Translations under genes and position numbers: made by a program
In this document: one piece after another, positions 1-64,000 of the stretch
Position numbering within the stretch: the first letter of the stretch is position 1
How the letters are laid out: the number at the start of each line of letters is the position of its first letter
The notes under the pieces: model-generated
The model's input: the letters and a program-made list of their open reading frames with translations, nothing else
The model's database searches: none
What the model was told of the DNA's origin: nothing
Assembly (NCBI RefSeq): GCF_001422665.1
Contig: NZ_LMLU01000001.1
Coordinates: 540,797-604,796 of the forward strand
DNA: 64,000 nucleotides
DNA from: Arthrobacter sp. Leaf234
GTDB lineage: Bacteria > Actinomycetota > Actinomycetes > Actinomycetales > Micrococcaceae
Direction of reading: 5' to 3'

Positions 1-2
1 TG

Positions 3-395
3 GTGGACATCCTCCATCGCGGCGACGAGCACCGTTCGGGGCTCGGACGGGAGGCGGCCTCGGCCGTCCTCGACCGCTACGGACTGGCTCCGCAGGCCGA
101 GCAGCCCTACGACTCCCTGTCCGGCGGACAGCAGGCCCGCCTGCAGATCCTGCTGCTCGAACTCTCCGGGGCCACCCTGCTGCTGCTCGACGAGCCCACC
201 GACAACCTGGACCTGCACTCGGCCGAGGCACTGGAGCGTGCCATCGATTCCTTCGAGGGCACGGTGATGGCCGTGACGCACGACCGCTGGTTCGCGCGGA
301 GCTTCGACCGCTTCCTCGTCTTCGGTTCCGACGGCAAGGTCTACGAGACCAAGGAGCCGGTGTGGGACGAGAGCCGGGTGGTCCGGGCCCGGTGA
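3..395 (+). CDS. ABC-F family ATPase, C-terminal part (5' end outside window)
   Basis: The reading frame is open at the left edge, so only the last ~130 residues are present. They hold the ABC signature LSGGQQAR, the Walker B run LLLLDEPTDNLD and the switch histidine in VMAVTHDRWF. The DEPTDNLD wording and the lack of any membrane segment are typical of ABC-F proteins, soluble ATPases that act on the ribosome as translation factors or ribosome-protection (antibiotic resistance) factors. Which subgroup this is cannot be told from the tail. The next gene starts 225 bases downstream, after a perfect 15-bp inverted repeat that probably ends this transcript. Confidence 0.85.
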   Translation: MDILHRGDEHRSGLGREAASAVLDRYGLAPQAEQPYDSLSGGQQARLQILLLELSGATLLLLDEPTDNLDLHSAEALERAIDSFEGTVMAVTHDRWFARSFDRFLVFGSDGKVYETKEPVWDESRVVRAR

Positions 396-472
396 GGCCC
401 CGGTTTCCACAGGCACGCCCCCTGCCATGAGCCGGCACCGGGTCATCCGGTCCCACCCGTCCACACGCTCTC

Positions 473-507
473 CACAGGGTTATCCACATTCGGTGGATAA
501 CCCTGTG
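473..507 (+). terminator. Perfect 15-bp inverted repeat containing facing DnaA-box-like sequences
   Basis: The arms 473-487 and 493-507 are exact reverse complements, with the 5-base loop ATTCG. There is no T-run. It lies 78 bases after the ABC-F stop, so it may act as a transcription terminator. The left arm runs into TTATCCACA (480-488), a perfect match to the DnaA-box consensus. The right arm reads TTATCCACC on the other strand. A DnaA-binding role is therefore possible as well. Confidence 0.6.
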
Positions 508-619
508 CGAATCCGCCGGACGCCGGGCTTTCCGATGGCTTTCCGGGCCCGGCGGCGCTCCCTTGTACAGTGAACGACGGCGCCGAAGGGCGTCGCAGCG
601 GACACGGGGGCGAGCGACG

Positions 620-1792
620 ATGGACACGGGGACGACGACGCCTGCACCCGACGCTTCCACCCCGGGTACCGCGGTGGAGGTACCCACCCGCGCCCGGCGC
701 CTGCGTCCTGCCCTGATCGCGGGGGCGGCCCTCCTGCTCGTGGTCGTCGCCGCGGTGACCGGCGTCGCCCTCGTCAACCACACCGTCCTCGGGCCCGCCC
801 GGGCCGTCGAGGCCTACCTGGATGCGCTCGTCGCGGGTGACGCCGAGAGATCCCGCACCCTGATCGGTGACGGTGACGGTGACGGTGACGGTGACGGTGA
901 CGGTGACGGTGACGGTGACGGTGACGGTGACGGTGCCTCGGCGATCCTCCTGTCCGACGCCGTCTACCGCTCGGCCGAGGACCGGCTGACGGGGTACGAG
1001 GTACAGGACGTCACGGTGCTCGGGGACACGGCGACGGTGGCGGTGGACCTGATGCAGGACGGCGCCGCGACGCGGTACGCCTTCGAGCTGACGCGCACCG
1101 GAAGGACAGCCCTCGTGCTCGACCAGTGGAGGCTCGACGGGCCGGAACCCCTCCGGGACATCCGCGTCCTGGTGGACGAGAGGCTCGGACTGCTCACCGT
1201 CAACGGCGTCGACCTGGCGCTTCCCCCCGGCGGCGCTGCTCGATACCCCGGTCTGCGGTCGGTGATGCTGCCGGCCCTGCCCGGCCGCTATGTCGTCTCG
1301 CCGCCCGCGCCCTCCGCCTATCTGTCCTACGGCAGCGAGCAGCAGGTCGTGGTTCCGGTGGATCCTCGGTTCGCGCCCGGCGGGGTGCTGCTCGAGCCGG
1401 CTCCAACACCCGCCGCGGAGGCGGAGGCGGCGGACCGGGTCGAAGCGCTCCTGAACGCCTGCATCGCGAGTTCGGACGCCGCTCCCGCAGGATGCCCCAA
1501 CCGGTCCTTCCTGTTCGGCGACCCCGAGGACGTCCGGGTTCCGCGCTGGACCCTCGACCGTGCGCCGACCTACTCCCTCGAGAAGGGCTACGACCCCGGG
1601 GTGTACCGGCTGACGGGCCACGACGCGCAGGCCACGTTCTCGTACGAGCGCAACATCGAGTTCGACCGCGGGGAACCGGCACGATGGACCCGCGAGGAGG
1701 ATCCGCAGCCGCTGCTGATCACCGCCACCGTGACGGTATCCGCCGATGGGCTCGACGTGGACCTCGATCCGGACGCCGGGACCGGCGGCTGA
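620..1792 (+). CDS. Hypothetical membrane-anchored extracellular protein with a (GD)11 repeat
   Basis: About 390 residues from the ATG at 620; a TTG start at 563 is possible but gives an unusual Arg-rich leader. After a Pro/Thr-rich cytoplasmic stretch, one strongly hydrophobic segment (about residues 29-53) should act as a signal anchor. The external part begins with a short region resembling the stalk that precedes NTF2-like folds (AVEAYLDALVAGDAERSRTL), then eleven Gly-Asp repeats, then a long Pro-rich region without a recognised domain. Function is unknown. The repeat unit is six bases, so gain or loss of copies changes spacer length without breaking the frame. Confidence 0.7.
   Translation: MDTGTTTPAPDASTPGTAVEVPTRARRLRPALIAGAALLLVVVAAVTGVALVNHTVLGPARAVEAYLDALVAGDAERSRTLIGDGDGDGDGDGDGDGDGDGDGDGASAILLSDAVYRSAEDRLTGYEVQDVTVLGDTATVAVDLMQDGAATRYAFELTRTGRTALVLDQWRLDGPEPLRDIRVLVDERLGLLTVNGVDLALPPGGAARYPGLRSVMLPALPGRYVVSPPAPSAYLSYGSEQQVVVPVDPRFAPGGVLLEPAPTPAAEAEAADRVEALLNACIASSDAAPAGCPNRSFLFGDPEDVRVPRWTLDRAPTYSLEKGYDPGVYRLTGHDAQATFSYERNIEFDRGEPARWTREEDPQPLLITATVTVSADGLDVDLDPDAGTGG
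866..931 (+). repeat. Hexanucleotide microsatellite (GGTGAC)11 inside a coding region
   Basis: Eleven perfect tandem copies of GGTGAC fill 66 bases and encode (Gly-Asp)11. A twelfth, imperfect unit (GGTGCC) follows. Perfect conservation at the nucleotide level, and not only in the protein, points to recent slippage. Confidence 0.97.
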
Positions 1793-1830
1793 CGGATCCT
1801 CCGGCCTCCGTCACGCCGCCTGTGTCCCGT

Positions 1831-1859
1831 TTGTTGCTCGTGATCGTCCCGCCTACGGT
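1831..1859 (+). promoter_or_regulatory. Predicted promoter of the MFS gene, leaderless start
   Basis: TTGTTG at 1831-1836 and TACGGT at 1854-1859 are separated by 17 bases, the ideal spacing for a housekeeping sigma factor. Transcription would start 7-8 bases later, at or next to the GTG at 1867. No Shine-Dalgarno sequence is visible, so a leaderless mRNA is likely. Confidence 0.5.
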
Positions 1860-1866
1860 TGATCAG

Positions 1867-3096
1867 GTGAAGCCCGCCGTCCGATCCGCCATGTTCGCCA
1901 CCTACGCCATCTTCGGGCTGAACGGACTCGTCTTCGCGAGCTGGGCCGCCCGTATCCCCGCAGCCTCCACCACCCTCGGCCTCGCCTCGGGCCAGATGGG
2001 TGCCCTGCTGCTCGTGGGCGCCGTCGGCTCCGTCCTGTCCCTGCCGCTCGCGGGGATCATCGCTGCACGCTTCGGTACCGCCAACACCGTCCGCATCGGG
2101 GGAACCGCCGCCGCGCTGGCCGCCGGCGCCGTCGCGCTGGGTCTGTTCATCGTGTCCGTCCCGGTGGTCGCCGTCGGCCTGTTCCTGTTCGGGTGCGGGA
2201 TCGCCCTGTGGGACGTGGGGCAGAACATCGAGGGGGCCGCCGTCGAACGCCTCGTGGGCCGTACCATCATGCCGCGCTTCCACGCGGCGTTCAGCGGTGG
2301 CGCCTTCGTCGGAGCGCTCGTCGGCGCGGGCCTCTCCGCGCTCCAGGTGACACTGTCCGCCCATCTCGTGGCGGTCGCGGTCCTCAGCCTTACGGTCTCC
2401 CTGTGGACGCCTCGCTCCTTCCTGCCGGAGGAGGCACCGGACGCCTCGGCCACGGCGCCCGACGGCGGACGTCCGCGCGGTTTCGGGGCGTGGGGGGAAC
2501 CCCGCACCCTGCTCATCGGCCTCGTGGTCCTCGGCGCCGCCCTCACCGAGGGCGCGGCGAACGACTGGGTCGCCAAGGCCAGCGTCGACGGCCTCGGCAC
2601 GTCGGAGAGCACCGGAGCCATCATGTTCGCGGTCTTCGTCGCGGCCATGACGGCGCTGAGGTTCGTGGGCGGTCCCCTGATCGACCGTTTCGGGCGGGTG
2701 CGTGTCCTCCAGGCGAGCCTCGGCTCCTCCCTCGCCGGGCTCGCACTGTTCGTCCTCGCACCGAACGTCCCCCTCGCCGCGGCCGGCGCGATCCTGTGGG
2801 GTGCGGGCGCCGCGCTGGGGTTCCCGATGGGCATGTCCGCTGCCGCCGACGAGCCGGAGCGTGCCGCTGCGCGCGTGTCCGTCGTCTCGACGATCGGGTA
2901 CACGGCCTTCCTCGCCGGACCGCCGCTCATCGGATTCCTCGGAGACGTCGTCGGGATCCGGAACGCCCTGCTGGCGGTGGGCGTGGCGGTCCTCGCATCC
3001 TTCCTCGTCGCCCCTGCGGCGCGGGAGCGCGGCACCGACGTCGGAGATCCCGAGGACGAGGATGCATTGCGGACAGCTTCTGACCAGCACCCCTAG
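1867..3096 (+). CDS. MFS transporter (YbjJ-like)
   Basis: 409 residues, the usual length for a 12-segment major facilitator protein in the cytoplasmic membrane. Hydrophobic segments run through the whole sequence. Loops with motif-A-like content occur in both halves (after AGIIAARFGT and in GGPLIDRFGRVR). The N-terminus (FASWAARIPAASTTLGLASG) resembles YbjJ-type proteins, whose substrates are mostly unknown. The GTG at 1867 is chosen because it sits one helical turn after a good -10 element. ATG 1891 is the alternative. A leaderless ABC gene follows after 32 bases, so the two need not form an operon. Confidence 0.85.
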   Translation: MKPAVRSAMFATYAIFGLNGLVFASWAARIPAASTTLGLASGQMGALLLVGAVGSVLSLPLAGIIAARFGTANTVRIGGTAAALAAGAVALGLFIVSVPVVAVGLFLFGCGIALWDVGQNIEGAAVERLVGRTIMPRFHAAFSGGAFVGALVGAGLSALQVTLSAHLVAVAVLSLTVSLWTPRSFLPEEAPDASATAPDGGRPRGFGAWGEPRTLLIGLVVLGAALTEGAANDWVAKASVDGLGTSESTGAIMFAVFVAAMTALRFVGGPLIDRFGRVRVLQASLGSSLAGLALFVLAPNVPLAAAGAILWGAGAALGFPMGMSAAADEPERAAARVSVVSTIGYTAFLAGPPLIGFLGDVVGIRNALLAVGVAVLASFLVAPAARERGTDVGDPEDEDALRTASDQHP

Positions 3097-3128
3097 GAAC
3101 AGTGCGGGCATCGCCCTACCCTTCATGC

Positions 3129-4124
3129 ATGGCAATCATCGAGGCAGAAGGTCTGAAGAAGACCTATTCGTCGAAGAGCGGGCCCGTCCATGCTCTCGAC
3201 GGTATGAATCTCTCCGTCCCCCAGGGGACGGTCAAGGCCCTGCTGGGCCCCAATGGTGCAGGTAAGACCACCGTCGTCAAGATCCTGACCACCCTCATCC
3301 AGCCGACGGCGGGGACAGCGCACATCGACGGCATCGACGTCCTGCGCGAGCCGAAGGCCGCACGGCGCATCATCGGCGTCTCCGGCCAGTACTCCGCGGT
3401 CGACGAGAACCTCACCGGTTTCGAGAACCTCGAGATGGTGGGGCGGCTCTACCACCTCGGCGCACGTGAATCGAAGCGCAGGGCACAGGAGCTGATCGAG
3501 CAGTTCGAGCTCACCGAGGCGGGCAACCGGCCGGTCAAGGGGTTCTCCGGTGGCATGCGTCGCAGGATCGACCTGGCCGGTGCGCTCGTCATCAACCCGA
3601 AGATCCTGTTCCTGGACGAGCCCACCACCGGGCTCGATCCCCGGAGTCGCCTCTCCCTGTGGGGGATCATCAAGGACCTCGTGCGCGACGGCACCACGCT
3701 GCTGCTCACCACGCAGTACCTCGAGGAAGCGGACCAGCTCTCGGACGACATCGCCGTGATCGACGGCGGAAAGGCGATCGCGGAGGGCACGGCGGACCAG
3801 CTGAAGGCGCAGATCGGCGGCCACCGCGCCGTGGTCTCCCTGGTCCACTCCTCCGACGCCGCCTCCGCCCGTGAGATCCTCGGGCGGCACGGTGACGGCG
3901 AGCCGCTCGTCGGGGACGACGGACGGAGCATCGAGGTGGCCGTGAGCGACGGCCCGCGGGCGCTGCAGTACATCCTGTCGGACCTCGGCGAGAGCGGTAT
4001 CGAACTGCACGACGCCGGCATGCGGCGGCCCAGCCTCGACGACGTCTTCCTGACGCTGACCGGTCGGCGCGCCGAGGCCTCGGACACCAAGGACGCATCG
4101 ACCCAGAAGGAGGCGGCAGCATGA
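3129..4124 (+). CDS. DrrA-type ABC transporter ATP-binding protein
   Basis: 331 residues. Walker A GPNGAGKT is at about residues 40-47, the signature SGGMRRR near 140 and Walker B LFLDEPTTG near 160. A C-terminal domain of about 100 residues follows, as in the daunorubicin-resistance (DrrA) family, which energises export by a separate ABC-2 permease. The stop overlaps the start of that permease by four bases (ATGA), so translation is coupled. The ATG at 3129 lies six bases after TACCCT (3117-3122) and has no ribosome-binding site, suggesting a leaderless start. The substrate is unknown; drugs or lipids are usual for the family. Confidence 0.9.
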   Translation: MAIIEAEGLKKTYSSKSGPVHALDGMNLSVPQGTVKALLGPNGAGKTTVVKILTTLIQPTAGTAHIDGIDVLREPKAARRIIGVSGQYSAVDENLTGFENLEMVGRLYHLGARESKRRAQELIEQFELTEAGNRPVKGFSGGMRRRIDLAGALVINPKILFLDEPTTGLDPRSRLSLWGIIKDLVRDGTTLLLTTQYLEEADQLSDDIAVIDGGKAIAEGTADQLKAQIGGHRAVVSLVHSSDAASAREILGRHGDGEPLVGDDGRSIEVAVSDGPRALQYILSDLGESGIELHDAGMRRPSLDDVFLTLTGRRAEASDTKDASTQKEAAA

Positions 4125-4996
4125 GTGTCCTGGCACCCGAGGGCCGGCAGCCCGAGCACCAGCAGGCTTCACCCTCCGGTTCCGGCGTGGAACCGCCCTC
4201 GGAACTCGCCATGTGGTTCTCCGACGGCTGGACGGTCACGAAGCGCAATCTCACCAAGCTCAAGCGGTCCCCGGACATGCTGGTCTTCGCGATCCTGCAG
4301 CCCATCATGTTCGTGCTGCTGTTCAGCCAGATCTACGGCGGGTCCATCGAGGTGGAGGGCAGCGACTACACGCAGTACCTCATGGCCGGCATCTTCGCGC
4401 AGACGGTGATCTTCGGCTCCACGTTCTCCGGATCGGCGATGGCGCAGGACCTCAAGGACGGCATCATCGACCGTTTCCGCACGCTGCCGATGAGCTCGTC
4501 GGCGGTGCTGATCGGCCGCACGAACAGCGACCTCGTGCTCAACGCGCTCTCGGTGATCATCATGATGGGCACGGGCCTGCTGGTCGGCTGGCGGGTGAAC
4601 ACCTCGCTGAGCAGTGCACTGGCCGGGATCGGGCTCCTCCTCCTGTTCTCCTATGCCTTCAGCTGGGTGATGGCGCTGCTCGGCATGTCGGTGAAATCGC
4701 CGGAGGTCATCAACAACGCGTCCTTCATGATCCTGTTCCCGCTGACCTTCATCTCGAACGCGTTCGTCCTGTCCTCCACCCTGCCCGGTCCCCTGGAAGC
4801 CTTCGCCAACTGGAATCCCGTCTCCGCGCTCGTCCAGGCGGTGCGCGAGCTGTTCGGGAACACGGGGACGGTGCCGGTGCCGGATGCGTGGCCCATGCAG
4901 AACGCCGTGGTCACGGTCATGGTCGGGATCGTCCTGATGCTCGTGATCTTCGTCCCCCTGTGCATCCGGAAGTTCGCCTCGATCAGCTCGCGCTGA
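4121..4996 (+). CDS. ABC-2 type permease (DrrB-like), partner of the preceding ATPase
   Basis: 291 residues with a cytoplasmic N-terminal tail of about 40 residues and six predicted membrane helices, the layout of the ABC-2 membrane domain. The stretch RNLTKLKRSPDMLVFAILQP is the amphipathic entry typical of DrrB-like permeases. The start codon overlaps the stop of the ATPase gene (ATGA), so both are made from one message and should form a heteromeric exporter. A strong hairpin 50 bases downstream ends the unit. Confidence 0.9.
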   Translation: MSVLAPEGRQPEHQQASPSGSGVEPPSELAMWFSDGWTVTKRNLTKLKRSPDMLVFAILQPIMFVLLFSQIYGGSIEVEGSDYTQYLMAGIFAQTVIFGSTFSGSAMAQDLKDGIIDRFRTLPMSSSAVLIGRTNSDLVLNALSVIIMMGTGLLVGWRVNTSLSSALAGIGLLLLFSYAFSWVMALLGMSVKSPEVINNASFMILFPLTFISNAFVLSSTLPGPLEAFANWNPVSALVQAVRELFGNTGTVPVPDAWPMQNAVVTVMVGIVLMLVIFVPLCIRKFASISSR

Positions 4997-5045
4997 CACG
5001 TCGCCGTCGTCCGAAAGGGGTACGGCGCACTCCTCGGTGATCATC

Positions 5046-5077
5046 CCTGGGGCCGGTGATTCGTCACCGGCCCCAGG
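5046..5077 (+). terminator. Terminator hairpin after the first ABC exporter pair
   Basis: Arms 5046-5059 and 5064-5077 pair perfectly over 14 bp around the tetraloop TTCG (UUCG in RNA, an unusually stable loop). There is no T-tract, as is common for actinobacterial terminators. It separates the two ABC transporter units. Confidence 0.75.
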
Positions 5078-5143
5078 CCTACTGTTGGTTGTACCGGGCC
5101 CGCGTCTGCGGCTCCCGTGTCGTCACCAGTCGAAGGAAGAACC

Positions 5144-6109
5144 ATGATCGAGGCACAGGCCCTGTCGAAGCGGTACGGAGCGAAGGCTGCCGTGGATTCC
5201 GTCTCCTTCACCGTGCATCCGGGAAAGGTCACGGGCTTCCTCGGCCCCAACGGTGCCGGCAAGTCCACCACCATGCGCATGATCATGGGCCTGGACAACC
5301 CCAGCGGTGGCCGGGTGACGGTGAACGGCCGGCCCTATGCCCAGCACAGGGCGCCGCTGCGCGAGGTCGGCGCCCTCCTCGACGCGAAAGCCGTCCACAC
5401 CAAGCGTTCCGCGTACAACCACCTCCGGGCGATGGCGGCCACCCATGGCATCCCCGACAGCAGGGTCAGGGAGGTCATCGAGCTCACCGGGCTCGGATCC
5501 GTCGCCAAGAAGCGTGTGGGCGGGTTCTCCCTGGGCATGGGGCAGCGCCTCGGTATCGCGGCTGCGCTCCTCGGCGATCCGCACACGGTGATCCTCGACG
5601 AGCCCGTCAACGGCCTCGACCCCGAGGGCGTGCAGTGGGTCCGCCACCTGGCGAACGGCCTGGCGTCGGAGGGCCGCACGGTCTTCCTCTCCTCGCACCT
5701 GATGTCGGAGATGGCGCTGACAGCGGACCACCTGATCGTGATCGGGCGGGGCCGCATCATCGCGGACGCCCCGATCCAGTCGATCATCGACGGGCAGGGC
5801 AAGGCCCGGGTCCGTGTCCGGGTCGATCGCCCGCAGGACCTCCTCGGCAGCCTCGCCGGCGAAGGAGTGACCTCGCAGGTCCTCGAACCGGAGCTGGTCG
5901 AGATCACCGGCGTCGAGCCCCGCCGCATCGCGGAGGTCGCGCTCCGGGAACGCGTCCTCGTCTACGAACTGACGCCCCTGCAGGTGTCCCTCGAGGACGC
6001 GTACATGCAACTGACCCAGACCGAGGTCGAATACCAGTCACACGACCTGCCCCTCACGCCGGCGACGCCGGACATGCAGCAGGTCCCCGCGCACATGGAA
6101 GGCCGCTGA
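5144..6109 (+). CDS. ABC transporter ATP-binding protein (BcrA-like)
   Basis: 321 residues. Walker A GPNGAGKS is at about residues 34-41. The signature appears in the degenerate form FSLGMGQRLG, with GG replaced by LG, as in bacitracin-type (BcrA) and lantibiotic-type exporters. Walker B is VILDEPVNGLDPEG. The ATG at 5144 follows a good site, GAAGGAAG. The partner permease starts two bases after the stop. Together with the kinase/regulator pair downstream this looks like an envelope-stress or peptide-export module; the substrate is not evident. Confidence 0.88.
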   Translation: MIEAQALSKRYGAKAAVDSVSFTVHPGKVTGFLGPNGAGKSTTMRMIMGLDNPSGGRVTVNGRPYAQHRAPLREVGALLDAKAVHTKRSAYNHLRAMAATHGIPDSRVREVIELTGLGSVAKKRVGGFSLGMGQRLGIAAALLGDPHTVILDEPVNGLDPEGVQWVRHLANGLASEGRTVFLSSHLMSEMALTADHLIVIGRGRIIADAPIQSIIDGQGKARVRVRVDRPQDLLGSLAGEGVTSQVLEPELVEITGVEPRRIAEVALRERVLVYELTPLQVSLEDAYMQLTQTEVEYQSHDLPLTPATPDMQQVPAHMEGR

Positions 6110-6111
6110 TC

Positions 6112-6987
6112 ATGGCAACATCGACCCCACAGGCTCCCGCCCGGCAGCGGCCGCGCCAGGAACAGCTCCCCGGCGTCACCTTCGGCCGTGTCCTCAAGTC
6201 CGAGTGGATCAAGGTCACCACGGTGCCCTCGACGGTGATCCTGATCGTGACGACGATCGTCGTCATGGTGGGCATCGCAGCACTCCTCGCCTGGCAGACG
6301 ACCTTCCTGTTCGACGCCCAGAGCAACCCCGACATGGCTGCGCAGATGCAGGCGCAGGGGGCGCCGGATGCCGCGGAGATCTCCCGTGACATCCCCGGGT
6401 CGGGACTGATCTTCGGTCAGCTGCTCATGGCATCGTTGGCGGTCGTGCTGATCGCCTCCGAATGGGGGACCGGCATGATCCGGTCCACCATGGTGGCCGT
6501 GCCCAACCGCACGTCCGCCCTGCTCGCCAAGCAGCTGATCATGGCTGCGGTCTCGTTCCTGGTGGGTGCAGGTTCCGCCCTGATCGGGTACGTCGTCGCG
6601 CAGCCCATCCTGGACACCGCAGAACTCGGCTTCAGCCTCGACGCCGACGGTGCGCTGCTGCACATCATCAACACAGGGTCTGTCCTCGCGCTCGTATCGG
6701 TCTTCGCCATGTCCGTCGGCACACTGATCCGCAACACCGCGGGCGGTGTGGTCACGTCGATCGGCGTGCTGCTCGTCCTGCCCATCCTCGTCGCCATCTT
6801 CGGTGGCGGGACCGAGTGGGTGGCTGACGCGGCACGGTTCCTCCCCAGCTCGGGTGGCGAGCAGATGGTCGCCACGACCATCCAGGACGGCGATCTGAAC
6901 CAGTGGCAGGGCTCCCTGGTCCTCGGCGGCTGGGCGCTCGTCCTCCTGGCGGCGTCCCTCCTGGTGACCAAGAAGCGGGACATCTAG
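6112..6987 (+). CDS. ABC-2 type permease, partner of the BcrA-like ATPase
   Basis: 291 residues with about six membrane helices. The first follows the sequence LKSEWIKVTTVPSTVILIV, a hallmark of the ABC-2/BcrB-like permeases that start with a Ser-Glu-x-x-Lys motif at the membrane entry. A large extracytoplasmic loop (about residues 65-100) carries the DIPGSGLIFGQ segment. The start is two bases after the ATPase stop, with GGAAGG upstream, so the two are co-transcribed. The histidine kinase gene begins 33 bases after its stop. Confidence 0.88.
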   Translation: MATSTPQAPARQRPRQEQLPGVTFGRVLKSEWIKVTTVPSTVILIVTTIVVMVGIAALLAWQTTFLFDAQSNPDMAAQMQAQGAPDAAEISRDIPGSGLIFGQLLMASLAVVLIASEWGTGMIRSTMVAVPNRTSALLAKQLIMAAVSFLVGAGSALIGYVVAQPILDTAELGFSLDADGALLHIINTGSVLALVSVFAMSVGTLIRNTAGGVVTSIGVLLVLPILVAIFGGGTEWVADAARFLPSSGGEQMVATTIQDGDLNQWQGSLVLGGWALVLLAASLLVTKKRDI

Positions 6988-7020
6988 GACGATGACCGTC
7001 CCACCTCATGACGCCCGGTC

Positions 7021-8343
7021 ATGAGCACTAGCCCCTCGGTGAGGGAGACCGCGGAACGAACGGCCGCGGTCTCCTTCACCGAGCTCAATGCCCGCCGGCT
7101 GGGTCCCGTCCGGCGGTTCTTCCGCAGGCATCCGCGGGCCATGGACGCCGTCGTGGTCCTGGTGTTCGTGGCGATCACCCTGCCCAGTGCGCTCTTCCTG
7201 ATCGTCGACCAGGCGTCATGGCTCGGGATGCCCGGGCTGGTCCTCGCCGCGACGGCGCTCGCCTTCCGGCGGGACCGACCCCTGGTCGTCCTCGCCTTCG
7301 TCTCCGTGCTCGACGTCCCCATCGGCATCCTGACCATGGGTGAGGGCAGCAGCGGTATCGCCGCGATGTTCGCGCTCTACACCGTCGCTGTCGCCCACCC
7401 GCTCCGTACCACCCTCGTCGCCGCGGTCTCGGCGACGATCCTCTCGGTCGGCTCGCTCTTCCTCATCCCCGCCGAGGCGTTCGCCGAAGCGCCGGGCGCG
7501 GTCTGGGTCATCAGCGGTTTCGTGGTGATCTTCCTCGGGATTGCCGTCGGGGTCGGCGTCACCGTCCGACGTGACCGCGAGCACGAGAGCGAGCTGCGCG
7601 AATGGGCTGCCCGCAACGCGGAGCTCGCCTCGGCGGGGGAGCGGAACAGGATCGCGCGGGAGATGCACGACGTCGTCGCCCACTCCCTGACCGTCATGGT
7701 GGCGCTCTCCGACGGAGCAGCCGTCGTCATGAAACGGGATCCGGACCGTGCCACGGCCGTGCTCAAGGAGCTGTCCGGCACGGGCCGGACGGCCATCGCC
7801 GACATGCGCCGCGTCCTCGGGGTCCTCCGGGCCGAAGCCGCGAGCGAATCCCTGCAGCCGCTGCCGGCGTCGAGTTCGCTCGCCCACCTGCTCGACGGCT
7901 TCCGGGCGGCCGGGCTGCCGCTGCGGGTGACCGCGAGCGGTCCGAGACTGCCGGACGACCCTGCCTTCCAGCTCACGGTCTACCGGATCCTGCAGGAATC
8001 CCTGACCAACGTCCTGCGGTACGGCAAGGGCGTTACGCTGGTGGACATCTCGATCGCCCGGACGGGCCACCTGGTGTCACTGCGGGTCGCCGACGACGGC
8101 CGGGGCGCGATGGACCCCGCAGTGTCGCTCGGCTCCGGCCAGGGCATCGCGGGCATGCGTGAGCGGGCAGCCATCTACGGCGGATCGGTCGACGTCGGTG
8201 CGAGATCCTCGGGCGGCTGGGTCGTCGAGGTGCAACTGACGGTTCCCGACGCCGACGGCGGTCCGGGGCATCAACGGGGGAAAGAGAAGGATGACGACGC
8301 AGCACAGTACGGAGGGCACGCCCATCAGGGTTCTGCTCGCTGA
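7021..8343 (+). CDS. Two-component sensor histidine kinase (HisKA_3/NarL type)
   Basis: 440 residues. An N-terminal block of about five membrane helices (residues ~40-180) is followed by a HisKA_3 dimerisation domain with the phospho-acceptor His near residue 216 (EMHDVVAHSLT) and a HATPase_c domain (VYRILQESLTNVLRYG and VADDGRGA). The last 53 bases overlap the response regulator gene. It follows the ABC permease by 33 bases, so it probably senses a compound or envelope state connected with that exporter. Its own ATG overlaps the stop of a ten-codon mini-ORF (6992-7024) that has an AGGA site, suggesting coupled translation. Confidence 0.9.
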   Translation: MSTSPSVRETAERTAAVSFTELNARRLGPVRRFFRRHPRAMDAVVVLVFVAITLPSALFLIVDQASWLGMPGLVLAATALAFRRDRPLVVLAFVSVLDVPIGILTMGEGSSGIAAMFALYTVAVAHPLRTTLVAAVSATILSVGSLFLIPAEAFAEAPGAVWVISGFVVIFLGIAVGVGVTVRRDREHESELREWAARNAELASAGERNRIAREMHDVVAHSLTVMVALSDGAAVVMKRDPDRATAVLKELSGTGRTAIADMRRVLGVLRAEAASESLQPLPASSSLAHLLDGFRAAGLPLRVTASGPRLPDDPAFQLTVYRILQESLTNVLRYGKGVTLVDISIARTGHLVSLRVADDGRGAMDPAVSLGSGQGIAGMRERAAIYGGSVDVGARSSGGWVVEVQLTVPDADGGPGHQRGKEKDDDAAQYGGHAHQGSAR

Positions 8344-8989
8344 CGACCAGCCACTCCTGCGCATGGGCTTCAGGCTCATCCTCGAGGGGGAGCCGGATCT
8401 CGAGATCGTGGGTGAGGCCTCCACGGGTGGTGAGGCCGTCCGGATGACCACGGAACTCACCCCCGATGTCGTGCTGATGGATGTGCGGATGCCCCTCGGG
8501 GACGGCATCGAGGCGACCCGGCAGATCACGGCCTCGGGCTCGGGCGCGCGCATCATCATCCTGACGACGTTCGACCTCGACGAGTACGCGTTCGCCGGCC
8601 TGCAGGCCGGTGCTTCGGCGTTCCTGCTGAAGGACGTGGCGCCGGAGGAACTCGTGCACGCCGTGCGGGTGGTCGCGAGCGGTGACGCCGTCGTCGCCCC
8701 CCGCGTCACGCAGCGCCTCCTCGAGACCTATGTGCGGTCCCTGCCGCCCGCACACCCCACGAGGACGCCGGACCGGCGCCTGACCGAACTGACGCCACGC
8801 GAGCGTGAAGTGCTGGAGGCGATCGCGGAAGGGCTCTCCAACGCGGAACTCGCGGGCCGGTTCTTCCTCTCGGAGGCCACCATCAAGACGCACGTGCGGA
8901 GGATCCTCACGAAGCTCGATCTGCGGGACCGCGTGCAGGCCGTGGTGTACGCCTACGAGAACGGGATCGTGGTGCCCGGACCGGCCTGA
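8291..8989 (+). CDS. NarL/LuxR-family response regulator
   Basis: 232 residues. The receiver domain has the acidic pair in LLADDQ, the phospho-acceptor Asp near residue 64 (LMDVRMP) and the conserved Lys in FLLKDVAPEE. A LuxR helix-turn-helix closes the protein (LTPREREVLEAIAEGLSNAE). The ATG at 8291 has GAGAAGG directly upstream and lies inside the kinase gene, so the two are tightly co-expressed partners. Likely targets are the adjacent ABC operons. It ends 15 bases before the convergent TasA-like gene. Confidence 0.93.
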   Translation: MTTQHSTEGTPIRVLLADDQPLLRMGFRLILEGEPDLEIVGEASTGGEAVRMTTELTPDVVLMDVRMPLGDGIEATRQITASGSGARIIILTTFDLDEYAFAGLQAGASAFLLKDVAPEELVHAVRVVASGDAVVAPRVTQRLLETYVRSLPPAHPTRTPDRRLTELTPREREVLEAIAEGLSNAELAGRFFLSEATIKTHVRRILTKLDLRDRVQAVVYAYENGIVVPGPA

Positions 8990-9004
8990 CCTCCACCGCT
9001 CGGA

Positions 9005-9436
9005 TCAGGGGCAGGTGAGGACGCGCTCGAGGTTCTGACCGGTCCAGGTGCCGACGTTCGCGCGGACGCGCAACGTGTAGGTGCCCACGGTCGTGGACGT
9101 GCGGGTGATGGTCGTGGACCGCGGGCTCGCCGGCACCGCATTGGTGGTGACCTGGCCGGTCGGGGCGGTCAGGGTGACGGTGTAGCCCGTGGCGCGGTCC
9201 ACGGCACCGAAGTCGGTGAGGGTGACCGTCATGGAGAGCTTCGTCGAGGTGCAGCTGAAGGTTCCGGTGACGCCGGCGGGGGCCGGGATCGCGTAGGTGC
9301 CCACACTCAGGTCGGCGCGTGCCGCGTCCGAGAAGGCAGCCTGCGCGATCGTGGGTACCCAGGTGAGGATGACGACGGCGACGACCAGCTGCACGAGCAG
9401 GCGGATCCGGCGCACGGCGGTCCGGGTGGTGCTCAT
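9005..9436 (-). CDS. Small exported protein, partner of the TasA-like gene
   Basis: 143 residues. A positively charged N-terminus precedes one hydrophobic helix (about residues 13-32) with a possible cleavage after AQA. The mature part begins AFSDAARADLSVGTYAIPAP, like the start of SipW-processed fibre proteins, and has two cysteines far apart (in GTFSCTST and VLTCP) that could form a disulphide. The rest is Thr/Val-rich and probably all-beta. The ATG at 9436 has the site GAGGAAGG. It lies downstream of the TasA-like gene on the same strand, but a double hairpin separates them. No enzyme motif is visible. Confidence 0.75.
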   Translation of the reverse strand: MSTTRTAVRRIRLLVQLVVAVVILTWVPTIAQAAFSDAARADLSVGTYAIPAPAGVTGTFSCTSTKLSMTVTLTDFGAVDRATGYTVTLTAPTGQVTTNAVPASPRSTTITRTSTTVGTYTLRVRANVGTWTGQNLERVLTCP

Positions 9437-9495
9437 GGTGGTCCTTCCTCTGCGTCATGGGTGATGTGCCGCGTCGGCGTCCGTCGGTGCGTGAT

Positions 9496-9570
9496 CCGCC
9501 GAGCGGCCGCGGGCCGCTCGGCGGGAGTACGGGGATCCCGGCGTCCTGGCGTGGGGACCAGGGCGCCGGG
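9496..9570 (-). terminator. Two tandem terminator hairpins after the TasA-like gene
   Basis: The first hairpin has arms 9496-9508 and 9512-9524, perfect over 13 bp with a 3-base loop. The second has arms 9537-9549 and 9558-9570, 13 bp with one G-T pair. Both are nine or more bases beyond the stop of the TasA-like gene on the minus strand and before the next minus-strand start. Confidence 0.75.
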
Positions 9571-9578
9571 ACGAAGGG

Positions 9579-10223
9579 TCAGCGGCTGGTTGCCGCGCGC
9601 TGGGTGGCGGTGAAGGCGAAGTTGACGGTGCTCGTGAGGCCCTGGAACGTGTTGTCCGCAGCGGTGGGCAGGGTGGCCGTGACGCGCAGGTTGTCGGCCT
9701 TGGTGCTGACGATCGACTGCAGGTTCGAGAGGACGACGTCGGTGCCGATGATCTGGCGGGTCGCCAGGACGGAGGTGACGGTACCGGCGCAGGTGTACGT
9801 GTAGGCGGGGGCGGTACCGGCCTCGGTCCAGGGGACGCTGCAGGCGTCGACGGCCACCTGGAGGCCGTTGACGGCGTCGGTGGTGAGCTTGGTCGCGGTG
9901 CCCACCGCCGTGGTGCTGAGCGTGACTCCGCCGAAGTTCTGGTTGCCGGCGTTGGTGAGGGTCGCGGCGCGCTGGATGGTGTCCCCAGGGACGACGCCGG
10001 TGGCGGCGACGGTCAGGCGGTTCGCGGCGGTGCCCGCTGCTCCGAGCTGGACGTCGACGGTGCCGGCGGTGACGGTCTCGCTCGCGGAGGTCGTCGAGGT
10101 GAAGGAACCATAGGTACCGAGGCCGGCCACCGACGCTGCCACGCCGAGCAGTGCGACGGAGGCGAGGACCTTGCCGGACGTGGACTTCATGCTGATGCGG
10201 GCGGAGCGAGCGGTGCGTGCCAT
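9579..10223 (-). CDS. TasA/camelysin-like surface protein with SipW-type signal peptide
   Basis: 214 residues. The export signal (about residues 17-37, KVLASVALLGVAASVAGLGT) is followed by YGSFTSTTSASETVTAGTVD. This closely matches the start of SipW-dependent TasA/camelysin proteins, which form extracellular fibres in Bacillus. The mature part contains GDTIQRAATLTNAGNQNF, the usual beta-sandwich strand, and two cysteines. The ATG at 10223 is preceded by AAGGAAAAAGG. A dedicated SipW signal peptidase normally lies beside such genes, but none is present in the window. Confidence 0.8.
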   Translation of the reverse strand: MARTARSARISMKSTSGKVLASVALLGVAASVAGLGTYGSFTSTTSASETVTAGTVDVQLGAAGTAANRLTVAATGVVPGDTIQRAATLTNAGNQNFGGVTLSTTAVGTATKLTTDAVNGLQVAVDACSVPWTEAGTAPAYTYTCAGTVTSVLATRQIIGTDVVLSNLQSIVSTKADNLRVTATLPTAADNTFQGLTSTVNFAFTATQRAATSR

Positions 10224-10442
10224 GGTGAGACCTTTTTCCTTGAGTGTGTCGGGTGTGGGTGTCTCCGGTCCCCCCAGTGGGTCCCGGTTCCTCTGGTGGA
10301 AACTCTGATCGAGCAGGCTGAAGTGTGCCGTGTGGTCAGGGCGAACCTCGGGCGAAGGAAAACCGAAGCCGGTCGCAAAACCGAACACCAGGTCAAGGCA
10401 GGCTGAAGCGCGCGCCTCCACGGCATCTGGTTGAATCGGGGG

Positions 10443-11726
10443 ATGAGCCCTGCACCCGCACACATCTCCGATCTCGGCGCCTACGTGTCCGCTTCGCCGT
10501 CGAGCTTCCACGCGGTCTTCGAGGCCGGCAGGCGGCTCGCGGCGGCAGGATTCCGGCGCCTCGAGGAGCAGGACGCCTGGGAGGGCGGGGCGGGCAGCTA
10601 CTTCGTCCTCCGTGACGGAGCGCTCATCGCCTGGACGGTCCCGACGACGGCGGGACCCACGACGGGCTTCCACATCCTCGGAGCGCACACCGATTCGCCG
10701 TCGTTCAAGCTGAAGCCGAAGCCCACCACGGGGAAGTACGGGTGGCTGCAGGCCGGCGTCGAGGTGTACGGCGGTCCGCTCCTGAACTCCTGGCTCGACC
10801 GGGAGCTGGCGCTCGCAGGCCGGCTGACCCTGCATGACGGCACCGAGCACCTGGTGGCGACGGGGCCGCTGCTGCGCTTCCCGCAACTCGCGATCCACCT
10901 GGACCGCGCCGTCAATGATGGTCTGGCGCTCGACAAGCAGCGCCACATGAACCCGGTCTGGGGGCTCGGCGACCCCGCGGACGCCGATCTGCTGGGCCTG
11001 CTCGCCGCCCGGGCCGAGGTCGACCCGCGGGACGTCGGCGGGTTCGACGTCGTCGCCGCGGATACGCAGGAGCCCCGTGTGTTCGGCGCCCAGGACGAGT
11101 TCTTCGCGTCCGGACGGCTCGACAACCTGTCCTCCGTGCACGCCGGACTCACCGCCATCATCGATGCGGCCGGGCGCCCCCTGGCGGACGGTCCCATCGC
11201 GGTGCTCGCCGCGTTCGACCACGAGGAGGTGGGCAGCGGTTCCCGCTCAGGCGCCAGTGGTCCCTTCCTCGAGGACATGCTCCTGCGCATCTCGCTGGGC
11301 CTGGGTGCCGGCGCGGAGGAACGGCTGCGCGCGCTGGCGTCGTCGTTCTGCGTGTCCGCGGATGCCGGCCACGCCGTGCACCCGAACTACGCCGAACGGC
11401 ATGATCCCGCCAACCTGCCAGTCCTGAACGGCGGCCCGCTGCTCAAGATCAACGCGAACCAGCGCTACACCACCGACGCTCCCGGAGCCGCGTTCTGGGC
11501 CGCCCTGTGCCGGGACAGCGGCGTGCCGTACCAGGAGTTCGTCTCGAACAACGTCATGCCGTGCGGCTCGACGATCGGTCCCCTGACGGCGACGAGGCTC
11601 GGCATCAGGACGGTCGACGTCGGGACCCCGCTGCTGTCCATGCATTCGGCGCGCGAACTGTGCGGCGTGGCTGACCCCGGCCACCTCGCGACGGCGACCA
11701 CCGCCTTCTTCCGTGGCGGACGCTAG
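10443..11726 (+). CDS. apeB: M18 family aminopeptidase
   Basis: 427 residues, the normal length for M18 metallo-aminopeptidases, which remove N-terminal residues (often Asp or Glu) from peptides in the cytoplasm using two zinc ions. Visible metal and active-site motifs are [33 protein letters not shown] and the C-terminal [12 protein letters not shown]. The ATG at 10443 lies six bases after TTGAAT, with no clear ribosome-binding site. It is divergent from the TasA-like gene and ends just before the rpsF promoter region. Confidence 0.92.
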
Positions 11727-11729
11727 CGG

Positions 11730-11738
11730 TTGTCCACA
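11730..11738 (+). other. DnaA-box-like sequence TTGTCCACA before rpsF
   Basis: A perfect match to the form of DnaA box favoured in high-GC actinobacteria. It lies between the M18 peptidase stop and the predicted rpsF -10 element, just upstream of the -35 position. Binding is not shown. Confidence 0.45.
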
Positions 11739-11742
11739 GGAG

Positions 11743-11771
11743 TTCGTCGCTCTGCATTCGTCCGGTATTAT
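11743..11771 (+). promoter_or_regulatory. Predicted promoter of the rpsF-ssb-rpsR-rplI operon
   Basis: The -10 element TATTAT (11766-11771) is near-perfect and stands out in this GC-rich DNA. The -35 position, 17 bases upstream, is a weak TTCGTC. The message would carry a leader of about 115 bases before rpsF. Confidence 0.6.
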
Positions 11772-11845
11772 TGATCCGTCTGTGCCACAGCCAGGCGGCG
11801 GTACATATCGTCGACGGCGGCCGGACCAACGCTAAAGAACCTCCT

Positions 11846-11864
11846 GTTGCGGAAAGACCGCGAC
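11846..11864 (+). promoter_or_regulatory. Hairpin in the rpsF leader, possible autoregulatory element
   Basis: Arms 11846-11852 and 11858-11864 pair over 7 bp (one G-T) with the loop AAAGA, about 30 bases before the rpsF start. Leaders of rpsF operons in several phyla bind the S6-S18 complex to repress translation. I cannot confirm the conserved core of that motif here, so this remains a candidate. Confidence 0.3.
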
Positions 11865-11893
11865 CGTTCAGCCCAGAGGAGGTGGGTTCACAC

Positions 11894-12199
11894 ATGCGTG
11901 CATATGAATTGATGGTCATCATCGACCCCGACGTCGAGGAACGCTCCATCGACCCGACACTCGAGAAGTTCCTCAATGTCGTCCGCAACGGCGGCGGCAC
12001 TGTGGACAAGGTGGACATCTGGGGACGTCGGCGCCTCGCCTACGAGATCCAGAAGAAGACCGAGGGCATCTACGCCGTCGTCAACTTCACCGCGACTCCG
12101 GCCGTGGCTGCCGAACTCGACCGCCAGCTGAGCCTCAACGAGACGATCATGCGTACCAAGATCATCCGTCCCGAGGAGCAGAAGGTCTCCGCCGAGTAG
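11894..12199 (+). CDS. rpsF: 30S ribosomal protein S6
   Basis: 101 residues. The sequence starts [20 protein letters not shown] and contains [18 protein letters not shown], both diagnostic for S6. S6 binds 16S rRNA in the platform of the small subunit together with S18. The ATG at 11894 follows AGAGGAGG. It is the first gene of the conserved block rpsF-ssb-rpsR-rplI, and the S18 partner is two genes downstream. Confidence 0.97.
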
Positions 12200-12259
12200 T
12201 TTCGGCGTATTCCTCACCCATCCATCCCGCTCCGGCGGGTAGTGACTCAAGGAGGCACC

Positions 12260-12826
12260 ATGGCAGGCGAGACAGTCATCACGGTGATCGGCAACCTCAC
12301 GAACGACCCCGAGCTGCGGTTCACGCCGTCGGGTTCGGCGGTTGCCAACTTCACCATCGCGTCCACTCCGCGTACGTTCGACCGCCAGTCCAACGACTGG
12401 AAGGACGGCGAAACGCTGTTCCTCCGCGCGTCGGTCTGGCGCGAGGCTGCGGAGAACGTCGCCGAGACCCTGACCAAGGGCACCCGCGTGGTCGCCCAGG
12501 GCCGACTCAAGTCACGTTCGTACGACACCAAAGAGGGCGAGAAGCGCACCGTCATGGAGCTCGAGGTGGACGAGATCGGTCCATCCCTGCGCTATGCCTC
12601 CGCGAAAGTCTCCCGGACCCAGCGCTCAGGCGGCGGGAACGGTGGCGGCGGTGGTTTCGGCGGCAACTCAGGCGGGGGCAACTCCGGGTCGAACCCGCAA
12701 GCGGGCTCGGGCTGGGGCGGCGGCCAGCAGGCCCAGCAGCCCGCGGATGATCCGTGGGGCGCACCCGCCGGCGGCAACAACTCCCAGGGTTGGGGCAACG
12801 GCGCCGACTCCGAGCCGCCCTTCTAG
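12260..12826 (+). CDS. ssb: Single-stranded DNA-binding protein
   Basis: 188 residues. An OB-fold occupies about residues 1-115 ([20 protein letters not shown] and [19 protein letters not shown]). A Gly/Gln/Asn-rich flexible tail follows and ends in the acidic tip DSEPPF that recruits replication and repair proteins. It coats single-stranded DNA during replication. The ATG at 12260 has a perfect AAGGAGG site six bases upstream. Its place between rpsF and rpsR is the standard bacterial arrangement. Confidence 0.97.
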
Positions 12827-12834
12827 GCTCTCCA

Positions 12835-12914
12835 GGCAGGGATCCGGTCCCGGGTCCCTGCCGAAGTCACGATCCGTGACTCGCACCTCCCATCCCGCAG
12901 AATCGTTCTGCGGG
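12835..12914 (+). promoter_or_regulatory. Three consecutive hairpins between ssb and rpsR
   Basis: The pairs are 12835-12842 with 12855-12862 (8 bp), a 6-bp hairpin at 12866-12880 (GTCACG/CGTGAC), and 12894-12902 with 12906-12914 (9 bp, loop TCG). The last ends about 16 bases before the rpsR ribosome-binding site. They may be a partial terminator, a processing site or a translational control element that sets ssb and rpsR levels apart. Confidence 0.5.
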
Positions 12915-12939
12915 CTCCATCAGAAAAAGGAGCACCACG

Positions 12940-13179
12940 ATGGCTAAGGCTGAACTCCGTAAGCCCAAACCAAAGTCCAACCCCCTGAAGGCCGCTGACG
13001 TCACCGTCATCGACTACAAGGACGTAGCCCTGCTGCGTAAGTTCATTTCCGATCGCGGAAAGATCCGTGCCCGTCGCGTCACCGGTGTCACGGTGCAGGA
13101 GCAGCGCAAGATCGCTCAGGCCATCAAGAACGCCCGCGAAGTCGCCCTCCTGCCGTACTCCGGCGCCGGCCGCGGCTAG
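12940..13179 (+). CDS. rpsR: 30S ribosomal protein S18 (zinc-free form)
   Basis: 79 residues. The core [20 protein letters not shown] and [20 protein letters not shown] are typical S18. It contains no cysteine, so it is the zinc-independent (C-minus) type, which is usual for the copy in the rpsF operon of actinobacteria. It pairs with S6 in the 30S platform. The ATG at 12940 follows AAAGGAG. Confidence 0.97.
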
Positions 13180-13193
13180 GAAAGGGACACATC

Positions 13194-13643
13194 ATGTCGA
13201 AGCTCATTCTCACCCAGGAAGTCACCGGTCTCGGTGCAGCAGGCGATGTCGTCGAGGTGAAGAACGGTTACGCACGTAACTACCTTCTGCCCCGCGGTTT
13301 CGCCTTGATGTGGAGCAAGGGTGGCGAGAAGCAGGTCGAGTCCATCAAGGCTGCCCGCTCCGCCCGCGAGCACGCATCGCTCGAGGACGCCCAGCGCCAG
13401 GCCGCCGCGCTGTCGGCGAAGCCCGTCACCCTGACCGTCAAGGCGGGTGGCTCCGGCCGCCTGTTCGGCACGGTCAAGGCGGACGACGTCGCCAAGGCCG
13501 TCGAGGCCGCTGGTCTCGGCAAGATCGACAAGCGCAAGGTCGAACTGCCCGCCCACATCAAGTCGGTCGGGTCCTACCAGGCCAACGTCCGTCTCCACGA
13601 GGACGTCGCAGCAGTCATCGACCTGGACGTCGTCGCAAGCTAG
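13194..13643 (+). CDS. rplI: 50S ribosomal protein L9
   Basis: 149 residues with the standard two-domain shape. The N-terminal RNA-binding part ([20 protein letters not shown] and [11 protein letters not shown]) is joined by a long helix (about residues 40-75) to a C-terminal domain. L9 sits at the base of the L1 stalk of the 50S subunit. It begins 14 bases after rpsR and closes the operon, followed within 15 bases by a strong terminator. Confidence 0.97.
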
Positions 13644-13657
13644 TCGTCCTGTTCGTC

Positions 13658-13690
13658 CGGGAAGCCTCCGCCGTCGGCGGGGGCTTCCCG
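13658..13690 (+). terminator. Terminator of the rpsF-ssb-rpsR-rplI operon
   Basis: Arms 13658-13672 and 13676-13690 form a 15-bp stem (one G-T pair) with a 3-base loop, starting 15 bases after the rplI stop. No long T-run follows. Confidence 0.8.
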
Positions 13691-14030
13691 TGCTTAAGGG
13701 CGGGTGCAGCGAGGGGTGCGAGGTCGGCAAGGATTCTGCCGGGTGCTCGTCGCCCCGGTTCGTCAGCAACGCTCCGCCATCGGCGGGAGTGGGTCCTCGT
13801 CGGCGCCATCGGGCCATCCCCGGAAGCTGCATGCCGACCGCCGCGGCCGGATCCTCGCGCTGTCGAACGTACTCCCCTCGTGATCCCTCCGGCACACTGC
13901 GCCCTCCACTATGCCTCGATCGGCATACTCCCACGTGCGGGTCGGCGCGGCGCGCATCACGCTTCGGCAATGCGGCACGGGACGGCGTGCAAGGACCGCT
14001 AGGGGGCCTAGCGAACTACTTCCGGTGATG
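13691..14030. other. Intergenic stretch without a supported gene
   Basis: About 340 bases between the rplI terminator and the DnaA-box cluster. Open frames exist in several phases but have no ribosome-binding site, no recognisable protein sequence and mutually conflicting overlaps. I see no further structured element here. Confidence 0.5.
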
Positions 14031-14213
14031 TTGTCAACAGCGGCCCTGTGGATGAATGCGGGCAGAAAATTCTTTTCGTACACAGGGCGGGGACAACGTT
14101 TCCGCAGGTCAAAGGGCTCTCAAGCCGGAATCCCGTTCTTTGTCCACAGGGTTCTCCCCATCCTGTGCACAAGACACGCCGTGTAATCCACAGGTTATTC
14201 ACACTTACCCACA
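14031..14213 (+). other. Cluster of DnaA-box-like sequences upstream of dnaB
   Basis: Within 183 bases there are three perfect matches to TTRTNCACA: TTGTCCACA at 14140-14148, TTATTCACA at 14195-14203, and TTGTGCACA on the minus strand at 14164-14172. Four single-mismatch copies accompany them: 14031-14039, 14047-14055 (minus), 14184-14192 and 14205-14213. A short AT-rich patch lies at 14065-14077. The cluster sits about 170 bases before dnaB. It could regulate dnaB, titrate DnaA or be an origin-like site. Confidence 0.6.
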
Positions 14214-14380
14214 CCCCCTGTTGGTGGAGCGCTTTGTGCCTTGCGAGGCGACGGCTACGGTAGCGGGAGATTCCCACTAGTGAGGGTGTCGGGTGATAGG
14301 TATGTCCTGTCGGACCCGGCCCGGGTGTCCGGTCGACGTCGTGACGTCGGCCGCTTCGACAGTAGGAGAAAGGCCCTTCA

Positions 14381-15757
14381 GTGTCCCTGGCACATGCAGA
14401 TTCATCATCGGACACACGGTCACCGGAATTCTCCCGCACGCCGCCCCAGGACCTCGTCGCCGAGCAGTCCGTCCTCGGCGGCATGATGCTGTCGAAGGAC
14501 GCCATCGCGGACTGCGTGGAAGTGCTCCGGGGCATCGACTTCTACCGCCCGGCCCACGAGAGCATCTACGAGGCGATCATCGACCTCTACGGACGCGGTG
14601 AGCCGGCCGACGCCGTCACCGTGTCGGATGAGCTCACCAAACGGGGTGAGATCTCCCGCATCGGTGGTCCCGCCTACCTGCACACGCTGATCCAGTCCGT
14701 CCCCACGGCCGCGAATGCCGGGTTCTATGCCGAGATCGTGCGCGAGAGGGCGGTCCTGCGCCGCCTGGTCGACGCCGGCACGAAGATCGTGCAGCTCGGC
14801 TACTCCAACGATGGCGAGGTGGACGACCTCGTCAACGCCGCGCAGGCGGAGGTGTACGCCGTGGCCGAGCGGCGGACGGCCGAGGACTATGTCGCGCTGA
14901 AGGACATCATCGAGGGGACCGTCGACGAGATCGAGTCCGCGGGACACAAGGGCGAGGGGATGACGGGCGTCCCCACCGGCTTCTACGAGCTCGACGAGCT
15001 CACGCAGGGCCTCCACGGTGGACAGATGATCGTCGTGGCCGCACGGCCGGCCATGGGCAAGTCGACCTTCGCGCTGGATTGGGCTCGGTCGGCGGCGATC
15101 AAGCACAACATGACCACGGTCTTCTTCTCGCTCGAGATGGGGCGCAACGAGATCGCCATGCGACTGCTCTCCGCCGAGGCGACGATCGGCCTGCAGGACC
15201 TGCGCAAGGGGACCATCAAGGACGAGCAGTGGGGGAAGATCGCGACGACCATGGGACGCATGAACGATGCGCCCCTCTTCATAGACGACAGCCCGAACAT
15301 GTCGCTGATGGAGATCCGGGCCAAGTGCCGGCGCCTGAAGCAGCGCCACGACCTCAAGCTCGTGGTCCTCGACTACCTGCAGCTCATGTCCTCCGGCAAG
15401 CGTGTCGAATCCCGCCAGCAGGAGGTGTCGGAGTTCTCACGGGCACTGAAGCTGCTGGCCAAGGAGCTCAACGTGCCGGTGGTCGCTCTGTCACAGCTGA
15501 ATCGTGGCTCGGAGCAGCGGACGGACAAGAGGCCCCAGGTCTCCGATCTCCGTGAGTCGGGGTCGATCGAGCAGGACGCGGACATGGTCATCCTCCTGCA
15601 TAGGGACGATGTCTACGACAAGGAGTCCGCACGGGCGGGAGAGGCTGACGTGATCGTGGCGAAGCACCGCAACGGTCCGACGAAGACCTTGGTCGTGGGT
15701 TTCCAGGGCCACTATTCGCGCTTCAACAACATGGCGGCGGACGGCGGCGGCTACTAG
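14381..15757 (+). CDS. dnaB: Replicative DNA helicase DnaB
   Basis: 458 residues. The N-terminal DnaB domain (RTPPQDLVAEQSVLGGMMLS) covers about residues 20-125. The RecA-like helicase domain carries Walker A ARPAMGKST, the segment VFFSLEMGRNEIAMRLLS, Walker B LVVLDYLQLM and the C-terminal VSDLRESGSIEQDADMVILL. It unwinds DNA at the replication fork as a hexamer. No intein is present. The GTG at 14381 follows TAGGAGAAAGG. The unusually long upstream region contains the DnaA-box cluster. The stop overlaps the end of the convergent marR gene. Confidence 0.97.
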   Translation: MSLAHADSSSDTRSPEFSRTPPQDLVAEQSVLGGMMLSKDAIADCVEVLRGIDFYRPAHESIYEAIIDLYGRGEPADAVTVSDELTKRGEISRIGGPAYLHTLIQSVPTAANAGFYAEIVRERAVLRRLVDAGTKIVQLGYSNDGEVDDLVNAAQAEVYAVAERRTAEDYVALKDIIEGTVDEIESAGHKGEGMTGVPTGFYELDELTQGLHGGQMIVVAARPAMGKSTFALDWARSAAIKHNMTTVFFSLEMGRNEIAMRLLSAEATIGLQDLRKGTIKDEQWGKIATTMGRMNDAPLFIDDSPNMSLMEIRAKCRRLKQRHDLKLVVLDYLQLMSSGKRVESRQQEVSEFSRALKLLAKELNVPVVALSQLNRGSEQRTDKRPQVSDLRESGSIEQDADMVILLHRDDVYDKESARAGEADVIVAKHRNGPTKTLVVGFQGHYSRFNNMAADGGGY

Positions 15758-16176
15758 TCCTTCTTCGGCCCGAGTTCGTTGATGACGGTCGCCAGGCGAT
15801 CACGCAGATCCTGCGATGCCAGGCCGTCCTCGGCCATCAGCTCGTGTTCGATGTTCTTGGCACGCTCGAGGGCCTTCTGGCCGGCGGAGGTGATGGTGAT
15901 TCGCTGGCTGCGGCGGTCCGCGGTGTTCCGGAGCCTCGTCACGAGTCCCCGCTTCTCGAGGCGGTCCAGGGTGCGGCCGACCGTCTGGGCCTGCACGTGC
16001 ACCAGCTGGGCGAGGCGCACACCGGTGAGGGTCCCTTCGCGCTCGAGGACGCCGAGGGTCGTCAACCCGGCGTGGGTGATGCCGATGCTCAGGAGCTTCT
16101 CGTTCCATGAGTGCTCGACGATGCGGGCCGCGGTCGTTAGCAGGCGGCTGGTCGACCAATCGTTCAACTCCGGCAC
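15754..16176 (-). CDS. MarR-family transcriptional regulator
   Basis: 140 residues with the MarR winged-helix layout: a helical N-terminus (LTTAARIVEHSWNEKLLSIG), the recognition helix region LAQLVHVQAQTVGRTLDRLEKRGLV and the wing RLRNTADRRSQRITITSAGQ. MarR dimers usually repress target promoters until a small molecule or oxidant releases them. The GTG at 16176 follows GGGGAAGG. It is convergent with dnaB (4-base overlap). The neighbouring stress genes share TAAG-N4-CTTA palindromes, and this protein is the nearest candidate to bind them. Confidence 0.9.
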   Translation of the reverse strand: MPELNDWSTSRLLTTAARIVEHSWNEKLLSIGITHAGLTTLGVLEREGTLTGVRLAQLVHVQAQTVGRTLDRLEKRGLVTRLRNTADRRSQRITITSAGQKALERAKNIEHELMAEDGLASQDLRDRLATVINELGPKKD

Positions 16177-16229
16177 GATAGCGTGTCCTTCCCCTCGGTC
16201 CTACGCGGTGGATTCGCTGTTCCCTACTA

Positions 16230-16274
16230 CTTACTCTAGACAACTTCGCCCGAAATAGACAGCAGGCTTAGCAT
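16230..16274 (-). promoter_or_regulatory. marR upstream region with shared regulatory half-sites
   Basis: The 10-mer CTTACTCTAG (16230-16239) also occurs, on the opposite strand, at 17403-17412 before the PRC/DUF2382 gene. A second half-site, GGCTTAGCATC, follows near 16264-16274 and resembles GCCTTAGCATC near 21000. The recurrence suggests a common regulator, possibly MarR acting on itself. Confidence 0.4.
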
Positions 16275-16340
16275 CAGTTCTGCACAGCGGGCAGAAATCA
16301 CCCGACGCCCCTGGGGCGCTACGGCTGGTCAACCAGAACG

Positions 16341-16377
16341 AGCAGAGGGCCCGGGGCACGGCCCCGGGCCCTCTGCT
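16341..16377 (-). terminator. Strong terminator after the PRC/DUF2382 gene
   Basis: Arms 16341-16357 and 16361-16377 are perfect over 17 bp with the loop ACG. It lies 17 bases past the stop of the PRC/DUF2382 gene on the minus strand and shields the marR promoter from read-through. Confidence 0.85.
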
Positions 16378-16393
16378 CAGTCGGTGATGCTGT

Positions 16394-17323
16394 TTATCGG
16401 TTGTCGCCGCGACGGGTGTCGTCCGCGCCGTCGACCTCGATCTCTTCCTTGCGGACCTCGCCGCTGACCGTCTCGTTGGACGTGACCGTCTCCTTGTCGA
16501 GGCGCACGCGCTCCACGGGAACGGCTTCCTTCTCCACGACGGGACGCTCGGCGTGGAGGGTCACTTCGTGCTCCTCCTCGCTGATGGCGGGGCCGTCGTA
16601 GGCGTCGCCACGGTTGGCGTCCGTGATGGGCTCGCGCTCCACCCGGACCTCCTCGTGGCTGACCGGAACGGTCTGCGTGACATTCTCGGTCACCACGTAC
16701 TTGCGCAGGCGAGCGCGGCCGGCTTCGCGCTGCTCGGTGCCGACGTGCAGCTGCTCCTCGGAGCGCGTCATCGCATCATCGGTCGTGGGGCCCGAGGTGT
16801 CGTGGCCGACCGTGCCGTGCGTGTTGCCCGCGTCGCGGTCCGACGTACCGAAGCCGCTGTCGTGTGAGGTGTCCGTATCGGTGAGGCCCGACGTGCGGCC
16901 CGAGGTGGTGTCGATATCGACATCGCGGTCACTGTGACCCGTGGTGCCCGTCGTTCCGCTCGTCGTACCCGTGGCGTTGGGCGTATCGGTGTAGCCGCCC
17001 GTTCCGCCGCCGATCTCATAGTGGCGGTACAGGCGGTCCTCCTCCTCGGGGCTGAGGTTGCCGTCGGACTCCACGCGGGGGGCGTCCTTCACCTGGTGCT
17101 TGGAGTAGGGAACGCGCACGTCGTGGCCCTCGACATCCGCACCCTGAAGGGGGACGAAGGACTCCGACGTCCCGAAGAGGCCCGTCTTCGCCGTGACCCA
17201 GCTGGGCTCGCCGGTCTGGTCGTCGAGGTAGACCTGACCGATCGAGCCGATCTTCTCCCCATCGGATCCGAGGACGTTGCCGCCGTTGCCGAGCAGGGTA
17301 TCGATGTGGTCCTGAGTAATCAT
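16394..17323 (-). CDS. PRC-barrel and DUF2382 domain protein, stress-type
   Basis: 309 residues from the ATG at 17323, chosen because CAGAAGGAGAAGG lies directly upstream; an in-frame ATG at 17344 is less likely. The N-terminal PRC-barrel (residues ~1-75, GEKIGSIGQVYLDDQTGEPS) is joined by a Gly/Thr/Asp/Ser-rich linker (~105-195) to a C-terminal DUF2382 domain (RLRKYVVTENVTQTVPVSHE and EREPITDANR). Proteins with this pairing are common in stress-resistant bacteria; their biochemical role is unknown. It is soluble and very acidic. The promoter region carries one TAAG-N4-CTTA palindrome. Confidence 0.85.
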   Translation of the reverse strand: MITQDHIDTLLGNGGNVLGSDGEKIGSIGQVYLDDQTGEPSWVTAKTGLFGTSESFVPLQGADVEGHDVRVPYSKHQVKDAPRVESDGNLSPEEEDRLYRHYEIGGGTGGYTDTPNATGTTSGTTGTTGHSDRDVDIDTTSGRTSGLTDTDTSHDSGFGTSDRDAGNTHGTVGHDTSGPTTDDAMTRSEEQLHVGTEQREAGRARLRKYVVTENVTQTVPVSHEEVRVEREPITDANRGDAYDGPAISEEEHEVTLHAERPVVEKEAVPVERVRLDKETVTSNETVSGEVRKEEIEVDGADDTRRGDNR

Positions 17324-17402
17324 GTCCTTCTCCTTCTGAGTCATCTCACTGGTTCGGGATTCGGCTTCGCCTTGACCGGAGTCCACGGCTAACCACCGAC
17401 CC

Positions 17403-17420
17403 CTAGAGTAAGCACACTTA
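17403..17420 (-). promoter_or_regulatory. TAAG-N4-CTTA palindrome before the PRC/DUF2382 gene
   Basis: TAAGCACACTTA lies at 17409-17420, overlapped on the left by the 10-mer CTAGAGTAAG (17403-17412) also present before marR. A half-site, TGCTTAGC, follows near 17438. The position, 80-100 bases upstream of the start codon, fits an operator. Confidence 0.5.
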
Positions 17421-17587
17421 GTACCTGATGGGAAGCCTGCTTAGCGTTTTTCCCGAAATGCCTCGACGGGCTGAGCGCCCGAGGTTCGGGCAATCCCGCC
17501 TCGAGCTGCTCCCTGTCCGTATGATGGCCGTAGGTCCAGCCACCGGCCTGACATCCTCCGACCCGGCGCCCGCAGGCGTCCGTGTCG

Positions 17588-17628
17588 CCGGAGACGATTC
17601 CACGCAAGCGGTGGGGGATCGTCTCCGG
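17588..17628 (+). promoter_or_regulatory. Long hairpin in front of the small HTH gene
   Basis: CCGGAGACGAT (17588-17598) pairs perfectly with 17618-17628, and the inner CAC/GTG can extend the stem. It lies 70 bases before the start codon at 17698. It may be a leader structure or a terminator for transcription from the left; no known riboswitch class is recognised. The rest of 17324-17697 holds only the regulatory motifs. Confidence 0.35.
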
Positions 17629-17697
17629 CGTCGCCCGACGGGTTCCCGACCGGTCGCCTGCTGCACGCCAGGGTCTTCGAGCCCCGGAAGGGTTCCC

Positions 17698-18075
17698 ATG
17701 CACGCTGCACGCCCCGCTGCCATCCACGACGTCATGATCGCCGCGGCAGATCTCGAGAACGCCGAATTCACACGGGACGCCCTGGCCCTCGTCTGCGGCG
17801 ACGCGATCCGTCAGGCCCTCGCCACCGGCCTGACCCACCACGAGCTCGCGGAAGCCGCCGGCCTCTCCGAGGTGGACGTGCGCCGCCTCGCGGAGCAGCC
17901 GACGCTCCCGGTCGCGCCGCCGGCGGGGGTGGCCTACCTCGCGGGCTATCCGCTCCCCGACCTAGCCGCGGCCCGGAGCCCGTCCCTCCTGCCCGAGGAG
18001 CCCTTGGCTGATGCGACAGCCTCTGTCCCGCCCGCTCCCCGTGACCAGCGGAAGGAGCCGGATGCCGCCCGGTGA
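17698..18075 (+). CDS. Small helix-turn-helix-like protein, function unknown
   Basis: 125 residues. The segment LTHHELAEAAGLSEVDVRRLAEQ (about residues 43-65) reads as a helix-turn-helix. The remainder is Ala/Pro-rich and probably disordered. The ATG at 17698 follows GGAAGGG. The last 14 bases overlap the isochorismatase gene, so the two are co-translated and this protein may control that operon. No named family was recognised. Confidence 0.6.
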   Translation: MHAARPAAIHDVMIAAADLENAEFTRDALALVCGDAIRQALATGLTHHELAEAAGLSEVDVRRLAEQPTLPVAPPAGVAYLAGYPLPDLAAARSPSLLPEEPLADATASVPPAPRDQRKEPDAAR

Positions 18076-18649
18076 ACGAGCGGTGGACGCCATGCCAGGT
18101 CGCGCGGCACTGCTGATCATCGACATGCAGAACGCCTTCTTCGAGGACGAGGTCCTCCAGCGCTCGCGCTCCTCCCTGGTGACCGCCTGCAACGAGCTCA
18201 TCGCCGCCGCCGCCCGAGGCGGTTCGATCGTCCTCGTGGCGCGCACGGAGCACGAGACGGACCGCTCGACCTGGACGCTGTCGATGCTCGATGATGAGCA
18301 GGGCTTCATCTTCCGCGGGACGGCGCAGGCCGAGCCGGTGACGGGGCTGCACGTGGAGGGGCTGGAATCGGTCACCAAGACCCGCGACAGTGCTTTCTTC
18401 GGCACCGACCTCGCAGGGCGCCTACGCCTCCTCGGAGTGCAGGACCTCGTGCTCGCGGGCGTCTCGACGCACAACTGCGTGGCGCACACGGGGGCTGACG
18501 CCTTCGCCGCCGACTTCCGGGTCACGTACGTGATCGACGCGATCGGCAGTACGAATGAGCGGTATGCGGAAGCCATGCTGGAAATCCTGTCCGACGAATA
18601 CCGCCAGCCGATCGTGGACCTCGCCACCGCCGTGGACCTGTTGGGTTGA
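18062..18649 (+). CDS. Cysteine hydrolase, isochorismatase family
   Basis: 195 residues with the Asp-Lys-Cys triad of the family: Asp in LLIIDMQNAFF, Lys in SVTKTRDSAFFGTDL and Cys in VSTHNCVAHTGAD. Members hydrolyse isochorismate, nicotinamide or other amides, and the substrate here cannot be assigned. The ATG at 18062 lies close behind GGAAGGAG and overlaps the HTH gene; ATG 18092 is a shorter alternative. A second family member occurs at 51546-52184. A hairpin 90 bases downstream ends the unit. Confidence 0.88.
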   Translation: MPPGERAVDAMPGRAALLIIDMQNAFFEDEVLQRSRSSLVTACNELIAAAARGGSIVLVARTEHETDRSTWTLSMLDDEQGFIFRGTAQAEPVTGLHVEGLESVTKTRDSAFFGTDLAGRLRLLGVQDLVLAGVSTHNCVAHTGADAFAADFRVTYVIDAIGSTNERYAEAMLEILSDEYRQPIVDLATAVDLLG

Positions 18650-18736
18650 GTCGGTTCCTGTGTGGACCACGGGACCGATCAGCAGGCCGATCACCGGTCG
18701 TCGTTCGACGATAGGGGTGACGAAGGGGGCGGACAC

Positions 18737-18772
18737 GAAGGAGGCCGCCGGATGTGTCCGGTGGCCTCCTTC
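18737..18772. terminator. Bidirectional terminator between isochorismatase and DUF3618 operons
   Basis: Arms 18737-18751 and 18758-18772 pair over 15 bp with one G-T pair and a 6-base loop. It lies between two convergent units and ends 17 bases from the minus-strand stop. Confidence 0.75.
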
Positions 18773-18788
18773 ACTGTTCAGGGTCCGA

Positions 18789-19505
18789 TCAGTGCTGCTG
18801 GACGTTCGACTTCGCGTCCTGCGCGCTGCCCTTGACGTCACTGGCAGCCTGCTGGCCCTCGCCCTTGACCTCGCCGACGGCGTGCTGTCCCTCGTCCTTC
18901 ACGGTCTGCACGGAGTCCGCCGCAGACTCCTTCACGGACTGCATGGCGTCCTGGGCAGGTTCCCTGACCTCGGAGGCGACCTGCTTGGCGGCGTCCGTGA
19001 CCTTCTCCTTGAGGGGGGCAGCCTGCTCCTTGAGCTGCGAGGCGGCGTGCTGCTCCTTCTCGCTGGCAGGAATGAGGCTCGCGACGAGGAGGCCCGCGCC
19101 GAAGGCGATCAGCCCGGCGGCGAGCGGGTTACCGGCGGCCTTGTTGCTCAGCTGGTGCGGGGCGCCCTGGGCGGCCTGGCCCGCGCTGTGCAGCTTGTCC
19201 TTCGCGGTACCGGTGGTGGACTGCGCATGACCCATGCCATCCCCTGCCCGGTCCTTGGCGTGTCCGGCCTTGTCGGCGACCGCGCCCTTCACGTCATCGG
19301 CCTTGCCGAGCACTGAATCCTTGACGTCCTCGGCCTTGCCCATGACGGTCTCCTTCACATTGCTGAAACTGTGCTTGACCTTCTCGGTCTGGCGGTGCGC
19401 GATATTCGCGGGATTCACCTTGTCGGCCACGGCGTCGACGTCGGTGCCGAGCTCCTGACGCGTGCGTTCGATGTCGGCGCGGATCTCATCTGGTGTCTGG
19501 CTCAT
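18789..19505 (-). CDS. DUF3618 domain membrane protein with long amphipathic repeats
   Basis: 238 residues. The N-terminus (TPDEIRADIERTRQELGTDVDAV) is DUF3618. A lysine-rich helical region with repeating KEDVKDSVLGKADDVKGAV-like units follows, then one membrane helix near residues 133-150 (LAAGLIAFGAGLLVASLIP), then a second amphipathic helix array. The repeats resemble LEA/apolipoprotein-type helices that can lie on membranes. It is the last gene of a three-gene operon, overlapping its neighbour by four bases (ATGA). A role in envelope or stress protection is inferred. Confidence 0.8.
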   Translation of the reverse strand: MSQTPDEIRADIERTRQELGTDVDAVADKVNPANIAHRQTEKVKHSFSNVKETVMGKAEDVKDSVLGKADDVKGAVADKAGHAKDRAGDGMGHAQSTTGTAKDKLHSAGQAAQGAPHQLSNKAAGNPLAAGLIAFGAGLLVASLIPASEKEQHAASQLKEQAAPLKEKVTDAAKQVASEVREPAQDAMQSVKESAADSVQTVKDEGQHAVGEVKGEGQQAASDVKGSAQDAKSNVQQH

Positions 19506-19954
19506 CGTGTCTGCTCACCTGGTTTCAGTGTCTGCGGAATCTCTTTGACGGTCTCCGCTGTTTGCGGGAGGCCCTTGACCTGCTTCATTTCCTTCTTGCC
19601 CATGACGGCGAGGACTGCGGCGAGGATGCCCCAGAGGACGGCCACGATCAGGGCGGCCCACCCCAGGGGCATGAGGGCCCCGAGGCCCCACATCAGGGCG
19701 ATGGAGAGGAAGAGGAGAACGAAGTGTCCGCCGAGGGCGGCGCCGGCGAACATGCCGGCTCCCTTCCCTGCGTTCTTGGCCGACTCTGTGGCCTCGGCCT
19801 TCGCCAGGGCCACTTCCTGGCGCATGAGCTTGGAGAGGTCCTTCGTCACCTCCCCGAGGAGCTCGCCGACGGACGCGTTGGCCGAGCGCTGCTCGGCCTC
19901 CGTCGGCAGGGGTGCGGCAGCCTGGTGGGCGCCGCCCGTGTATGCCTCACTCAT
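19502..19954 (-). CDS. Holin-like membrane protein (phage holin superfamily III / DUF1469 type)
   Basis: 150 residues. An acidic N-terminus precedes SVGELLGEVTKDLSKLMRQE, the amphipathic helix characteristic of this family. Two closely spaced membrane helices follow (about residues 68-90 and 97-120), and a Lys-rich tail ends the protein. Database names call this family 'phage holin', but it is a widespread chromosomal actinobacterial protein and nothing phage-like surrounds it. It is the middle gene of a coupled operon, overlapping both neighbours (1 and 4 bases). Confidence 0.82.
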   Translation of the reverse strand: MSEAYTGGAHQAAAPLPTEAEQRSANASVGELLGEVTKDLSKLMRQEVALAKAEATESAKNAGKGAGMFAGAALGGHFVLLFLSIALMWGLGALMPLGWAALIVAVLWGILAAVLAVMGKKEMKQVKGLPQTAETVKEIPQTLKPGEQTR

Positions 19955-20838
19955 CAGCGCAGGCCCCCGTCATTCGCGCGGGTGCCGACCGGGGGGGTGC
20001 CCGGCGGGATGGTGGGGTAGTCGTCGGTGGGGTCGACGAAGGCGGGATTGGATCCGGCGACGTGCTGCCCGTGGGTCGCCTCGTCGAAGCCACCCGTGGC
20101 GGGCGTACCGCTGTAGAGGTCGGAGTCCGCCTCGGTGTACCCGGTGTACCCGGTGTACCCGGTGTACCCGGCGGTCGTGGTGCCGCTGGTGCCCGTGGGT
20201 GCGGAGCCCTGCGGCCCGGAGGTGCTGCTGTCGGCGGAGCCCGGGTTGCCGGTCAGGCCCCGGGTCAGGCGCCCGACGACGAGGCCGGTGCCTGCGGCGA
20301 TGGCCAGGAACGTTCCCGGGTTCCGACGCGCGAAGCTCTTGACGTCCTCGAGGAGCTCGGATGCATCGCGGCCTTCGAGCCAGCCGGCGACGGAGTCCGT
20401 TCGCTGCGAGGCCTGCTGGACGAGGTTGGACACCATGTGGTTGTCCGACTTGTCGGCCATCGACTTCAGCTCGTCGGAGATTCCGCGGATCCCTTCGGTG
20501 ATTTTCTGCTGCTGCGAGCCTGCCTGGCTCTTGACCTCGGAGGTCACGGTGCCGAGGAGGTTCTTGGCCTGGGTGCCGGCCTCCGCAGCGACGCTCTTGG
20601 CCTCGGACGCGGCGGTCCCGGCGACGTTCTTCGCCTCGGACGTCGCCGTGCCGGCGACATTCTTCGCTGCTTCCTTGCCGTCCTGGCCGACCTGCTTGGC
20701 CTGGTCCTTGGCGGTGGAGGCCTTGCTGTCGGTGTGGCCGTCGGTGCCGAGCTGGTGCGTGCCCAGGTCGGCGGTGGACGACTCGTTGCCGGTCGTGGAG
20801 GGAACCAGGGGATCCTGCGGCCAATTCTGCGTAGTCAT
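19954..20838 (-). CDS. Hypothetical single-pass protein with Ala-rich helical repeats and a YTG tail repeat
   Basis: 294 residues from the ATG at 20838, which has TTAGGA at proper distance; an upstream ATG at 20844 lies too close to it. Residues ~30-115 form repeating units of the type NVAGTATSEAK, likely an amphipathic helix. One membrane segment (TFLAIAAGTGLVVGRLTRGL) follows near residue 165. The C-terminal third is Gly/Ser/Thr/Tyr-rich with GYTGYTGYTGYT. It is the first gene of the coupled three-gene operon; the promoter region contains two TAAG-N4-CTTA sites shared with the divergent catalase gene. Confidence 0.75.
   Translation of the reverse strand: MTTQNWPQDPLVPSTTGNESSTADLGTHQLGTDGHTDSKASTAKDQAKQVGQDGKEAAKNVAGTATSEAKNVAGTAASEAKSVAAEAGTQAKNLLGTVTSEVKSQAGSQQQKITEGIRGISDELKSMADKSDNHMVSNLVQQASQRTDSVAGWLEGRDASELLEDVKSFARRNPGTFLAIAAGTGLVVGRLTRGLTGNPGSADSSTSGPQGSAPTGTSGTTTAGYTGYTGYTGYTEADSDLYSGTPATGGFDEATHGQHVAGSNPAFVDPTDDYPTIPPGTPPVGTRANDGGLR
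20134..20169 (-). repeat. Four tandem copies of a 9-base unit (GGTGTACCC)
   Basis: Four perfect copies on the plus strand encode Gly-Tyr-Thr repeats in the minus-strand gene. The unit is a multiple of three, so copy-number change would keep the frame. Confidence 0.95.
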
Positions 20839-20935
20839 GGTCATTCCTAACGTTGATCTTGCCGTTCGAAGCGGACGCTCCACCGTGTTCTCGATGTGCT
20901 GGCCCGGCATCTCGTGCTGGACGTATCACTGAAGC

Positions 20936-20947
20936 TAAGCATGCTTA
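20936..20947. promoter_or_regulatory. TAAG-N4-CTTA palindrome, DUF3618-operon side
   Basis: TAAGCATGCTTA is a perfect 12-bp palindrome about 100 bases upstream of the DUF3618-operon start and 174 bases before the catalase start, in the shared divergent promoter region. Confidence 0.55.
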
Positions 20948-20992
20948 CGTTTGTGATTGCAAGCCCTTTCGCCACTTCCCGCAACCCCAAAA

Positions 20993-21004
20993 TAAGTAGC
21001 CTTA
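20993..21004. promoter_or_regulatory. TAAG-N4-CTTA palindrome, catalase side
   Basis: TAAGTAGCCTTA lies 57 bases from the preceding palindrome and 117 bases before the catalase start codon. Two copies in one divergent promoter region suggest a shared operator pair. Confidence 0.55.
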
Positions 21005-21120
21005 GCATCTTCCGAAAATCTTATGGTCGCCGTTAGCGTCGAATCAAGAGGACCTCCTCCGGCCGCTTCCAGAAGGAGCGGAACCCCTGGGGAGGCCCCG
21101 AGGTGGGGAGGTATTCACCC

Positions 21121-22002
21121 GTGTTCTTCCACAAGCAAGAACTTCAGTACAAGTCGACGCCCGACAAGCCGGACGCCATCTACGCCCGGAAGCTGCAGGA
21201 GGTGCTCGGCGGCCAGTACGGCGAGATCACCGTGGCCCTCCAGTACAGCTTCCAGGCCTGGAACGCACACATCCCCGGCAAGTACCGGGACCTGCTCTTC
21301 GGGATCGGTGCAGAGGAGATGGGTCACGTCGAGATGCTCGCGACCATGATCGCGCAACTGCTCGAGAAGGCTCCGCTCGGCATCACGGAGGACGCTGTCC
21401 AGGCCGATCCGGCCATCGCCGCAGTGATCGGGGGGACCGACCTGCAGCACGCGATCGTTGCGGGCGCGGGCGCACGACCCGTCGACAGCATGGGGAACCC
21501 CTGGCAGGGCAGCTATGTCACGGCGAGCGGTAATCTGCTGGCAGATTTCACGGCCAACGCCAACGCCGAGATGCAGGGCCGCCTCCAGGTCGCCCGGCTC
21601 TACCACATGACCGACGATCACGGGATCCGGGACATGCTGTCCTTCCTGCTGGCCCGCGACACCATGCACCAGAACCAGTGGACCGCAGCCGCGCGTGAGC
21701 TGCAGGAAGCCAAGCTGGAGGAGCTTCCCGTGCCGAGCAACTTCCCCCTCAAGAAGGAAGCGCGCGAGGTGTCCTACCAGTACCTCAACTTCTCGGACGG
21801 CAAGTCGGCCTCGGAGGGCAGTTGGGCGTCCGGTCCCTCACCCGATGGCAAGGGCGAGTTCACCTACCACGAAGGCCCGACGACCAGTGCTCCCATGCCG
21901 CCGGCCACCCACCCGGACTCCCGGTTCTACGGGACCACCGAGATCCCGAACACCGTCGAGAAGATGGCGGGAACAGTGCAGGACAAACTGAACCGCGAGT
22001 AG
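21121..22002 (+). CDS. Manganese (non-haem) catalase
   Basis: 293 residues from the GTG at 21121, placing VFFHKQELQYKSTPDKPDA at the N-terminus as in the family, with GGGGAGGT upstream. The four-helix ferritin-like core carries the di-manganese ligands in GGQYGEITVALQYSFQAW, GAEEMGHVEMLATMIA, NANAEMQGRL and RLYHMTDDHG/RDTMHQNQW. It breaks down hydrogen peroxide in the cytoplasm. It is divergent from the DUF3618 operon across a region with two shared palindromes, so both units are probably stress-induced together. DUF4383 follows after 45 bases. Confidence 0.95.
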   Translation: MFFHKQELQYKSTPDKPDAIYARKLQEVLGGQYGEITVALQYSFQAWNAHIPGKYRDLLFGIGAEEMGHVEMLATMIAQLLEKAPLGITEDAVQADPAIAAVIGGTDLQHAIVAGAGARPVDSMGNPWQGSYVTASGNLLADFTANANAEMQGRLQVARLYHMTDDHGIRDMLSFLLARDTMHQNQWTAAARELQEAKLEELPVPSNFPLKKEAREVSYQYLNFSDGKSASEGSWASGPSPDGKGEFTYHEGPTTSAPMPPATHPDSRFYGTTEIPNTVEKMAGTVQDKLNRE

Positions 22003-22047
22003 GCGCTGGGCCCGCCCACCGAGTTCATCGACCAGAAGGAGATTCTC

Positions 22048-22512
22048 ATGACAAACACGAACAACCGCACGGTGGAGGGTGGGCGGACCACCCTGCAGCG
22101 TGCCGCGCAGGCGGTAGGCGTCGTCTTCCTGCTCGTCGGCATCCTGGGGTTCATCCCCGGCATCACGTCGGACTACGACACCATGATGTTCGCCGGCCAC
22201 CAGTCGGAGGCCATGCTCCTCGGGATCTTCCAGGTCTCGATCCTCCACAACATCGTGCACCTGCTGTTCGGTGTGGCAGGCCTCGCCATGGCCAGGACGG
22301 TCTCCGGTGCGCGGTCGTACCTGCTCGGTGGCGGGATCATCTACGCGATCCTGTGGATCTACGGACTGGTCATCGGACAGGAGTCGGCCGCGAACTTCGT
22401 CCCGCTGAACTCGGCGGACAACTGGCTGCACCTCCTCCTCGCGGTCGGCATGATCGGCCTCGCCCTGGCGCTCGGCCGCCGCGCCCGCACCACCACCCCG
22501 CGCCGGGCCTGA
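22048..22512 (+). CDS. DUF4383 membrane protein
   Basis: 154 residues with four predicted membrane helices. The segment LLGIFQVSILHNIVHLLFGVAGL and the final DNWLHLLLAVGMIGLALALG are typical of DUF4383, a small family of unknown function frequent next to stress genes in actinobacteria. The ATG at 22048 follows AGAAGGAG. It lies 45 bases after manganese catalase and is probably co-transcribed with it. Confidence 0.85.
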   Translation: MTNTNNRTVEGGRTTLQRAAQAVGVVFLLVGILGFIPGITSDYDTMMFAGHQSEAMLLGIFQVSILHNIVHLLFGVAGLAMARTVSGARSYLLGGGIIYAILWIYGLVIGQESAANFVPLNSADNWLHLLLAVGMIGLALALGRRARTTTPRRA

Positions 22513-22555
22513 TCGGTCTCCGGGCCGCTGTGCCTCGCCGGCAGGATGCCGGCAC

Positions 22556-22606
22556 GACGACGCCGGGTCGGCGGTCCCCCTCGGGGGACACCGGCCCGGC
22601 GTCGTC
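22556..22606 (+). terminator. Cruciform-type terminator after DUF4383
   Basis: Outer arms 22556-22567 and 22595-22606 pair perfectly over 12 bp and enclose a second hairpin, 22574-22589 (7 bp, loop TC). It starts 44 bases after the stop. Confidence 0.65.
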
Positions 22607-22759
22607 ATGTCCTGGTAGGAGCTTTCCTGCGCGCGTCCTCCTGTCCGGTGGAAGCGACGGACCCGGAAGGCGGGCGTCCCGTCCGAGGAGAACGCCACGG
22701 AATACGTCGACGAGCACGTCGCGGCCGACGCCGTCCACGAGCAGATCGCGGGCCGGGAC

Positions 22760-22921
22760 ATGGCAGGCGGCCTGGTCGAGGAAGACCCCCGCCTCCTGCC
22801 GGACGTGCTGTTCGGCGCGGCTGCGGGGCTGGCCATCGACACACTGATGACGAGGTACATCATGGACGCCTGGGAGGGTGGCCGCTCCTCGCTGCGCCGC
22901 TCGGAAGCGATGACCTCGTGA
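22760..22921 (+). CDS. Small acidic protein, start uncertain
   Basis: 53 residues from the first possible ATG: MAGGLVEEDPRLLPDVLFG, then a helical, acidic C-terminal half. The same frame upstream (22682-22759) still reads as a coherent acidic protein (TEYVDEHVAADAVHEQIAG), but it contains no ATG, GTG or TTG after the in-frame stop at 22616. The real start may therefore be non-canonical (GTC 22676 has GGAAGG ahead) or lost by mutation. The stop overlaps the CDGSH start codon (GTGA), which supports its being a translated gene. Not recognised. Confidence 0.5.
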   Translation: MAGGLVEEDPRLLPDVLFGAAAGLAIDTLMTRYIMDAWEGGRSSLRRSEAMTS

Positions 22922-23187
22922 GTCCGGAGGTGGTTCCCGGACCCGATGGGCGGGGCGAGGCCGAGGGGCCCGAACGCTCACTGAACTCCGGCGCCGCGTC
23001 ACCGGTCTCCGTTGTCGCCTGCCCCGACGGGCCGCTCCTGATCGGGGGGGGCGGACTGGTGGGAGCGGACGGCAAGGAGTTGCCCCGCACGCGCCGGACG
23101 GTCGCCCTCTGCCGGTGTGGTGCTTCGGTGCTGAAACCCTACTGCGACGGGTCGCACAAGCTGACAGGTTTCCGTTCGGAGCCGTGA
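22918..23187 (+). CDS. CDGSH iron-sulphur domain protein
   Basis: 89 residues. The C-terminal half contains the CDGSH signature: CRCGASVLKPYCDGSHKLTGF, with three Cys and one His binding a redox-active 2Fe-2S cluster. The N-terminal extension (ASPVSVVACPDGPLLIGGGG) is the usual small beta-strand entry. The GTG at 22918 overlaps the stop of the preceding small gene. Likely roles are redox sensing or electron transfer under oxidative stress, in keeping with the catalase upstream. Confidence 0.85.
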   Translation: MSPEVVPGPDGRGEAEGPERSLNSGAASPVSVVACPDGPLLIGGGGLVGADGKELPRTRRTVALCRCGASVLKPYCDGSHKLTGFRSEP

Positions 23188-23248
23188 CCGTGCGATCCCC
23201 CGTCCAGACAGGATATGCGTCGCCTTCTGCCGCGGGGCTGAAATCGCG

Positions 23249-25057
23249 ATGCGGGTCCCGCTGCGCGCGGTCGGTAGGCTCGATGCACATCATCGATCGA
23301 GGAAGAAGGCGATACCCATCCGTCGTCGATCCATCCGGGGGAGTACCGCCCTGATCGTCGGGTTGCTGCTCGCCCTGACAGGCTGCACCGCGTCACGGCC
23401 CCCGTCCGCCGCGGAAACCTCGGCATGGTCCGCCCAGCCGGAGTCGGCCGTGGTCCTCGCGGATCGCGGCGCGGACGTCAGGGAGGTGCTGGCCGGACCG
23501 CCTGCCGACGCGTCCCTCGCGACGAGCCGCTCCCTCTTCGAGCGGTCCCCCGTCGCGGTGGTGGTCGCGGCCGCCGGCGACGCGACGGCACCTGCGCTCG
23601 GCGTGGCGGCGACCGCCGCTGTGGGCCTCGGCGTGCCCCTCCTGACCGTCGATCCGCAGGTGCCGGTACCCGGGCCCGTGATCGAGGAGCTGGACCGCCT
23701 CGGCGTCGGGACGATCATCGCCTACGGTGATCCCACGGCCGACTGGGCGGGCCTCGGCGCGGACCGGGAGCTCCTCACCGGTCCGGTGTCGGCGCACGGG
23801 TTCTCTTCCGGTTTGGGTCTCCGGGCTTCCGAGGAGACGGTGCCGGCAGCGGATCTGGTGGCCGCCATCGGTTCCCTCGATCCGGCCCGGCTCACGCTCG
23901 TGACCGTCGACGGGCAACCGGACCCCGTGAGCGGTAGTACGCCGGCCCCGTCGACCGCACCGGAGGGCGGAGCCGGACTCGAGGGGATCGCGACCACGGA
24001 CGCACTGCCGCCGATCACGGCTCCGGAGGGACGTACGGACGCCCTCGTCCTGGTCACCGAGGCCTCGCCCGCCGCAGCTGTCGCCACGGCGCGGGCGGCA
24101 CAGGCGGACGTGGCGATCCTCGCAGACGGAGACCCGAGGTCGACGCCGGCGGGCGTCTCGGCCGTGCACGCGCACGCGGACGGGCCCGTCTACGGAATCG
24201 GCGCCGACTTCGGTGGCGCAGCGGACTTCGCAGCCCACGTCGAGGTCGCGGCCACGGGCGTGGAACTCCCCGGCGGTGGGCAGACCGTGTTCCCCGGCCG
24301 GCGCATGGTGGCCCTGTACGGGCATCCGAGCGGTCCCTACCTGGGGGCACTCGGGGAACAGGGCATCGACGCGACGATGGACCGCGTGAAGCAGCTCGCC
24401 GCGCAGTACCAGCCGTTCAGCGACGAGCCGGTGATCCCCGCGCTGGACCTGATCGCCACGGTGGCCAGTGGCGAGCCCGGGCCCGACGGTGACTACTCCG
24501 GTGAGACACCGGTCGAGGTCCTGCTGCCCTGGGTGGATGCCGCGGAGAAGGCGGGAGTGTACGTGGTGCTCGACTTCCAGTCGGGCCGCACCGATTTCCT
24601 CTCCCAGGTGACGCGGTACGAGGAGCTGCTGGCGCGCCCGACCGTCGGGCTGGCCCTCGATCCCGAGTGGCGGCTCGCGCCGGGTCAGCGGCCGCTCGAG
24701 CAGATCGGGACCGTCGGTGCCGGCGAGATCAATGCCTCGTCCCGGTGGCTGGCGGACCTGACGCGGGACAGGGCCCTCCCACAGAAACTGTTCATGGTGC
24801 ACCAGTTCAGGCTGGACATGATCAGCGACCGCGACACGCTGGACACCTCACGCAGCGAGCTCGCCGTCACCCTGCACGCGGACGGGCACGGGACACCGGG
24901 GGAGAAGCTGGAGACCTGGGCGGTCCTGCAGGACGCCATGCCCGCAGGGGTGTGGCCGTCCTGGAAGAACTTCTACGACGAGGACCGGCCGATGCTGACC
25001 CCCGAGCAGACCTACTCGCTCGTCGCTCCCCGGCCCTGGCTGGTGACCTATCAGTAG
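23249..25057 (+). CDS. Large secreted lipoprotein, function unknown
   Basis: 602 residues. A long basic N-region leads to the hydrophobic core TALIVGLLLALTGC, with the lipobox LTGC (Cys46). The first third of the mature protein resembles cell-wall-binding-repeat folds with alternating 'value-handle' strands (VAVVVAAAGDATAPALGVAA). The last 250 residues form a separate domain with VYVVLDFQSGRTDFLSQ and VGLALDPEWRLAPGQ, which reads like a TIM-barrel hydrolase. The ATG at 23249 lacks a strong ribosome-binding site, but no other in-frame start precedes the signal peptide. It stands alone. Confidence 0.75.
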   Translation: MRVPLRAVGRLDAHHRSRKKAIPIRRRSIRGSTALIVGLLLALTGCTASRPPSAAETSAWSAQPESAVVLADRGADVREVLAGPPADASLATSRSLFERSPVAVVVAAAGDATAPALGVAATAAVGLGVPLLTVDPQVPVPGPVIEELDRLGVGTIIAYGDPTADWAGLGADRELLTGPVSAHGFSSGLGLRASEETVPAADLVAAIGSLDPARLTLVTVDGQPDPVSGSTPAPSTAPEGGAGLEGIATTDALPPITAPEGRTDALVLVTEASPAAAVATARAAQADVAILADGDPRSTPAGVSAVHAHADGPVYGIGADFGGAADFAAHVEVAATGVELPGGGQTVFPGRRMVALYGHPSGPYLGALGEQGIDATMDRVKQLAAQYQPFSDEPVIPALDLIATVASGEPGPDGDYSGETPVEVLLPWVDAAEKAGVYVVLDFQSGRTDFLSQVTRYEELLARPTVGLALDPEWRLAPGQRPLEQIGTVGAGEINASSRWLADLTRDRALPQKLFMVHQFRLDMISDRDTLDTSRSELAVTLHADGHGTPGEKLETWAVLQDAMPAGVWPSWKNFYDEDRPMLTPEQTYSLVAPRPWLVTYQ

Positions 25058-25067
25058 CGGACGGGAA

Positions 25068-25094
25068 CACGTGGATTGTTGAACAATTCACGTG
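25068..25094 (+). promoter_or_regulatory. Operator of the pxpA promoter, 27-bp near-perfect palindrome
   Basis: The core ATTGTTGAACAAT (25075-25087) is flanked on both sides by CACGTG, giving 13-base arms with a single mismatch around a central G. It overlaps the likely -35 element TTGAAC (25079-25084). The same 13-bp core lies before the Nramp-related gene at 30989-31001. The shape fits a FadR-subfamily GntR dimer. Confidence 0.7.
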
Positions 25095-25135
25095 GCTGAT
25101 GCATGCTGGGAGGAACACTGAGATGGAGGTCACAC

Positions 25136-25891
25136 ATGACGATCGACCTGAACAGCGACGTCGGCGAGTCCTTCGGCGCCTGGACGTTCGGTGACGACGC
25201 GCGGATCATCGAGTCCGTATCGAGCGTGAACGTCGCCTGCGGCTTCCACGCGGGGGACCCCACCGGCATCCGGGCCACCTGCGCCGCCGCGGCTGCCGCC
25301 GGCGTCAGTGTCGGCGCCCACCCCGCATATCGCGATCTCGCGGGCTTCGGCCGTCGTTTCATCGACGTCGAGCCCGCCGAACTGACGAACGACGTCGTCT
25401 ACCAGATCGGTGCGCTCCAGGCGCTCGCCCGGGCCGCCGGAACCACGGTGCGGTACGTCAAGCCGCACGGTGCCCTGTACAACACGATCGCGGTGCACGA
25501 GCGGCAGGCCCGGGCGGTGGTCCAGGCCGTCCGGGAGGTCGACGCAACCCTTCCGGTGCTCGTGCTGCCGAACACCGTCATCGAGTCGGAGGCCCGCAGC
25601 GCAGGCCTGCGCACGGTGGTCGAGGCATTCGCGGACCGGGCCTACACGCCCGACGGCGCCCTGGTCTCCCGGCGTGAACCCGGCGCCGTGCTGCACAGCG
25701 AGACCGACGTCGTCGAGCACGTCCTGCGGATGGCGACGGAGGGCGAGGTGCTGGCCGTCGACGGCTCGCGGATCCGCATCGAGGCCGAGAGCATCTGCGT
25801 CCACGGGGACACACCCGGCGCCGTCGCCATGGCTGCGGCGGTTCGCCGGGCCCTCACCGCCGCGGGTGTGGGGATCGGTGCCTTCGCCTGA
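25136..25891 (+). CDS. pxpA: 5-oxoprolinase subunit PxpA (LamB/YcsF family)
   Basis: 251 residues. The start [16 protein letters not shown] and the segment [19 protein letters not shown] are diagnostic; KPHGALYN is also conserved. PxpA works with PxpB and PxpC to hydrolyse 5-oxoproline (pyroglutamate) to glutamate using ATP. The ATG at 25136 follows GAGGTC. The fused pxpB-pxpC gene starts 28 bases downstream and a GntR regulator follows, so the whole pathway is present. Its promoter carries the palindrome ATTGTTGAACAAT. Confidence 0.94.
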
Positions 25892-25919
25892 GCGGCCCGG
25901 CCCGGCGGGTAGGACCGGG

Positions 25920-27539
25920 ATGACACTCCGAGCCGTCGGGGACCGCGGACTGCTCGTCGAACTGCCGGGCCTGCCAGAGGTGCTCAGCATCCAGTCCCAG
26001 CTGCAGGCCAGGCCGGCCGACGGACAGGTGGACGTCGTCGCGGCGGCCTGCACCGTGCTCGTGACCGTGCGCGACGCGGTGCACCTCGAGGCGCTCGCGG
26101 AGCGCCTGCGCAGCACCGATCCGACGCTTCCCGTGGAGGTCGAGGACACGCTCGTCACCATCGAGGTGCAGTACGACGGCGAGGACCTCGCGGAGGTGGC
26201 GCGGCGGACAGGTCTCAGCGAGGACGCCGTCGTCACCGCCCATTCCTCCCGTCCCTGGACCGCCTCCTTCGGCGGGTTCGCGCCGGGCTTCGCCTACCTC
26301 ACTGGCGGTGATCCCCGCCTCGAGGTGCCACGGCGCGACTCACCCCGCACCGCCGTACCCGCCGGGTCCGTGGCCCTCGCTGGAGCCTTCTCGGCGGTGT
26401 ATCCGCGGGAGTCGCCCGGCGGATGGCAGCTGATCGGGCACACCGACGCCGTCCTGTGGGACACGCACCGCGAGCAGCCGGCGCTCATCCGACCCGGGAA
26501 CCGCGTCCGGTTCGTCCCGGTACGGCACCGCGTCCAGGTCGGCGCGCCGGAGGAAGCGGCCGGACCCGCGGAGCCGGCCGAACGCGGCGCACCCGGGGTC
26601 GAGGCCACCGGCGGGGAAGCGCCCGTACGCCCGGCAGAACGCGGTGCGGCGCCCGCGATGGAGCCGCCGCACCTCATGGTGGTGCACCCCGGCCTCTCCA
26701 GCACGCTGCAGGATCTCGGCCGGCCCGGGCTCATGTCCCTCGGGGTCGCGGAGGCGGGCGCGCTGGACCGGTCCGCTGCCCGCCAGGCCAACCGACTCGT
26801 GGGCAACGCAGCGGGTTCAGCGGTCATCGAGAGCCTCAACGGCGGGCTCGCCCTGGAGGCCGGGACGGACCAGGTGCTCGCCGTGACGGGTGCCGACGTC
26901 GGCCTGACCATCGCGATGCCCGACGGCCGCGAGCGGGAACCGCTCGTCTGCGCGCCGTTCCTCCTGCGCGCCGGCGAGGTGCTGCGGCAGTCGGCCCCGG
27001 CGACGGGCCTCCGGTGCTACACGGCAGTGCGCGGCGGGTTCGCTGCGGGGGAGGTCCTCGGCAGTCGCTCCACCGATTCGATGTCCGGGCTGGGGCCCCG
27101 ACCGCTCGTCACGGGCACGCCGCTCACCGTGGCACTGCAGGCGCCCGCGTCCCCGGTCGGCGAGCCCGAATCCCTCCGGCGCGCCGCCTCGCCGGAGGTC
27201 CTCCGCATCCGGACGGGCCCCCGGGACGACTGGTTCGGTGCCGAGGGTCTCGAGCGCCTCTGCTCCTCCGACTGGACGGTCAGCGCCCAGTCGAACCGGA
27301 TCGGGCTCCGCCTCGACGGGCCCGCCCTGCAACGCACCCGGGAGGGGGAGCTGCCGAGCGAGGGCACGGTGGGCGGCGCCCTCCAGGTGCCGCCGTCGGG
27401 CCTCCCGGTGCTGTTCCTCGCCGACCATCCGGTGACCGGCGGGTACCCTGTCATCGCCGTCGTGGTCTCCGCCGACCTGGACCGTGCGGCCCAGCTGCCG
27501 CCCGGCTCCACCGTGCGATTCCTCGTCGCAGACCCCTGA
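25920..27539 (+). CDS. Fused 5-oxoprolinase subunits PxpB-PxpC
   Basis: 539 residues. The first ~205 are the PxpB (KipI) domain, with SIQSQLQ, FGGFAPGFAYLTGG and PGGWQLIGHTD. A Glu/Ala/Pro/Gly-rich linker of about 40 residues follows. The rest is the PxpC (KipA, carboxyltransferase-like) domain, starting HLMVVHPGLSSTLQDLGRPG and including SNRIGLRLDG and SEGTVGGALQVPPSG. In many bacteria these are separate genes. It completes 5-oxoprolinase together with PxpA. The ATG at 25920 follows TAGGA. Confidence 0.93.
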   Translation: MTLRAVGDRGLLVELPGLPEVLSIQSQLQARPADGQVDVVAAACTVLVTVRDAVHLEALAERLRSTDPTLPVEVEDTLVTIEVQYDGEDLAEVARRTGLSEDAVVTAHSSRPWTASFGGFAPGFAYLTGGDPRLEVPRRDSPRTAVPAGSVALAGAFSAVYPRESPGGWQLIGHTDAVLWDTHREQPALIRPGNRVRFVPVRHRVQVGAPEEAAGPAEPAERGAPGVEATGGEAPVRPAERGAAPAMEPPHLMVVHPGLSSTLQDLGRPGLMSLGVAEAGALDRSAARQANRLVGNAAGSAVIESLNGGLALEAGTDQVLAVTGADVGLTIAMPDGREREPLVCAPFLLRAGEVLRQSAPATGLRCYTAVRGGFAAGEVLGSRSTDSMSGLGPRPLVTGTPLTVALQAPASPVGEPESLRRAASPEVLRIRTGPRDDWFGAEGLERLCSSDWTVSAQSNRIGLRLDGPALQRTREGELPSEGTVGGALQVPPSGLPVLFLADHPVTGGYPVIAVVVSADLDRAAQLPPGSTVRFLVADP

Positions 27540-27582
27540 TCGGACCGGATACCGGGCGGGCGGGCCCGGTTAGGGTGGGATC

Positions 27583-28272
27583 ATGACGTTCGACGACGCC
27601 CTGGCGGCCATGCGCCGGCTCTCCAGCGGAGCGCGCCACGCCCATACGGGGCAGTGGGTCGCGGGTGCGCTGAGGACCCGCATCGCCGAGGGTGACCTGC
27701 CGCCCGGGACGAAGCTCCTCGAGGAGGCGCTCGGGTCCGCGCTCGGGGTCTCGCGGAACACGTTGCGGGAGGCCTTCGGCATCCTCGCCGCGGAGAACAT
27801 CGTCACGCGGGTCCCCAACCGGGGGGTCTTCGTCGCCCGCCCCACGGCCGAGGACATCGCGGAGATCTATCGCGTCCGCCGGTACCTGGAGCCAGCGGCG
27901 CTGCGCTGGGGCGGTGCCGGCTCAAGGGTGGCGACGGCCGAGCTCGACGCCGTCATCGCCCGGGCTCGCTCAGCGCGGGACGCAGGCGACGTCGCCGCCA
28001 TGGCCGGTGCCAACCAGGAGTTCCACAAGGCGGTGGTGGCGCGGGCGGGCAGTGCGCGGTTCGACGCCATCATGTCCGAGGTACTGGCCGAGATGCGCCT
28101 GGTGTTCCACGGCATGGGTGACGATCCTGCGTTCCACGCGCCCTATGTGGAGGCCAACGGGGACATCGCAGCACTGCTGCGGGCGGACCGGGCGGACGAG
28201 GCAGCGGAGGGCATGCGCGCCTATCTGGACCAGGCGGAGTCCCAACTCCTCGCGGCGGTGCGCCGGAGCTGA
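27583..28272 (+). CDS. GntR-family regulator (FCD domain), probable regulator of the pxp locus
   Basis: 229 residues. The winged helix covers about residues 25-85 (VAGALRTRIAEGDLPPGTKL and LGVSRNTLREAFGILAAE). An all-helical FCD ligand domain follows, with the metal/ligand residues in NQEFHKAVV and YVEANGDIAALL. It lies 43 bases after pxpBC. FCD-type GntR proteins bind short palindromes; two such sites (ATTGTTG/CAACAAT) lie in the two promoters of this locus, so it probably represses both until 5-oxoproline or a related compound binds. The ATG lies six bases after TAGGGT, a possible leaderless start. Confidence 0.9.
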   Translation: MTFDDALAAMRRLSSGARHAHTGQWVAGALRTRIAEGDLPPGTKLLEEALGSALGVSRNTLREAFGILAAENIVTRVPNRGVFVARPTAEDIAEIYRVRRYLEPAALRWGGAGSRVATAELDAVIARARSARDAGDVAAMAGANQEFHKAVVARAGSARFDAIMSEVLAEMRLVFHGMGDDPAFHAPYVEANGDIAALLRADRADEAAEGMRAYLDQAESQLLAAVRRS

Positions 28273-28514
28273 CGGGTCCTTCGGCGCTGCGCTCAGCCCG
28301 AACGGCGGGGGGACCCCGGGCCCCGGACTGACAGAGGTCGTTGCCGGACGCCCACGCGCGGATGCTCGACGTCCCGTCGGTGGGCCTCGTCGTCATATCG
28401 GGACGGGCCGCGTGGCCGTGGGATTCCCGGCACAGGGATGTTCGCGGCCGGAAACGCGGTTGAAACCGCCGTTCCGTAGCGTGAGGGAGAACACCCCGTT
28501 CACAGGAGGCTGCC

Positions 28515-28883
28515 GTGCAGACGCTGAGGGTTCGACAGGTCCCCTGGACCAACCCCGTGGGTAGGGGGCTGCGGGAAGCGCTCCGTGCTGAGTCCGGGAG
28601 CGGGCACGTGCACCCCGTCCCTGTCGCGCCCGACGACGGCTCGGACATTGCGGTGTTCCTCATCGCGTACGAGCTGGCGTCGGGACAGCCCGTCGGGTGC
28701 GGTGGACTCCGCCTGATCGGCGCCGCTGCCGAGGTCACCGACGTCTATGTCGTGCCCTACGCCCGGTGGTCGGGGATCGCGCGCGCCATCACGGAGGAGC
28801 TGACCTCCTGGGCGCGCGTGCACGGCATCGCCTCCGTCGGGCCGGACGGGGCACTGGCCGGACTCGATGCCCTGCGGCTCTGA
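28515..28883 (+). CDS. Short GNAT-type acetyltransferase
   Basis: 122 residues. The segment AYELASGQPVGCGGLRLIGAAAEVTDVYVVPYARWSGIARAITEEL carries the GNAT beta4-beta5 and P-loop region, but the acetyl-CoA loop is R-W-S-G-I-A instead of R-G-x-G-x-G/A. The protein also stops soon after, so it is shorter than usual (about 150). The GTG at 28515 follows a perfect AGGAGG. The short final part and altered loop make activity uncertain. It is convergent with the DUF1445 gene, 10 bases apart. Confidence 0.75.
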   Translation: MQTLRVRQVPWTNPVGRGLREALRAESGSGHVHPVPVAPDDGSDIAVFLIAYELASGQPVGCGGLRLIGAAAEVTDVYVVPYARWSGIARAITEELTSWARVHGIASVGPDGALAGLDALRL

Positions 28884-28893
28884 CCGCGATGCG

Positions 28894-29703
28894 TCAGGGG
28901 ACGAGATAGTCGCTGTCGCGCGCGTCGGTGACCAGCATGTGGCCGGGTGCGTGGCCGATGGCCAGGCCCGGCCGGGACTCCATCACCGCGGCCTGGGGCG
29001 TGACGCCGCAGGCCCAGAACACCGGGACGGTGCCGCGGGGCAGGTCCACGGGATCGCCGAAATCGGGTGAGCCGAGGTCGGCGATACCGAGGGCTGCCGG
29101 GTCTCCCACGTGGACGGGAGCGCCGTGCACGGCCGGGTAGCGCGAGGTGATCCGGACGGCGTCGGCGATCCGGTCCGGGCTGACCGGCCGCATGGAGACG
29201 ACGAGCGGTCCGGCGAGACTCCCGGCCGGCCAGCACCGGCGATCGGTCCGGAACATGGGCACGTTCACGCCCTGGTCGATGTGCGCGATCGGGATGCCGC
29301 CGGCCTGCAGGGCCGACTCGAAGGTGAAGCTGCACCCGATGATGAAGGTCACGAGGTCTTCCTGCCAGACCTCCAGCAGGTCGGTGGGCCGTTCCACGGG
29401 GACTCCGTCGCGGTAGACCACGTACCGCGCGGCATCGGTGCGGATGTCGCCGTCGGGCAGGAGGCGCCCGGTGACCTGTCCAGCGTCGAGGACGTCGAGG
29501 ACGGGGCAGGCCTTCGGGTTGCGCTGCGCGAAGAGCAGGACGTCGTAGGCGAGGTCCGCGGGGACGATCAGCAGGTTGGCCTGCGTGTAGCCGTCCGCCC
29601 AGCCCGCGCTGGGCGCCACCGTGCCGCCGCGGAACAGGGCGCGCGCCTCGCCGGCGGTGAGCCGCGACGCATCGGAGGGGGCCGGTACCCCTGCGACGGT
29701 CAT
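28894..29703 (-). CDS. DUF1445 family putative hydro-lyase (YcsI-like)
   Basis: 269 residues. Conserved segments are [38 protein letters not shown] and [33 protein letters not shown]. They match DUF1445/YcsI, a family annotated as hydro-lyase and related to D-glutamate cyclase, which makes 5-oxo-D-proline. A link to the adjacent 5-oxoprolinase genes is therefore sensible: it could feed or drain the same pool. The start overlaps the stop of the transporter gene by four bases (ATGA). Confidence 0.85.
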
Positions 29704-30923
29704 GCCCACAGCTTCGCGAGACCGCTGAGCGACTGGTAGCCGAGGAAGAGGGTCAGGATCCAGGCGAGGACCCCGACCACCAGGAGCCACCTCGGGTACA
29801 CGTACCCGGCGAGGAGGTCCCTGCGGCGCCAGGCCACCCACAGGATCACGGCGAAGCCGACGGGCAGGATCAGCCCGTTCACGGCGCCCGCGGCGATGAG
29901 CAGCGTCGTCGGCGCCTGTCCCACGAGCAGGTAGATCACGGCGGAGACGGCGATGAAGACGCAGGTGTAGAGGTTCCGGCGGCGGGGCGCGGTGGCGGAG
30001 GAGGTGATGAAGGAGATCGACGTGTAGGCCGCTCCGATGACGGACGTGATGGAAGCGGCCCACAGGATGATGCCGAACAGCCGGAGTCCCACCTCGCCCG
30101 CCGCGATCTGGAACGCCTCCGCGGCCTGGTTCTGGCCGGCGAGCTCCGCACCGCCCGCGACGACGCCGAGGATGGCCAGGAACAGGAGTACGCGGATGAC
30201 GCCCGTCACGATGATGCCGAGCACGGAGCTCTGGGTGATCTGGCGGACGTTCGCCGGCCCGACGACGCCGGAGTCGAGCATGCGGTGTGCTCCCGCATAT
30301 GTGATGTAGCCGCCGATCGTCCCGCCGATCAGGGTGGTGATCACGAGGAAGTCGATCTGGTCCGGGATGACGGCGTTCCTGATCGCGAGCCCCACGGGTG
30401 GCTGCGACACGACGGCCACGTACCCGGTCAGCAGGATCATCAGGGCACCGAGGACGACGACGATCCGGTCCAGTGCCGCGCCTGCGCGCTTGATGAGGAA
30501 CACCGCGATGGCGATCACCGCGCTGACCACTCCGCCGATCTTCGCATCCACCCCGAGCATCGCGTTCAGGCCGAGCCCGGCGCCGGCGGTGTTGCCGATG
30601 TTGAACACCATGCCGCCGAGGAAGATCAGGGCCGCGAGGAACCAGCCCACGCCCGGCAGCACCAGGTTCCCGAGCTCCTGGGCCCGGCGACCCGTCACGC
30701 CGATGACGCGCCACACGTTCAGCTGCACGGCGATGTCCACCAGGATGGAGACGAGGATCGCGAAGGCGAAGGCGGCCCCGAGAGCCACGGTGAACGTGCT
30801 GGTCTGCGTGATGAAGCCGGGCCCCACCGCGCTGGTGGCCATGAGGAACATGGCTCCCAGCAGTGCGCCCCGTTCGGGGCGCACTGCCACCGGTGTCCTT
30901 TTCTTCGCTGCCCTGTCGGCCAT
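29700..30923 (-). CDS. Nramp-related transporter (YcsG-like)
   Basis: 407 residues with about eleven membrane helices and the Nramp fold ([20 protein letters not shown] in helix 1, [11 protein letters not shown] in helix 6). The metal-binding signatures DPGN and MPH of true Nramp proteins are absent: helix 1 reads AVGPGF and helix 6 reads GAHRM. It is therefore unlikely to be a standard manganese importer. In Bacillus the homologous ycsG lies in the 5-oxoprolinase (ycsF-kip) operon. Its promoter contains the same operator as pxpA, so uptake of 5-oxoproline or a precursor is a reasonable inference. Confidence 0.85.
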
Positions 30924-30950
30924 GGGGTTCCCGTCATCGGTTCAGCAGGC

Positions 30951-30970
30951 GGCGTGACGGGCGTCACGCC
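30951..30970 (-). promoter_or_regulatory. Inverted repeat in the leader of the Nramp-related gene
   Basis: GGCGTGAC (30951-30958) and GTCACGCC (30963-30970) are perfect arms around GGGC, lying between the predicted transcription start and the start codon. It may be an RNA hairpin or a second protein-binding site. Confidence 0.4.
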
Positions 30971-30979
30971 TCGAACGGG

Positions 30980-31009
30980 AGTCTACAGATTGTTCAACAA
31001 TCCGCGCAA
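30980..31009 (-). promoter_or_regulatory. Promoter and GntR operator of the Nramp-related/DUF1445 operon
   Basis: On the minus strand TTGCGC (31009-31004) and TAGACT (30985-30980) are separated by 18 bases. The palindrome ATTGTTGAACAAT (30989-31001) fills this spacer, so a bound regulator would block RNA polymerase. The shared run with the pxpA operator is 15 bases, GGATTGTTGAACAAT. Confidence 0.7.
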
Positions 31010-31012
31010 GGG

Positions 31013-32299
31013 TTACGGACGGGGTGCTCCGAGGTCCACCGGATCCTCGTCCGTCAGATAGGCGAATTCGGAATGGGCCGCGATGTCGATGCCACGGATC
31101 TCGTCCTCCTGCTCGATCCGGAGCCCGATGGTCCGCTGCAGGACCTGCGCGATCACCCAGGTGACCACGAAGGAGTAGGCGAGGACGGCCACGGTCGCGA
31201 GGGACTGGATCCCCAGCAGCTCGAAGCCCCCTCCGTAGAAGAGCCCCGCCACGCCGTTCGGCGCGTCCTCGGTGGCGAACAACCCGATGAGCAGGGTGCC
31301 GAGGATGCCACCGACCAGGTGCACCGCCACGACGTCGAGCGAGTCGTCGAAGCCGAGGCGGAACTTGAGCTCCACGGCGAGCGAGCAGACGGCACCGGCG
31401 ATGGCGCCGATGGCGAGGGCGCCCATGGGACTCACCGCACCGCAGGCGGGGGTGATCGCCACCAGGGCGGCGATCAGGCCCGACGCCGCACCGAGGCTGG
31501 TGGCGGCACCGTTCCGGATCCGCTCCACGAGGGCCCAGGCCAGAAGGCCGGCGGAGGCCGCCACGGCCGTGTTGAGGAACACCACCGAGGCGGACTGGCC
31601 GGCGGAGAGCGCCGATCCGGCGTTGAAGCCGAACCAGCCGATCCACAGCAGGCCTGCGCCGACGAGGACCAGGGGACGGCTGTGGGGCTTGGCATGGTCG
31701 ACCGTCGGCCAGCCGTGGCTGCGGCCGAGCACGAGCGACAGGGCCAGGGCCGCGATCCCGGCGTTCATGTGAACGGCGAGGCCTCCGGCGAAGTCGATCG
31801 CCCCGAGGTCGTTCGCGATCCAGCCGCCCACCACGGAGCCGTCCTCCGAACTGAAGGCGAAGACCCAGTGCGCGATCGGGAAGTAGACGAGGGTGGCCCA
31901 GACCCCCGCGAAAATCATCCAGGCACCGAACTTCATGCGCCCGGCCGCGGCCCCGGCCACCAGTGCCGTGGTGACGCAGGCGAAGAACAGCTGGAAGGCG
32001 GCGAAGAGGATCGGCGGGATGGAGGCCGCGGGGTCCTCCGCGAGCAGCTGGCCCATGCCGGCGTACTCGGCGACGTCACCGATCAGGCCGAGCCCGCCCA
32101 CCGAGTCGCCGAACGCCATCGAGTAGCCGAAGAGCGCCCACAGCACCGCCACGAGGCTCGCCCCGCCGAAGCACATCATCATCATGTTCAGGATGCGCCG
32201 GGAACCGACCATCCCTCCGTAGAACAGGGCCAGGGCCGGGATCATCAGACAGACGAGCGCAGAACTGGCGAGAATCCAAGCGACGTTTCCAGAATCCAT
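31013..32299 (-). CDS. amt: Ammonium transporter
   Basis: 428 residues with eleven membrane helices. Family markers include ALALFYGGMVGSRRILNMMMM at the start, GLAVHMNAGIAAL with one of the twin pore histidines, and VAVHLVGGILGTLL with the second. It conducts ammonium across the cytoplasmic membrane. No PII gene (glnK) lies beside it. A possible GlnR-type half-site pair lies 140-160 bases upstream. The stop is only 4 bases from the promoter of the Nramp-related operon. Confidence 0.95.
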   Translation of the reverse strand: MDSGNVAWILASSALVCLMIPALALFYGGMVGSRRILNMMMMCFGGASLVAVLWALFGYSMAFGDSVGGLGLIGDVAEYAGMGQLLAEDPAASIPPILFAAFQLFFACVTTALVAGAAAGRMKFGAWMIFAGVWATLVYFPIAHWVFAFSSEDGSVVGGWIANDLGAIDFAGGLAVHMNAGIAALALSLVLGRSHGWPTVDHAKPHSRPLVLVGAGLLWIGWFGFNAGSALSAGQSASVVFLNTAVAASAGLLAWALVERIRNGAATSLGAASGLIAALVAITPACGAVSPMGALAIGAIAGAVCSLAVELKFRLGFDDSLDVVAVHLVGGILGTLLIGLFATEDAPNGVAGLFYGGGFELLGIQSLATVAVLAYSFVVTWVIAQVLQRTIGLRIEQEDEIRGIDIAAHSEFAYLTDEDPVDLGAPRP

Positions 32300-32442
32300 G
32301 GGAGTCCATTTCCGTGACAGCGCTCCTGCGTGCCGGAGGGGACAGGGCCGGTTCCCGCACAGGGGGTGGGGTACGAAACCGGGAGGGCACGCCGCGCTGA
32401 GCCATGGTAGACAGCGCCACGTTTCCGCCCCCGGCGGCCGCC

Positions 32443-32458
32443 GTTAACTCTGTGTTAC
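32443..32458 (-). promoter_or_regulatory. Possible GlnR-type nitrogen-control site before amt
   Basis: On the minus strand GTAAC, six bases, then TTAAC. The first half fits the GlnR a-site (gTnAC); the second is an incomplete match to the b-site (GaAAc). The location before an ammonium transporter gene is the main support. Confidence 0.3.
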
Positions 32459-32472
32459 GCCGCGCCCGGTCC

Positions 32473-32784
32473 CTAGCCGCCGGCCACGGACTGGATGATC
32501 ATGACGGTCACCCCGGGAGGCACGGGCGTCGCGAGGCCGTCGAGGCGGCGCACGTCCTCACCATCCACGTAGATGTTGACGTACCGCCGCAGCGCCCCCG
32601 TCTCCTCGCGGATCCGCTGCTCGAGCAGGGGGCGCCCTTCGCCGAGCCGGTCCAGCAGGGCCGCGACGTCGCCGTCCTCGGGCACGGTCAGACCGACCTC
32701 GGTGCGTCCCTCCACGTACGGTCGCAGCAGCGTGGGGATCAGGACGGTGACGTCACCGGCTGCGGCCCCTGGCAGGGTCTCCAT
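32473..32784 (-). CDS. MoaD/ThiS-like ubiquitin-fold protein
   Basis: 103 residues. The beta-grasp pattern (VTVLIPTLLRPYVEGRTEV, VAALLDRLGEGRPLLEQRI, YVNIYVDGEDVRRLDGLATP) ends in VAGG, the Gly-Gly tail that carries sulphur or forms conjugates in MoaD, ThiS and other ubiquitin-like carriers. The start lies 13 bases after the BNR-repeat gene, so they form an operon. No E1-like (MoeB/ThiF) enzyme is present in the window, so the activator must be elsewhere. Confidence 0.8.
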   Translation of the reverse strand: METLPGAAAGDVTVLIPTLLRPYVEGRTEVGLTVPEDGDVAALLDRLGEGRPLLEQRIREETGALRRYVNIYVDGEDVRRLDGLATPVPPGVTVMIIQSVAGG

Positions 32785-32797
32785 CGGGTGCACCCGC

Positions 32798-33895
32798 TCA
32801 GGCGGGGACGACGGCGGCCCGGACCGAGAGGACGTCCGGCAGGTGGCTGGCCACTTCCCGGAACGTGCGGCCCTCGTCGGCGCTCGCGTAGACGCTCCCG
32901 CCACGCGTCCCGAAATACACGCCCGCCACGGCATCGTCGTCCACGCAGGCGGCGTCGCGCAGCACCGCGTTGTACTCGCCGCGCGGCAGTCCGGCGTCGG
33001 ACGCCTGCCACGTTGCGCCGCCGTCGTCCGTCCGGTGCACGGCGAGGTGCCCGTCGGGCGGGATGCGCTCGCCGTCGGCCTTGAGCGGGATCACCCAGGC
33101 CGTGCCGCTGCGGTGCGGGTGCGAGAGCATCACGAAACCGAAGTCCGCCGGCAGGCCGTCAGCGATGGACTGCCAGGAGTCGCCCCGGTCCGTCGTCGCG
33201 TAGACGCCGTGGTGGTTCTGGGCGAAGAGGCGGTCGGGGTCGACGGCGTCGCGTGCCAGTTTGTGGACGCACTGACCGAACTCCGGATCCGGGTCCGGCA
33301 TGAAGTAGGCGCTGATGCCCTTGTTCCTCGGCCGCCAGGAGGCTCCGCCGTCGTCGGAGCGGTACACGCCTCCGGTGCTCATGGCGACATGGAGGGTCTC
33401 GTCCGTCGGGCTCGGCAGGACGGTGTGCGCCGCCGCGCCGCCGAAGCCCGCGCCCCACTCGCTGCGATGAGGGTGGTCCCAGAGACCCCGGTTCAGCTCG
33501 AAGGTCTCGCCGTGGTCCGTGGACTTCCACACCGAGATGGGCTGGCAGCCCGCCCAGACCACACCGGGGCGGTTCTCGGCGTCGGGCTGGATCTGCCAGA
33601 CACGTTCGAGGGCGGCCCCGTCCTCGGGCGCGAAGCGGATGCTCCCCTCCTGCGGCTCGGTCCAGGTGGTCCCCAGATCGTCCGAGTGCGCGATGCAGGG
33701 GCCGAAGTGCCAGGACATGCGTCCTGCGAACAGACGCGTCGTGCCGCCCCTGGTGTCGATGCCGACGCTCGGGATCTCCTCCATCAGGAAGAGGGGGTCG
33801 GAGAGCGTCCAGGTCTCACGATCCGTGCTCGTCGCGAGCCACAACCCCTTCTTCGTCCCGATGGCGAGAAGAACGGTCTTCCGTGCTGCTGACAT
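32798..33895 (-). CDS. BNR/Asp-box repeat beta-propeller protein
   Basis: 365 residues without a signal peptide. Asp-box motifs (S/T-x-D-x-G-x-T/S-W/F) recur along the chain: SDDLGTTW, STDHGETF, SDDGGASW, TDRGDSW, TDDGGATW and SADEGRTF. This indicates a six- or seven-bladed propeller like sialidases and photosystem assembly factor YCF48, but sialidase catalytic residues are not obvious. The N-terminus (VLLAIGTKKGLWLATSTDRETW) is typical of a cytoplasmic actinobacterial subgroup. It is followed by a ubiquitin-like protein gene, which may be its functional partner. Confidence 0.85.
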   Translation of the reverse strand: MSAARKTVLLAIGTKKGLWLATSTDRETWTLSDPLFLMEEIPSVGIDTRGGTTRLFAGRMSWHFGPCIAHSDDLGTTWTEPQEGSIRFAPEDGAALERVWQIQPDAENRPGVVWAGCQPISVWKSTDHGETFELNRGLWDHPHRSEWGAGFGGAAAHTVLPSPTDETLHVAMSTGGVYRSDDGGASWRPRNKGISAYFMPDPDPEFGQCVHKLARDAVDPDRLFAQNHHGVYATTDRGDSWQSIADGLPADFGFVMLSHPHRSGTAWVIPLKADGERIPPDGHLAVHRTDDGGATWQASDAGLPRGEYNAVLRDAACVDDDAVAGVYFGTRGGSVYASADEGRTFREVASHLPDVLSVRAAVVPA

Positions 33896-34094
33896 GGCTG
33901 CCCCCGTTGGCGTCCTGGCGGCTGTCGGGCCGTCTCCTGGTGCGGATCACTTGGGACGATGCCACCCGCCACTCGTTTTGTACAGGGCCGACTACCCGCT
34001 TCTGTCCGGAATGGCGACAGGGCCCGCTGCGTCGTGCCAGAGTGGGTTCATCCGGACGCTGGGGCGCGGACCTATCCACCCCTGGAGGCACCGC

Positions 34095-34541
34095 GTGAGT
34101 CAGATCGTCCTCGGAAGTCCAGCACCGCTGCGATCCTGCCCGGCTGCCTCGACCGTCTTCCCGGCCCTGCCCGCTCCGCCCTGCCGGTTCTGCTCCGGTT
34201 CGTTCTGCGTGCGGGTCGAACCGCGTCTCCTCTCCCTCTGGTGGGCGACCGGCTCCGTGCTCGGCCTCGCGGACCTGGCCGGCGCCGCCGAGGTCATCCG
34301 CGACGTGTCCGACGGCTACCGCCTCCCGCTCGTGGTGCACCTGCAGGGCATGGTCGGCATCGCCGCGGCGGCACGGACCCTCATCCTCGAGAGTTCCCTC
34401 TCCTCGCGCATCGCCTACGTCGGCACCGGGCCCGTGGACCAGGTCATCGCGGCGTTCCTCGACCAGGGGCTGTCCGAGACGCGGTACTTCGAATGCCCGC
34501 GGGCGGCGCAGGAATGGGCACTGGGCGGGCGGGACGGCTAG
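34095..34541 (+). CDS. STAS/SpoIIAA-like protein, paralogue A
   Basis: 148 residues. An N-terminal stretch of about 45 residues with three cysteines (RSCPAAS, PCRFCSG) precedes a STAS-like alpha/beta domain (LPLVVHLQGMVGIAAAARTLI, GTGPVDQVIAAFLDQG and YFECPRAAQEWALG). The pattern GxxPVDxxxxxF...YFxxxxxAxxWL also appears in the protein at 40724-41182. The GTG at 34095 follows TGGAGG. It is convergent with the NIPSNAP gene (4-base overlap). The role is unknown; STAS-like domains often regulate by protein contact. Confidence 0.7.
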   Translation: MSQIVLGSPAPLRSCPAASTVFPALPAPPCRFCSGSFCVRVEPRLLSLWWATGSVLGLADLAGAAEVIRDVSDGYRLPLVVHLQGMVGIAAAARTLILESSLSSRIAYVGTGPVDQVIAAFLDQGLSETRYFECPRAAQEWALGGRDG

Positions 34542-34843
34542 CCGAACATCGGCGTGAGGAAGCGGCGCTCGTAGCGGCGGATGCAGCCGCTGTCCCGCGC
34601 GAGGCGGTACGCCTCGATGCACTCCTGATCCGTCCGGGACTCCCTGCGGTAGCGCTCGTAGTCCGCGAGCGAGGGGAAGGTGAAGAGTGCGTAGGCGATG
34701 TCGCTGTCGCCCTCGCCCGGCAGGAAGTACCCGTGATGGTTGCCGCCGAGCTTCCCCACGAGCCGGATCCAGCGCCGCCCGTACTCCTCGAAGTCGGCGA
34801 TCCTGTCCGGATCGATCTCATAGCGCAGGTGCACGGTGATCAT
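34538..34843 (-). CDS. NIPSNAP family protein
   Basis: 101 residues, a dimeric alpha-beta barrel-like fold. Sequence markers are VHLRYEIDPDRIADFEEYGRRWIRLVGKLGG, GYFLPGEGDSDIAYALFTFPSLADYERYR. Small cytoplasmic family members have no settled function; some bind ligands or aldehydes. It begins four bases after the ECF sigma factor gene and is surely co-transcribed with it, so it is likely part of that sigma factor's response. Confidence 0.85.
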   Translation of the reverse strand: MITVHLRYEIDPDRIADFEEYGRRWIRLVGKLGGNHHGYFLPGEGDSDIAYALFTFPSLADYERYRRESRTDQECIEAYRLARDSGCIRRYERRFLTPMFG

Positions 34844-34847
34844 CCGC

Positions 34848-35915
34848 CTACCTGCTCTCGTCCGCGGTTCCGGCACGATCCGCGTCCGCCGGGACGGCGG
34901 CCCGCCGTTCGTCGATGACCGGTGGGAGCCCGAAGGCGTCGAACAGTTCGGGGTACAGGAAGTTGTGGTGCCCGATGATCCGGCCCCCGGCGGTCTCGAT
35001 GACCTGGATGGCCCAGGGCTTCCAGAGGCCCGGCTCCACGAGGTGGTAGTTGGCGAAGCCGCCGGCACCGTTGACGCCGAGCGGGAGGAGGCGGCCGCCC
35101 TCGCAGACGCTGCCTTTGCCGACGAACCAGGCGATGACGTCGTCCGGACCGCTGAGCCACAGGTCGAACGGCGGCATCGACAGCACGACGTCGTCGCGCA
35201 GCAGTGAGACGAGCAGGTCCATGTCGTAGGACTCGAAGGCGCGCAGGTACTTGGCGAGGAGGTCCCTGTGCGCGGGGTCCTCGAGCGGCATGCTGGTGCT
35301 CTGCTCGTGCCCGGCCATGGTCTTGCGCGCCCGCTGCAGCGCGCTGTTGATCGACGCCGTAGTCGCATCGAGCAGGTCGGCCACCTCAGCGGCGGACCAG
35401 CGGAGCACCTCGCAGAGGATCAGGGCACTGCGCTGCAGGGGTGGCAGGTGCTGCAGGGCGGCGATGAAGGCGAGCCTGATCGTGTCACGTGCCTCGGCGA
35501 CGACGGCGGGGTCCCCCGATGTGTCGATCACCCGATCGTCCCGGATGGGCTGCACGAAGGTCCCCTCGGTGAGGGGAGCGCCCAGCACGGCGTCCGCCGT
35601 CCGCGTGGAGGGGCCCAGGTCCATCGGCCGCGCGCGTCGCTGGGGACTGCGCAGCATGTCGACGCAGACGTTGTGCGCTATGCGGAACAGCCACGTCCGC
35701 AGGGAGGACTGGCCGGCGAAGGTGTCCCTGCGGGACCACGCCTTGATCATCGTCTCCTGCACGGCGTCCTCGGCCTCCGAGGCTGCCCCGAGCATGCGGT
35801 AGCAGTAGCCGGTGAGCTCCCGGCGTGAGGCCTCCAGGAGGTGGTCGAAGGAGGCGTCGGGCCGGACGGGGCCGGACGTGGCGTCCGGATGCGACGCGGC
35901 GGTGGCGGGCTGCAT
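34848..35915 (-). CDS. ECF sigma factor with C-terminal SnoaL-like domain
   Basis: 355 residues. Sigma-70 region 2 lies near residues 25-95 (ELTGYCYRMLGAASEAEDAVQETMIKAW and LRTWLFRIAHNVCVDMLR). Region 4 is near 170-215 (LPPLQRSALILCEVLRWSAAEVADLLD). A SnoaL/NTF2-like domain follows from about residue 220 to the end. This architecture (as in mycobacterial SigG/SigJ) needs no separate anti-sigma factor; the C-terminal domain itself tunes activity. The NIPSNAP gene follows directly. The natural ligand or signal is unknown. Confidence 0.92.
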   Translation of the reverse strand: MQPATAASHPDATSGPVRPDASFDHLLEASRRELTGYCYRMLGAASEAEDAVQETMIKAWSRRDTFAGQSSLRTWLFRIAHNVCVDMLRSPQRRARPMDLGPSTRTADAVLGAPLTEGTFVQPIRDDRVIDTSGDPAVVAEARDTIRLAFIAALQHLPPLQRSALILCEVLRWSAAEVADLLDATTASINSALQRARKTMAGHEQSTSMPLEDPAHRDLLAKYLRAFESYDMDLLVSLLRDDVVLSMPPFDLWLSGPDDVIAWFVGKGSVCEGGRLLPLGVNGAGGFANYHLVEPGLWKPWAIQVIETAGGRIIGHHNFLYPELFDAFGLPPVIDERRAAVPADADRAGTADESR

Positions 35916-36047
35916 GCCTCGAGCGTAGCGAGGGCGGGGGACCTTCGGGGGAAACAGGGCCGGAAAAGTGGGCGAGGGTCGATGATTCCGGGCCCTCGGT
36001 GACGTCTACTGGGGGACAACAGCATTCGACACAGACCGGAGCACCCC

Positions 36048-36611
36048 ATGCGCAGACTCACAGCAGGCCTCTTCTCCTCGGTGGACGGGGTGGTGGAGGA
36101 CCCCCATCTCTGGCAGCTCGACAGTTTCGACGACGAACTCGGAGCCGGGATGGGAGCCATGATCAGCAGGGTGGACACCGTGCTCCTCGGCCGCCGCGGG
36201 TACGAGGAGTGGGCGCAGTACTGGCCCGCGGCGGAAGCCGCGGACCCCTTCGGCGCCTTCATCAATCCCGTCGAGAAGTTCGTCGCGTCCCGCTCCCTGT
36301 CCGGTCTGCTCGGCTGGACGAATGCGTCCCTCATGGACCGGCCGCTCGAGGACTTCGTCCGCGCGCTGAAGCAGACGGAGGGCGGGGACATCGCCGTGTG
36401 CGCCAGCATCTCCCTGGTCCGCCGGCTCATGTTCGCCGGGCTGCTCGACTCCCTGACCCTGATGATCCACCCGGTGGTGGCGGGCGCGGGCCGCCACCTG
36501 TTCGAGGCGGCGGACCCCGTCACGAGACTGGAGCTGCAGGAGGTCACGACGACGAGCCGTGGCAACGTCCTCGCGTCCTACGGTCTTCGTGCCGGATCGG
36601 TCGGGGAGTAG
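36048..36611 (+). CDS. Dihydrofolate reductase family protein (RibD C-terminal type)
   Basis: 187 residues. The segments LTAGLFSSVDGVVEDP, VDTVLLGRRGYEEWAQYWP, GGDIAVCASISLVRRLMFAGLLDSLTLMIHPVVAGAGRHLF match the DHFR-like/RibD-C reductase family, which uses NADPH. Most members are not true folate enzymes, and the substrate is unknown. The ATG at 36048 follows CCGGAG. DUF4287 starts two bases after the stop, so the two form an operon, divergent from the ECF sigma factor, which may control them. Confidence 0.87.
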   Translation: MRRLTAGLFSSVDGVVEDPHLWQLDSFDDELGAGMGAMISRVDTVLLGRRGYEEWAQYWPAAEAADPFGAFINPVEKFVASRSLSGLLGWTNASLMDRPLEDFVRALKQTEGGDIAVCASISLVRRLMFAGLLDSLTLMIHPVVAGAGRHLFEAADPVTRLELQEVTTTSRGNVLASYGLRAGSVGE

Positions 36612-36613
36612 AT

Positions 36614-36907
36614 ATGTCCTTTCAGGCATATCTCGATGCGATCGAGTCGAAGACAGGGCTCACCCCACGCGAGCTCGTGGCGCAGGCGAAGGAACGGGGG
36701 TTCGACGGGCCGGGCGTGAAGGCGGGCGAGATCGTCGCCTGGCTCAAGGAGGACCACGAGCTCGGGCGCGGTCACGCCATGGCCCTCGTCCAGGTGATCA
36801 GGAACGGCGCCACGATCAGCGATACGCATGTCGGTACCGGCGGGGTGCACCGTGACGCCTCCACCGAGCTGTGGCTCGACGGGGCGGCGACGCGGCCCAC
36901 TCCGTGA
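36614..36907 (+). CDS. DUF4287 domain protein
   Basis: 97 residues. The N-terminal two thirds (YLDAIESKTGLTPRELVAQAKERGF, VKAGEIVAWLKEDHELGRGHAMALV) are a typical DUF4287 helical domain, which resembles helix-hairpin DNA-binding folds. Its function is unknown. The C-terminal tail (THVGTGGVHRDASTELWLDG) is variable. The ATG at 36614 follows GGGGAG. It is coupled to the reductase gene upstream. Confidence 0.85.
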   Translation: MSFQAYLDAIESKTGLTPRELVAQAKERGFDGPGVKAGEIVAWLKEDHELGRGHAMALVQVIRNGATISDTHVGTGGVHRDASTELWLDGAATRPTP

Positions 36908-36941
36908 CGGACGGTCATGGGCCGCACCTAGACTGCTGCCC

Positions 36942-37823
36942 ATGACCGTCCTCATCGATCCTCCGTCTTGGCCGGCGCACGGCACGGTCTTCTCCCACCT
37001 GGTGTCGACGTCGTCCCTGCGGGAGCTGCACGCCTTCGCCGAGGCCGCGGGCATACCGCGCCGCGCCTTCGATGAGGACCACTACGACGTGCCGGTGCGG
37101 CGGTACCGCGAGCTGGTCGAGCGCGGAGCGGAGGAGGTCGGTGGCGCCGAGTTGGTGCGCGCCCTGATCGCGAGCGGTCTGCGGATCCCTGCCCGACGGC
37201 GGGGCCCGAAGCTCCGCGCGGCTCTAGGTTCCCGCTGGTCCTCGGTGCTCCCGTCCGATCCTGACCTGGGCGCGGAACTCCTCGACCGCTGGGGGGAGCA
37301 GCACCGGCGCTATCACACCCGGACGCACCTCCTCGCCGTCCTGGAGGCTCTCGACCTCCTGCTGGAGGGCACCGATGACGCCCTGCGCCGACCGGTGGTC
37401 CTCGCGGCCTGGTTCCACGACGCCGTGTACGAGGCAGTGGCGGGCGGCGACGAGCGGGCATCGGCGGACCTCGCCGTCGAACGCCTGACCGGGCGGCTCC
37501 CGCCGGCCGAGGTGCGCGAGGTGGAGCGGCTCGTGCTCCTGACGGCGGGCCACGATCCGGCGGAGGACGACCGCGCCGGACACCTGCTGTGCGATGCGGA
37601 CCTGGCGGTCCTGGGCGGCTCCGAGGCGGAGTACGCGCGGTACACCGCGGCGGTCCGCGAGGAGTACGCCCATGTCACCGATGCGGCCTTCATGGAGGGG
37701 CGCCGGGCGGTGCTGACGCGGCTGATCGCCCTCGATCCGCTGTTCCGCACGACGGCGGGCCGGGAACGCTGGGGTGAGCGCGCTCTCGACAACCTGCGAC
37801 GCGAACTCCGGACGCCCGGCTGA
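36942..37823 (+). CDS. DUF4031 - HD domain fusion protein
   Basis: 293 residues. The first ~85 are DUF4031 (VLIDPPSWPAHGTVFSHLVS, HAFAEAAGIPRRAFDEDHYDVP). The rest is a metal-dependent HD hydrolase domain with RRYHTRTHLLAVLEAL, AAWFHDAVY (the HD pair) and LLCDADLAVLG. HD proteins of this kind hydrolyse phosphoesters, possibly nucleotides. The ATG at 36942 sits seven bases after TAGACT (36929-36934) with no ribosome-binding site, so a leaderless message is likely. Confidence 0.88.
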   Translation: MTVLIDPPSWPAHGTVFSHLVSTSSLRELHAFAEAAGIPRRAFDEDHYDVPVRRYRELVERGAEEVGGAELVRALIASGLRIPARRRGPKLRAALGSRWSSVLPSDPDLGAELLDRWGEQHRRYHTRTHLLAVLEALDLLLEGTDDALRRPVVLAAWFHDAVYEAVAGGDERASADLAVERLTGRLPPAEVREVERLVLLTAGHDPAEDDRAGHLLCDADLAVLGGSEAEYARYTAAVREEYAHVTDAAFMEGRRAVLTRLIALDPLFRTTAGRERWGERALDNLRRELRTPG

Positions 37824-37888
37824 CCGCGAGCGGGCGGGCGGCGGAGCGTGGAGCAGCGGTCGACCGCGCGTTCTCCTAGAGTGGAGGC

Positions 37889-37978
37889 ATGCCCCGATCA
37901 CCCGAGACCTCGTCCGACTCCGACAGACCCGGCACCCGGCAGGTGCCGGGTCAACCCGCCGACCTGAGTCAGCGATGA
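37889..37978 (+). CDS. Upstream mini-ORF overlapping the CorC start
   Basis: 29 codons, ending in a TGA that overlaps the ATG of the CorC/CNNM gene (ATGA at 37975-37978). The peptide is rich in Pro, Ser and Asp (MPRSPETSSDSDRPGTRQ). A near-perfect 9-bp hairpin (37928-37950) lies inside it. TAGAGT ends six bases before its ATG, so it may itself be leaderless. The CorC gene has no ribosome-binding site of its own, so reading this frame probably delivers ribosomes to it. Proline-rich, acidic leader peptides control magnesium transporters in enterobacteria, which makes a regulatory role plausible. Confidence 0.45.
   Translation: MPRSPETSSDSDRPGTRQVPGQPADLSQR
37928..37950 (+). promoter_or_regulatory. 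Hairpin inside the mini-ORF upstream of CorC
   Basis: CCCGGCACC (37928-37936) pairs exactly with GGTGCCGGG (37942-37950) around a 5-base loop, 24 bases before the CorC start. It could pause ribosomes or attenuate transcription. Confidence 0.45.
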
Positions 37979-39279
37979 ACGGGGAGCTGATCCTCAACAT
38001 CGCGCTGGTCATCGTCTTCGTCCTGATCGGCGGGGTGTTCGCCGCCACGGAGATGGCCCTGGTGACCCTGCGCGACAGCCAGGTGAACGCCATCGCCCAG
38101 CGCGGCAGGCGGGGCGAGAAGGTCGCCGCGCTCGCGCGCAACCCGAACACGTTCCTGTCCGCTGTGCAGATCGGTGTGACCGTGGCCGGCTTCGCCTCCG
38201 CAGCCTACGGAGCATCGTCGATCGCCCCGTCCGTCGCTCCGCTGCTGGTCACCTTCGGGCTGGGGGAGCAGGCCGCGCTGACGCTCGCCACGATCCTGCT
38301 CACGCTGGTGGTCGCCTACCTGTCGCTTGTCCTCGGTGAGCTGGCGCCCAAACGGCTCGCGATTCAGCGCAACGCGCAGTTCGCCTACGCCGTTGCGCCC
38401 GTTCTCAACAACTTCGCCCGGGTGATGCGGCCCGTGATCTGGCTGCTGTCCGTGTCCACCAATGCGGTGGTGCGCCTCCTCGGCGGGGACCCGACCCGCA
38501 CGAGCGAGAGCATGACGGAAGAGGAACTCCGCGACATCGTCACGAGCCATGAGGGACTGCCCGAGGACGAACGCCGTATCCTCGACGACGTCCTGTCCCT
38601 CCGCGACCGGCAGATCAGCGAGGTCATGCGACCGCGCCCCGAGGTCGTCGCCATCACCGGCGCGGAATCCGTCGGCGATGCGGTGGCGCAGATCGCGGGC
38701 CTGCCGTTCTCCCGGTACCCCGTCGTGGACCAGTCGATCGACGACATCACGGCGTTCGTTCATGTGCGCGATCTCTACGAGGCCGCGGCGCTGGATCCGG
38801 GCACACCGGTCACGGAGGTCATCCGCTCCATCCCCTACCTCCCGGCGACGGCCCGCGTCCTGCCGACGCTGACCATGCTGCGCGCCCGCAACACGCACAT
38901 CGCCGTGGTCATCGACGAGTACGGCGGCACGGACGGCATCGTCACCCTCGAGGACCTCGTGGAGGAGGTCGTCGGCGAGATCTTCGACGAGTACGACACC
39001 GATGCCGCGCCGGCGAAGATGGCGGAAGGCGGAGGGGTGGTCGATGGCCGGCTCAACCTGCAGGACTTCGAGGAGGCCACCGGCATCGAGCTTCCCCGCG
39101 GCACCTGGGACACCGTCGCCGGGTTCGTCCTCGAACGCCTGGGCCGGCTCGCCCGCCAGGGTGACGTCGTCGAGGTGGAGGGCGCGACCCTCCAGGTCAC
39201 GGGGATGGATCGTCGACGCATCGCCGAGATCCTCGTCATCCCCGCGGACGAACCCTCCGATGAGGACCCTGCGGCCTGA
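37975..39279 (+). CDS. HlyC/CorC (CNNM) family transporter-like protein
   Basis: 434 residues. The N-terminal DUF21/CNNM membrane domain (about residues 1-190, with ATEMALVTLRDSQVNAIAQRG and GELAPKRLAIQRNAQFA) is followed by a CBS pair (RDRQISEVMRPRPEVVAI and VIDEYGGTDGIVTLEDLVEEVVGEI). The C-terminal CorC_HlyC domain (about 345-425) closes it. Related proteins export or sense magnesium or cobalt. It follows a mini-ORF that overlaps its start codon; no Shine-Dalgarno sequence is seen. Confidence 0.92.
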   Translation: MNGELILNIALVIVFVLIGGVFAATEMALVTLRDSQVNAIAQRGRRGEKVAALARNPNTFLSAVQIGVTVAGFASAAYGASSIAPSVAPLLVTFGLGEQAALTLATILLTLVVAYLSLVLGELAPKRLAIQRNAQFAYAVAPVLNNFARVMRPVIWLLSVSTNAVVRLLGGDPTRTSESMTEEELRDIVTSHEGLPEDERRILDDVLSLRDRQISEVMRPRPEVVAITGAESVGDAVAQIAGLPFSRYPVVDQSIDDITAFVHVRDLYEAAALDPGTPVTEVIRSIPYLPATARVLPTLTMLRARNTHIAVVIDEYGGTDGIVTLEDLVEEVVGEIFDEYDTDAAPAKMAEGGGVVDGRLNLQDFEEATGIELPRGTWDTVAGFVLERLGRLARQGDVVEVEGATLQVTGMDRRRIAEILVIPADEPSDEDPAA

Positions 39280-39344
39280 TCACGCCCCGCGGACAGCTCG
39301 GGACCGGCCGCGGACCCGTGCGGGCCTGTCGGCGAGGCGAGGGG

Positions 39345-40556
39345 TCATGACGTCGTGAGGACGGTCTTCAGCCAGCCTTCCTCGCGGCGGTCGAAGGTCA
39401 GGTAGGCGTCGACGACGTCCGAGATCGGCTCGTGCTGGGTGATGAACCGGGTGGGGTCGAACACGCCGGAGGCCACGAGGTCCAGAAGGGGTGGCGTGAC
39501 CGAGCGATGGTCGCAGTTGCCCATCCGGACGGTCAGGTTCTTATTCATGGCCTGTCCGATCGGGTAGGACATCATCTGCGGGCTGTACACGCCGATGATG
39601 CCGATCCGGCCGTACTTCCGCACCGTCTCGACGCTCCACCGGGATACCTGGGAGGGCGCGTTCCCCGGGACCCAGTTCTCGCCCTGCACGTTGGTCGAGG
39701 GGGCCACCTGCGCGACCTCACGCGCGAACTCGCCGGCCTGCTGTTCGCCGTCGGCGGCCGCCGGTCCGGAGGAAGGGCGCTGCGCGTCGACGCCGACGGC
39801 GTCGATCACGGCGTCCACCCCGATACCGAGGGTCGCGTCCATCAGGGCCTGCACCGGGTCCTCGCGGTTGAAGTCGACGACGTCGGCATTCTGGTCGAGG
39901 GCCTGTACGAGGCGGGTCTCGACGCCGTCGATCGCGAAGACGCGCGAGGCTCCCTGGCGGAAGGCGGAGGCGATCGCGAACTGCCCGACGACGCCCGCTC
40001 CGTACACGGCGACGGTGTCACCGCGCCGGACCCCGGCAAGTTCCGCTCCGAACCAGGCGGTGGGGAAGATGTCCGACAGCAGGATCGCCTGCTCGTCGCT
40101 GACTGTGTCGGGGAGCGCGGTCAGCGTGTTGGAGGCGTAGGGGATGCGGGCGTACTCGGCCTGCAGTCCGTTCACAGGACCGGTGGTCTGCGGGCCACCG
40201 AAGAAGCAGGTCCCGGCCTGGGGGCCGTTGGGATTGGCGGTGTCGCACTGCGCGGTGTGCCCGGCGCGGCACTGCCAGCACACGCCACAGGACATGGTCG
40301 AGGACACGACGACGCGGTCACCGGGGGCGAAGCGGCGCACGGCGGCACCGACCGCCGTGACCTCGCCGACCGCCTCGTGGCCGAGGATGGTGCCTTCCTT
40401 CATGCCGGACATGGTGCCCCGGATGAAGTGGAGATCGGTCCCGCAGATCGCGCTGCGCGTGATGCGCACGATCGCGTCGTTCGGGTCGAGGATGGCGGGA
40501 TCGTCGACGGTGTCGAGGCGGATGTCACCTTCACCGTGCCAGACGAGAGCTTTCAT
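39345..40556 (-). CDS. Zinc-dependent alcohol dehydrogenase (glutathione-independent formaldehyde dehydrogenase-like)
   Basis: 403 residues. Catalytic zinc ligands appear in CGTDLHFI and GHEAVGEV. The structural-zinc lobe has four cysteines in CGVCWQCRAGHTAQC. The Rossmann motif is VAVYGAGVVGQFA. An insertion of about 60 residues after VDAVIDAVGVDA is typical of FdhA-like enzymes that oxidise aldehydes with bound NAD. The start MKALVWHGEGDIRLD is usual. It stands alone, with a short 3' gap to the convergent CorC gene. Confidence 0.9.
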   Translation of the reverse strand: MKALVWHGEGDIRLDTVDDPAILDPNDAIVRITRSAICGTDLHFIRGTMSGMKEGTILGHEAVGEVTAVGAAVRRFAPGDRVVVSSTMSCGVCWQCRAGHTAQCDTANPNGPQAGTCFFGGPQTTGPVNGLQAEYARIPYASNTLTALPDTVSDEQAILLSDIFPTAWFGAELAGVRRGDTVAVYGAGVVGQFAIASAFRQGASRVFAIDGVETRLVQALDQNADVVDFNREDPVQALMDATLGIGVDAVIDAVGVDAQRPSSGPAAADGEQQAGEFAREVAQVAPSTNVQGENWVPGNAPSQVSRWSVETVRKYGRIGIIGVYSPQMMSYPIGQAMNKNLTVRMGNCDHRSVTPPLLDLVASGVFDPTRFITQHEPISDVVDAYLTFDRREEGWLKTVLTTS

Positions 40557-40723
40557 GGTCCGTACTCCTTCTGCCGAACTGCGGGGGCGTGGCCGTCGAT
40601 GGCCCTCACGCTAGGGACGGGCTGCGAGGTTCCACAAGCGCTGTCCCCGCAGTCGGGTCACCTTGACAGCCTCCGGAGTCGCGGGGGCTCGATCACCGAT
40701 CCCGCCACGGGCCCGCATGGGGG

Positions 40724-41182
40724 TCAGCCGCGCGTCGGCTGGTAACGGGGCCGGTCGAAGGGATCGAGATCGACGGTGAGGCTCATGGTGTGGGGAACAG
40801 GGTCGGCGCACAGCAGGTCGTGCATCACGGCCAGCCACTGGAACGCGGCCGCCCTGTCCTCGAAGTACTCGGCAGGGTAGGCGGCGTGCGCGTACCCGGC
40901 GGCCGTCATGCGGTCCACGGGCGTGCTGCCGAGCATCGACGCGGCCAGGACGTGCCGTGCGGAAGCAAGGACGCGGCGGGCCCCGGGGAGGATCTCGACG
41001 ACGTCGTTTAGGTCGACGAACACCACGTACGGTCGGTGGTCGGTGAGCTCGAATCCCCGGCGCAGCATCATGAGCGCATCGACCTCCGTCACGGAGACCG
41101 GTTCCCGGGCGCGGACGGTCACCGCGCACCGCTCCAACCGGCTGATCTCGTACGTGGTCTCGAAGGTGTAGGCGGGTCTCAT
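40724..41182 (-). CDS. STAS/SpoIIAA-like protein, paralogue B
   Basis: 152 residues. A beta-strand N-terminus (YTFETTYEISRLERCAVTV) leads into a STAS-like domain: PYVVFVDLNDVVEILPGARR, LGSTPVDRMTAAGY, YFEDRAAAFQWLAVM. The order of these blocks matches the protein at 34095-34541, so the two are paralogues. The ATG at 41182 follows GCCGGAG. The C-terminal ~40 residues (VMHDLLCADPVPHTMSLTVDL) are not shared. Function is unknown. Confidence 0.72.
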   Translation of the reverse strand: MRPAYTFETTYEISRLERCAVTVRAREPVSVTEVDALMMLRRGFELTDHRPYVVFVDLNDVVEILPGARRVLASARHVLAASMLGSTPVDRMTAAGYAHAAYPAEYFEDRAAAFQWLAVMHDLLCADPVPHTMSLTVDLDPFDRPRYQPTRG

Positions 41183-41546
41183 GCATCTCCGGCAGCAGTG
41201 ATGGGCGGGACGCCGTGGCGCGGACCCGGCGCGAACGCCGTGAGACCAGCCGAACCGAGGCACGTCTCCACAGGATAGGCCGTTCGGCCCACCAGCGCAC
41301 AGCGCCGTGCGGCCGGGGGACGTCGGCCGTAGGACCCGGTGCCGGGCGCGCGGTCGTGGGCGCCGTGCGGGTTCTCGGGGCGGTCCTCCGGGTGGACCAC
41401 GGTGGGTTCGCCGCCCCCCAGACGGCGCAGGGCGGAGGGGCGGAGGGACCGCGGTGCGCGCGGTGCCGCCGGACGCGTGGTCACGGTTCGGCGCTGATGC
41501 GGGGCGGGCCATGGCCGGGAGGGTGCGGGCCGTCGATCATGGGTGC
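41183..41546. other. Intergenic stretch without a supported gene
   Basis: About 360 bases between divergent genes. Frames are open in several phases because the DNA is very GC-rich, but no ribosome-binding site, known protein sequence or strong hairpin is seen. Confidence 0.5.
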
Positions 41547-42233
41547 ATGACACGGTTGGTGCACGTCGGAATCCTGGTCCTCGCAGCGGTGCTGCTCAGC
41601 GGGTGTGGGACGGATGGCAGCGCCGGTGCAGTCGTCGGTGGTCCGGCCACGTCGCCGGGCGCCACCGCCGGTCCACCGGATACCGCCGACCCCGCGACGC
41701 CCCCGGTCCCCGCACCCGGAGACTTCGCACCTCCGCCCGCCGAAGGGCCCGTGGCCGGCCAGGGCACCGTCCTCCAGATCGGGGACGCGCCGCCGCAGCT
41801 CTGCCTCGCTGGTGTCGCCGAGTCCTACCCGCCGCAGTGCTCGGGTCCCGAAGTGGCGGGCTGGGACTGGGGGCTCGCGCAGCAGGCCGAGAGGGCGTCG
41901 GGCGTGACCTGGGGCGCCTACGCGGTCACGGGGACGTGGGACGGGAGTGCCTTCACCCGCACGGGGATCCCCGTCCCGCTCTCGCTCTACGATGCCCTGC
42001 CGTTCGAGGATCCCCTCGCCGGACGCCAGGGCACCACCGACCAGCAGGAGCTCGACCGCATCCTCACCGAGGTCTACGCCGGCCACGAGGGCTACGCCGT
42101 GACCGCCGGCGTGGACCGCGGCTTCGTCAGCCTCACGGTGGTGTACGACGACGGCTCCTTCCAGACGCGGATGGACGCCGAGTACGGGCCCGACGTCGTC
42201 GTCGTGCAGTCGGCGCTCCGGCCCGCCACCTGA
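41547..42233 (+). CDS. Secreted lipoprotein, function unknown
   Basis: 228 residues. The signal peptide MTRLVHVGILVLAAVLLSGCG has the lipobox LLSG-Cys, so the protein should be lipid-anchored outside the membrane. A Pro/Ala/Gly/Thr-rich spacer follows, then a domain with two cysteines (PQLCLAGVAESYPPQCSG) and VTWGAYAVTGTWDGSAFTRTG. This pattern recurs in other actinobacterial lipoproteins of unknown function. The ATG lies six bases after GATCAT. The next ~350 bases are non-coding. Confidence 0.8.
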   Translation: MTRLVHVGILVLAAVLLSGCGTDGSAGAVVGGPATSPGATAGPPDTADPATPPVPAPGDFAPPPAEGPVAGQGTVLQIGDAPPQLCLAGVAESYPPQCSGPEVAGWDWGLAQQAERASGVTWGAYAVTGTWDGSAFTRTGIPVPLSLYDALPFEDPLAGRQGTTDQQELDRILTEVYAGHEGYAVTAGVDRGFVSLTVVYDDGSFQTRMDAEYGPDVVVVQSALRPAT

Positions 42234-42581
42234 GCACGTTCGTCGCTCGTGGCGGGGACTCGGCTCCATCGGGGAGTCCCACCGGGCGGTCCACGGTGCC
42301 CTCGGAAGCACGCCGGCGGACCCGATTCCCGCGCCTCGGGCCGATGGATGACAGTCCAGTGGTCGTCGCAGCGCTGCATGCAGCATCCGGGCCCGAGCGC
42401 CAGTGCTGAATCGAGCGCTCCGTCCGGCGCTCTCGGGTGCCAGAATGATGGCAGTGCGACGGCCCGGTACCCGGGTGGCCGCCCGTGGTCACGAAGCCGG
42501 CTGCGGGAGGTGCGCGCTCGGCTGCCCGATGGCGGCGGCCCCATCCGGCTTCCGCAGAGGATCGCCGGAGGACACCGCCGC
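42234..42581. other. Intergenic stretch without a supported gene
   Basis: About 350 bases between the lipoprotein and the small shared-domain protein. Nothing recognisable is encoded, and no repeat or strong hairpin is seen. It may hold the promoter of the downstream gene. Confidence 0.45.
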
Positions 42582-42998
42582 ATGCAAGGACACCACACGC
42601 GTCTCGCTATGCAGCACGCGGGCCTCTCCCTCGCGACGGTCTGGGAGCATTTCCTCAACATGGGCGGATGCATCGACCATCTCGAGGTGGACGGCTATCT
42701 CCACGGCGTGATCACCCTGCCCGCCGACGACGGCGACTGCGTAACCCAGGCCGTCAACGAATTGCTCGACGACCAGGCGCGTGTGGGCCTGCTGTCCTGC
42801 TGCCGCGCCCCGTACAGCCGGGCGGGAGCGAGCGGACCAGCCGGACCGCGCACGCTGTTCCGGGCCTGCCCGGCCGCCGGACCGCATCCGGCCGCGGACG
42901 GGATGGCGGAGGCCGCGCCCACCGGGGCTGCAGCGCGTCGAGCGCCACGGCCATCTTCGCTGCAACCCGTCCGTCGAGCCGTGCGCCGGGAACGGTGA
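42582..42998 (+). CDS. Small stand-alone copy of the domain found before GAF (see 44080 and 48809)
   Basis: 138 residues as read. The first ~70 (MQHAGLSLATVWEHFLNMGG, EVDGYLHGVITLPADDGD, AVNELLDDQ) align block by block with the N-termini of the two GAF proteins at 44080 and 48809. The last ~65 residues are Arg/Ala/Pro-rich and look like random GC-rich reading, so the native stop may have been lost or moved by a frameshift after RAPYS. The ATG has GGAGGA ten bases upstream. Function is unknown; a small dimerisation or ligand module is possible. Confidence 0.6.
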   Translation: MQGHHTRLAMQHAGLSLATVWEHFLNMGGCIDHLEVDGYLHGVITLPADDGDCVTQAVNELLDDQARVGLLSCCRAPYSRAGASGPAGPRTLFRACPAAGPHPAADGMAEAAPTGAAARRAPRPSSLQPVRRAVRRER

Positions 42999-43135
42999 CC
43001 GGGTACCTGTCCCGCAGGGACTGACCTCGCTCGGAGACCAGGACCGTCTGTCCTGCCTCGCCGACGAGTCGCGGCCGCGCCCTGATGGAGAAGTGGGCCG
43101 CGAGGCGTGACTCGTCCCCGTGGGGGAGGCACGGC

Positions 43136-43822
43136 TCACTCGTTCGGACGAGTCTCCAGAACCGAACGCATCTTCCGGAGGCCGTCCCGGATGCGTGTCT
43201 TCGCCGTCGGGACGGGGATGCCGAGGCGTACAGCGACCTCAGCGTAGGTGAGGTGCGAGAAGTAGGCCAGGGTGATGGCCTCGCGCTGCACTGCGGACAG
43301 GACGGCCATCCCGGCGTGCACGCGCGACGCCTCGTCCCGCCCGACGACGGCCTCCGACACCTCGTCGAAGGCGCTCGACTGGTTCCGGCGTCCCCACTTC
43401 TCGTCCCGCGCGCCCCGGGAGACCTCCGAGCGCAGGCGGTCGATCGCGCGGCGGTGCGTCAGGGTCTTCAGCCACGTCAGCGGGTGGCCGAGCTCGGGCC
43501 GGTAGCGATCGCCCTGCTCCCAGACGAGCAGGAAGACCTCCTGCGTGACCTCCGCGCTGATGTCCGGGTCGAGGAGGATCCGGCGGGCCTGCCCGAAGAC
43601 CCGGCGCGAGCACGCGGTGTACAGGTCGCGGAAAGCCGCCTCGTCCTTCGATCCGGCGGACGTCAGCAACTCCACGAGGTCGGGCCCGGGTGGGTCCTGC
43701 CCGTCGTCGTCGGATGGGGCGGGATGGACCCGGGGAGCGGCGGTCGCGGGGGGAGGGGAGGCGACCGCCTGGGGGAAGGAGGCGATGGTGGAGCTTTCTG
43801 GCTGAGACCGGGGCAGAACCAT
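43136..43822 (-). CDS. ECF sigma factor (SigK-like)
   Basis: About 228 residues from the ATG at 43822; a GTG at 43891 is open but lies inside a hairpin at the expected transcription start. Region 2 is in FRDLYTACSRRVFGQARRIL and EVTQEVFLLVWEQGDRYRPELG. Region 4 is in LSAVQREAITLAYFSHLTYAEVAVRLG. The N-terminal 55 residues are Pro/Ser-rich. SigK-type factors are usually controlled by a membrane anti-sigma (RskA) encoded next door; none is present here. Confidence 0.88.
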   Translation of the reverse strand: MVLPRSQPESSTIASFPQAVASPPPATAAPRVHPAPSDDDGQDPPGPDLVELLTSAGSKDEAAFRDLYTACSRRVFGQARRILLDPDISAEVTQEVFLLVWEQGDRYRPELGHPLTWLKTLTHRRAIDRLRSEVSRGARDEKWGRRNQSSAFDEVSEAVVGRDEASRVHAGMAVLSAVQREAITLAYFSHLTYAEVAVRLGIPVPTAKTRIRDGLRKMRSVLETRPNE

Positions 43823-43885
43823 CCCCACCGCGGGTGCGGGAATCGTCGGGGCGGCGTGCCACCAGCGGCAGTCCGGCCCTCCTGA

Positions 43886-43918
43886 GGACACAGGGCGCGG
43901 CCCTGTGTCCTGAATCTA
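43886..43918 (-). promoter_or_regulatory. Promoter -10 and start-site hairpin of the ECF sigma gene
   Basis: On the minus strand TAGATT (43918-43913) is a fair -10 element. Directly downstream, GGACACAGGG pairs perfectly over 10 bp (43886-43895 with 43901-43910, loop 5 bases), so the mRNA would begin with a stable hairpin. This may protect the message or act as an operator. Confidence 0.4.
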
Positions 43919-44079
43919 ACCCGTACCACCCCTCCGGTCCAGCCTCCCGCGGCATCGCCGGTCCGGACGGCGGACGGATGCGCAGGGGATTGCGGCCCTG
44001 GGGTCTAATGGATGGAGCCCGAGGGGTCTCCCGATCGTGCGGGAACCACGGGAACGACGACGACAGGACGGCAGGGCGG

Positions 44080-44853
44080 ATGACCGACGGACGGCCCCAG
44101 CGGGCGCTCATGATCGCCGCCGTCGGCAGTGCGGGCCTGGCTCCGGAGGATGTGTGGCGGACGGGTCTGCTGCTCGGAGGGACCCTGTCCCTGCCGGACG
44201 TCAGGGAGTACCTCCGCCAGCGCCTCGATCTCCGGGCCCCCGAGAGTGACGTCCTCGCCGCAGCCGTGAACATCCTGCTGCGCGGGGCAGGGATGGAAGT
44301 GGCGATACCTCCCATGGCCGAGGACGCACCGGAGGGACCGGGCGGCATCGGCGACCTCGGTGCGGATGCGGCCTTCCTGCTCACCGACGAGGAGCAGGAG
44401 CAGGAGCGGCTGGAGGCGGTCCGCCGGACGAGCCTGCTGGACACGGAGCCGGAGGAACGCTTCGACGCCATCACCCGGAGGGCGCAGGAGCGCTTCAGGA
44501 GCAGTTCGGTGATCGTGACGCTCCTCGACGAGCACCGGCAGTTCCTGAAGTCCGCGATCGGGCCCGTCGAGCAGAACATGCCCCGGACACGGTCCTTCTG
44601 CGACACCACCATCCGCGAGTCCGTCCCCGTGATCGTGGAGGACGCCTTCGACGATCCCCGCTTCCGGTGGAACCCCCTCGTGCTCGGCGATCCCTTCATC
44701 AGGTTCTACGCGGGGCACCCGCTCAGGAGTCCCGACGGATGGGCGGTCGGGACCCTCTGCGTGATCGACCAGGAGCCACGCATCTTCGATGCCGAAGACG
44801 AGGCGGACTTCCACGCCATGGCCCTCGAGGTGCAGGCCCAGCTGAACGCGTGA
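44080..44853 (+). CDS. GAF domain protein with the shared N-terminal domain (copy 1)
   Basis: 257 residues from the ATG at 44080. Residues ~10-65 (SAGLAPEDVWRTGLLLGGTLSLPDVREYLRQRL, LAAAVNILLRGAG) belong to the small domain also seen at 42582 and 48809. An acidic linker follows. A GAF domain spans about 115-250, with ERFDAITRRAQERF, SVIVTLLDEHRQFLKSAIG, TRSFCDTTIRE and FYAGHPLRSPDGWAVGTLCVID. The GAF part closely resembles that at 48809 and probably binds a small ligand or senses redox state. No output domain is attached, so it may act through partners such as the nearby sigma factor. Confidence 0.82.
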   Translation: MTDGRPQRALMIAAVGSAGLAPEDVWRTGLLLGGTLSLPDVREYLRQRLDLRAPESDVLAAAVNILLRGAGMEVAIPPMAEDAPEGPGGIGDLGADAAFLLTDEEQEQERLEAVRRTSLLDTEPEERFDAITRRAQERFRSSSVIVTLLDEHRQFLKSAIGPVEQNMPRTRSFCDTTIRESVPVIVEDAFDDPRFRWNPLVLGDPFIRFYAGHPLRSPDGWAVGTLCVIDQEPRIFDAEDEADFHAMALEVQAQLNA

Positions 44854-44987
44854 CACCGGGCGTGCCGGAGCCTCGGCCGCCCCGCGTGCTACCCGTCCCT
44901 GCCCTGGCTCCGCCCCGTCTCCGTCCCCTCAGCGCGCCTCCGGATGCGCTCGCGGTACTCCGGGCTGGACACGGCATGGTGAACTAG

Positions 44988-44999
44988 TAAGTGGGCTTA
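44988..44999. promoter_or_regulatory. Isolated TAAG-N4-CTTA palindrome in a convergent gap
   Basis: TAAGTGGGCTTA, extended by one more base pair on each side (GTAAG...CTTAC), lies between two convergent genes. This is an unusual place for an operator. It has the same form as the sites near marR and catalase. Confidence 0.35.
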
Positions 45000-45055
45000 C
45001 TGGTTGGTCAAGGAGCGGCTGACACAGCAAACCCCCTGATGGTGCCCGCGCCCGG

Positions 45056-45934
45056 CTACGGCTGCTCGGGCACCATCTTGCTGTGCGCAGCACTGGGAGC
45101 GGACCCCGACCTGCCGTACTCACGGCGCACGCGGGGTGCCTGGCCGATGGCGACGAGGGCTCCGACGTCGTCGTCCCTCCGCGTCCACGCGCGCAAACCC
45201 CCGGCCGCGAGGAGGTCGAGACAGGCCGCTTCCTGGTCCTCGCCGATCTCCACGAGCAGATGGCCCCCGGGCGCCAGCCACTCCCGGGCCTCCTGCACCA
45301 CGCGCCGCTGGACCTCCAGGCCGTCGGCGCCGCCGTCGAGGGTGGCCCGCGGCTCGTGGAGCCTGGCTTCCGGCGGCAGGTTCCCCACCTGGGCGCTCGG
45401 CACGTACGGGGTGTTGCAGAGCAGGGTGTCGACGGTGCCGCGGAGCGCAGCGGGCAGCGGCGCGAAGAGATCGCCCTCGTAGCAGCGGGCGCCGTGTCGG
45501 CTGAGGTTCCGGTGCGCGAGCGCGACGGCGGCGCCGGAGATGTCGGTCGCGTGGAGGCGGAGACCCGGGACCAGGTGTGCGAGGCCCGCAGCGAGCGCTC
45601 CGCACCCGCAGCAGAGATCCAGCACCGTGGCACCCGGCGCCGTAACGTCGGCCGCGGCCGTGACCAGGAGGGCGGACCGCTGCCGCGGCACGAAGACACC
45701 TGGTCCGACGAGGAGTCGGAGTCCGCAGAAGTCCACCCAGCCGAGGATGTGCTCGAGCGGCAGGCCCACCACCCGCTGCTCCAGCATCTCCAGCAGGCGT
45801 TCGTCGCCGGCCCCGCTCGCCGCGAGGAGTCGCGCCTCGTCCTCGGCGAAGACGCATCCGGCGGCGCGCAGTCGTGCGGTCATCGAGGCCTCGGTGGGCC
45901 GGGCGGAGTCGACGGGGTGCTGACGGTGCGGCAT
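45056..45934 (-). CDS. Putative protein N5-glutamine methyltransferase (PrmC/HemK-like)
   Basis: 292 residues. A helical N-terminal domain precedes EHILGWVDFCGLRLLVGPGVFVPRQRS, the usual HemK linker. The SAM-binding site is VLDLCCGCGALAAGL, and the catalytic motif appears as NTPYVP where PrmC has NPPY. True PrmC modifies the GGQ glutamine of release factors; the Thr for Pro change fits the separate subgroup annotated 'putative protein N(5)-glutamine methyltransferase', whose target is not established. It stands alone on the minus strand; its 3' end lies within an 11-bp hairpin. Confidence 0.87.
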   Translation of the reverse strand: MPHRQHPVDSARPTEASMTARLRAAGCVFAEDEARLLAASGAGDERLLEMLEQRVVGLPLEHILGWVDFCGLRLLVGPGVFVPRQRSALLVTAAADVTAPGATVLDLCCGCGALAAGLAHLVPGLRLHATDISGAAVALAHRNLSRHGARCYEGDLFAPLPAALRGTVDTLLCNTPYVPSAQVGNLPPEARLHEPRATLDGGADGLEVQRRVVQEAREWLAPGGHLLVEIGEDQEAACLDLLAAGGLRAWTRRDDDVGALVAIGQAPRVRREYGRSGSAPSAAHSKMVPEQP

Positions 45935-45983
45935 GGGACGGCCCTTCGGCGGGGGAGGCCTGGCACCACGAGGATAGCGGTGA

Positions 45984-46646
45984 TCAGGTGTCGGTGGATC
46001 CGTGCGCCATGGCCACCGGCTTCGATTCCACGCTCCCCCGCTCCCGGAGATAGACCGAGGCGCCGATCATCAGCGCGATCACCATGAATTCGCTCTGCCA
46101 GTTCTGGAAGGACTCGAACCAGAACCGGGACGTGCCCAGGTACTCCAGGACCGTGGCACCCGGGAGGCCGTGAGCCGCCTGCTCCTCGCTGTAGGCTGCA
46201 CTGCCACCCACCGCATGCAGGAGGAAGGACGCGGCGAAGAGGACGAAGAACATGATCGACAGCGAATGTTCGTACAGTCGCAGGATCACGCCCCCGCGGC
46301 GCACCGGCCACGGAGCGTCGCTGGTGCCGGACGCGTCGCGGGGATCGTCGTCCTGCGGTTCGTGCCGGCCGGGCAGCTTCGATTCCGAGGATCCCCGCTG
46401 GAACAGGTACGCCGTCAGCACCACGTACATGCCCATCTGGAGGAACTCGGATTCCCAGTTCTCGAACGTCGCCTCGACGAACTCGCCGGTTCCGAGGAAG
46501 CCGAGGACACCCACCGTCGTTCCCCCGTGGGCTTGCTGGTCCGCGTTGTAGCTCAATGCTCCGCTCAGCACCATGCCGGCGAAGGAGATGACGAAGAGGG
46601 CCCCGTTCACGAGCAGCAAGCCGTGGTCCCGGATCCAGTGCCTCAT
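45984..46646 (-). CDS. DUF6766-like membrane protein with internal duplication
   Basis: 220 residues with four predicted helices arranged as two similar halves. Each half runs: membrane helix, a loop with (D/E)(Q)xAHG...LGT, then FENWESEF or FQNWQSEF and a second helix ending before RGSxESK. This is a clear tandem duplication within the gene. The family is widespread in soil bacteria without known function. The promoter region contains a direct repeat of GATCGATCCG near 46665-46683. Confidence 0.75.
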   Translation of the reverse strand: MRHWIRDHGLLLVNGALFVISFAGMVLSGALSYNADQQAHGGTTVGVLGFLGTGEFVEATFENWESEFLQMGMYVVLTAYLFQRGSSESKLPGRHEPQDDDPRDASGTSDAPWPVRRGGVILRLYEHSLSIMFFVLFAASFLLHAVGGSAAYSEEQAAHGLPGATVLEYLGTSRFWFESFQNWQSEFMVIALMIGASVYLRERGSVESKPVAMAHGSTDT

Positions 46647-46825
46647 GTGCCTCCACCTTCCTGTATCGATCCGGATCGATCCGGCCGGATGTCCCCTCCT
46701 ACGCTAGGAACCGGCGGCGGGAGCCCGCAACGGTGACGAAGCACGCGCAACGGGTTGCGCGTCGGCGGCGTCCATGTCCAGCGGGCCGCGGCGGCGGGCA
46801 CGCGGCTCCGGGATAGCCTGAGGGG

Positions 46826-47629
46826 ATGCAACGCGTGGCGGTGATCTCGGACCTGCACGGCAACGCCACCGCCTTCGAGGCGGTCCTGGCGGATCTCCGA
46901 CGCCGGGGGGTCTCCACGATCCTCAACCTGGGCGACGTCGCCGGCAAGGGCCCACGCGGGTCGGAGTGCGTCCGGCTCAGCCGCCTGCACTGCGCCGTGA
47001 CGGTGCGCGGCAACTGGGACGACTTCCTGCCGAACGAGACGCCCGAGCGGCGCGACGATGCCGGCTGGTGGTGGCACAGCGAGCTCAGCCCGGAGGACCG
47101 CGAGTGGCTGCGGTCCCTCCCGCTCTCGCACGACATCACCCTCAGCGGCCGCCGCATCCGGCTGTTCCATGCGTCCGCGAGGAGCGTGTACCACCGGGTG
47201 CACGCGCAGCACACGGACGAGGAGTTCGCGGGCATGTTCGCGGCGACGGAGCTCACGGGTGACGGGCCGCTGCCCGACGTCGTCTGTTACGGAGACATCC
47301 ACGACGCCTTCATCTCCACCCATCGCAGCAGGACGCTCGTCAACGTGGGCAGTGTGGGTAACCCGCTCGACGAGACGCAGGCGTCCTACGTGATCCTCGA
47401 GGGTGAGCCCGACGGCGACCGCTCGGCCCCGTTCGGCATCCAGTTCGTGCGGGTCGCGTTCGACATCGACGCGGAGATCGCCCTCGCCACCGCGCTGGGG
47501 ATGCCCGCGCTCGAGGCATACGCGATCGAATTGCGGACGGCGATCTACCGCGGACACCACGAGGCGGCGGGCCTGCTCGGGCAGGACGACGGCCAAGCGT
47601 CGGTCAGGAGCCGGCTGCTTGACCCCTGA
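46826..47629 (+). CDS. Metallophosphatase family protein
   Basis: 267 residues. Metal-binding motifs are VISDLHGNATAFEAVL (D-x-H), LNLGDVAGKGP (GD) and VRGNWDD (GN), with later VCYGDIHDAF and NVGSVGNPLDE. This is the YfcE-like calcineurin phosphoesterase pattern. The substrate is unknown; diadenosine polyphosphates, phosphodiesters and small phosphomonoesters are known for relatives. The ATG lies six bases after TAGCCT, so it may be leaderless. Confidence 0.9.
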   Translation: MQRVAVISDLHGNATAFEAVLADLRRRGVSTILNLGDVAGKGPRGSECVRLSRLHCAVTVRGNWDDFLPNETPERRDDAGWWWHSELSPEDREWLRSLPLSHDITLSGRRIRLFHASARSVYHRVHAQHTDEEFAGMFAATELTGDGPLPDVVCYGDIHDAFISTHRSRTLVNVGSVGNPLDETQASYVILEGEPDGDRSAPFGIQFVRVAFDIDAEIALATALGMPALEAYAIELRTAIYRGHHEAAGLLGQDDGQASVRSRLLDP

Positions 47630-48053
47630 CCGACACCCCATGCCCGTGCAAGCACATCGATGTATTCATCGTCGGTCCGCGGACAGGTCCGGGCCGTCGT
47701 TGCGTGTCCTCAGTGTGCGCGCGGCTGCTCAAGGTGCGCAGTGACGCCGGTCAAGATCCGCTCAGCTTGACAGGACGACGTGGCAGGACGACACCGCGGG
47801 TCGGTAGGTCACGGCGTGGTGAGGCCGAAGGGACGGCCTGCGGCCGGTGGTCCCCTAGACCCGCTCCGCGAACCGCGGAGATTCTCCCATCGAACGAGCG
47901 TGGCCGCCCGGACGATCACCGTCGGCGGACGTCTCCACCCGGCGGCAGAATTGGGTAATATCTCCTAGGTCGTTTAGCAGCAGGCGGCTCCTCACCTTCT
48001 CCTTGCCCAGCATCTCGCGTGGTCGGCCAGGGGCGGATGCAAAGGTTCATCTG
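47630..48053. other. Long gap before the GAF-ANTAR gene, with an AT-rich promoter-like patch
   Basis: About 420 bases. No gene is supported. A short direct repeat (CAGGACGAC) lies near 47770-47785. TAATAT at 47956-47961 in GGGTAATATCTCC is the only good -10-like sequence; the -35 is not clear. It lies about 90 bases before the likely GAF-ANTAR start. Confidence 0.4.
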
Positions 48054-48791
48054 TTGTCCGAACATCCTTTTGACAAGGGCCCGGCTGTCTCGGGCCTCCT
48101 CCAGGACCTCGTCCTCGACAGCGACGACGTCGAGGAGTTCCTGACGAAGCTGGTCACCATCGCCGGGCACAGCCTGTCGCACGAGGATGACGAGGTGCTG
48201 TGCGGCGTGACGCTGCTGAGGGCCCGCACGAAGACGACCGTCGCGAGCAACAGTCCCGAAGCGCAGAAGATGGACGAGGTGCAGTACGAGTTCAACGACG
48301 GCCCATGCCTGAGGGCCGCCCGCCTGGGAGTCGCCCACTATGTCAGCGACTTCGATGCGGAGGAGCGTTTCCACGAGTACAGCCGGGCGATCGCGGGACA
48401 CGGCATCAAGTCCGCGCTGGGTGTGCCCATCCGCCTCGAAGGCGACGCGACGGCTGCACTCAACTTCTATTCACCCCTCGTGGACGCGTTCAGCCCCGAG
48501 GCGGTCGAGGCGGCGGAGGGATTCGCCGCGGAGGTCTCGGCCTCGCTCCGCCTCGCCGTCCGGATCGCGAAGCTCACGGAGTCGAGTGCCGACATGCGGG
48601 CTGCGATGGAGAGCCGCACCACGATCGACCTCGCGGTCGGGGTGATCATGGGGCAGAACCGGTGCTCCCAGGATGCAGCCATGGCCATCCTCAAGACGGC
48701 CTCCAGCACCCGCAACGTGAAGCTGCGGGAGGTCGCCGCGTCTGTGCTGCAGTCGCTGGGCCAGGGTCCGGCCAGCACGCACTTCGAGTAG
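48054..48791 (+). CDS. GAF and ANTAR domain protein
   Basis: 245 residues from the TTG at 48054; a TTG at 48003 is an alternative, and the true start is unsure. The GAF domain covers about residues 20-160 (VLCGVTLLRARTKTTVASNSP, FNDGPCLRAARLG, SALGVPIRLEGDATAALNFYS). The ANTAR RNA-binding domain is C-terminal (MRAAMESRTTIDLAVGVIMGQNRCSQDAAMAILKTAS). ANTAR proteins bind paired hairpins in mRNA to prevent termination; the GAF domain would provide the signal. The shared-domain GAF protein starts 18 bases downstream. Confidence 0.88.
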   Translation: MSEHPFDKGPAVSGLLQDLVLDSDDVEEFLTKLVTIAGHSLSHEDDEVLCGVTLLRARTKTTVASNSPEAQKMDEVQYEFNDGPCLRAARLGVAHYVSDFDAEERFHEYSRAIAGHGIKSALGVPIRLEGDATAALNFYSPLVDAFSPEAVEAAEGFAAEVSASLRLAVRIAKLTESSADMRAAMESRTTIDLAVGVIMGQNRCSQDAAMAILKTASSTRNVKLREVAASVLQSLGQGPASTHFE

Positions 48792-48808
48792 CAACACCTC
48801 CGGCGATC

Positions 48809-49621
48809 ATGGAGCACTCGAACCAGCACGGCCGGCACCGGCACCTGGCAGAGGGGATGCGGCGGTCCGGGTTGTCCGTCACCCAGGCCTGGATCGGCTA
48901 CTTCGCGCAGGGCGGCACCCTGTCGGAGGCCCGGGTGGCTGCCTATCTCGAGGGGCTCGGCGGTCTGCCCGCGGTCGATTCCGATCTCCTCGCTGAGGTC
49001 GTGCAGGAAGCGGCGGGGGAGAGGATGCCGGCTGGGGGCGCGGTCGTCGTCAGTCGTCCGGGCGGGAGCCCGCACGATCCGCAGGAGGGCCTGCGGCCGC
49101 TGGGCGCCGCAGGGGCAGCGCTGCTCGACGAGGCGTCCGCCGAGCGCGAGCGCCTGCATTCCCTCGATCAGTTGAACCTCCTGGACACGCCCCCGGAGGA
49201 GCGGTTCGACAGGATCACCCGGCGGGCGGCCGAGCGATTCCGATGCGAACTGGCGACGCTCGCCCTGATCGCCGAGCACCGGCAGTTCATCAAGTCCGCC
49301 GTGGGCGACGCCGACCAGGATCTCGAGCGGACGCAGGCTTTCTGCAACGAGACCATCCGCGCGGCGAGTCCCCTCGTCCTGACGGACACGCTGCAGGACG
49401 AACGCTTCCGCGGGCACACCTTCGTGTCCGGTGCACCGTACATCCGCTTCTACGCCGGGTGTCCGCTGCGCGGGCCGGGCGGATGGCTGGTCGGGTCGCT
49501 CTGCGTGATGTCCACCTCGCCACGCGCGTTCAGCGACGAGGACCTCGAGGACCTCGAGGAACTGGCGCAGGACATGCAGCGGGAGGTGTACCCGGGCTGG
49601 AAGGCCTGGCGCCTGCTCTGA
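48809..49621 (+). CDS. GAF domain protein with the shared N-terminal domain (copy 2)
   Basis: 270 residues. Residues ~12-75 (MRRSGLSVTQAWIGYFAQGGTLSEARVAAYLEGLGGLPAVDSDLL) repeat the domain seen at 42582 and 44080. A Gly/Pro-rich linker follows. The GAF domain (about 125-260) contains ERFDRITRRAAERF, EHRQFIKSAVGDADQDLERTQAFCNETIRA and FYAGCPLRGPGGWLVGSLCV. It is very close to the GAF of 44080, with an extra cysteine (AGCPL). The start is 18 bases after the GAF-ANTAR gene, so these two sensors are probably co-expressed. Confidence 0.82.
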   Translation: MEHSNQHGRHRHLAEGMRRSGLSVTQAWIGYFAQGGTLSEARVAAYLEGLGGLPAVDSDLLAEVVQEAAGERMPAGGAVVVSRPGGSPHDPQEGLRPLGAAGAALLDEASAERERLHSLDQLNLLDTPPEERFDRITRRAAERFRCELATLALIAEHRQFIKSAVGDADQDLERTQAFCNETIRAASPLVLTDTLQDERFRGHTFVSGAPYIRFYAGCPLRGPGGWLVGSLCVMSTSPRAFSDEDLEDLEELAQDMQREVYPGWKAWRLL

Positions 49622-49751
49622 CCGGCGGACCCAGCGCTTCTGTGTCCGCGTGTGACGCATCCGGGAGAGTCGGTCGGGCGCCACACCTATCCTCTGAGCT
49701 ACGGCCCGCCCGGGCCGGCAGCACATCGAGTGACACGTCGAGGAGTACGCC

Positions 49752-50408
49752 ATGGCGCAGACCAGCATCGAGTCCGAGGTAGCCCGCTTCAACGAGGGCT
49801 TCGAGGCGCAGATCGGCCCGGACCTGGCGGGCACCTTCGCGCAGGAGCAGGCCGACCTCCGTTCGGTGGGCACCCCGAGCGGGGTCGTACGGGCGGGCGA
49901 CGCACTGCCCGAGGCCGCGCTGCTCACCGCCCACGGCGACGCGGTCCGGCTGTCCACGGTGCTGGGTGGAGGTCCCGCGGTCCTCGTGTTCTACCGTGGC
50001 GCGTGGTGCCCCTACTGCAACATCACGCTGCGGACCTACCAGCGCGAGCTCCTGCCGCACCTCGCCGGGCAGGGGATCGCGCTCGTCGCCATCAGCCCGC
50101 AGCACCCCGAGCGGAGCGGTGCGACGGCCGAGGGCGCCGAGCTGGGCTTCGACGTCCTGTCCGATCCTTCGAACACGCTCGCGGGAGCGCTCGGCATCGT
50201 CACCCAACCGAGCACGGCTGCACGGCGTGCGCATACGCAGCTGGGTTTCGAGGTGTCGGACAGCAATGCGGACGGCACGGCGGCAATCCCCTTCCCGACG
50301 GTCCTCGTCGTCGACGCCGGCGGGACGGTCCGCTTCGTCGACGTCCAGACGGACTACACACGGCGCACGGAGGTCCCGGCGATCCTGGCGGCCGTCGCGC
50401 ACCTCTGA
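49752..50408 (+). CDS. Peroxiredoxin-like (AhpC/TSA) family protein
   Basis: 218 residues. The redox motif GAWCPYCNITL follows a VLVFYRG strand in a thioredoxin fold (about residues 75-215), and PFPTVLVVDAGGTVRFVDVQ is the conserved cis-proline region. It has two cysteines in a CxxC-like pair, as in the alkyl-hydroperoxide/bacterioferritin co-migratory relatives. It probably reduces peroxides. The N-terminal 50 residues are helical and specific to this subgroup. The ATG at 49752 follows GAGGAG. Confidence 0.85.
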   Translation: MAQTSIESEVARFNEGFEAQIGPDLAGTFAQEQADLRSVGTPSGVVRAGDALPEAALLTAHGDAVRLSTVLGGGPAVLVFYRGAWCPYCNITLRTYQRELLPHLAGQGIALVAISPQHPERSGATAEGAELGFDVLSDPSNTLAGALGIVTQPSTAARRAHTQLGFEVSDSNADGTAAIPFPTVLVVDAGGTVRFVDVQTDYTRRTEVPAILAAVAHL

Positions 50409-50437
50409 GCCTCAGCGCCTCCCCGGTGCGAGGGCCG

Positions 50438-51415
50438 TCATGCGGCGGGAGGCCTGTGCGCGCCGGGCGCGGGACGGGTGGTGAACCGCTTGCGGTACGC
50501 GGTCGGCGTGGTGCCGAGCGACCCCGCGAAGTTCTGCCGGAGCGTGACCGCGTTGCCGAAGCCGCAGTCGGACGCGATGCGGTCGATGGGCAGGTCCGTC
50601 GTCTCGAGCAGCCGCCGGGCCGCGTCGAGACGCCGGGAGCGCACCCAGGCCGACGGCGTCGTCCCGGTCGTCGCGCGGAAGGCGCGGACGAACGTCCTGC
50701 GGCTCAGGTGTGCCTGCGCGGCGAGCCTGTCGATCCCCAGCGGCTCGCCGAGGCGCCCGAGCGCCCATTCCAGCAGGTGTGCGATGCGGTCGTCACCGGA
50801 ACCCTCGGGCACCGGGTGCTCGATGTACTGGGCCTGCCCGCCGTCCCGGTGCGGGGCGACGACGAGGCTGCGTGCCACCCGGTTCGCCGCATCCGCGCCC
50901 AGCCGCGCGCGCACCACATGGAGGCAGGCATCGAGCCCGGAGGCCGTTCCCGCACTGGTCAGGACGTCTCCGTGGTCGATGTACAGCACGGACTGGTCGA
51001 TCGGGATGTCGGGATGCCGCGCCGCGAGGGTGTCGAAGGCCTGCCAGTGCGTCACCGCCTTCCTCCCGGCGAGCAGCCCCGCGTCCGCGACGGCGATCGC
51101 GCCGAGGCACAGGCCGAGGACGGTCACCCTCCGCGCGTGCGCGTCACGAAGTGCACCGAGGAGGGCGTCACCGAGTTCCCGCCCGTCGTCGAACCATGAG
51201 GGGATCACCAGGATGTCTGCCGAGGAGGCAGCGTCGGGTCCCTCGACCCCCGTGAGCCGGTAGCCCTCCGCCGTACGGACCGAGCCGGGGCGCTCGCCGA
51301 AGAGCACCGTCGTCCAGTCCGCGAGGTCCTGGCGTCGCACCTCGTCGAAGACCATCTGCGGGACGGCGAGATGAAACAGGGTCGCGTCATCGAACGCGTA
51401 GACCGCGATACGCAT
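50438..51415 (-). CDS. GlxA-type AraC-family transcriptional regulator
   Basis: 325 residues. The N-terminal DJ-1/PfpI-like domain (about 1-175) contains VYAFDDATLFHLAVPQMVFDE and VTVLGLCLGAIAVADAGLLAGRKAVTHW. The C-terminal AraC double helix-turn-helix has IDRLAAQAHLSRRTFVRAF and IASDCGFGNAVTLRQNF. Such regulators respond to metabolites and control nearby catabolic genes. It is divergent from a cysteine hydrolase 130 bases away, which is the likely target. The ATG at 51415 has GAAAGGTG. Confidence 0.9.
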   Translation of the reverse strand: MRIAVYAFDDATLFHLAVPQMVFDEVRRQDLADWTTVLFGERPGSVRTAEGYRLTGVEGPDAASSADILVIPSWFDDGRELGDALLGALRDAHARRVTVLGLCLGAIAVADAGLLAGRKAVTHWQAFDTLAARHPDIPIDQSVLYIDHGDVLTSAGTASGLDACLHVVRARLGADAANRVARSLVVAPHRDGGQAQYIEHPVPEGSGDDRIAHLLEWALGRLGEPLGIDRLAAQAHLSRRTFVRAFRATTGTTPSAWVRSRRLDAARRLLETTDLPIDRIASDCGFGNAVTLRQNFAGSLGTTPTAYRKRFTTRPAPGAHRPPAA

Positions 51416-51545
51416 CGGACACCTTTCGTTGGCCCGAATCCATCGTATACCGGCCTTCGGGCCACTGGTGGGTCGGCACGGGGATCGGGAGGATGGACGT
51501 GATGCCGCATCGAGCGGTCCCCTACCTCCCAGGAGCAGCCACATC

Positions 51546-52184
51546 ATGAACACCCCTCGCCGTGTCCTCGTCCTCGTCGACGTCCAGCAGCAGTACTTCG
51601 ACGGACTCCTGGAGATCCAGTTCCCGCCCCACGGGCAGTCGCTGGGCCGGATCACGGCCGCCATCGACGCCGCGACCGCCGCGGGCCTCCCGATCGCTGC
51701 CTTCCAGCACTCGTCCGGTGAGGGCGCGCCCGTCTTCGCGCCCGGCACCCCGGAGTTCGAGCTCCACCCGGAGATCGAGAGCCGACGTACCGACGCCTGG
51801 AAGCTCATCACGAAGCAGTACGGCTCCGTCTACGCGGGTACAGACCTCGCCGCATGGCTGCGGGAGCGCGACGTCGACACGATCACGCTCGTGGGCTACA
51901 TGACCAACAACTGCATCCTCGCCTCGGCCGTGGAGGCGGAGGCCATCGGGTTCTCCACGGAGGTCCTCTCCGACGCCACCGGCGCCATCAACCTCGCCAA
52001 CAGTGCCGGCTTCGCCGATGCCAGGACGGTCCACACCACGCTGATGGCCCTGCTGAACTCGAACTGGGCCGCCGTCGCGGAGACGGATCAGTGGATCGCG
52101 GCCCTCGAGGCGGGCGAGGCCCTGGAGGGCAGCGACCTCGGAAGTTCGGCGGCGACGGGGTCCGAGCGCGCCGTCACGGTCTGA
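51546..52184 (+). CDS. Cysteine hydrolase, isochorismatase family (divergent from GlxA regulator)
   Basis: 212 residues with the triad Asp (VLVDVQQQYF), Lys (DAWKLITKQYGSVYAGTDL) and Cys (GYMTNNCILASAVEAEA). It belongs to the nicotinamidase/isochorismatase fold; hydrolysis of an amide or similar substrate is likely but unassigned. The ATG at 51546 follows AGGAG. It shares the divergent promoter region (51416-51545) with the GlxA-type regulator, so expression is probably controlled by it. Confidence 0.9.
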   Translation: MNTPRRVLVLVDVQQQYFDGLLEIQFPPHGQSLGRITAAIDAATAAGLPIAAFQHSSGEGAPVFAPGTPEFELHPEIESRRTDAWKLITKQYGSVYAGTDLAAWLRERDVDTITLVGYMTNNCILASAVEAEAIGFSTEVLSDATGAINLANSAGFADARTVHTTLMALLNSNWAAVAETDQWIAALEAGEALEGSDLGSSAATGSERAVTV

Positions 52185-52279
52185 CGGCGGCCCCGGACGC
52201 CGTCGGCGGAGGAGTCCCGGTCCCGTCGTCGGTCGCGCGCGGCAGGCCTTGCGTCAGCGGGCGGCCGTAGACCCGGCGG

Positions 52280-53383
52280 TCAGCGGTCGGCGGCGGGCCG
52301 GTCCTCGAGTCCGACATCGACGGTCCGGGTCTGGGACCCTCGACGGAGCTCGACCGAGACGGTCTGCCCCGGGTCACGCTGCCGCAGTGCCGCGAGCAGG
52401 TCTTCCGGGGCCGCGAGATCCTCGTCCTCGATGCGCGTGATGATGTCACCGGGCCGGATCCCGGCGTCGTCGGCGGGTCCGCCCTCGGACACCGAGAGGA
52501 CGGCGACGCCCGCCGTGTCCTGGAGGTTCAGCTGCTCCGCGATCTGCGGCGTGATGGCGCCGGGCGCCAGCCCCATGAACGCGTGCTCGGCGGTACCGTC
52601 CTCCCGCAGTTCCTCCGCCACCTCCACCGCCGTGGGGGCCGGGATGGCGAACCCGAGCGCGACGGCTCCCTGCGCGGGCGGGATGTAGGCCTCGCTGATG
52701 CCGATGATCTCCCCGCGGCCATTGACCACCGCGCCGCCGGAGTTGCCCGGGCTGATGGCGGCGTCGGTCTGGATGAGGTCCACGAGCGATTGGCTCGATG
52801 CCGCCGAGCCCGGGATCTCCCGGTGCAGGCCGGAGATGATGCCGGACGTCGCGGTGTTCTCGAACCCGAGCGGGGAACCCAGGACGACGGCGAGTTCGCC
52901 GATGCGCGGCAGCCCGGACTGGAAGGTGGCTGCCGGGAGGTCGGTCCGGTCCGCGCGGACCAGTGCGAGGTCGGAGACGGCGTCGGATGCCTCGACGGTG
53001 CCGGAGACGCGCTGGCCGTCGGCGAAGGCCACCTCGACGTCCTCGTTGCCGCGGATGACGTGCTCGTTCGTGAGGATCAGGCCGTCCTCCGTGTAGATGA
53101 CCCCGCTGCCCAGACCCTCCTCGGTGAAGATGGTGACCACCGACGGCTCGACGGCCTCGACGATCTCGGGAATGCTCATGGTCGCGTCCGCGTCCTGCGC
53201 GGAGCCCGTCCCGCCGCCGGACGACCCGGGAGGGGCGGTGGCGGACGCCGAACCCTCCTGCGCCTGGGCGGGAGCGCTCGCCGTGGGCACGGAGACCCCG
53301 GTGGCGGTGCACCCCGGCACGGCGAGCAGCAGGGCGAGAGCGACCGTGGTCGCCCGGAGGGGACGGCGGGTGGTGGACGTCAT
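52280..53383 (-). CDS. HtrA/DegP-like serine protease, lipoprotein-type signal
   Basis: 367 residues. The N-terminal signal ends in a lipobox (LLAVPG-Cys), so the protein is probably membrane-bound outside the cell. The trypsin-like domain carries the catalytic His in ILTNEHVIRG, Asp in SDLALVRAD and Ser in SPGNSGGAVV. A PDZ domain (about residues 265-355) follows, with SVSEGGPADDAGIRPGDIITRI. These proteases degrade or refold damaged envelope proteins. The Ser/Gly-rich linker after the signal is typical. Confidence 0.93.
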   Translation of the reverse strand: MTSTTRRPLRATTVALALLLAVPGCTATGVSVPTASAPAQAQEGSASATAPPGSSGGGTGSAQDADATMSIPEIVEAVEPSVVTIFTEEGLGSGVIYTEDGLILTNEHVIRGNEDVEVAFADGQRVSGTVEASDAVSDLALVRADRTDLPAATFQSGLPRIGELAVVLGSPLGFENTATSGIISGLHREIPGSAASSQSLVDLIQTDAAISPGNSGGAVVNGRGEIIGISEAYIPPAQGAVALGFAIPAPTAVEVAEELREDGTAEHAFMGLAPGAITPQIAEQLNLQDTAGVAVLSVSEGGPADDAGIRPGDIITRIEDEDLAAPEDLLAALRQRDPGQTVSVELRRGSQTRTVDVGLEDRPAADR

Positions 53384-53636
53384 GGGCGGGCGCTCCTCGT
53401 GGCCAGGCGGATCGTCGGTGTCACCGGCGGACTCGCCGGCACGCTTTCCCTTCGACGATACGATCGGGCCCGGCCGCGCAACAAGCGGCGACGCGGAGGG
53501 TCACGGATGTGGACAGACGTGGACAGGCGGCGGAGGACAGGGCGTGGCGCCGGGCCGATCGGAGGAGAAGGGCGCATCATCGTCGGAGGATCCAGCGGGC
53601 CGCGCTCAGGTCCACCGACTCGACGATGGAGATCCG

Positions 53637-53993
53637 ATGCCGCACTTCGCCGTTCTCATCTACGCCGACGAATCCCTCCATGCCCTGGATGCTGCCGACG
53701 CCGAGCTGGCGGAGAACGACCGGCACGCAGGCGACCTGCAGGATTCGGGGTCGCTGACCCTGGCCTATGCGCTCACGCCCCGGGCGGCGGCCGTCTCCAT
53801 CCGCCGGGACGGCACCACCGAGGGACCGTTCCTGCAGGCCGATCAGTTCGTCGCGGGCTTCTACGTGCTCGACGCCCCCGACCTCGACGCCGCGGTGGCG
53901 CTCGCCCGCCTCAATCCCGCCGTCCGCACGGCCACCGGAGGTGTCGAGGTCCGGCCTGTGCACAGCGGCGGCGTCACCGGCGACTCCGCGTAG
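53637..53993 (+). CDS. YCII-related domain protein
   Basis: 118 residues, with MPHFAVLIYADESLHALDAAD, a DGPFLQADQFVAGFYVLDAPDLDAAVALARLNPAV core. It belongs to the YciI/DGPF family, small dimeric proteins often encoded beside ECF sigma factors; no ECF gene is adjacent here. The ATG at 53637 follows TGGAGA. Function is unknown; some members have weak hydrolase activity. Confidence 0.88.
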   Translation: MPHFAVLIYADESLHALDAADAELAENDRHAGDLQDSGSLTLAYALTPRAAAVSIRRDGTTEGPFLQADQFVAGFYVLDAPDLDAAVALARLNPAVRTATGGVEVRPVHSGGVTGDSA

Positions 53994-54060
53994 CCGGAAC
54001 GTCCCGGTCTCTTCGTCGCGACCTGCCCGGTGAGAGAGCCCCGGTCCTCAGCCCCGGTCC

Positions 54061-54411
54061 TCAGGCCCGTCCGTCGGGGTCGCGGCGGCGTAGCGGATTC
54101 TCCCGCCAGGACGCCTCCTCCGACGGGTCCGGCCCGTAGCCGGGGCGCAGGAGTGGCTCGTCCGGATCGTCCTCCGGGTTCACCTTACGGGCGCCGCCGA
54201 CGCGGTGGGTGAGCCAGTAACCCCAGCCGATGCACGCGGCGGCGGCGAGGATGATGAGGAGGCCGATCGCCAGGAGAAGAGGTGCCTCGGCGGGTATCGG
54301 GGTGTCCGTGGACTCGGCCCGTGCGAAGTCGGAGACGGCCTGCGGGACGAAGAGGGTACTGACGAACAGCAGGACGAGTCCTGCCAGGTACTGCTTGATG
54401 CCGAGCTTCAT
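54061..54411 (-). CDS. Small two-helix membrane protein, function unknown
   Basis: 116 residues. Two hydrophobic helices (about 7-27 and 44-68) are joined by an acidic, Thr/Pro-rich loop. The C-terminal half is acidic and Pro-rich (NPEDDPDEPLLRPGYGPD). The ATG at 54411 follows AGGGGAG. It is divergent from the MATE exporter 90 bases away. No named family was recognised. Confidence 0.7.
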   Translation of the reverse strand: MKLGIKQYLAGLVLLFVSTLFVPQAVSDFARAESTDTPIPAEAPLLLAIGLLIILAAAACIGWGYWLTHRVGGARKVNPEDDPDEPLLRPGYGPDPSEEASWRENPLRRRDPDGRA

Positions 54412-54501
54412 GACTCCCCTGGGCGTCGTCGCGACCGGGACGGACCCGTCACGGTTCCTTCCCAGCTTAGGCCGTGCCGCCCACACGCCTACGCTGGTCG
54501 G

Positions 54502-55854
54502 GTGCACGAGACCCTGCCCAGCAACCGCCGGCTCAGCCGCAGTATCCTCCGCCTCGCGGTACCCGCCCTCGGGGCCCTCATCGCGGAGCCGCTGTTCCTG
54601 CTCGCCGACTCGGCGATCGTCGGCCACCTCGGCGTGGACGAGCTCGCCGGCGTCGGGCTCGCCTCCACCGTGCTGCAGACCGCCGTCGGGCTGATGGTGT
54701 TCCTCGCCTACTCGACCACGCCCGCCGTCGCCCGCCTCCTCGGCGCCGGTCGGCTGCCCGAGGCGCTGGCAGCGGGGCGAGACGGCGTGGGGCTCGCGGT
54801 GCTCCTCGGTGTGGTGCTGTCCGCAGCCGGCTGGGCCACGGCGCCGCAGCTCGCGTCCCTGCTGGGCGCCGAGGGTGCCGTCCACGTCTTCGCCGTCGAC
54901 TACCTCCGCTGGTCCATGCCGGGCCTCACCGCCATGCTCGTGGTGCTCGCCGCGACCGGCGTGCTGCGCGGGCTGCAGGACACGCGGACCCCGCTCGTGG
55001 TGGCCGGCGCGGGGTTCGGCGCCAACATCGTGCTCAACTACCTGCTGGTGTACGGCGCCGGGATGTCGGTGGCGGGTTCGGCGCTCGGGACGAGCCTGGC
55101 CCAGTGGGGCATGGCCGCGGTGTACCTGGTGATGATCGTCCGGTCCACGCGGCGGGAGCAGGTGACGCTCCGCCCCACGCTGCGCGGCATCCGTGGAACC
55201 GCGAGCGTGGGCTCCTGGCTCATGCTCCGCACGCTCTCTTTGCGCGCGGCCATCCTGGCCACGGTCTTCGTCGCGACCGCGCAGGGTCCGTTGAGTCTCG
55301 CGTCCCACCAGCTGGTCATGACGGTCTTCACGTTCCTGGCCTTCGCCCTCGACGCCCTGGCCATCGCCGCACAGGCGCTGATCGGCAAGGAACTCGGATC
55401 CGGGAATGCACCCCTCGCCCGTGCCCTGACGCGGCGCATGCTCGTCTGGGGCGTGGGCTTCGGCGTCGTCACCGGTGCGCTGCTCGCCGCCGTCGCGCCT
55501 TTCGTCGGCTGGATCTTCACCACCGATCCCGCCGTGCAGGCCGCCTTCGCGGCCGGGCTCTGGGTCCTCGCCGCGTCGCAGCCCGTCTGCGGCTTCGTGT
55601 TCGTGCTCGACGGCGTCCTCATCGGTGCGGGGGATGCCCGCTACCTCGCGCTCGCGGGCGTCGTGAACCTCGTGGTTTACGTGCCGCTGCTGGTCCTCGT
55701 GGCCCGGGCCGACCTCACCGGTGGAACCGGGATCGTCTGGTTGTGGCTCGCCTTCGGCGTCGGCTACATGCTGGCGCGGGCCGCGACCCTCGGCTGGCGC
55801 GTACGGGACGACCGCTGGATGGTCACGGGTGCCACACGCGGCGGGACCGCGTAG
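54502..55854 (+). CDS. MATE family efflux transporter (DinF-like)
   Basis: 450 residues, twelve helices in two similar halves (PALGALIAEPLFLLADSAIVGHLG and LASHQLVMTVFTFLAFALDALAIAAQALIG). This is the DinF branch of the MATE exporters, which expel drugs or metabolites using proton or sodium gradients. The GTG at 54502 lies six bases after TACGCT, again the leaderless pattern. An ATG is not present near this position. The convergent XRE gene ends three bases later. Confidence 0.9.
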   Translation: MHETLPSNRRLSRSILRLAVPALGALIAEPLFLLADSAIVGHLGVDELAGVGLASTVLQTAVGLMVFLAYSTTPAVARLLGAGRLPEALAAGRDGVGLAVLLGVVLSAAGWATAPQLASLLGAEGAVHVFAVDYLRWSMPGLTAMLVVLAATGVLRGLQDTRTPLVVAGAGFGANIVLNYLLVYGAGMSVAGSALGTSLAQWGMAAVYLVMIVRSTRREQVTLRPTLRGIRGTASVGSWLMLRTLSLRAAILATVFVATAQGPLSLASHQLVMTVFTFLAFALDALAIAAQALIGKELGSGNAPLARALTRRMLVWGVGFGVVTGALLAAVAPFVGWIFTTDPAVQAAFAAGLWVLAASQPVCGFVFVLDGVLIGAGDARYLALAGVVNLVVYVPLLVLVARADLTGGTGIVWLWLAFGVGYMLARAATLGWRVRDDRWMVTGATRGGTA

Positions 55855-55857
55855 CGC

Positions 55858-56157
55858 TCAGGAGGCCAGGGGCTCCCGAGCCCGATCGCCTCGGGGCGCC
55901 ACCGTGCAGGGACCGGCCGCACTGATCTCCGCCCACACGGCGTCGAGGGACAGCCCGACGACGACGGCGACGGCTGCGATCGTGGGGAAGGCCGGCGTCG
56001 CGACGCGGCCCGATTCGATCTTCCGGAGCGTCTCCGGCGAGACGCCCGCGTCGTGGGCTGTCTCCAGCACGGACCGCTCCCCGCGGGCAGCACGCAGGAG
56101 GGCGCCGAGGCGCTGGCCGCGTTCGACGTCGGCGGGCGTGAGTGGCAATCTGACCAT
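55858..56157 (-). CDS. XRE-family transcriptional regulator
   Basis: 99 residues from the ATG at 56157. The helix-turn-helix core is RLGALLRAARGERSVLETAHDAGVSPETLRKIESGR. A short C-terminal region follows (PTIAAVAVVVGLSLDAVWAEI). It is divergent from the methionine aminopeptidase gene, and two tandem 14-bp repeats lie between them. It probably controls both itself and the aminopeptidase. Confidence 0.87.
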   Translation of the reverse strand: MVRLPLTPADVERGQRLGALLRAARGERSVLETAHDAGVSPETLRKIESGRVATPAFPTIAAVAVVVGLSLDAVWAEISAAGPCTVAPRGDRAREPLAS

Positions 56158-56172
56158 GCCCCCGATGATAGC

Positions 56173-56200
56173 CCGGGATAGTATTACCGGGATAGTTATT
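56173..56200. promoter_or_regulatory. Two tandem 14-bp operator repeats between the XRE and map genes
   Basis: CCGGGATAGTATTA (56173-56186) and CCGGGATAGTTATT (56187-56200) abut exactly; the first ten bases are identical. They overlap -10-like sequences for both divergent genes (TACTAT on the minus strand at 56182-56177). This is a likely binding site for the XRE regulator. Confidence 0.65.
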
Positions 56201-56222
56201 GGAAGCAGTCGGAAGGCACCCC

Positions 56223-57005
56223 ATGATCGAGATCCTGACACCCGCCGAACTGGACCGGGCGCGCGTGACGGGCAGGCTCGTCGCCGACATCCTGCAGTCG
56301 CTGCGGCAGCGCGCCGTGGTCGGGACGAACCTGTTGCAGATCGACCGGTGGGCGCAGGAGATGATCGTGGCCGCCGGCGCCCAGTCCTGCTACGTCGACT
56401 ACGCCCCGTCCTTCGGGCGGGGACCGTTCGGCCACTACATCTGCACCGCGGTGAACGACGCCGTGCTGCACGGACTGCCGCACGACTACGCGCTGGCGGA
56501 CGGTGATCTGCTGACGCTGGACCTCGCCGTCCTCAAGGGCGGGATCGCAGCGGACTCGGCCATCAGCTTCACCGTCGGGCAGGCGCCGTCCCCGAAGGAT
56601 GCCGAGATGATCGCGACGACCGAGCGTGCCCTCCGCGCGGGCATCGCCGCGGCGCGTCCCGGCGCCCGCATCGGGGACCTCTCACACGCCATCGGGTCGG
56701 TCCTGAGCGCTGCCGGCTATCCGATCAACACCGATTTCGGCGGGCACGGCATCGGCTCCACGATGCACCAGGATCCGCACATCACGAACACGGGGCGCCC
56801 GGGACGCGGCTACACGCTGCGGCCGGGCCTGCTGCTCGCCCTGGAACCATGGATCATGGCGGACACCGCGACGCTCGTGACCGATCCGGACGGCTGGACC
56901 CTCCGCAGTGCAACGGGTAGCCGGACGGCGCACAGTGAGCATACGATCGCGATCACGGAGACCGGCGCGGAGATCCTGACGTTGCCCACCTCCGCGGCAC
57001 AGTAG
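56223..57005 (+). CDS. map: Type I methionine aminopeptidase
   Basis: 260 residues. All metal and active-site residues are visible: His in AVLHGLP, Asp in LTLDLAV and AADSAISF, His in GGHGIGSTMHQDPHI, and Glu in LALEPWI and SEHTIAIT. It removes the initiator methionine from new proteins. The location beside an XRE regulator instead of the usual secY-infA cluster suggests an additional, regulated copy. The ATG at 56223 follows GGAAGG. Confidence 0.9.
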   Translation: MIEILTPAELDRARVTGRLVADILQSLRQRAVVGTNLLQIDRWAQEMIVAAGAQSCYVDYAPSFGRGPFGHYICTAVNDAVLHGLPHDYALADGDLLTLDLAVLKGGIAADSAISFTVGQAPSPKDAEMIATTERALRAGIAAARPGARIGDLSHAIGSVLSAAGYPINTDFGGHGIGSTMHQDPHITNTGRPGRGYTLRPGLLLALEPWIMADTATLVTDPDGWTLRSATGSRTAHSEHTIAITETGAEILTLPTSAAQ

Positions 57006-57059
57006 GCCCGGCCGGGGGTGCGCCACCCGGGCGGGCGAGAGCGTGGAGGGAAGGAACCG

Positions 57060-57719
57060 ATGACGGTCGACGAGGTACTCGCCGAACTCGCCGCACTCGA
57101 GGATCCGCGCATGCGTGCGGTCAACGAGAGGCACGGCGACGACCACGGGGTGAACCTCGGCGCGCTCCGGGCACTGGCCAGACGGTTGAAGACCCAGCAG
57201 GACCTGGCGCCCAGCCTGTGGGCGGCGGACGACACCGCCGCGCAACTCCTCGCCCTGCTGATCTGCCGGCCGAGGGACTTCGGGGCTGAGGACCTGGACG
57301 CGATGCTACGGGAGGCGCGCTCGCCCAAGGTGCACGACTGGCTCGTGAACTACGTGGTGAAGAAGGGCCGTCACGCGGAGGAGCTGAGGGTCCGTTGGCT
57401 GGCGGACGCGGACCCGGTGGTGGCCTCGGCGGGCTGGGCGCTCACGTCGGACCGTGTGGCTAAAGACCCCGAGGGGCTGATCCTGGACGCGTTGCTCGAC
57501 ACCGTCGAGGCGGAGATGAAGACGGCGCCGGAGCGACTGCAGTGGGCCATGAACCACACCCTGGCCTTCATCGGCATCGAGGACGCCGACCGTCGGGCTC
57601 GTGCACTGGACATCGGCGAGCGGTTGGAGGTCCTCAAGGACTACCCGACGCCGCCGAACTGCACGTCCCCGTTCGCGCCCGTGTGGATCCGGGAGATGGT
57701 GGGACGCAGGGAGTCCTGA
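57060..57719 (+). CDS. DNA alkylation repair protein (AlkD-like HEAT-repeat)
   Basis: 219 residues, all-helical. Repeating blocks (LWAADDTAAQLLALLICRP, WLVNYVVKKGRHAEELRVRWL, ASAGWALTSDRVAKDPEG) fit the HEAT-like fold of AlkC/AlkD glycosylases, which excise bulky or alkylated bases without flipping. The ATG at 57060 follows GGAGGGAAGG; a GTG at 57018 is less likely. It lies 54 bases after map and ends before a strong terminator. Confidence 0.75.
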   Translation: MTVDEVLAELAALEDPRMRAVNERHGDDHGVNLGALRALARRLKTQQDLAPSLWAADDTAAQLLALLICRPRDFGAEDLDAMLREARSPKVHDWLVNYVVKKGRHAEELRVRWLADADPVVASAGWALTSDRVAKDPEGLILDALLDTVEAEMKTAPERLQWAMNHTLAFIGIEDADRRARALDIGERLEVLKDYPTPPNCTSPFAPVWIREMVGRRES

Positions 57720-57736
57720 CGTCAGGACTCGAGCAA

Positions 57737-57776
57737 CCGGCCCCGTTCTGCAGCGTGGGCTGCGGAACGGGGCCGG
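57737..57776 (+). terminator. Strong terminator after the AlkD-like gene
   Basis: Arms 57737-57753 and 57760-57776 form a 17-bp stem with one G-T pair and a 6-base loop, 17 bases after the stop. Confidence 0.8.
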
Positions 57777-57791
57777 GAGTTCACTCCTCAG

Positions 57792-57813
57792 GTGCCCTCG
57801 AAGGCGAGGGCAC
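57792..57813 (-). terminator. Terminator after the large coiled-coil gene
   Basis: GTGCCCTCG (57792-57800) pairs exactly with 57805-57813 around AAGG. It lies seven bases past the stop on the minus strand. Confidence 0.65.
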
Positions 57814-57819
57814 GCCCTG

Positions 57820-60486
57820 CTAGTCGTTCGTCGTCAGTGAGCGACGAGCCCAGACACCGGCTGCGGCCAGAAGGCCGAAGCCCGCCGCGAGCATTCCGCC
57901 GAGCGGCAACCCGCTGTCAGGAGTGCTTTCCACCGTGGCGGTCTGCACATTCATGCCGCGGTTGCTGCCGGTGTTGGCCGCGCCCTTGCCTCCGCCGGTA
58001 CCGCCGGTCACGACGCCGCCGGTCCCTCCTCCACTGACACCATCAACGATGATGCCCACATTGCCGTCGCCGTCGATGTCGATGTCGATGATGACGGTCG
58101 TATCTCCGGAGCAGGCGATGACCGCTGCGTCGAAGAGATCCTCGATGGCTTCGAAGTCCGTGGTGATGGCGTCGGCGTCGATGCGGATCTCGTTCGCGGC
58201 GGCGATCGCCAGCTCCAGCCGGACGTTCGCAGCGATGATCGCTTCGAGGTTCGCTGCTGCTGCCAGCGCAGCCCGTGCTTCCTCGACGCCGTCCTCGGCG
58301 GCGGCGAGCGCAGCGAGGGCTGCGTCGACGTCGGCCTGCGCTGCGTCGACGTCGACCTGGCCCTCGGCTGCTGCTGTGACGGCTGCGGCGAGGGTTGCCC
58401 GAAGGGCATCGAGGTCGATGCCTGCCTCGAGCTCCGCCTGATCGGCGAGAGCCGCGTCGATGTCCTCCTGCAGCGCGTCGAGGTCGATCGTGGCTTCCGC
58501 GTCCGCCTGTGCCTCGAGCGCCGCGTTGAGGACGTCCTCCAACCTCTCGAGCTCGAGCTCGGCCGCGTCCCGGGCATCGGTGGCGGCATCGAGGATGACG
58601 CCGAGGCTGACGGCGAGCGCCTCGTTCGTCGACGCCGCCCCTTCGGCCTCGTCCAGTGTGAGTTGCAGCCCCACGATGATCGCCGCGCCGGCCGCCTGGT
58701 CGGCCTCGGCGTCGGCGAGGAGGACCCGCAGTTCGGCGATGATGGCAGCATTTGCCGTCGCGTCCGATTCGGCGTCCGCGAGGGCATCCTCCAGGTCGGC
58801 GAGGACGAGCAGACCGGCGGCCTGGTTGCTTTCGGCCTGCTCGAGGAGGACGCCGAGGTCGAGGATCACCTGGGCGTTGGCGGCCGCGGCGGTCTGGGCT
58901 TCCACCAGGGCTGCCTCGGCGTCGATGACTGCTTGCTGCCCCTCGGCAAGGGCGCCGATCGCCAGGTTCAGGTCGACCTGCAGGGAAGCAGCGAGTGCTT
59001 CTCCCGCATTGTCGGCGTTGACCGCAACCGTCAGTGCAGCCTGAAGGCCGGCGAGGGCAGTCTGGGCTGCTGCCAGCTCGACAGTGAGAGCCGCCAGATT
59101 GGCTTCCGCGGCAACGACTGCCGGCGACGGAATCGACGCCGCGGCGAGATTCGCCTGCGCGGTGACCAGGAGCCCCTGCGCCGTGGCGTTGTTCGTGTTC
59201 GCGACCTGCAATGCTGCAGACGCTGCTGCGATGGCGGTTGCATCCTGGGGGTCGGTGGCGATCGCTGCCGCAAGGTTCGCCTGCGCGGTGACGACGATCG
59301 CCTGCGTAGCGGCGGCGTTCGTCGCTGCAGTATTCACTTCCGCCTGGGCGGCGGCGATGATGCCGGCCTGCACCGCGACGGCATCGTCACGGACCGTCGT
59401 GGCGAGACTGACGTCCGCCTGCAGATCAACGACGGCGGCGCCACCTGCGTTGAAGGTGACAGCTGCTGTATCGACTGCCGTCTGCAGGGCCGGCAAGGCC
59501 TCCACGGCGACGCCCAGGGAAAGGGTCAGGGCGTCGATGTCGCCCTGCAGGACAGGGAGGGCTGCGTTCGCATCGGCGAGGTCATCGGCAGCCGTGTCGA
59601 CGGCGGCCTCGAGGTCGAGCTGCGCTGCGACGGCGGACGCGACGTTCGCTTCGGCAGCATCTGCGGCTGCGTCCAGTTCGAGCTGCGCTGCGGCCGCAAG
59701 AGCGAGGTCGCCCTCGGCGTCCGTCACAGCGGCCTCGAGAGCGGTCTGAACCGTCAGTGCTCCGTTCAGTTCCAGTTCCGCTGCGTCCGCGGCCTCATTG
59801 AGCGGAATCTGCGCTTCGAGGGCCAGGTCCAGCTCGTCCTGTGCTGCATCGACGGCCAGGTCGAGGCCGACCTGAGCAGCCACGGCTGCGTCGAGGGCGT
59901 CCTGGGCTTCGTCGACGTCGGCGTTCAGATCGACCAGCACGAGGATCGCGGCATCCACGGCATCCTGCGCGGCGTCGACGTCGGCCTGCAGCTGCACGAG
60001 GAGTGCCTCTGCGTCCGCAAGGGCCTGGGTTGCGGCGTCCACCTCTGCCTGGGCGTCGGCCAGGGCCTGGAGCGCGACATCCAGTTCGAGCTGGGCGTCG
60101 ACAACGGCCTGGTCCAGGGGCTCCTGCGTTGCCTCGGCTTCGTCGAGGACGATCTGGGCGGCCTCGACATCTGCTTGTGCGTCGGCCAGCACGATCAGGG
60201 CCGCGTCCAGTGCCTCCTGGGCAGCTTCCGTGTCTCCGGGTACGGCTGCGACAAGGGCGTCGCGCTCGGCCAGCGCGACGAGGACGGCCTCGAGGGCTGC
60301 TCCCAGTTCTATCGACAGATCGTCATCTGCGGCGGCGTTGTCCAGTGCCGCGCGGAACAGGTCCTGGGCCGCGAGGCACTCTGCGGAGTTCGGTGCGGCC
60401 GAAGCCGGGGCGGCGGTGAAGAAAAGACCGCCGGCTACGAGAGCGGCGGTCGAGCCAGCGGCAAGAAGTCGGGTGTTCTGAGACAT
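57820..60486 (-). CDS. Large secreted Ala-rich coiled-coil surface protein with a C-terminal membrane anchor
   Basis: 888 residues. A signal peptide (cleavage likely after PASA, residue ~30) is followed by about 750 residues of Ala/Leu/Asp/Glu/Gln-rich sequence with the repeating pattern ALADAQADVDAAQ, clearly helical and coiled-coil-like. A short beta-type region contains DIDIDGDGNVG, then a Gly/Ser/Thr-rich stretch and one C-terminal membrane helix (LGGMLAAGFGLLAAAGVWARR). Only one lysine occurs in the whole chain, and just two cysteines (37 and ~792) bracket the coiled coil. The motif LPLGG before the anchor is not a standard sortase signal. It looks like a long rod on the cell surface; function is unknown. 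Confidence 0.8.
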   Translation of the reverse strand: MSQNTRLLAAGSTAALVAGGLFFTAAPASAAPNSAECLAAQDLFRAALDNAAADDDLSIELGAALEAVLVALAERDALVAAVPGDTEAAQEALDAALIVLADAQADVEAAQIVLDEAEATQEPLDQAVVDAQLELDVALQALADAQAEVDAATQALADAEALLVQLQADVDAAQDAVDAAILVLVDLNADVDEAQDALDAAVAAQVGLDLAVDAAQDELDLALEAQIPLNEAADAAELELNGALTVQTALEAAVTDAEGDLALAAAAQLELDAAADAAEANVASAVAAQLDLEAAVDTAADDLADANAALPVLQGDIDALTLSLGVAVEALPALQTAVDTAAVTFNAGGAAVVDLQADVSLATTVRDDAVAVQAGIIAAAQAEVNTAATNAAATQAIVVTAQANLAAAIATDPQDATAIAAASAALQVANTNNATAQGLLVTAQANLAAASIPSPAVVAAEANLAALTVELAAAQTALAGLQAALTVAVNADNAGEALAASLQVDLNLAIGALAEGQQAVIDAEAALVEAQTAAAANAQVILDLGVLLEQAESNQAAGLLVLADLEDALADAESDATANAAIIAELRVLLADAEADQAAGAAIIVGLQLTLDEAEGAASTNEALAVSLGVILDAATDARDAAELELERLEDVLNAALEAQADAEATIDLDALQEDIDAALADQAELEAGIDLDALRATLAAAVTAAAEGQVDVDAAQADVDAALAALAAAEDGVEEARAALAAAANLEAIIAANVRLELAIAAANEIRIDADAITTDFEAIEDLFDAAVIACSGDTTVIIDIDIDGDGNVGIIVDGVSGGGTGGVVTGGTGGGKGAANTGSNRGMNVQTATVESTPDSGLPLGGMLAAGFGLLAAAGVWARRSLTTND

Positions 60487-60740
60487 TGCGATGTTTCCCC
60501 TTTAGACGTGCATTCCTGAGTGAAGCGAGCGTGTAGAACACCGGTGAACCTGAGAATTTCCTGAGACCGCGTCCTACCTCTCATGGCACACCACGCGCTC
60601 CATGAAGCACCATGGCCGGTCGACCAGACTTTTCTGGCTCGAAGGCCAAGAAGGGACCAAGTATTTGGTGGCACATAGCCAAGTAGTCAGACAGACTAGA
60701 CGCGTGGCCAGCGGCGGCCATTTGGGGGTGGGTGGGGATT

Positions 60741-61409
60741 ATGCGTGCGTCGGTCCGGTCTCAGCGGCGAGTAGGGGTTCATCTGGCGTCGAGGGACGTC
60801 CTGACCATTGCAGGTCTGAGGCAATTGCTGAAGCCCTGCTCGTTCATCAGCGTCACCGGAGTCAGTGAGGACGAGCAGGTCACGCTGTCTGCCCTCGACG
60901 CCGAGCAGCCGGACATCCTCCTGCTCAACGCCGGCAGCGAATCGGAGGTGCAGTCGATCGTGCCGGCCGCTCGAGGGCGCCATGAATCGCTGAAGATCGT
61001 CGTGCTCGCGGACGAACGGCTTGCCGACACACTCCACCTGACGGTGCGACCGCGACTCGAGGGCGTCCTGATCCGGGGCGGTGACTATCTGCAGGACATC
61101 GGACCCATCCTTCGGGTCGTTCGTCATGGTGGACATGTCACGTCGTGCGGCGTCGAGGTAGCACGGACCGATGGCCATCCTGCGATCAGCGCGGACGTGC
61201 TCACCCGGCTTGGCGCCCTGTCGATCAGGGAGTCCGTCATCCTCCGGGAACTCGCGCGTGGGCGCACGAATTCGGACATTGCACAGCACCTTCATGTCAG
61301 TGTTGCCACGGTCAAAGCCGATCTCAACCGGATCATGAAGACCATGAAGGCCTTCAGCCGCGTCGATCTGGCGGTGCTCGCCGTGCAGAGCGGATTGATC
61401 GACGTCTGA
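60741..61409 (+). CDS. LuxR-type regulator with a degenerate receiver domain
   Basis: 222 residues. The C-terminal helix-turn-helix is intact (LSIRESVILRELARGRTNSDIAQHLHVSVATVKADLNRIM). The receiver has lost key residues: the acidic pair near the start is replaced by LASRDV and the phospho-acceptor Asp by Asn63 (ILLLNAGSES). It should not be controlled by a kinase, but perhaps by a ligand or partner. The ATG at 60741 follows GGTGGGG. It is divergent from the large coiled-coil gene, its most likely target. Confidence 0.85.
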   Translation: MRASVRSQRRVGVHLASRDVLTIAGLRQLLKPCSFISVTGVSEDEQVTLSALDAEQPDILLLNAGSESEVQSIVPAARGRHESLKIVVLADERLADTLHLTVRPRLEGVLIRGGDYLQDIGPILRVVRHGGHVTSCGVEVARTDGHPAISADVLTRLGALSIRESVILRELARGRTNSDIAQHLHVSVATVKADLNRIMKTMKAFSRVDLAVLAVQSGLIDV

Positions 61410-61671
61410 TTCCGGGCCGGGAGCCACGTCGCCTTCGGTGGAGGTGAGGTGTCGAGGCATCACCTGTCGGGCGATACAGCGCCGATCACAGGGTGGTGAG
61501 CGACGGATCGCGTTCACGCCGGGGATGGGCGATCGTGGAAGGTCACCCTTGAAGCATGCGGATCCCGCCTCGACAGGGCTCCGACACCGGCGGTGAGGGG
61601 CGCCGCCGGCAGGACTAAACTGGACTGGCCGGAGACCGCCCGGCCACCGTTCTCCTCCCGAGAGGCCCCTG

Positions 61672-62280
61672 ATGGCTGCTGCACCGACCGCCTCCGGTCT
61701 CGGCCCCGACACAGCTGCGCCGACCGCGTGGAAGCCGTTCCTCGCGCGCGCCGTGGTCGGCGCCGTGTTCGGGCTCGTCACCATCTTCTGGCGCGAGCCG
61801 TCCACACTCGTCATGGCCATTGCCGGAGGCCTCTACCTCCTGCTCGGCGGCGCCGTATACCTGTGGACGCACCGCCAGGCGCACTGGGGCTCAACGTCCC
61901 TCCTGACGGACATCGGCGGGGGGCTGCTGCTGGGCGCCGGGATCGCGAGCATCGCGTTCGTCGATGATCGCACCTTCGCCTTCGCCGGGGCGGTCGCCCT
62001 CGTGGTCGCAGGGCTCGCGGAACTGATCCGCGGTCTCGGCCTCGGAAGCCATGCCGCAGCCCGGGACCTCGTGATCGTCGGCATCGTGTCCGTCGCCACC
62101 GGTGCCCTCCTGCCGTTCGTCGAGCGACTGGGCGCCCATGCCCTCCTCGGCGTGACCGGGGGAGGGGCGCTGCTCTCCGCCGTCGTCCTCGCGATCGCGG
62201 CCCTCAGCTACCGGCACGATTCAGCGCTGAGCGCACCGGGCACTTCGGGCGCCCACGGCGGAGCGGACCCCGTAAACTAG
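61672..62280 (+). CDS. Multi-helix membrane protein, function unknown
   Basis: 202 residues with about six hydrophobic helices and short loops (LARAVVGAVFGLVTIFW, AIAGGLYLLLGGAVYLW, LLTDIGGGLLLGAGIASIAF). The pattern resembles DUF308-type proteins. The ATG at 61672 follows GAGAGG. The 262 bases upstream contain no gene; TAAACT near 61616 could be a -10 element. Confidence 0.7.
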   Translation: MAAAPTASGLGPDTAAPTAWKPFLARAVVGAVFGLVTIFWREPSTLVMAIAGGLYLLLGGAVYLWTHRQAHWGSTSLLTDIGGGLLLGAGIASIAFVDDRTFAFAGAVALVVAGLAELIRGLGLGSHAAARDLVIVGIVSVATGALLPFVERLGAHALLGVTGGGALLSAVVLAIAALSYRHDSALSAPGTSGAHGGADPVN

Positions 62281-62327
62281 AAGCTCTACGGCTCGTAGAA
62301 GACAACGCATCACCGGAAGGAGTGCCC

Positions 62328-62705
62328 GTGGCCAAGCGCCGACCGGGGAAACCCACGCAGGGGCGGTTCCGCCACGGCATCAAGGCTCCGCTCGTGTTCT
62401 CCGCCGTGCTGGCCGTGGTGGCCGGGACGGCGACGTCGATCTTCGCTACCGGCGGCGGGACCAGGGTGCTGCGGGTGGATCTCGGTTTCACCGCGGCCGG
62501 TATCGCGTTCATCGCCTCGCTGGTCATCTGCGCCATGCTCATGATGGCCGAGACGCCGAACGCCGAGCACCTCAGCAAGGGCTCGGGCGTCAACCGTTCC
62601 TCCGCGAAGCCGGACCCGAAGCCGGGCGCGGCCCGTCCCGCCACCGCCCCGGAGCCGGACGGCGAACCCCGGTACGGCGAACGGCTCCCCCGACAGGACA
62701 CCTAG
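62328..62705 (+). CDS. Small two-helix membrane protein with basic N-terminus
   Basis: 125 residues from the GTG at 62328, which has AAGGAG five bases upstream; another GTG at 62322 is too close to it. A basic N-terminus (MAKRRPGKPTQGRFRHG) precedes two hydrophobic helices (about 20-40 and 55-78), and the tail is Pro/Arg-rich. It is probably co-transcribed with the preceding membrane protein (47-base gap). Function is unknown. Confidence 0.7.
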   Translation: MAKRRPGKPTQGRFRHGIKAPLVFSAVLAVVAGTATSIFATGGGTRVLRVDLGFTAAGIAFIASLVICAMLMMAETPNAEHLSKGSGVNRSSAKPDPKPGAARPATAPEPDGEPRYGERLPRQDT

Positions 62706-62755
62706 CTCCGGCCAGTGCCGGCACCGCCCCTTGACGGCGCTGCTAACCTCCCCCC

Positions 62756-64000
62756 ATGGGGGATGACACAGCGCGGTTCGTCACGGACTTCGGCACCATG
62801 GTGCGCCTGGTCCAGGAGGCCCAGCCGCAGTCGGCGCGCGGGAGGGAACTGCTGGACACGCTGACGGCCCATCTCGGCACGGACGCCGGTGGCGTGGCCG
62901 TGGTCCTCGAGGACGTCAGTGCGCACCGGTTCGTGGATGCGGACATCGTCCTCACCGGCCTCGTGGGCGGGGACGCGCGCCTCGTGGGCATCGGGGGCGG
63001 GGACCAGCGCAACCACATGTCGCTCAGCGACATGCTCCAGCAGTCCCAGATGTACCCGAACTTCCCCCTCGCCCAGCCGGACTACGCGAACCTCCCGATC
63101 GGCCCGGACGAGCAGCGCCAGACCGTGGCCTTCGGACTCCGGCTCTTCGAGCGTGGGGGCGTCGCCGTCGCCCTCCTCCAGCGCAGGGCGGAGCCGCGCT
63201 TCGGCCGCCAGACGGCCACGCTCGAGGTGCTCTGCGCGGAGCCGGGTGTGACGGCCGCGCTCCTCGCGGAGTTCCGCCGGCGCATGCAGACCGAGAGCGT
63301 CCTGAAGGGCCAGGTCCTCTCGCTCGCAGGGGACGACTTCGGCCAGCAGACCGCCGGCGTCACCTTCCACCACCGGCCCCGGATCACCGCAGCGGACGTC
63401 ATCCTGCCCGAAGGCCTGCTGGCCAGGGTCACGGAACATGCGCTGGGCATCGCCGCCCATCGGGAGGCGCTCGTGGCCGCGGGCCAGCATCTCAAGCGGG
63501 GGATCCTGCTCTACGGACCGCCCGGGACGGGCAAGACCCACACGGTCCGCTTCCTGCTCGGCGCGAGCGAGGGGACGACGGCGATCCTCCTGTCCGGTGG
63601 CACGCTCGCCCACGTGGGCGAGGCCGCGAGGATGGCGCGCGCGCTGCAGCCTTCGATCGTGGTGCTCGAGGACTGCGACCTCATCGCCGAGGACCGCAGT
63701 TTCGGCCACGGGCCGCAGCCCCTGCTCTTCGAGGTCCTCGATGCCATGGACGGGCTCGACGCCGACGCCGACGTCACCTTCGTCCTCACCACCAACCGTG
63801 TGGACATGCTCGAGCGGGCGCTCGCCCAGCGGCCGGGCCGCGTGGACCTCGCGGTCGAGGTACCCCTGCCTGCCGAGACCGAACGGGCGGCGCTGCTGCG
63901 CCTGTACGCGGCCGGACTGCCGCTGACGGGGGCGGGGATCGGGGTGGCAGCCGGCCGGACCGAGGGTACGACGGCGTCCTTCACCCGCGAGCTCGTCCGC
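62756..64000 (+). CDS. AAA family ATPase (3' end outside window)
   Basis: 415 codons are open to the right edge. An N-terminal domain of about 250 residues without a known name precedes the AAA core: Walker A GPPGTGKT, Walker B IVVLEDCDLI, sensor 1 LTTNRVD and the arginine-finger region RPGRVDLAVEV. This is an FtsH/Cdc48-like single AAA domain, whose partner is unknown. The ATG lies six bases after TAACCT, the leaderless pattern seen elsewhere here. Confidence 0.85.
   Translation, partial: MGDDTARFVTDFGTMVRLVQEAQPQSARGRELLDTLTAHLGTDAGGVAVVLEDVSAHRFVDADIVLTGLVGGDARLVGIGGGDQRNHMSLSDMLQQSQMYPNFPLAQPDYANLPIGPDEQRQTVAFGLRLFERGGVAVALLQRRAEPRFGRQTATLEVLCAEPGVTAALLAEFRRRMQTESVLKGQVLSLAGDDFGQQTAGVTFHHRPRITAADVILPEGLLARVTEHALGIAAHREALVAAGQHLKRGILLYGPPGTGKTHTVRFLLGASEGTTAILLSGGTLAHVGEAARMARALQPSIVVLEDCDLIAEDRSFGHGPQPLLFEVLDAMDGLDADADVTFVLTTNRVDMLERALAQRPGRVDLAVEVPLPAETERAALLRLYAAGLPLTGAGIGVAAGRTEGTTASFTRELVR

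Follow-up and report, generated by a model that had tools for sequence, protein, structure and literature searches.

Genes of the window and a shared small domain

The window, a stretch of 64,000 nucleotides from the genome of Arthrobacter sp. Leaf234, contains three genes whose products share a common segment, here termed SD (small domain). The first, at 42582..42998 on the plus strand, is an ATG-started open frame for a standalone SD protein of 138 aa, in which the SD (about 42582-42779) is followed by a CCRAPYS tail. An ECF sigma factor gene (43136..43822, minus strand; PF04542 and PF08281) is divergent from the second, a plus-strand gene for an SD-GAF fusion of 257 aa (44080..44853; SD about 44086-44292, GAF about 44449-44832). 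The third gene (48809..49621, plus strand) encodes an SD-GAF fusion of 270 aa (SD about 48821-49027, GAF about 49193-49573), and immediately upstream of it lies a plus-strand GAF-ANTAR gene (48054..48791; TTG start unsure; ANTAR domain 48591-48749). The frame at 48003-48791 matches PF03861 with 58.2 bits and PF13185 with 44.3 bits, and the ATG of the third SD gene lies 17 bases past the GAF-ANTAR stop. The 44080 and 48809 products are GAF-domain proteins by PF01590 (51.9 and 54.1 bits, respectively; cut-off 22.4).

The common segment had been proposed in an earlier note on this DNA. A profile built from 16 copies outside the window found all three proteins (E 5e-22 for 42582, 1e-10 for 44080 and 3e-15 for 48809), and 20,000 shuffled versions of the domain sequences gave nothing better than E 0.019, placing the similarity above chance. 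The note was also borne out in that two of the three proteins carry a GAF domain (PF01590) without any further Pfam domain, and in the GAF-ANTAR neighbour that it reported. Its description of the two GAF-bearing proteins as almost identical was too strong, the BLASTP identity being 44% across 225 aligned positions, and the family that it called local has 19 copies across the whole genome. Nor did a well-known family emerge: SD has no match in Pfam or NCBIfam, and a Pfam search with the 19 members returned only four rows, all at chance level.

SD is a genuine, undescribed small domain of about 66 residues, acidic and helical, which occurs alone or N-terminal to a GAF domain and is under purifying selection. 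Its copy number was computed to range from 0 to 34 across 38 members of the genus. The net charge, computed on 88 of 89 SD domains, averages -7.1 and is negative in 85 of them. An AlphaFold2 model of the first 81 residues of the 42582 protein (pLDDT 83) contains four helices. A PDB sequence search with SD gave a single row (E 0.22).

Several other origins and roles were considered. By sequence, SD is not an ANTAR domain, as none of the 19 members matched PF03861 at E up to 10, and descent from ANTAR is not supported by the profile-profile probability of 0.4%. A phage origin was rejected, since no relatives were found in viral contigs (three single-protein queries) or phage records (one single-protein query). 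Plasmids do carry SD (7 of 72,556 records). PHROG matches of the window proteins are confined to the GAF part, and none of the PADLOC anti-phage families matched any of four proteins from the window with an E limit of 0.01. A toxin-antitoxin reading is disfavoured by the many copies that have no coupled gene.

Coupling to GAF-ANTAR genes and the state of the coupled ANTAR domains

ANTAR proteins are described as antiterminators that bind RNA and whose activity is governed by a sensor fused to them, by a kinase or by a partner. Arthrobacter genomes contain up to 42 ANTAR matches each, and the SD genes were found to be coupled to a subset of these. In four genomes, an ANTAR domain lies within 2 kb of 50 of the 89 SD copies. 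Of 10,000 circular shifts run as a control in each of the two single-contig genomes, near-zero shifts included, 8 and 2 gave a count as high as the real one. SD lies closely 3' of an ANTAR gene on the same strand in 24 cases in the four genomes, and in 14 of these pairs the stop and start overlap by 1 or 4 nt. Of 29 loci examined in other genera and on one plasmid, 26 show the same order, ANTAR then SD. Outside the genus, a GAF-ANTAR gene followed immediately by a standalone SD gene is the most frequent layout, so that the two proteins are made together. Coupled ANTARs and SDs are also co-inherited (r 0.88, matched by 0 of 5000 shuffles). Across the 38 genomes, SD and ANTAR copy numbers are correlated (Spearman 0.87); the partial correlation with the GAF_2 count held fixed is 0.11.

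Gene order supports a partnership of SD with ANTAR and agrees with the GAF-ANTAR protein as the partner guessed in the earlier note. The wider proposal made there, a signalling family in which the small domain contacts a partner, fits this order as well; for physical contact, and for the direction of control, we infer rather than observe. The coupling is not universal: 39 of the 89 SD copies lie more than 2 kb from any ANTAR, and one conserved orphan group (loci L091-L099) is uncoupled in 9 of 9 loci, with one ANTAR 2.4 kb off.

According to PMC8934654, the triple change N173A/R175A/R177A abolished RNA binding by EutV. At the position of EutV R177, which touches RNA in that protein, a basic residue was found in 0 of 15 in-genus ANTARs coupled to standalone SD, whereas 49 of 57 others have one; these 57 were drawn from the 74 ANTARs used out of 125 matches, 43 lying outside the examined loci and 8 being short frames. 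Outside the genus, the corresponding counts are 1 of 28 and 15 of 16. An aromatic residue at the Y164 position is present in 0 of 15 standalone-SD-coupled ANTARs in the genus and 2 of 28 elsewhere. Judged from these positions, the ANTARs coupled to standalone SD lack the known RNA-holding residues and appear incapable of gripping RNA by the established mode. Some coupled ANTARs retain part of the set: that of locus L024 still has a basic residue, and the two coupled to SD-GAF keep Lys at the R177 position. The GAF-ANTAR protein of the window (48054), encoded upstream of an SD-GAF gene, keeps Asn and Lys at the R175 and R177 positions, respectively. The uncoupled ANTARs of these genomes also differ from EutV, with an aromatic residue at Y164 in 29 of 57, Lys at K149 in 21 of 57 and Glu at E160 in 2 of 57.

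Seventeen coupled ANTARs score 38.7-54.5 bits against PF03861, above the curated cut-off of 27.3. The SD-coupled lineage scores below other ANTARs in a comparison of 120 of the 125 matches, the five omitted being the lowest (truncated, 35.2 to 23.6 bits) and belonging to the group of others. ANTARs coupled to standalone SD form essentially one clade in an analysis of 114 segments, from which two long-branch rows and segments shorter than 180 residues were left out. The decay therefore represents one or few events, and its recurrence among loci is not independent evidence.

A proposed partner of GAF-ANTAR proteins and rival explanations

The reading preferred here, to which we assign a probability of roughly one half, is that SD is a dedicated partner of a GAF-ANTAR variant without canonical RNA binding, and that the pair switches a neighbouring regulator. 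SD would be a four-helix acidic protein-interaction domain dedicated to GAF-ANTAR proteins. Because the residues gripping hexaloop RNA are lost, the coupled ANTAR would most likely not bind RNA but form a dimer on which SD docks. We infer that the two form a complex under ligand control: the GAF domain would sense a small ligand, causing SD to be held or released, and released SD may act, with either sign, on a neighbouring GAF-ANTAR antiterminator competent in RNA binding. A further ANTAR, one with a basic residue at the R177 position, is present in 14 of the 26 coupled loci from other genera and the plasmid; within the genus, only 4 of 15 coupled ANTARs have a second ANTAR within 1.5 kb. In the SD-GAF fusions, the sensor would lie within the same chain as SD, and some fusions may act on an ECF sigma factor. 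A more far-reaching version, offered tentatively, is that ANTAR has been turned into a protein-docking platform with SD as its cargo and portable regulator, and that in genomes carrying dozens of copies GAF-ANTAR variants, SD and SD-GAF proteins swap partners, switching true ANTAR antiterminators and some ECF factors.

If the preferred reading is true, part of the large Arthrobacter ANTAR sets would gain a role, a protein family currently listed as hypothetical would gain a partner, and compact gene pairs would be at hand for testing how ANTAR activity is gated. No such partner is described in the titles and abstract openings listed by literature searches on the ANTAR domain, GAF, Arthrobacter and hexaloop antitermination. 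Among the nearest likenesses is NasS-NasT, in which, according to PMC3795266, an ANTAR protein and its partner form a regulatory pair: NasS senses nitrate/nitrite and sets NasT, the RNA-binding protein, free. SD and ANTAR genes are adjacent and often overlapping; unlike NasS, however, SD is a helical domain of no known family and the sensor is a GAF domain, and unlike NasT, the SD-coupled ANTAR lacks the RNA-contact residues. The coupled upstream protein has the architecture of one-component GAF-ANTAR proteins (PF03861 with GAF), from which its lineage differs by the lower PF03861 scores and the missing basic R177.

The NasS-NasT logic could also apply more directly, with SD as an inhibitor or co-activator that gates binding of a non-canonical RNA by the coupled GAF-ANTAR protein, without a separate target. 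The overlapping, co-inherited genes and the precedent of a partner-held ANTAR protein (PMC3795266) fit this explanation, which we nonetheless regard as rather improbable: the coupled ANTARs have no basic R177 and mostly no aromatic Y164, and no dual-hexaloop motif was found near these genes. In that scan, of low power as it demanded perfect loops and had no positive control, the motif occurred in 0 of 82 stretches upstream of GAF-ANTAR genes, set by fixed distance (shuffles average 0.72), and in 0 of 65 stretches upstream of uncoupled SD genes (0.54). No Rfam family reached its gathering score in the window. Mimicry of RNA by SD is weakened because the coupled ANTARs are neither basic (mean charge -1.1) nor residue-complete, and because they are not basic, simple charge pairing between ANTAR and SD is not supported.

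The predicted fold raises the further explanation of SD as a divergent member of the XRE-type repressors that binds DNA, is expressed together with GAF-ANTAR and is controlled through it. The predicted helix arrangement of the model resembles that of XRE/lambda-repressor-like proteins: most of the structural neighbours listed are helix-turn-helix domains of the XRE or POU type (Z up to 8.0), and in a second model (mean pLDDT 59; GAF part left out) the SD part matched an XRE protein with Z 8.9. Small helical models often give Z values of this size, however, and the best Foldseek match has E 0.25. Descent from helix-turn-helix proteins is not supported by a comparison with the HTH_3 profile (probability 2.8%), and the 19 members matched no helix-turn-helix family in Pfam. 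DNA binding is unlikely because the mean net charge is about -7, and the third helix is acidic as well; we thus hold the repressor explanation to be improbable. SD had no clear match among known folds, which does not show that its fold is new.

Equally doubtful is an anti-sigma-like role, in which SD-GAF would hold a neighbouring ECF factor and the ANTAR link would reflect shared regulons. SD matched no anti-sigma family, and 23 of 28 SD-GAF genes have no ECF neighbour; near the standalone SDs, only a single ECF gene 1.6 kb away and one fragment were seen. The other five SD-GAF genes do adjoin an ECF gene (within 1.25 kb, start to start), where about 0.3 would be expected. Within the preferred reading of SD as a GAF-ANTAR partner, the ECF factor at 43136-43822 is a possible second kind of partner. 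The earlier note had listed ECF sigma proteins among the candidates for a two-hybrid test, and the link does recur, yet it is weaker than that to ANTAR. The 43136-43822/44080 pair of the window is among the five; the ECF genes near SD-GAF genes are homologous to one another, and a homologue is also found in loci L066, L067, L069, L072 and L074.

An acidic domain shared by three window proteins

Three window genes, each an open frame with a plausible start, encode the motif that an earlier note had correctly described as shared: a standalone protein of 138 aa (42582-42998, +) without a Pfam match, and two proteins of 257 aa (44080-44853, +) and 270 aa (48809-49621, +) with C-terminal GAF domains (PF01590, 51.9 and 54.1 bits). 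None of the three was matched by NCBIfam. The shared region, an acidic domain of about 66 residues, is here called SD, and its fusion to GAF SD-GAF. Their GAF domains had been described as almost identical, but the two proteins were found to be just 44% identical over 225 aligned positions. A profile from the three copies retrieved 16 more open frames in the same genome (E 8e-6 or better), and the profile of those 16 found the window proteins with E 5e-22 (42582), 3e-15 (48809) and 1e-10 (44080), whereas none of 20,000 shuffled domains scored better than E 0.019. The three segments thus form one domain, as had been proposed, with a similarity well beyond random. The whole-genome count (alignment A1) is 19 copies, and 20 places were listed by tblastn with the third domain as query (E up to 10). 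In 24 orthologue pairs listed, pN was 0.007-0.18 against a pS of 0.17-0.59, indicating that selection acts on the SD protein.

Across the window's genome and three other Arthrobacter genomes, 89 SD copies were found, 61 standalone and 28 GAF-fused when split by length. Aligned, 88 copies give the consensus EEQRRLTLQAVRAAGLSLEEVWLRYFSLGGNLDEFEVDAYLAGLLDLPALERDLLAQAVNELLDD, after which a proline-rich RAPYS tail is common; all share G30, and Q3, Y25, Y40, L47 and A58 are kept in 90% or more. By the cuts applied, an AP(Y/F/H) tail is present in 31/60 standalone versus 2/27 GAF-fused copies. The domain is acidic, with a mean net charge of -7.1 and a negative charge in 85 of the 88 copies. No match was obtained to the sequence families tested. 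An AlphaFold2 model of the first window SD protein (81 residues, 16 sequences, pLDDT 83) has helices at residues 2-13, 17-26, 33-40 and 48-67, and its listed neighbours are mostly XRE or POU helix-turn-helix domains (best Foldseek E 0.25, best Z 8.0); in a second model, the SD portion gave Z 8.9 to an XRE protein. The predicted fold is perhaps repressor-like. Profile comparison gave a probability of 2.8% against HTH_3 domains of the same genome and 0.4% against ANTAR. DNA binding was set aside in view of the strong acidity and the HTH_3 result, and SD is read as a protein-interaction domain.

Position of SD genes beside GAF-ANTAR and sigma genes

The numbers of SD and ANTAR in 38 Arthrobacter genomes rise together (Spearman 0.87; 0.84 at fixed genome size), and the coefficient falls to 0.11 at fixed GAF_2 count; counts alone cannot tell ANTAR from GAF, because GAF-ANTARs contain both. 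Position, unlike counts, speaks for ANTAR as the associate. In the four genomes, 50/89 SD copies have one of the 125 ANTAR matches no further than 2 kb away; the remaining 39 have to work in trans or fulfil a different role. For the two single-contig genomes, 10/20 and 9/16 copies lie within 1.5 kb of an ANTAR, whereas circular shifts gave means of 0.43 and 0.33 and got as high as the real data in 8 and 2 of 10,000 cases. Two arrangements dominate in the four genomes: ANTAR followed by a same-strand standalone SD (at most 120 bp away in 16 cases), and ANTAR convergent with SD-GAF (9 cases). In 14 of 24 same-strand downstream pairs, the end of the GAF-ANTAR gene and the start of SD share 1 or 4 nt, and in the window the ATG of SD-GAF 48809 lies 17 bases past the stop codon of a GAF-ANTAR gene directly before it (48054-48791; PF03861, 58.2 bits). 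An ANTAR also ends directly upstream of SD, same strand, at 26 of 29 further loci chosen by SD score and not by ANTAR (25 from other genera, three from Nesterenkonia and Kocuria, one from an Arthrobacter plasmid); other families contribute two of the genomes. Distances among 17 such coupled ANTARs and among their SDs correlate (r 0.88; 0/5000 shuffles as high), which shows the joint inheritance expected of a linked cassette and says nothing of contact.

An ECF sigma gene (43136-43822, -) lies between SD 42582 and SD-GAF 44080, and its homologues were found near other SD genes. The earlier note had named ECF sigma proteins, next to GAF-ANTAR, as candidate partners to be checked. This guess is weakly backed for SD-GAF: five of 56 sigma matches in the four genomes lie 1.25 kb or less from an SD-GAF gene, start to start, against ~0.3 expected, and the standalone SDs had one sigma gene, 1.6 kb away, and one fragment nearby.

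Several loci show local peculiarities. A protein near the first SD gene (40724-41182, -) matches DUF7793 (PF25056, E 3.6e-07 on 40724-41512). At L014 in the window's genome (G000:C7:23171-23758), the GAF-ANTAR gene before a coupled SD is broken by an in-frame TAG, and the SD copy is almost unchanged relative to A. agilis (pN 0.007). At L106 (G397:C1:260537 region), a coupled SD gene has a short tandem DNA repeat with units ggtcatcaccct in its N-terminal extension, placed between the ANTAR stop and the SD domain.

Residue loss in coupled ANTARs and a putative partnership

Coupled ANTARs score lower against PF03861 than others (median 47.9 bits, n=17, versus 59.2, n=103, five truncated matches omitted). 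Positions of the RNA-binding reference EutV were located by the spacing of R142, K149, Y164 and R168 (PMC8934654). R142 is kept in 43/43 coupled ANTARs. A basic residue at R177 was found in 0/15 ANTARs coupled to standalone SD versus 49/57 others in the genus, and in 1/28 versus 15/16 at loci outside the genus set; an aromatic at Y164 in 0/15 versus 29/57 and 2/28 versus 7/16, respectively. According to passages of that source, Y164A weakens RNA binding 55-fold and N173A/R175A/R177A jointly abolish it, R177 alone not being reported there. Uncoupled ANTARs of the genus also depart from EutV (Lys at K149 in 21/57, Glu at E160 in 2/57), so a sharp division comes from the R175/R177 region alone. 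In a quick tree of 114 GAF-ANTARs, which carried long-branch warnings, 39/41 coupled and 7 uncoupled members fell into one group (SH-aLRT 98). The loss therefore represents one or few ancient events, and Fisher values on the residue counts are thus not independent evidence. In a distant family, the coupled ANTAR (L024) retains the basic residue, which suggests that coupling preceded the loss. Asn and Lys are kept in both ANTARs coupled to SD-GAF genes, the window's included.

The most economical reading is that SD and GAF-ANTAR form a stoichiometric partnership, in view of the order of the genes, their overlapping codons and their co-inheritance. Decay of the RNA-contact residues suggests that the ANTAR domain of the coupled lineage may serve as a docking or dimerising part. 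Candidate targets would be competent ANTARs beside the pair and, for SD-GAF, neighbouring competent ANTARs or an ECF gene, which these genes adjoin. Of the 26 coupled loci in the further set, at least 14 contain another ANTAR with the basic residue, a minimum where the flanks examined were 1.5 kb; a second ANTAR within 1.5 kb accompanies only 4/15 coupled ANTARs of the genus. A ligand for the pair, the sense of its regulation and the interfaces between its members would be inferential. Among known systems, NasS-NasT works most similarly: the ANTAR protein is held by its partner (PMC3795266). ANTAR RNAs are abundant in some actinobacteria including Arthrobacter, with nearly 10, or as many as 36, per genome in the genera listed in PMC8164766, so ANTAR richness was already known; neither the SD partner nor the decayed ANTAR lineage was found in the literature searched on ANTAR with GAF, Arthrobacter and hexaloop antitermination.

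Distribution and mobility

SD was found in 35/38 Arthrobacter genomes, at 0 to 34 copies each. The family sample gave at least 56/245 genomes and at least 13/32 genera, with a highest count outside the genus of at least 11, and the phylum sample at least 4/396 genomes, the window's included; these are lower bounds from the first 15 or 24 candidates scored per genome. Named carriers are Arthrobacter bussei (97% to the query copy), A. cheniae, A. ruber, A. agilis, two Arthrobacter sp., Nesterenkonia and Kocuria rosea. No SD was found in the phage records and viral contigs searched. Seven plasmid records carry SD (Arthrobacter 4, Kocuria 2, Nocardia 1); its annotation there reads hypothetical protein or GAF domain-containing protein, or is missing. 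On the mobilizable plasmids pAAG24-152 and plasmid1 of Arthrobacter sp. MN05-02 (L104, L103), SD-GAF is convergent with GAF-ANTAR, and one of the two also bears a coupled GAF-ANTAR and SD pair. An orphan group (L091-L099) without a coupled ANTAR is highly conserved, at 80-97% identity among Arthrobacter. Contig WNZI01000004.1 (L099), titled Vibrio cholerae strain 35D, has an Arthrobacter-like SD locus at 83% identity and is probably a mislabelled or contaminated assembly. In one Arthrobacter genome (G403), five short, nearly identical SD copies (L125, L129, L138, L139, L147) lie 74-133 bp from convergent ANTAR matches, two of which are truncated or stop-bearing; the five copies look like a recent duplication or mobile cassette.
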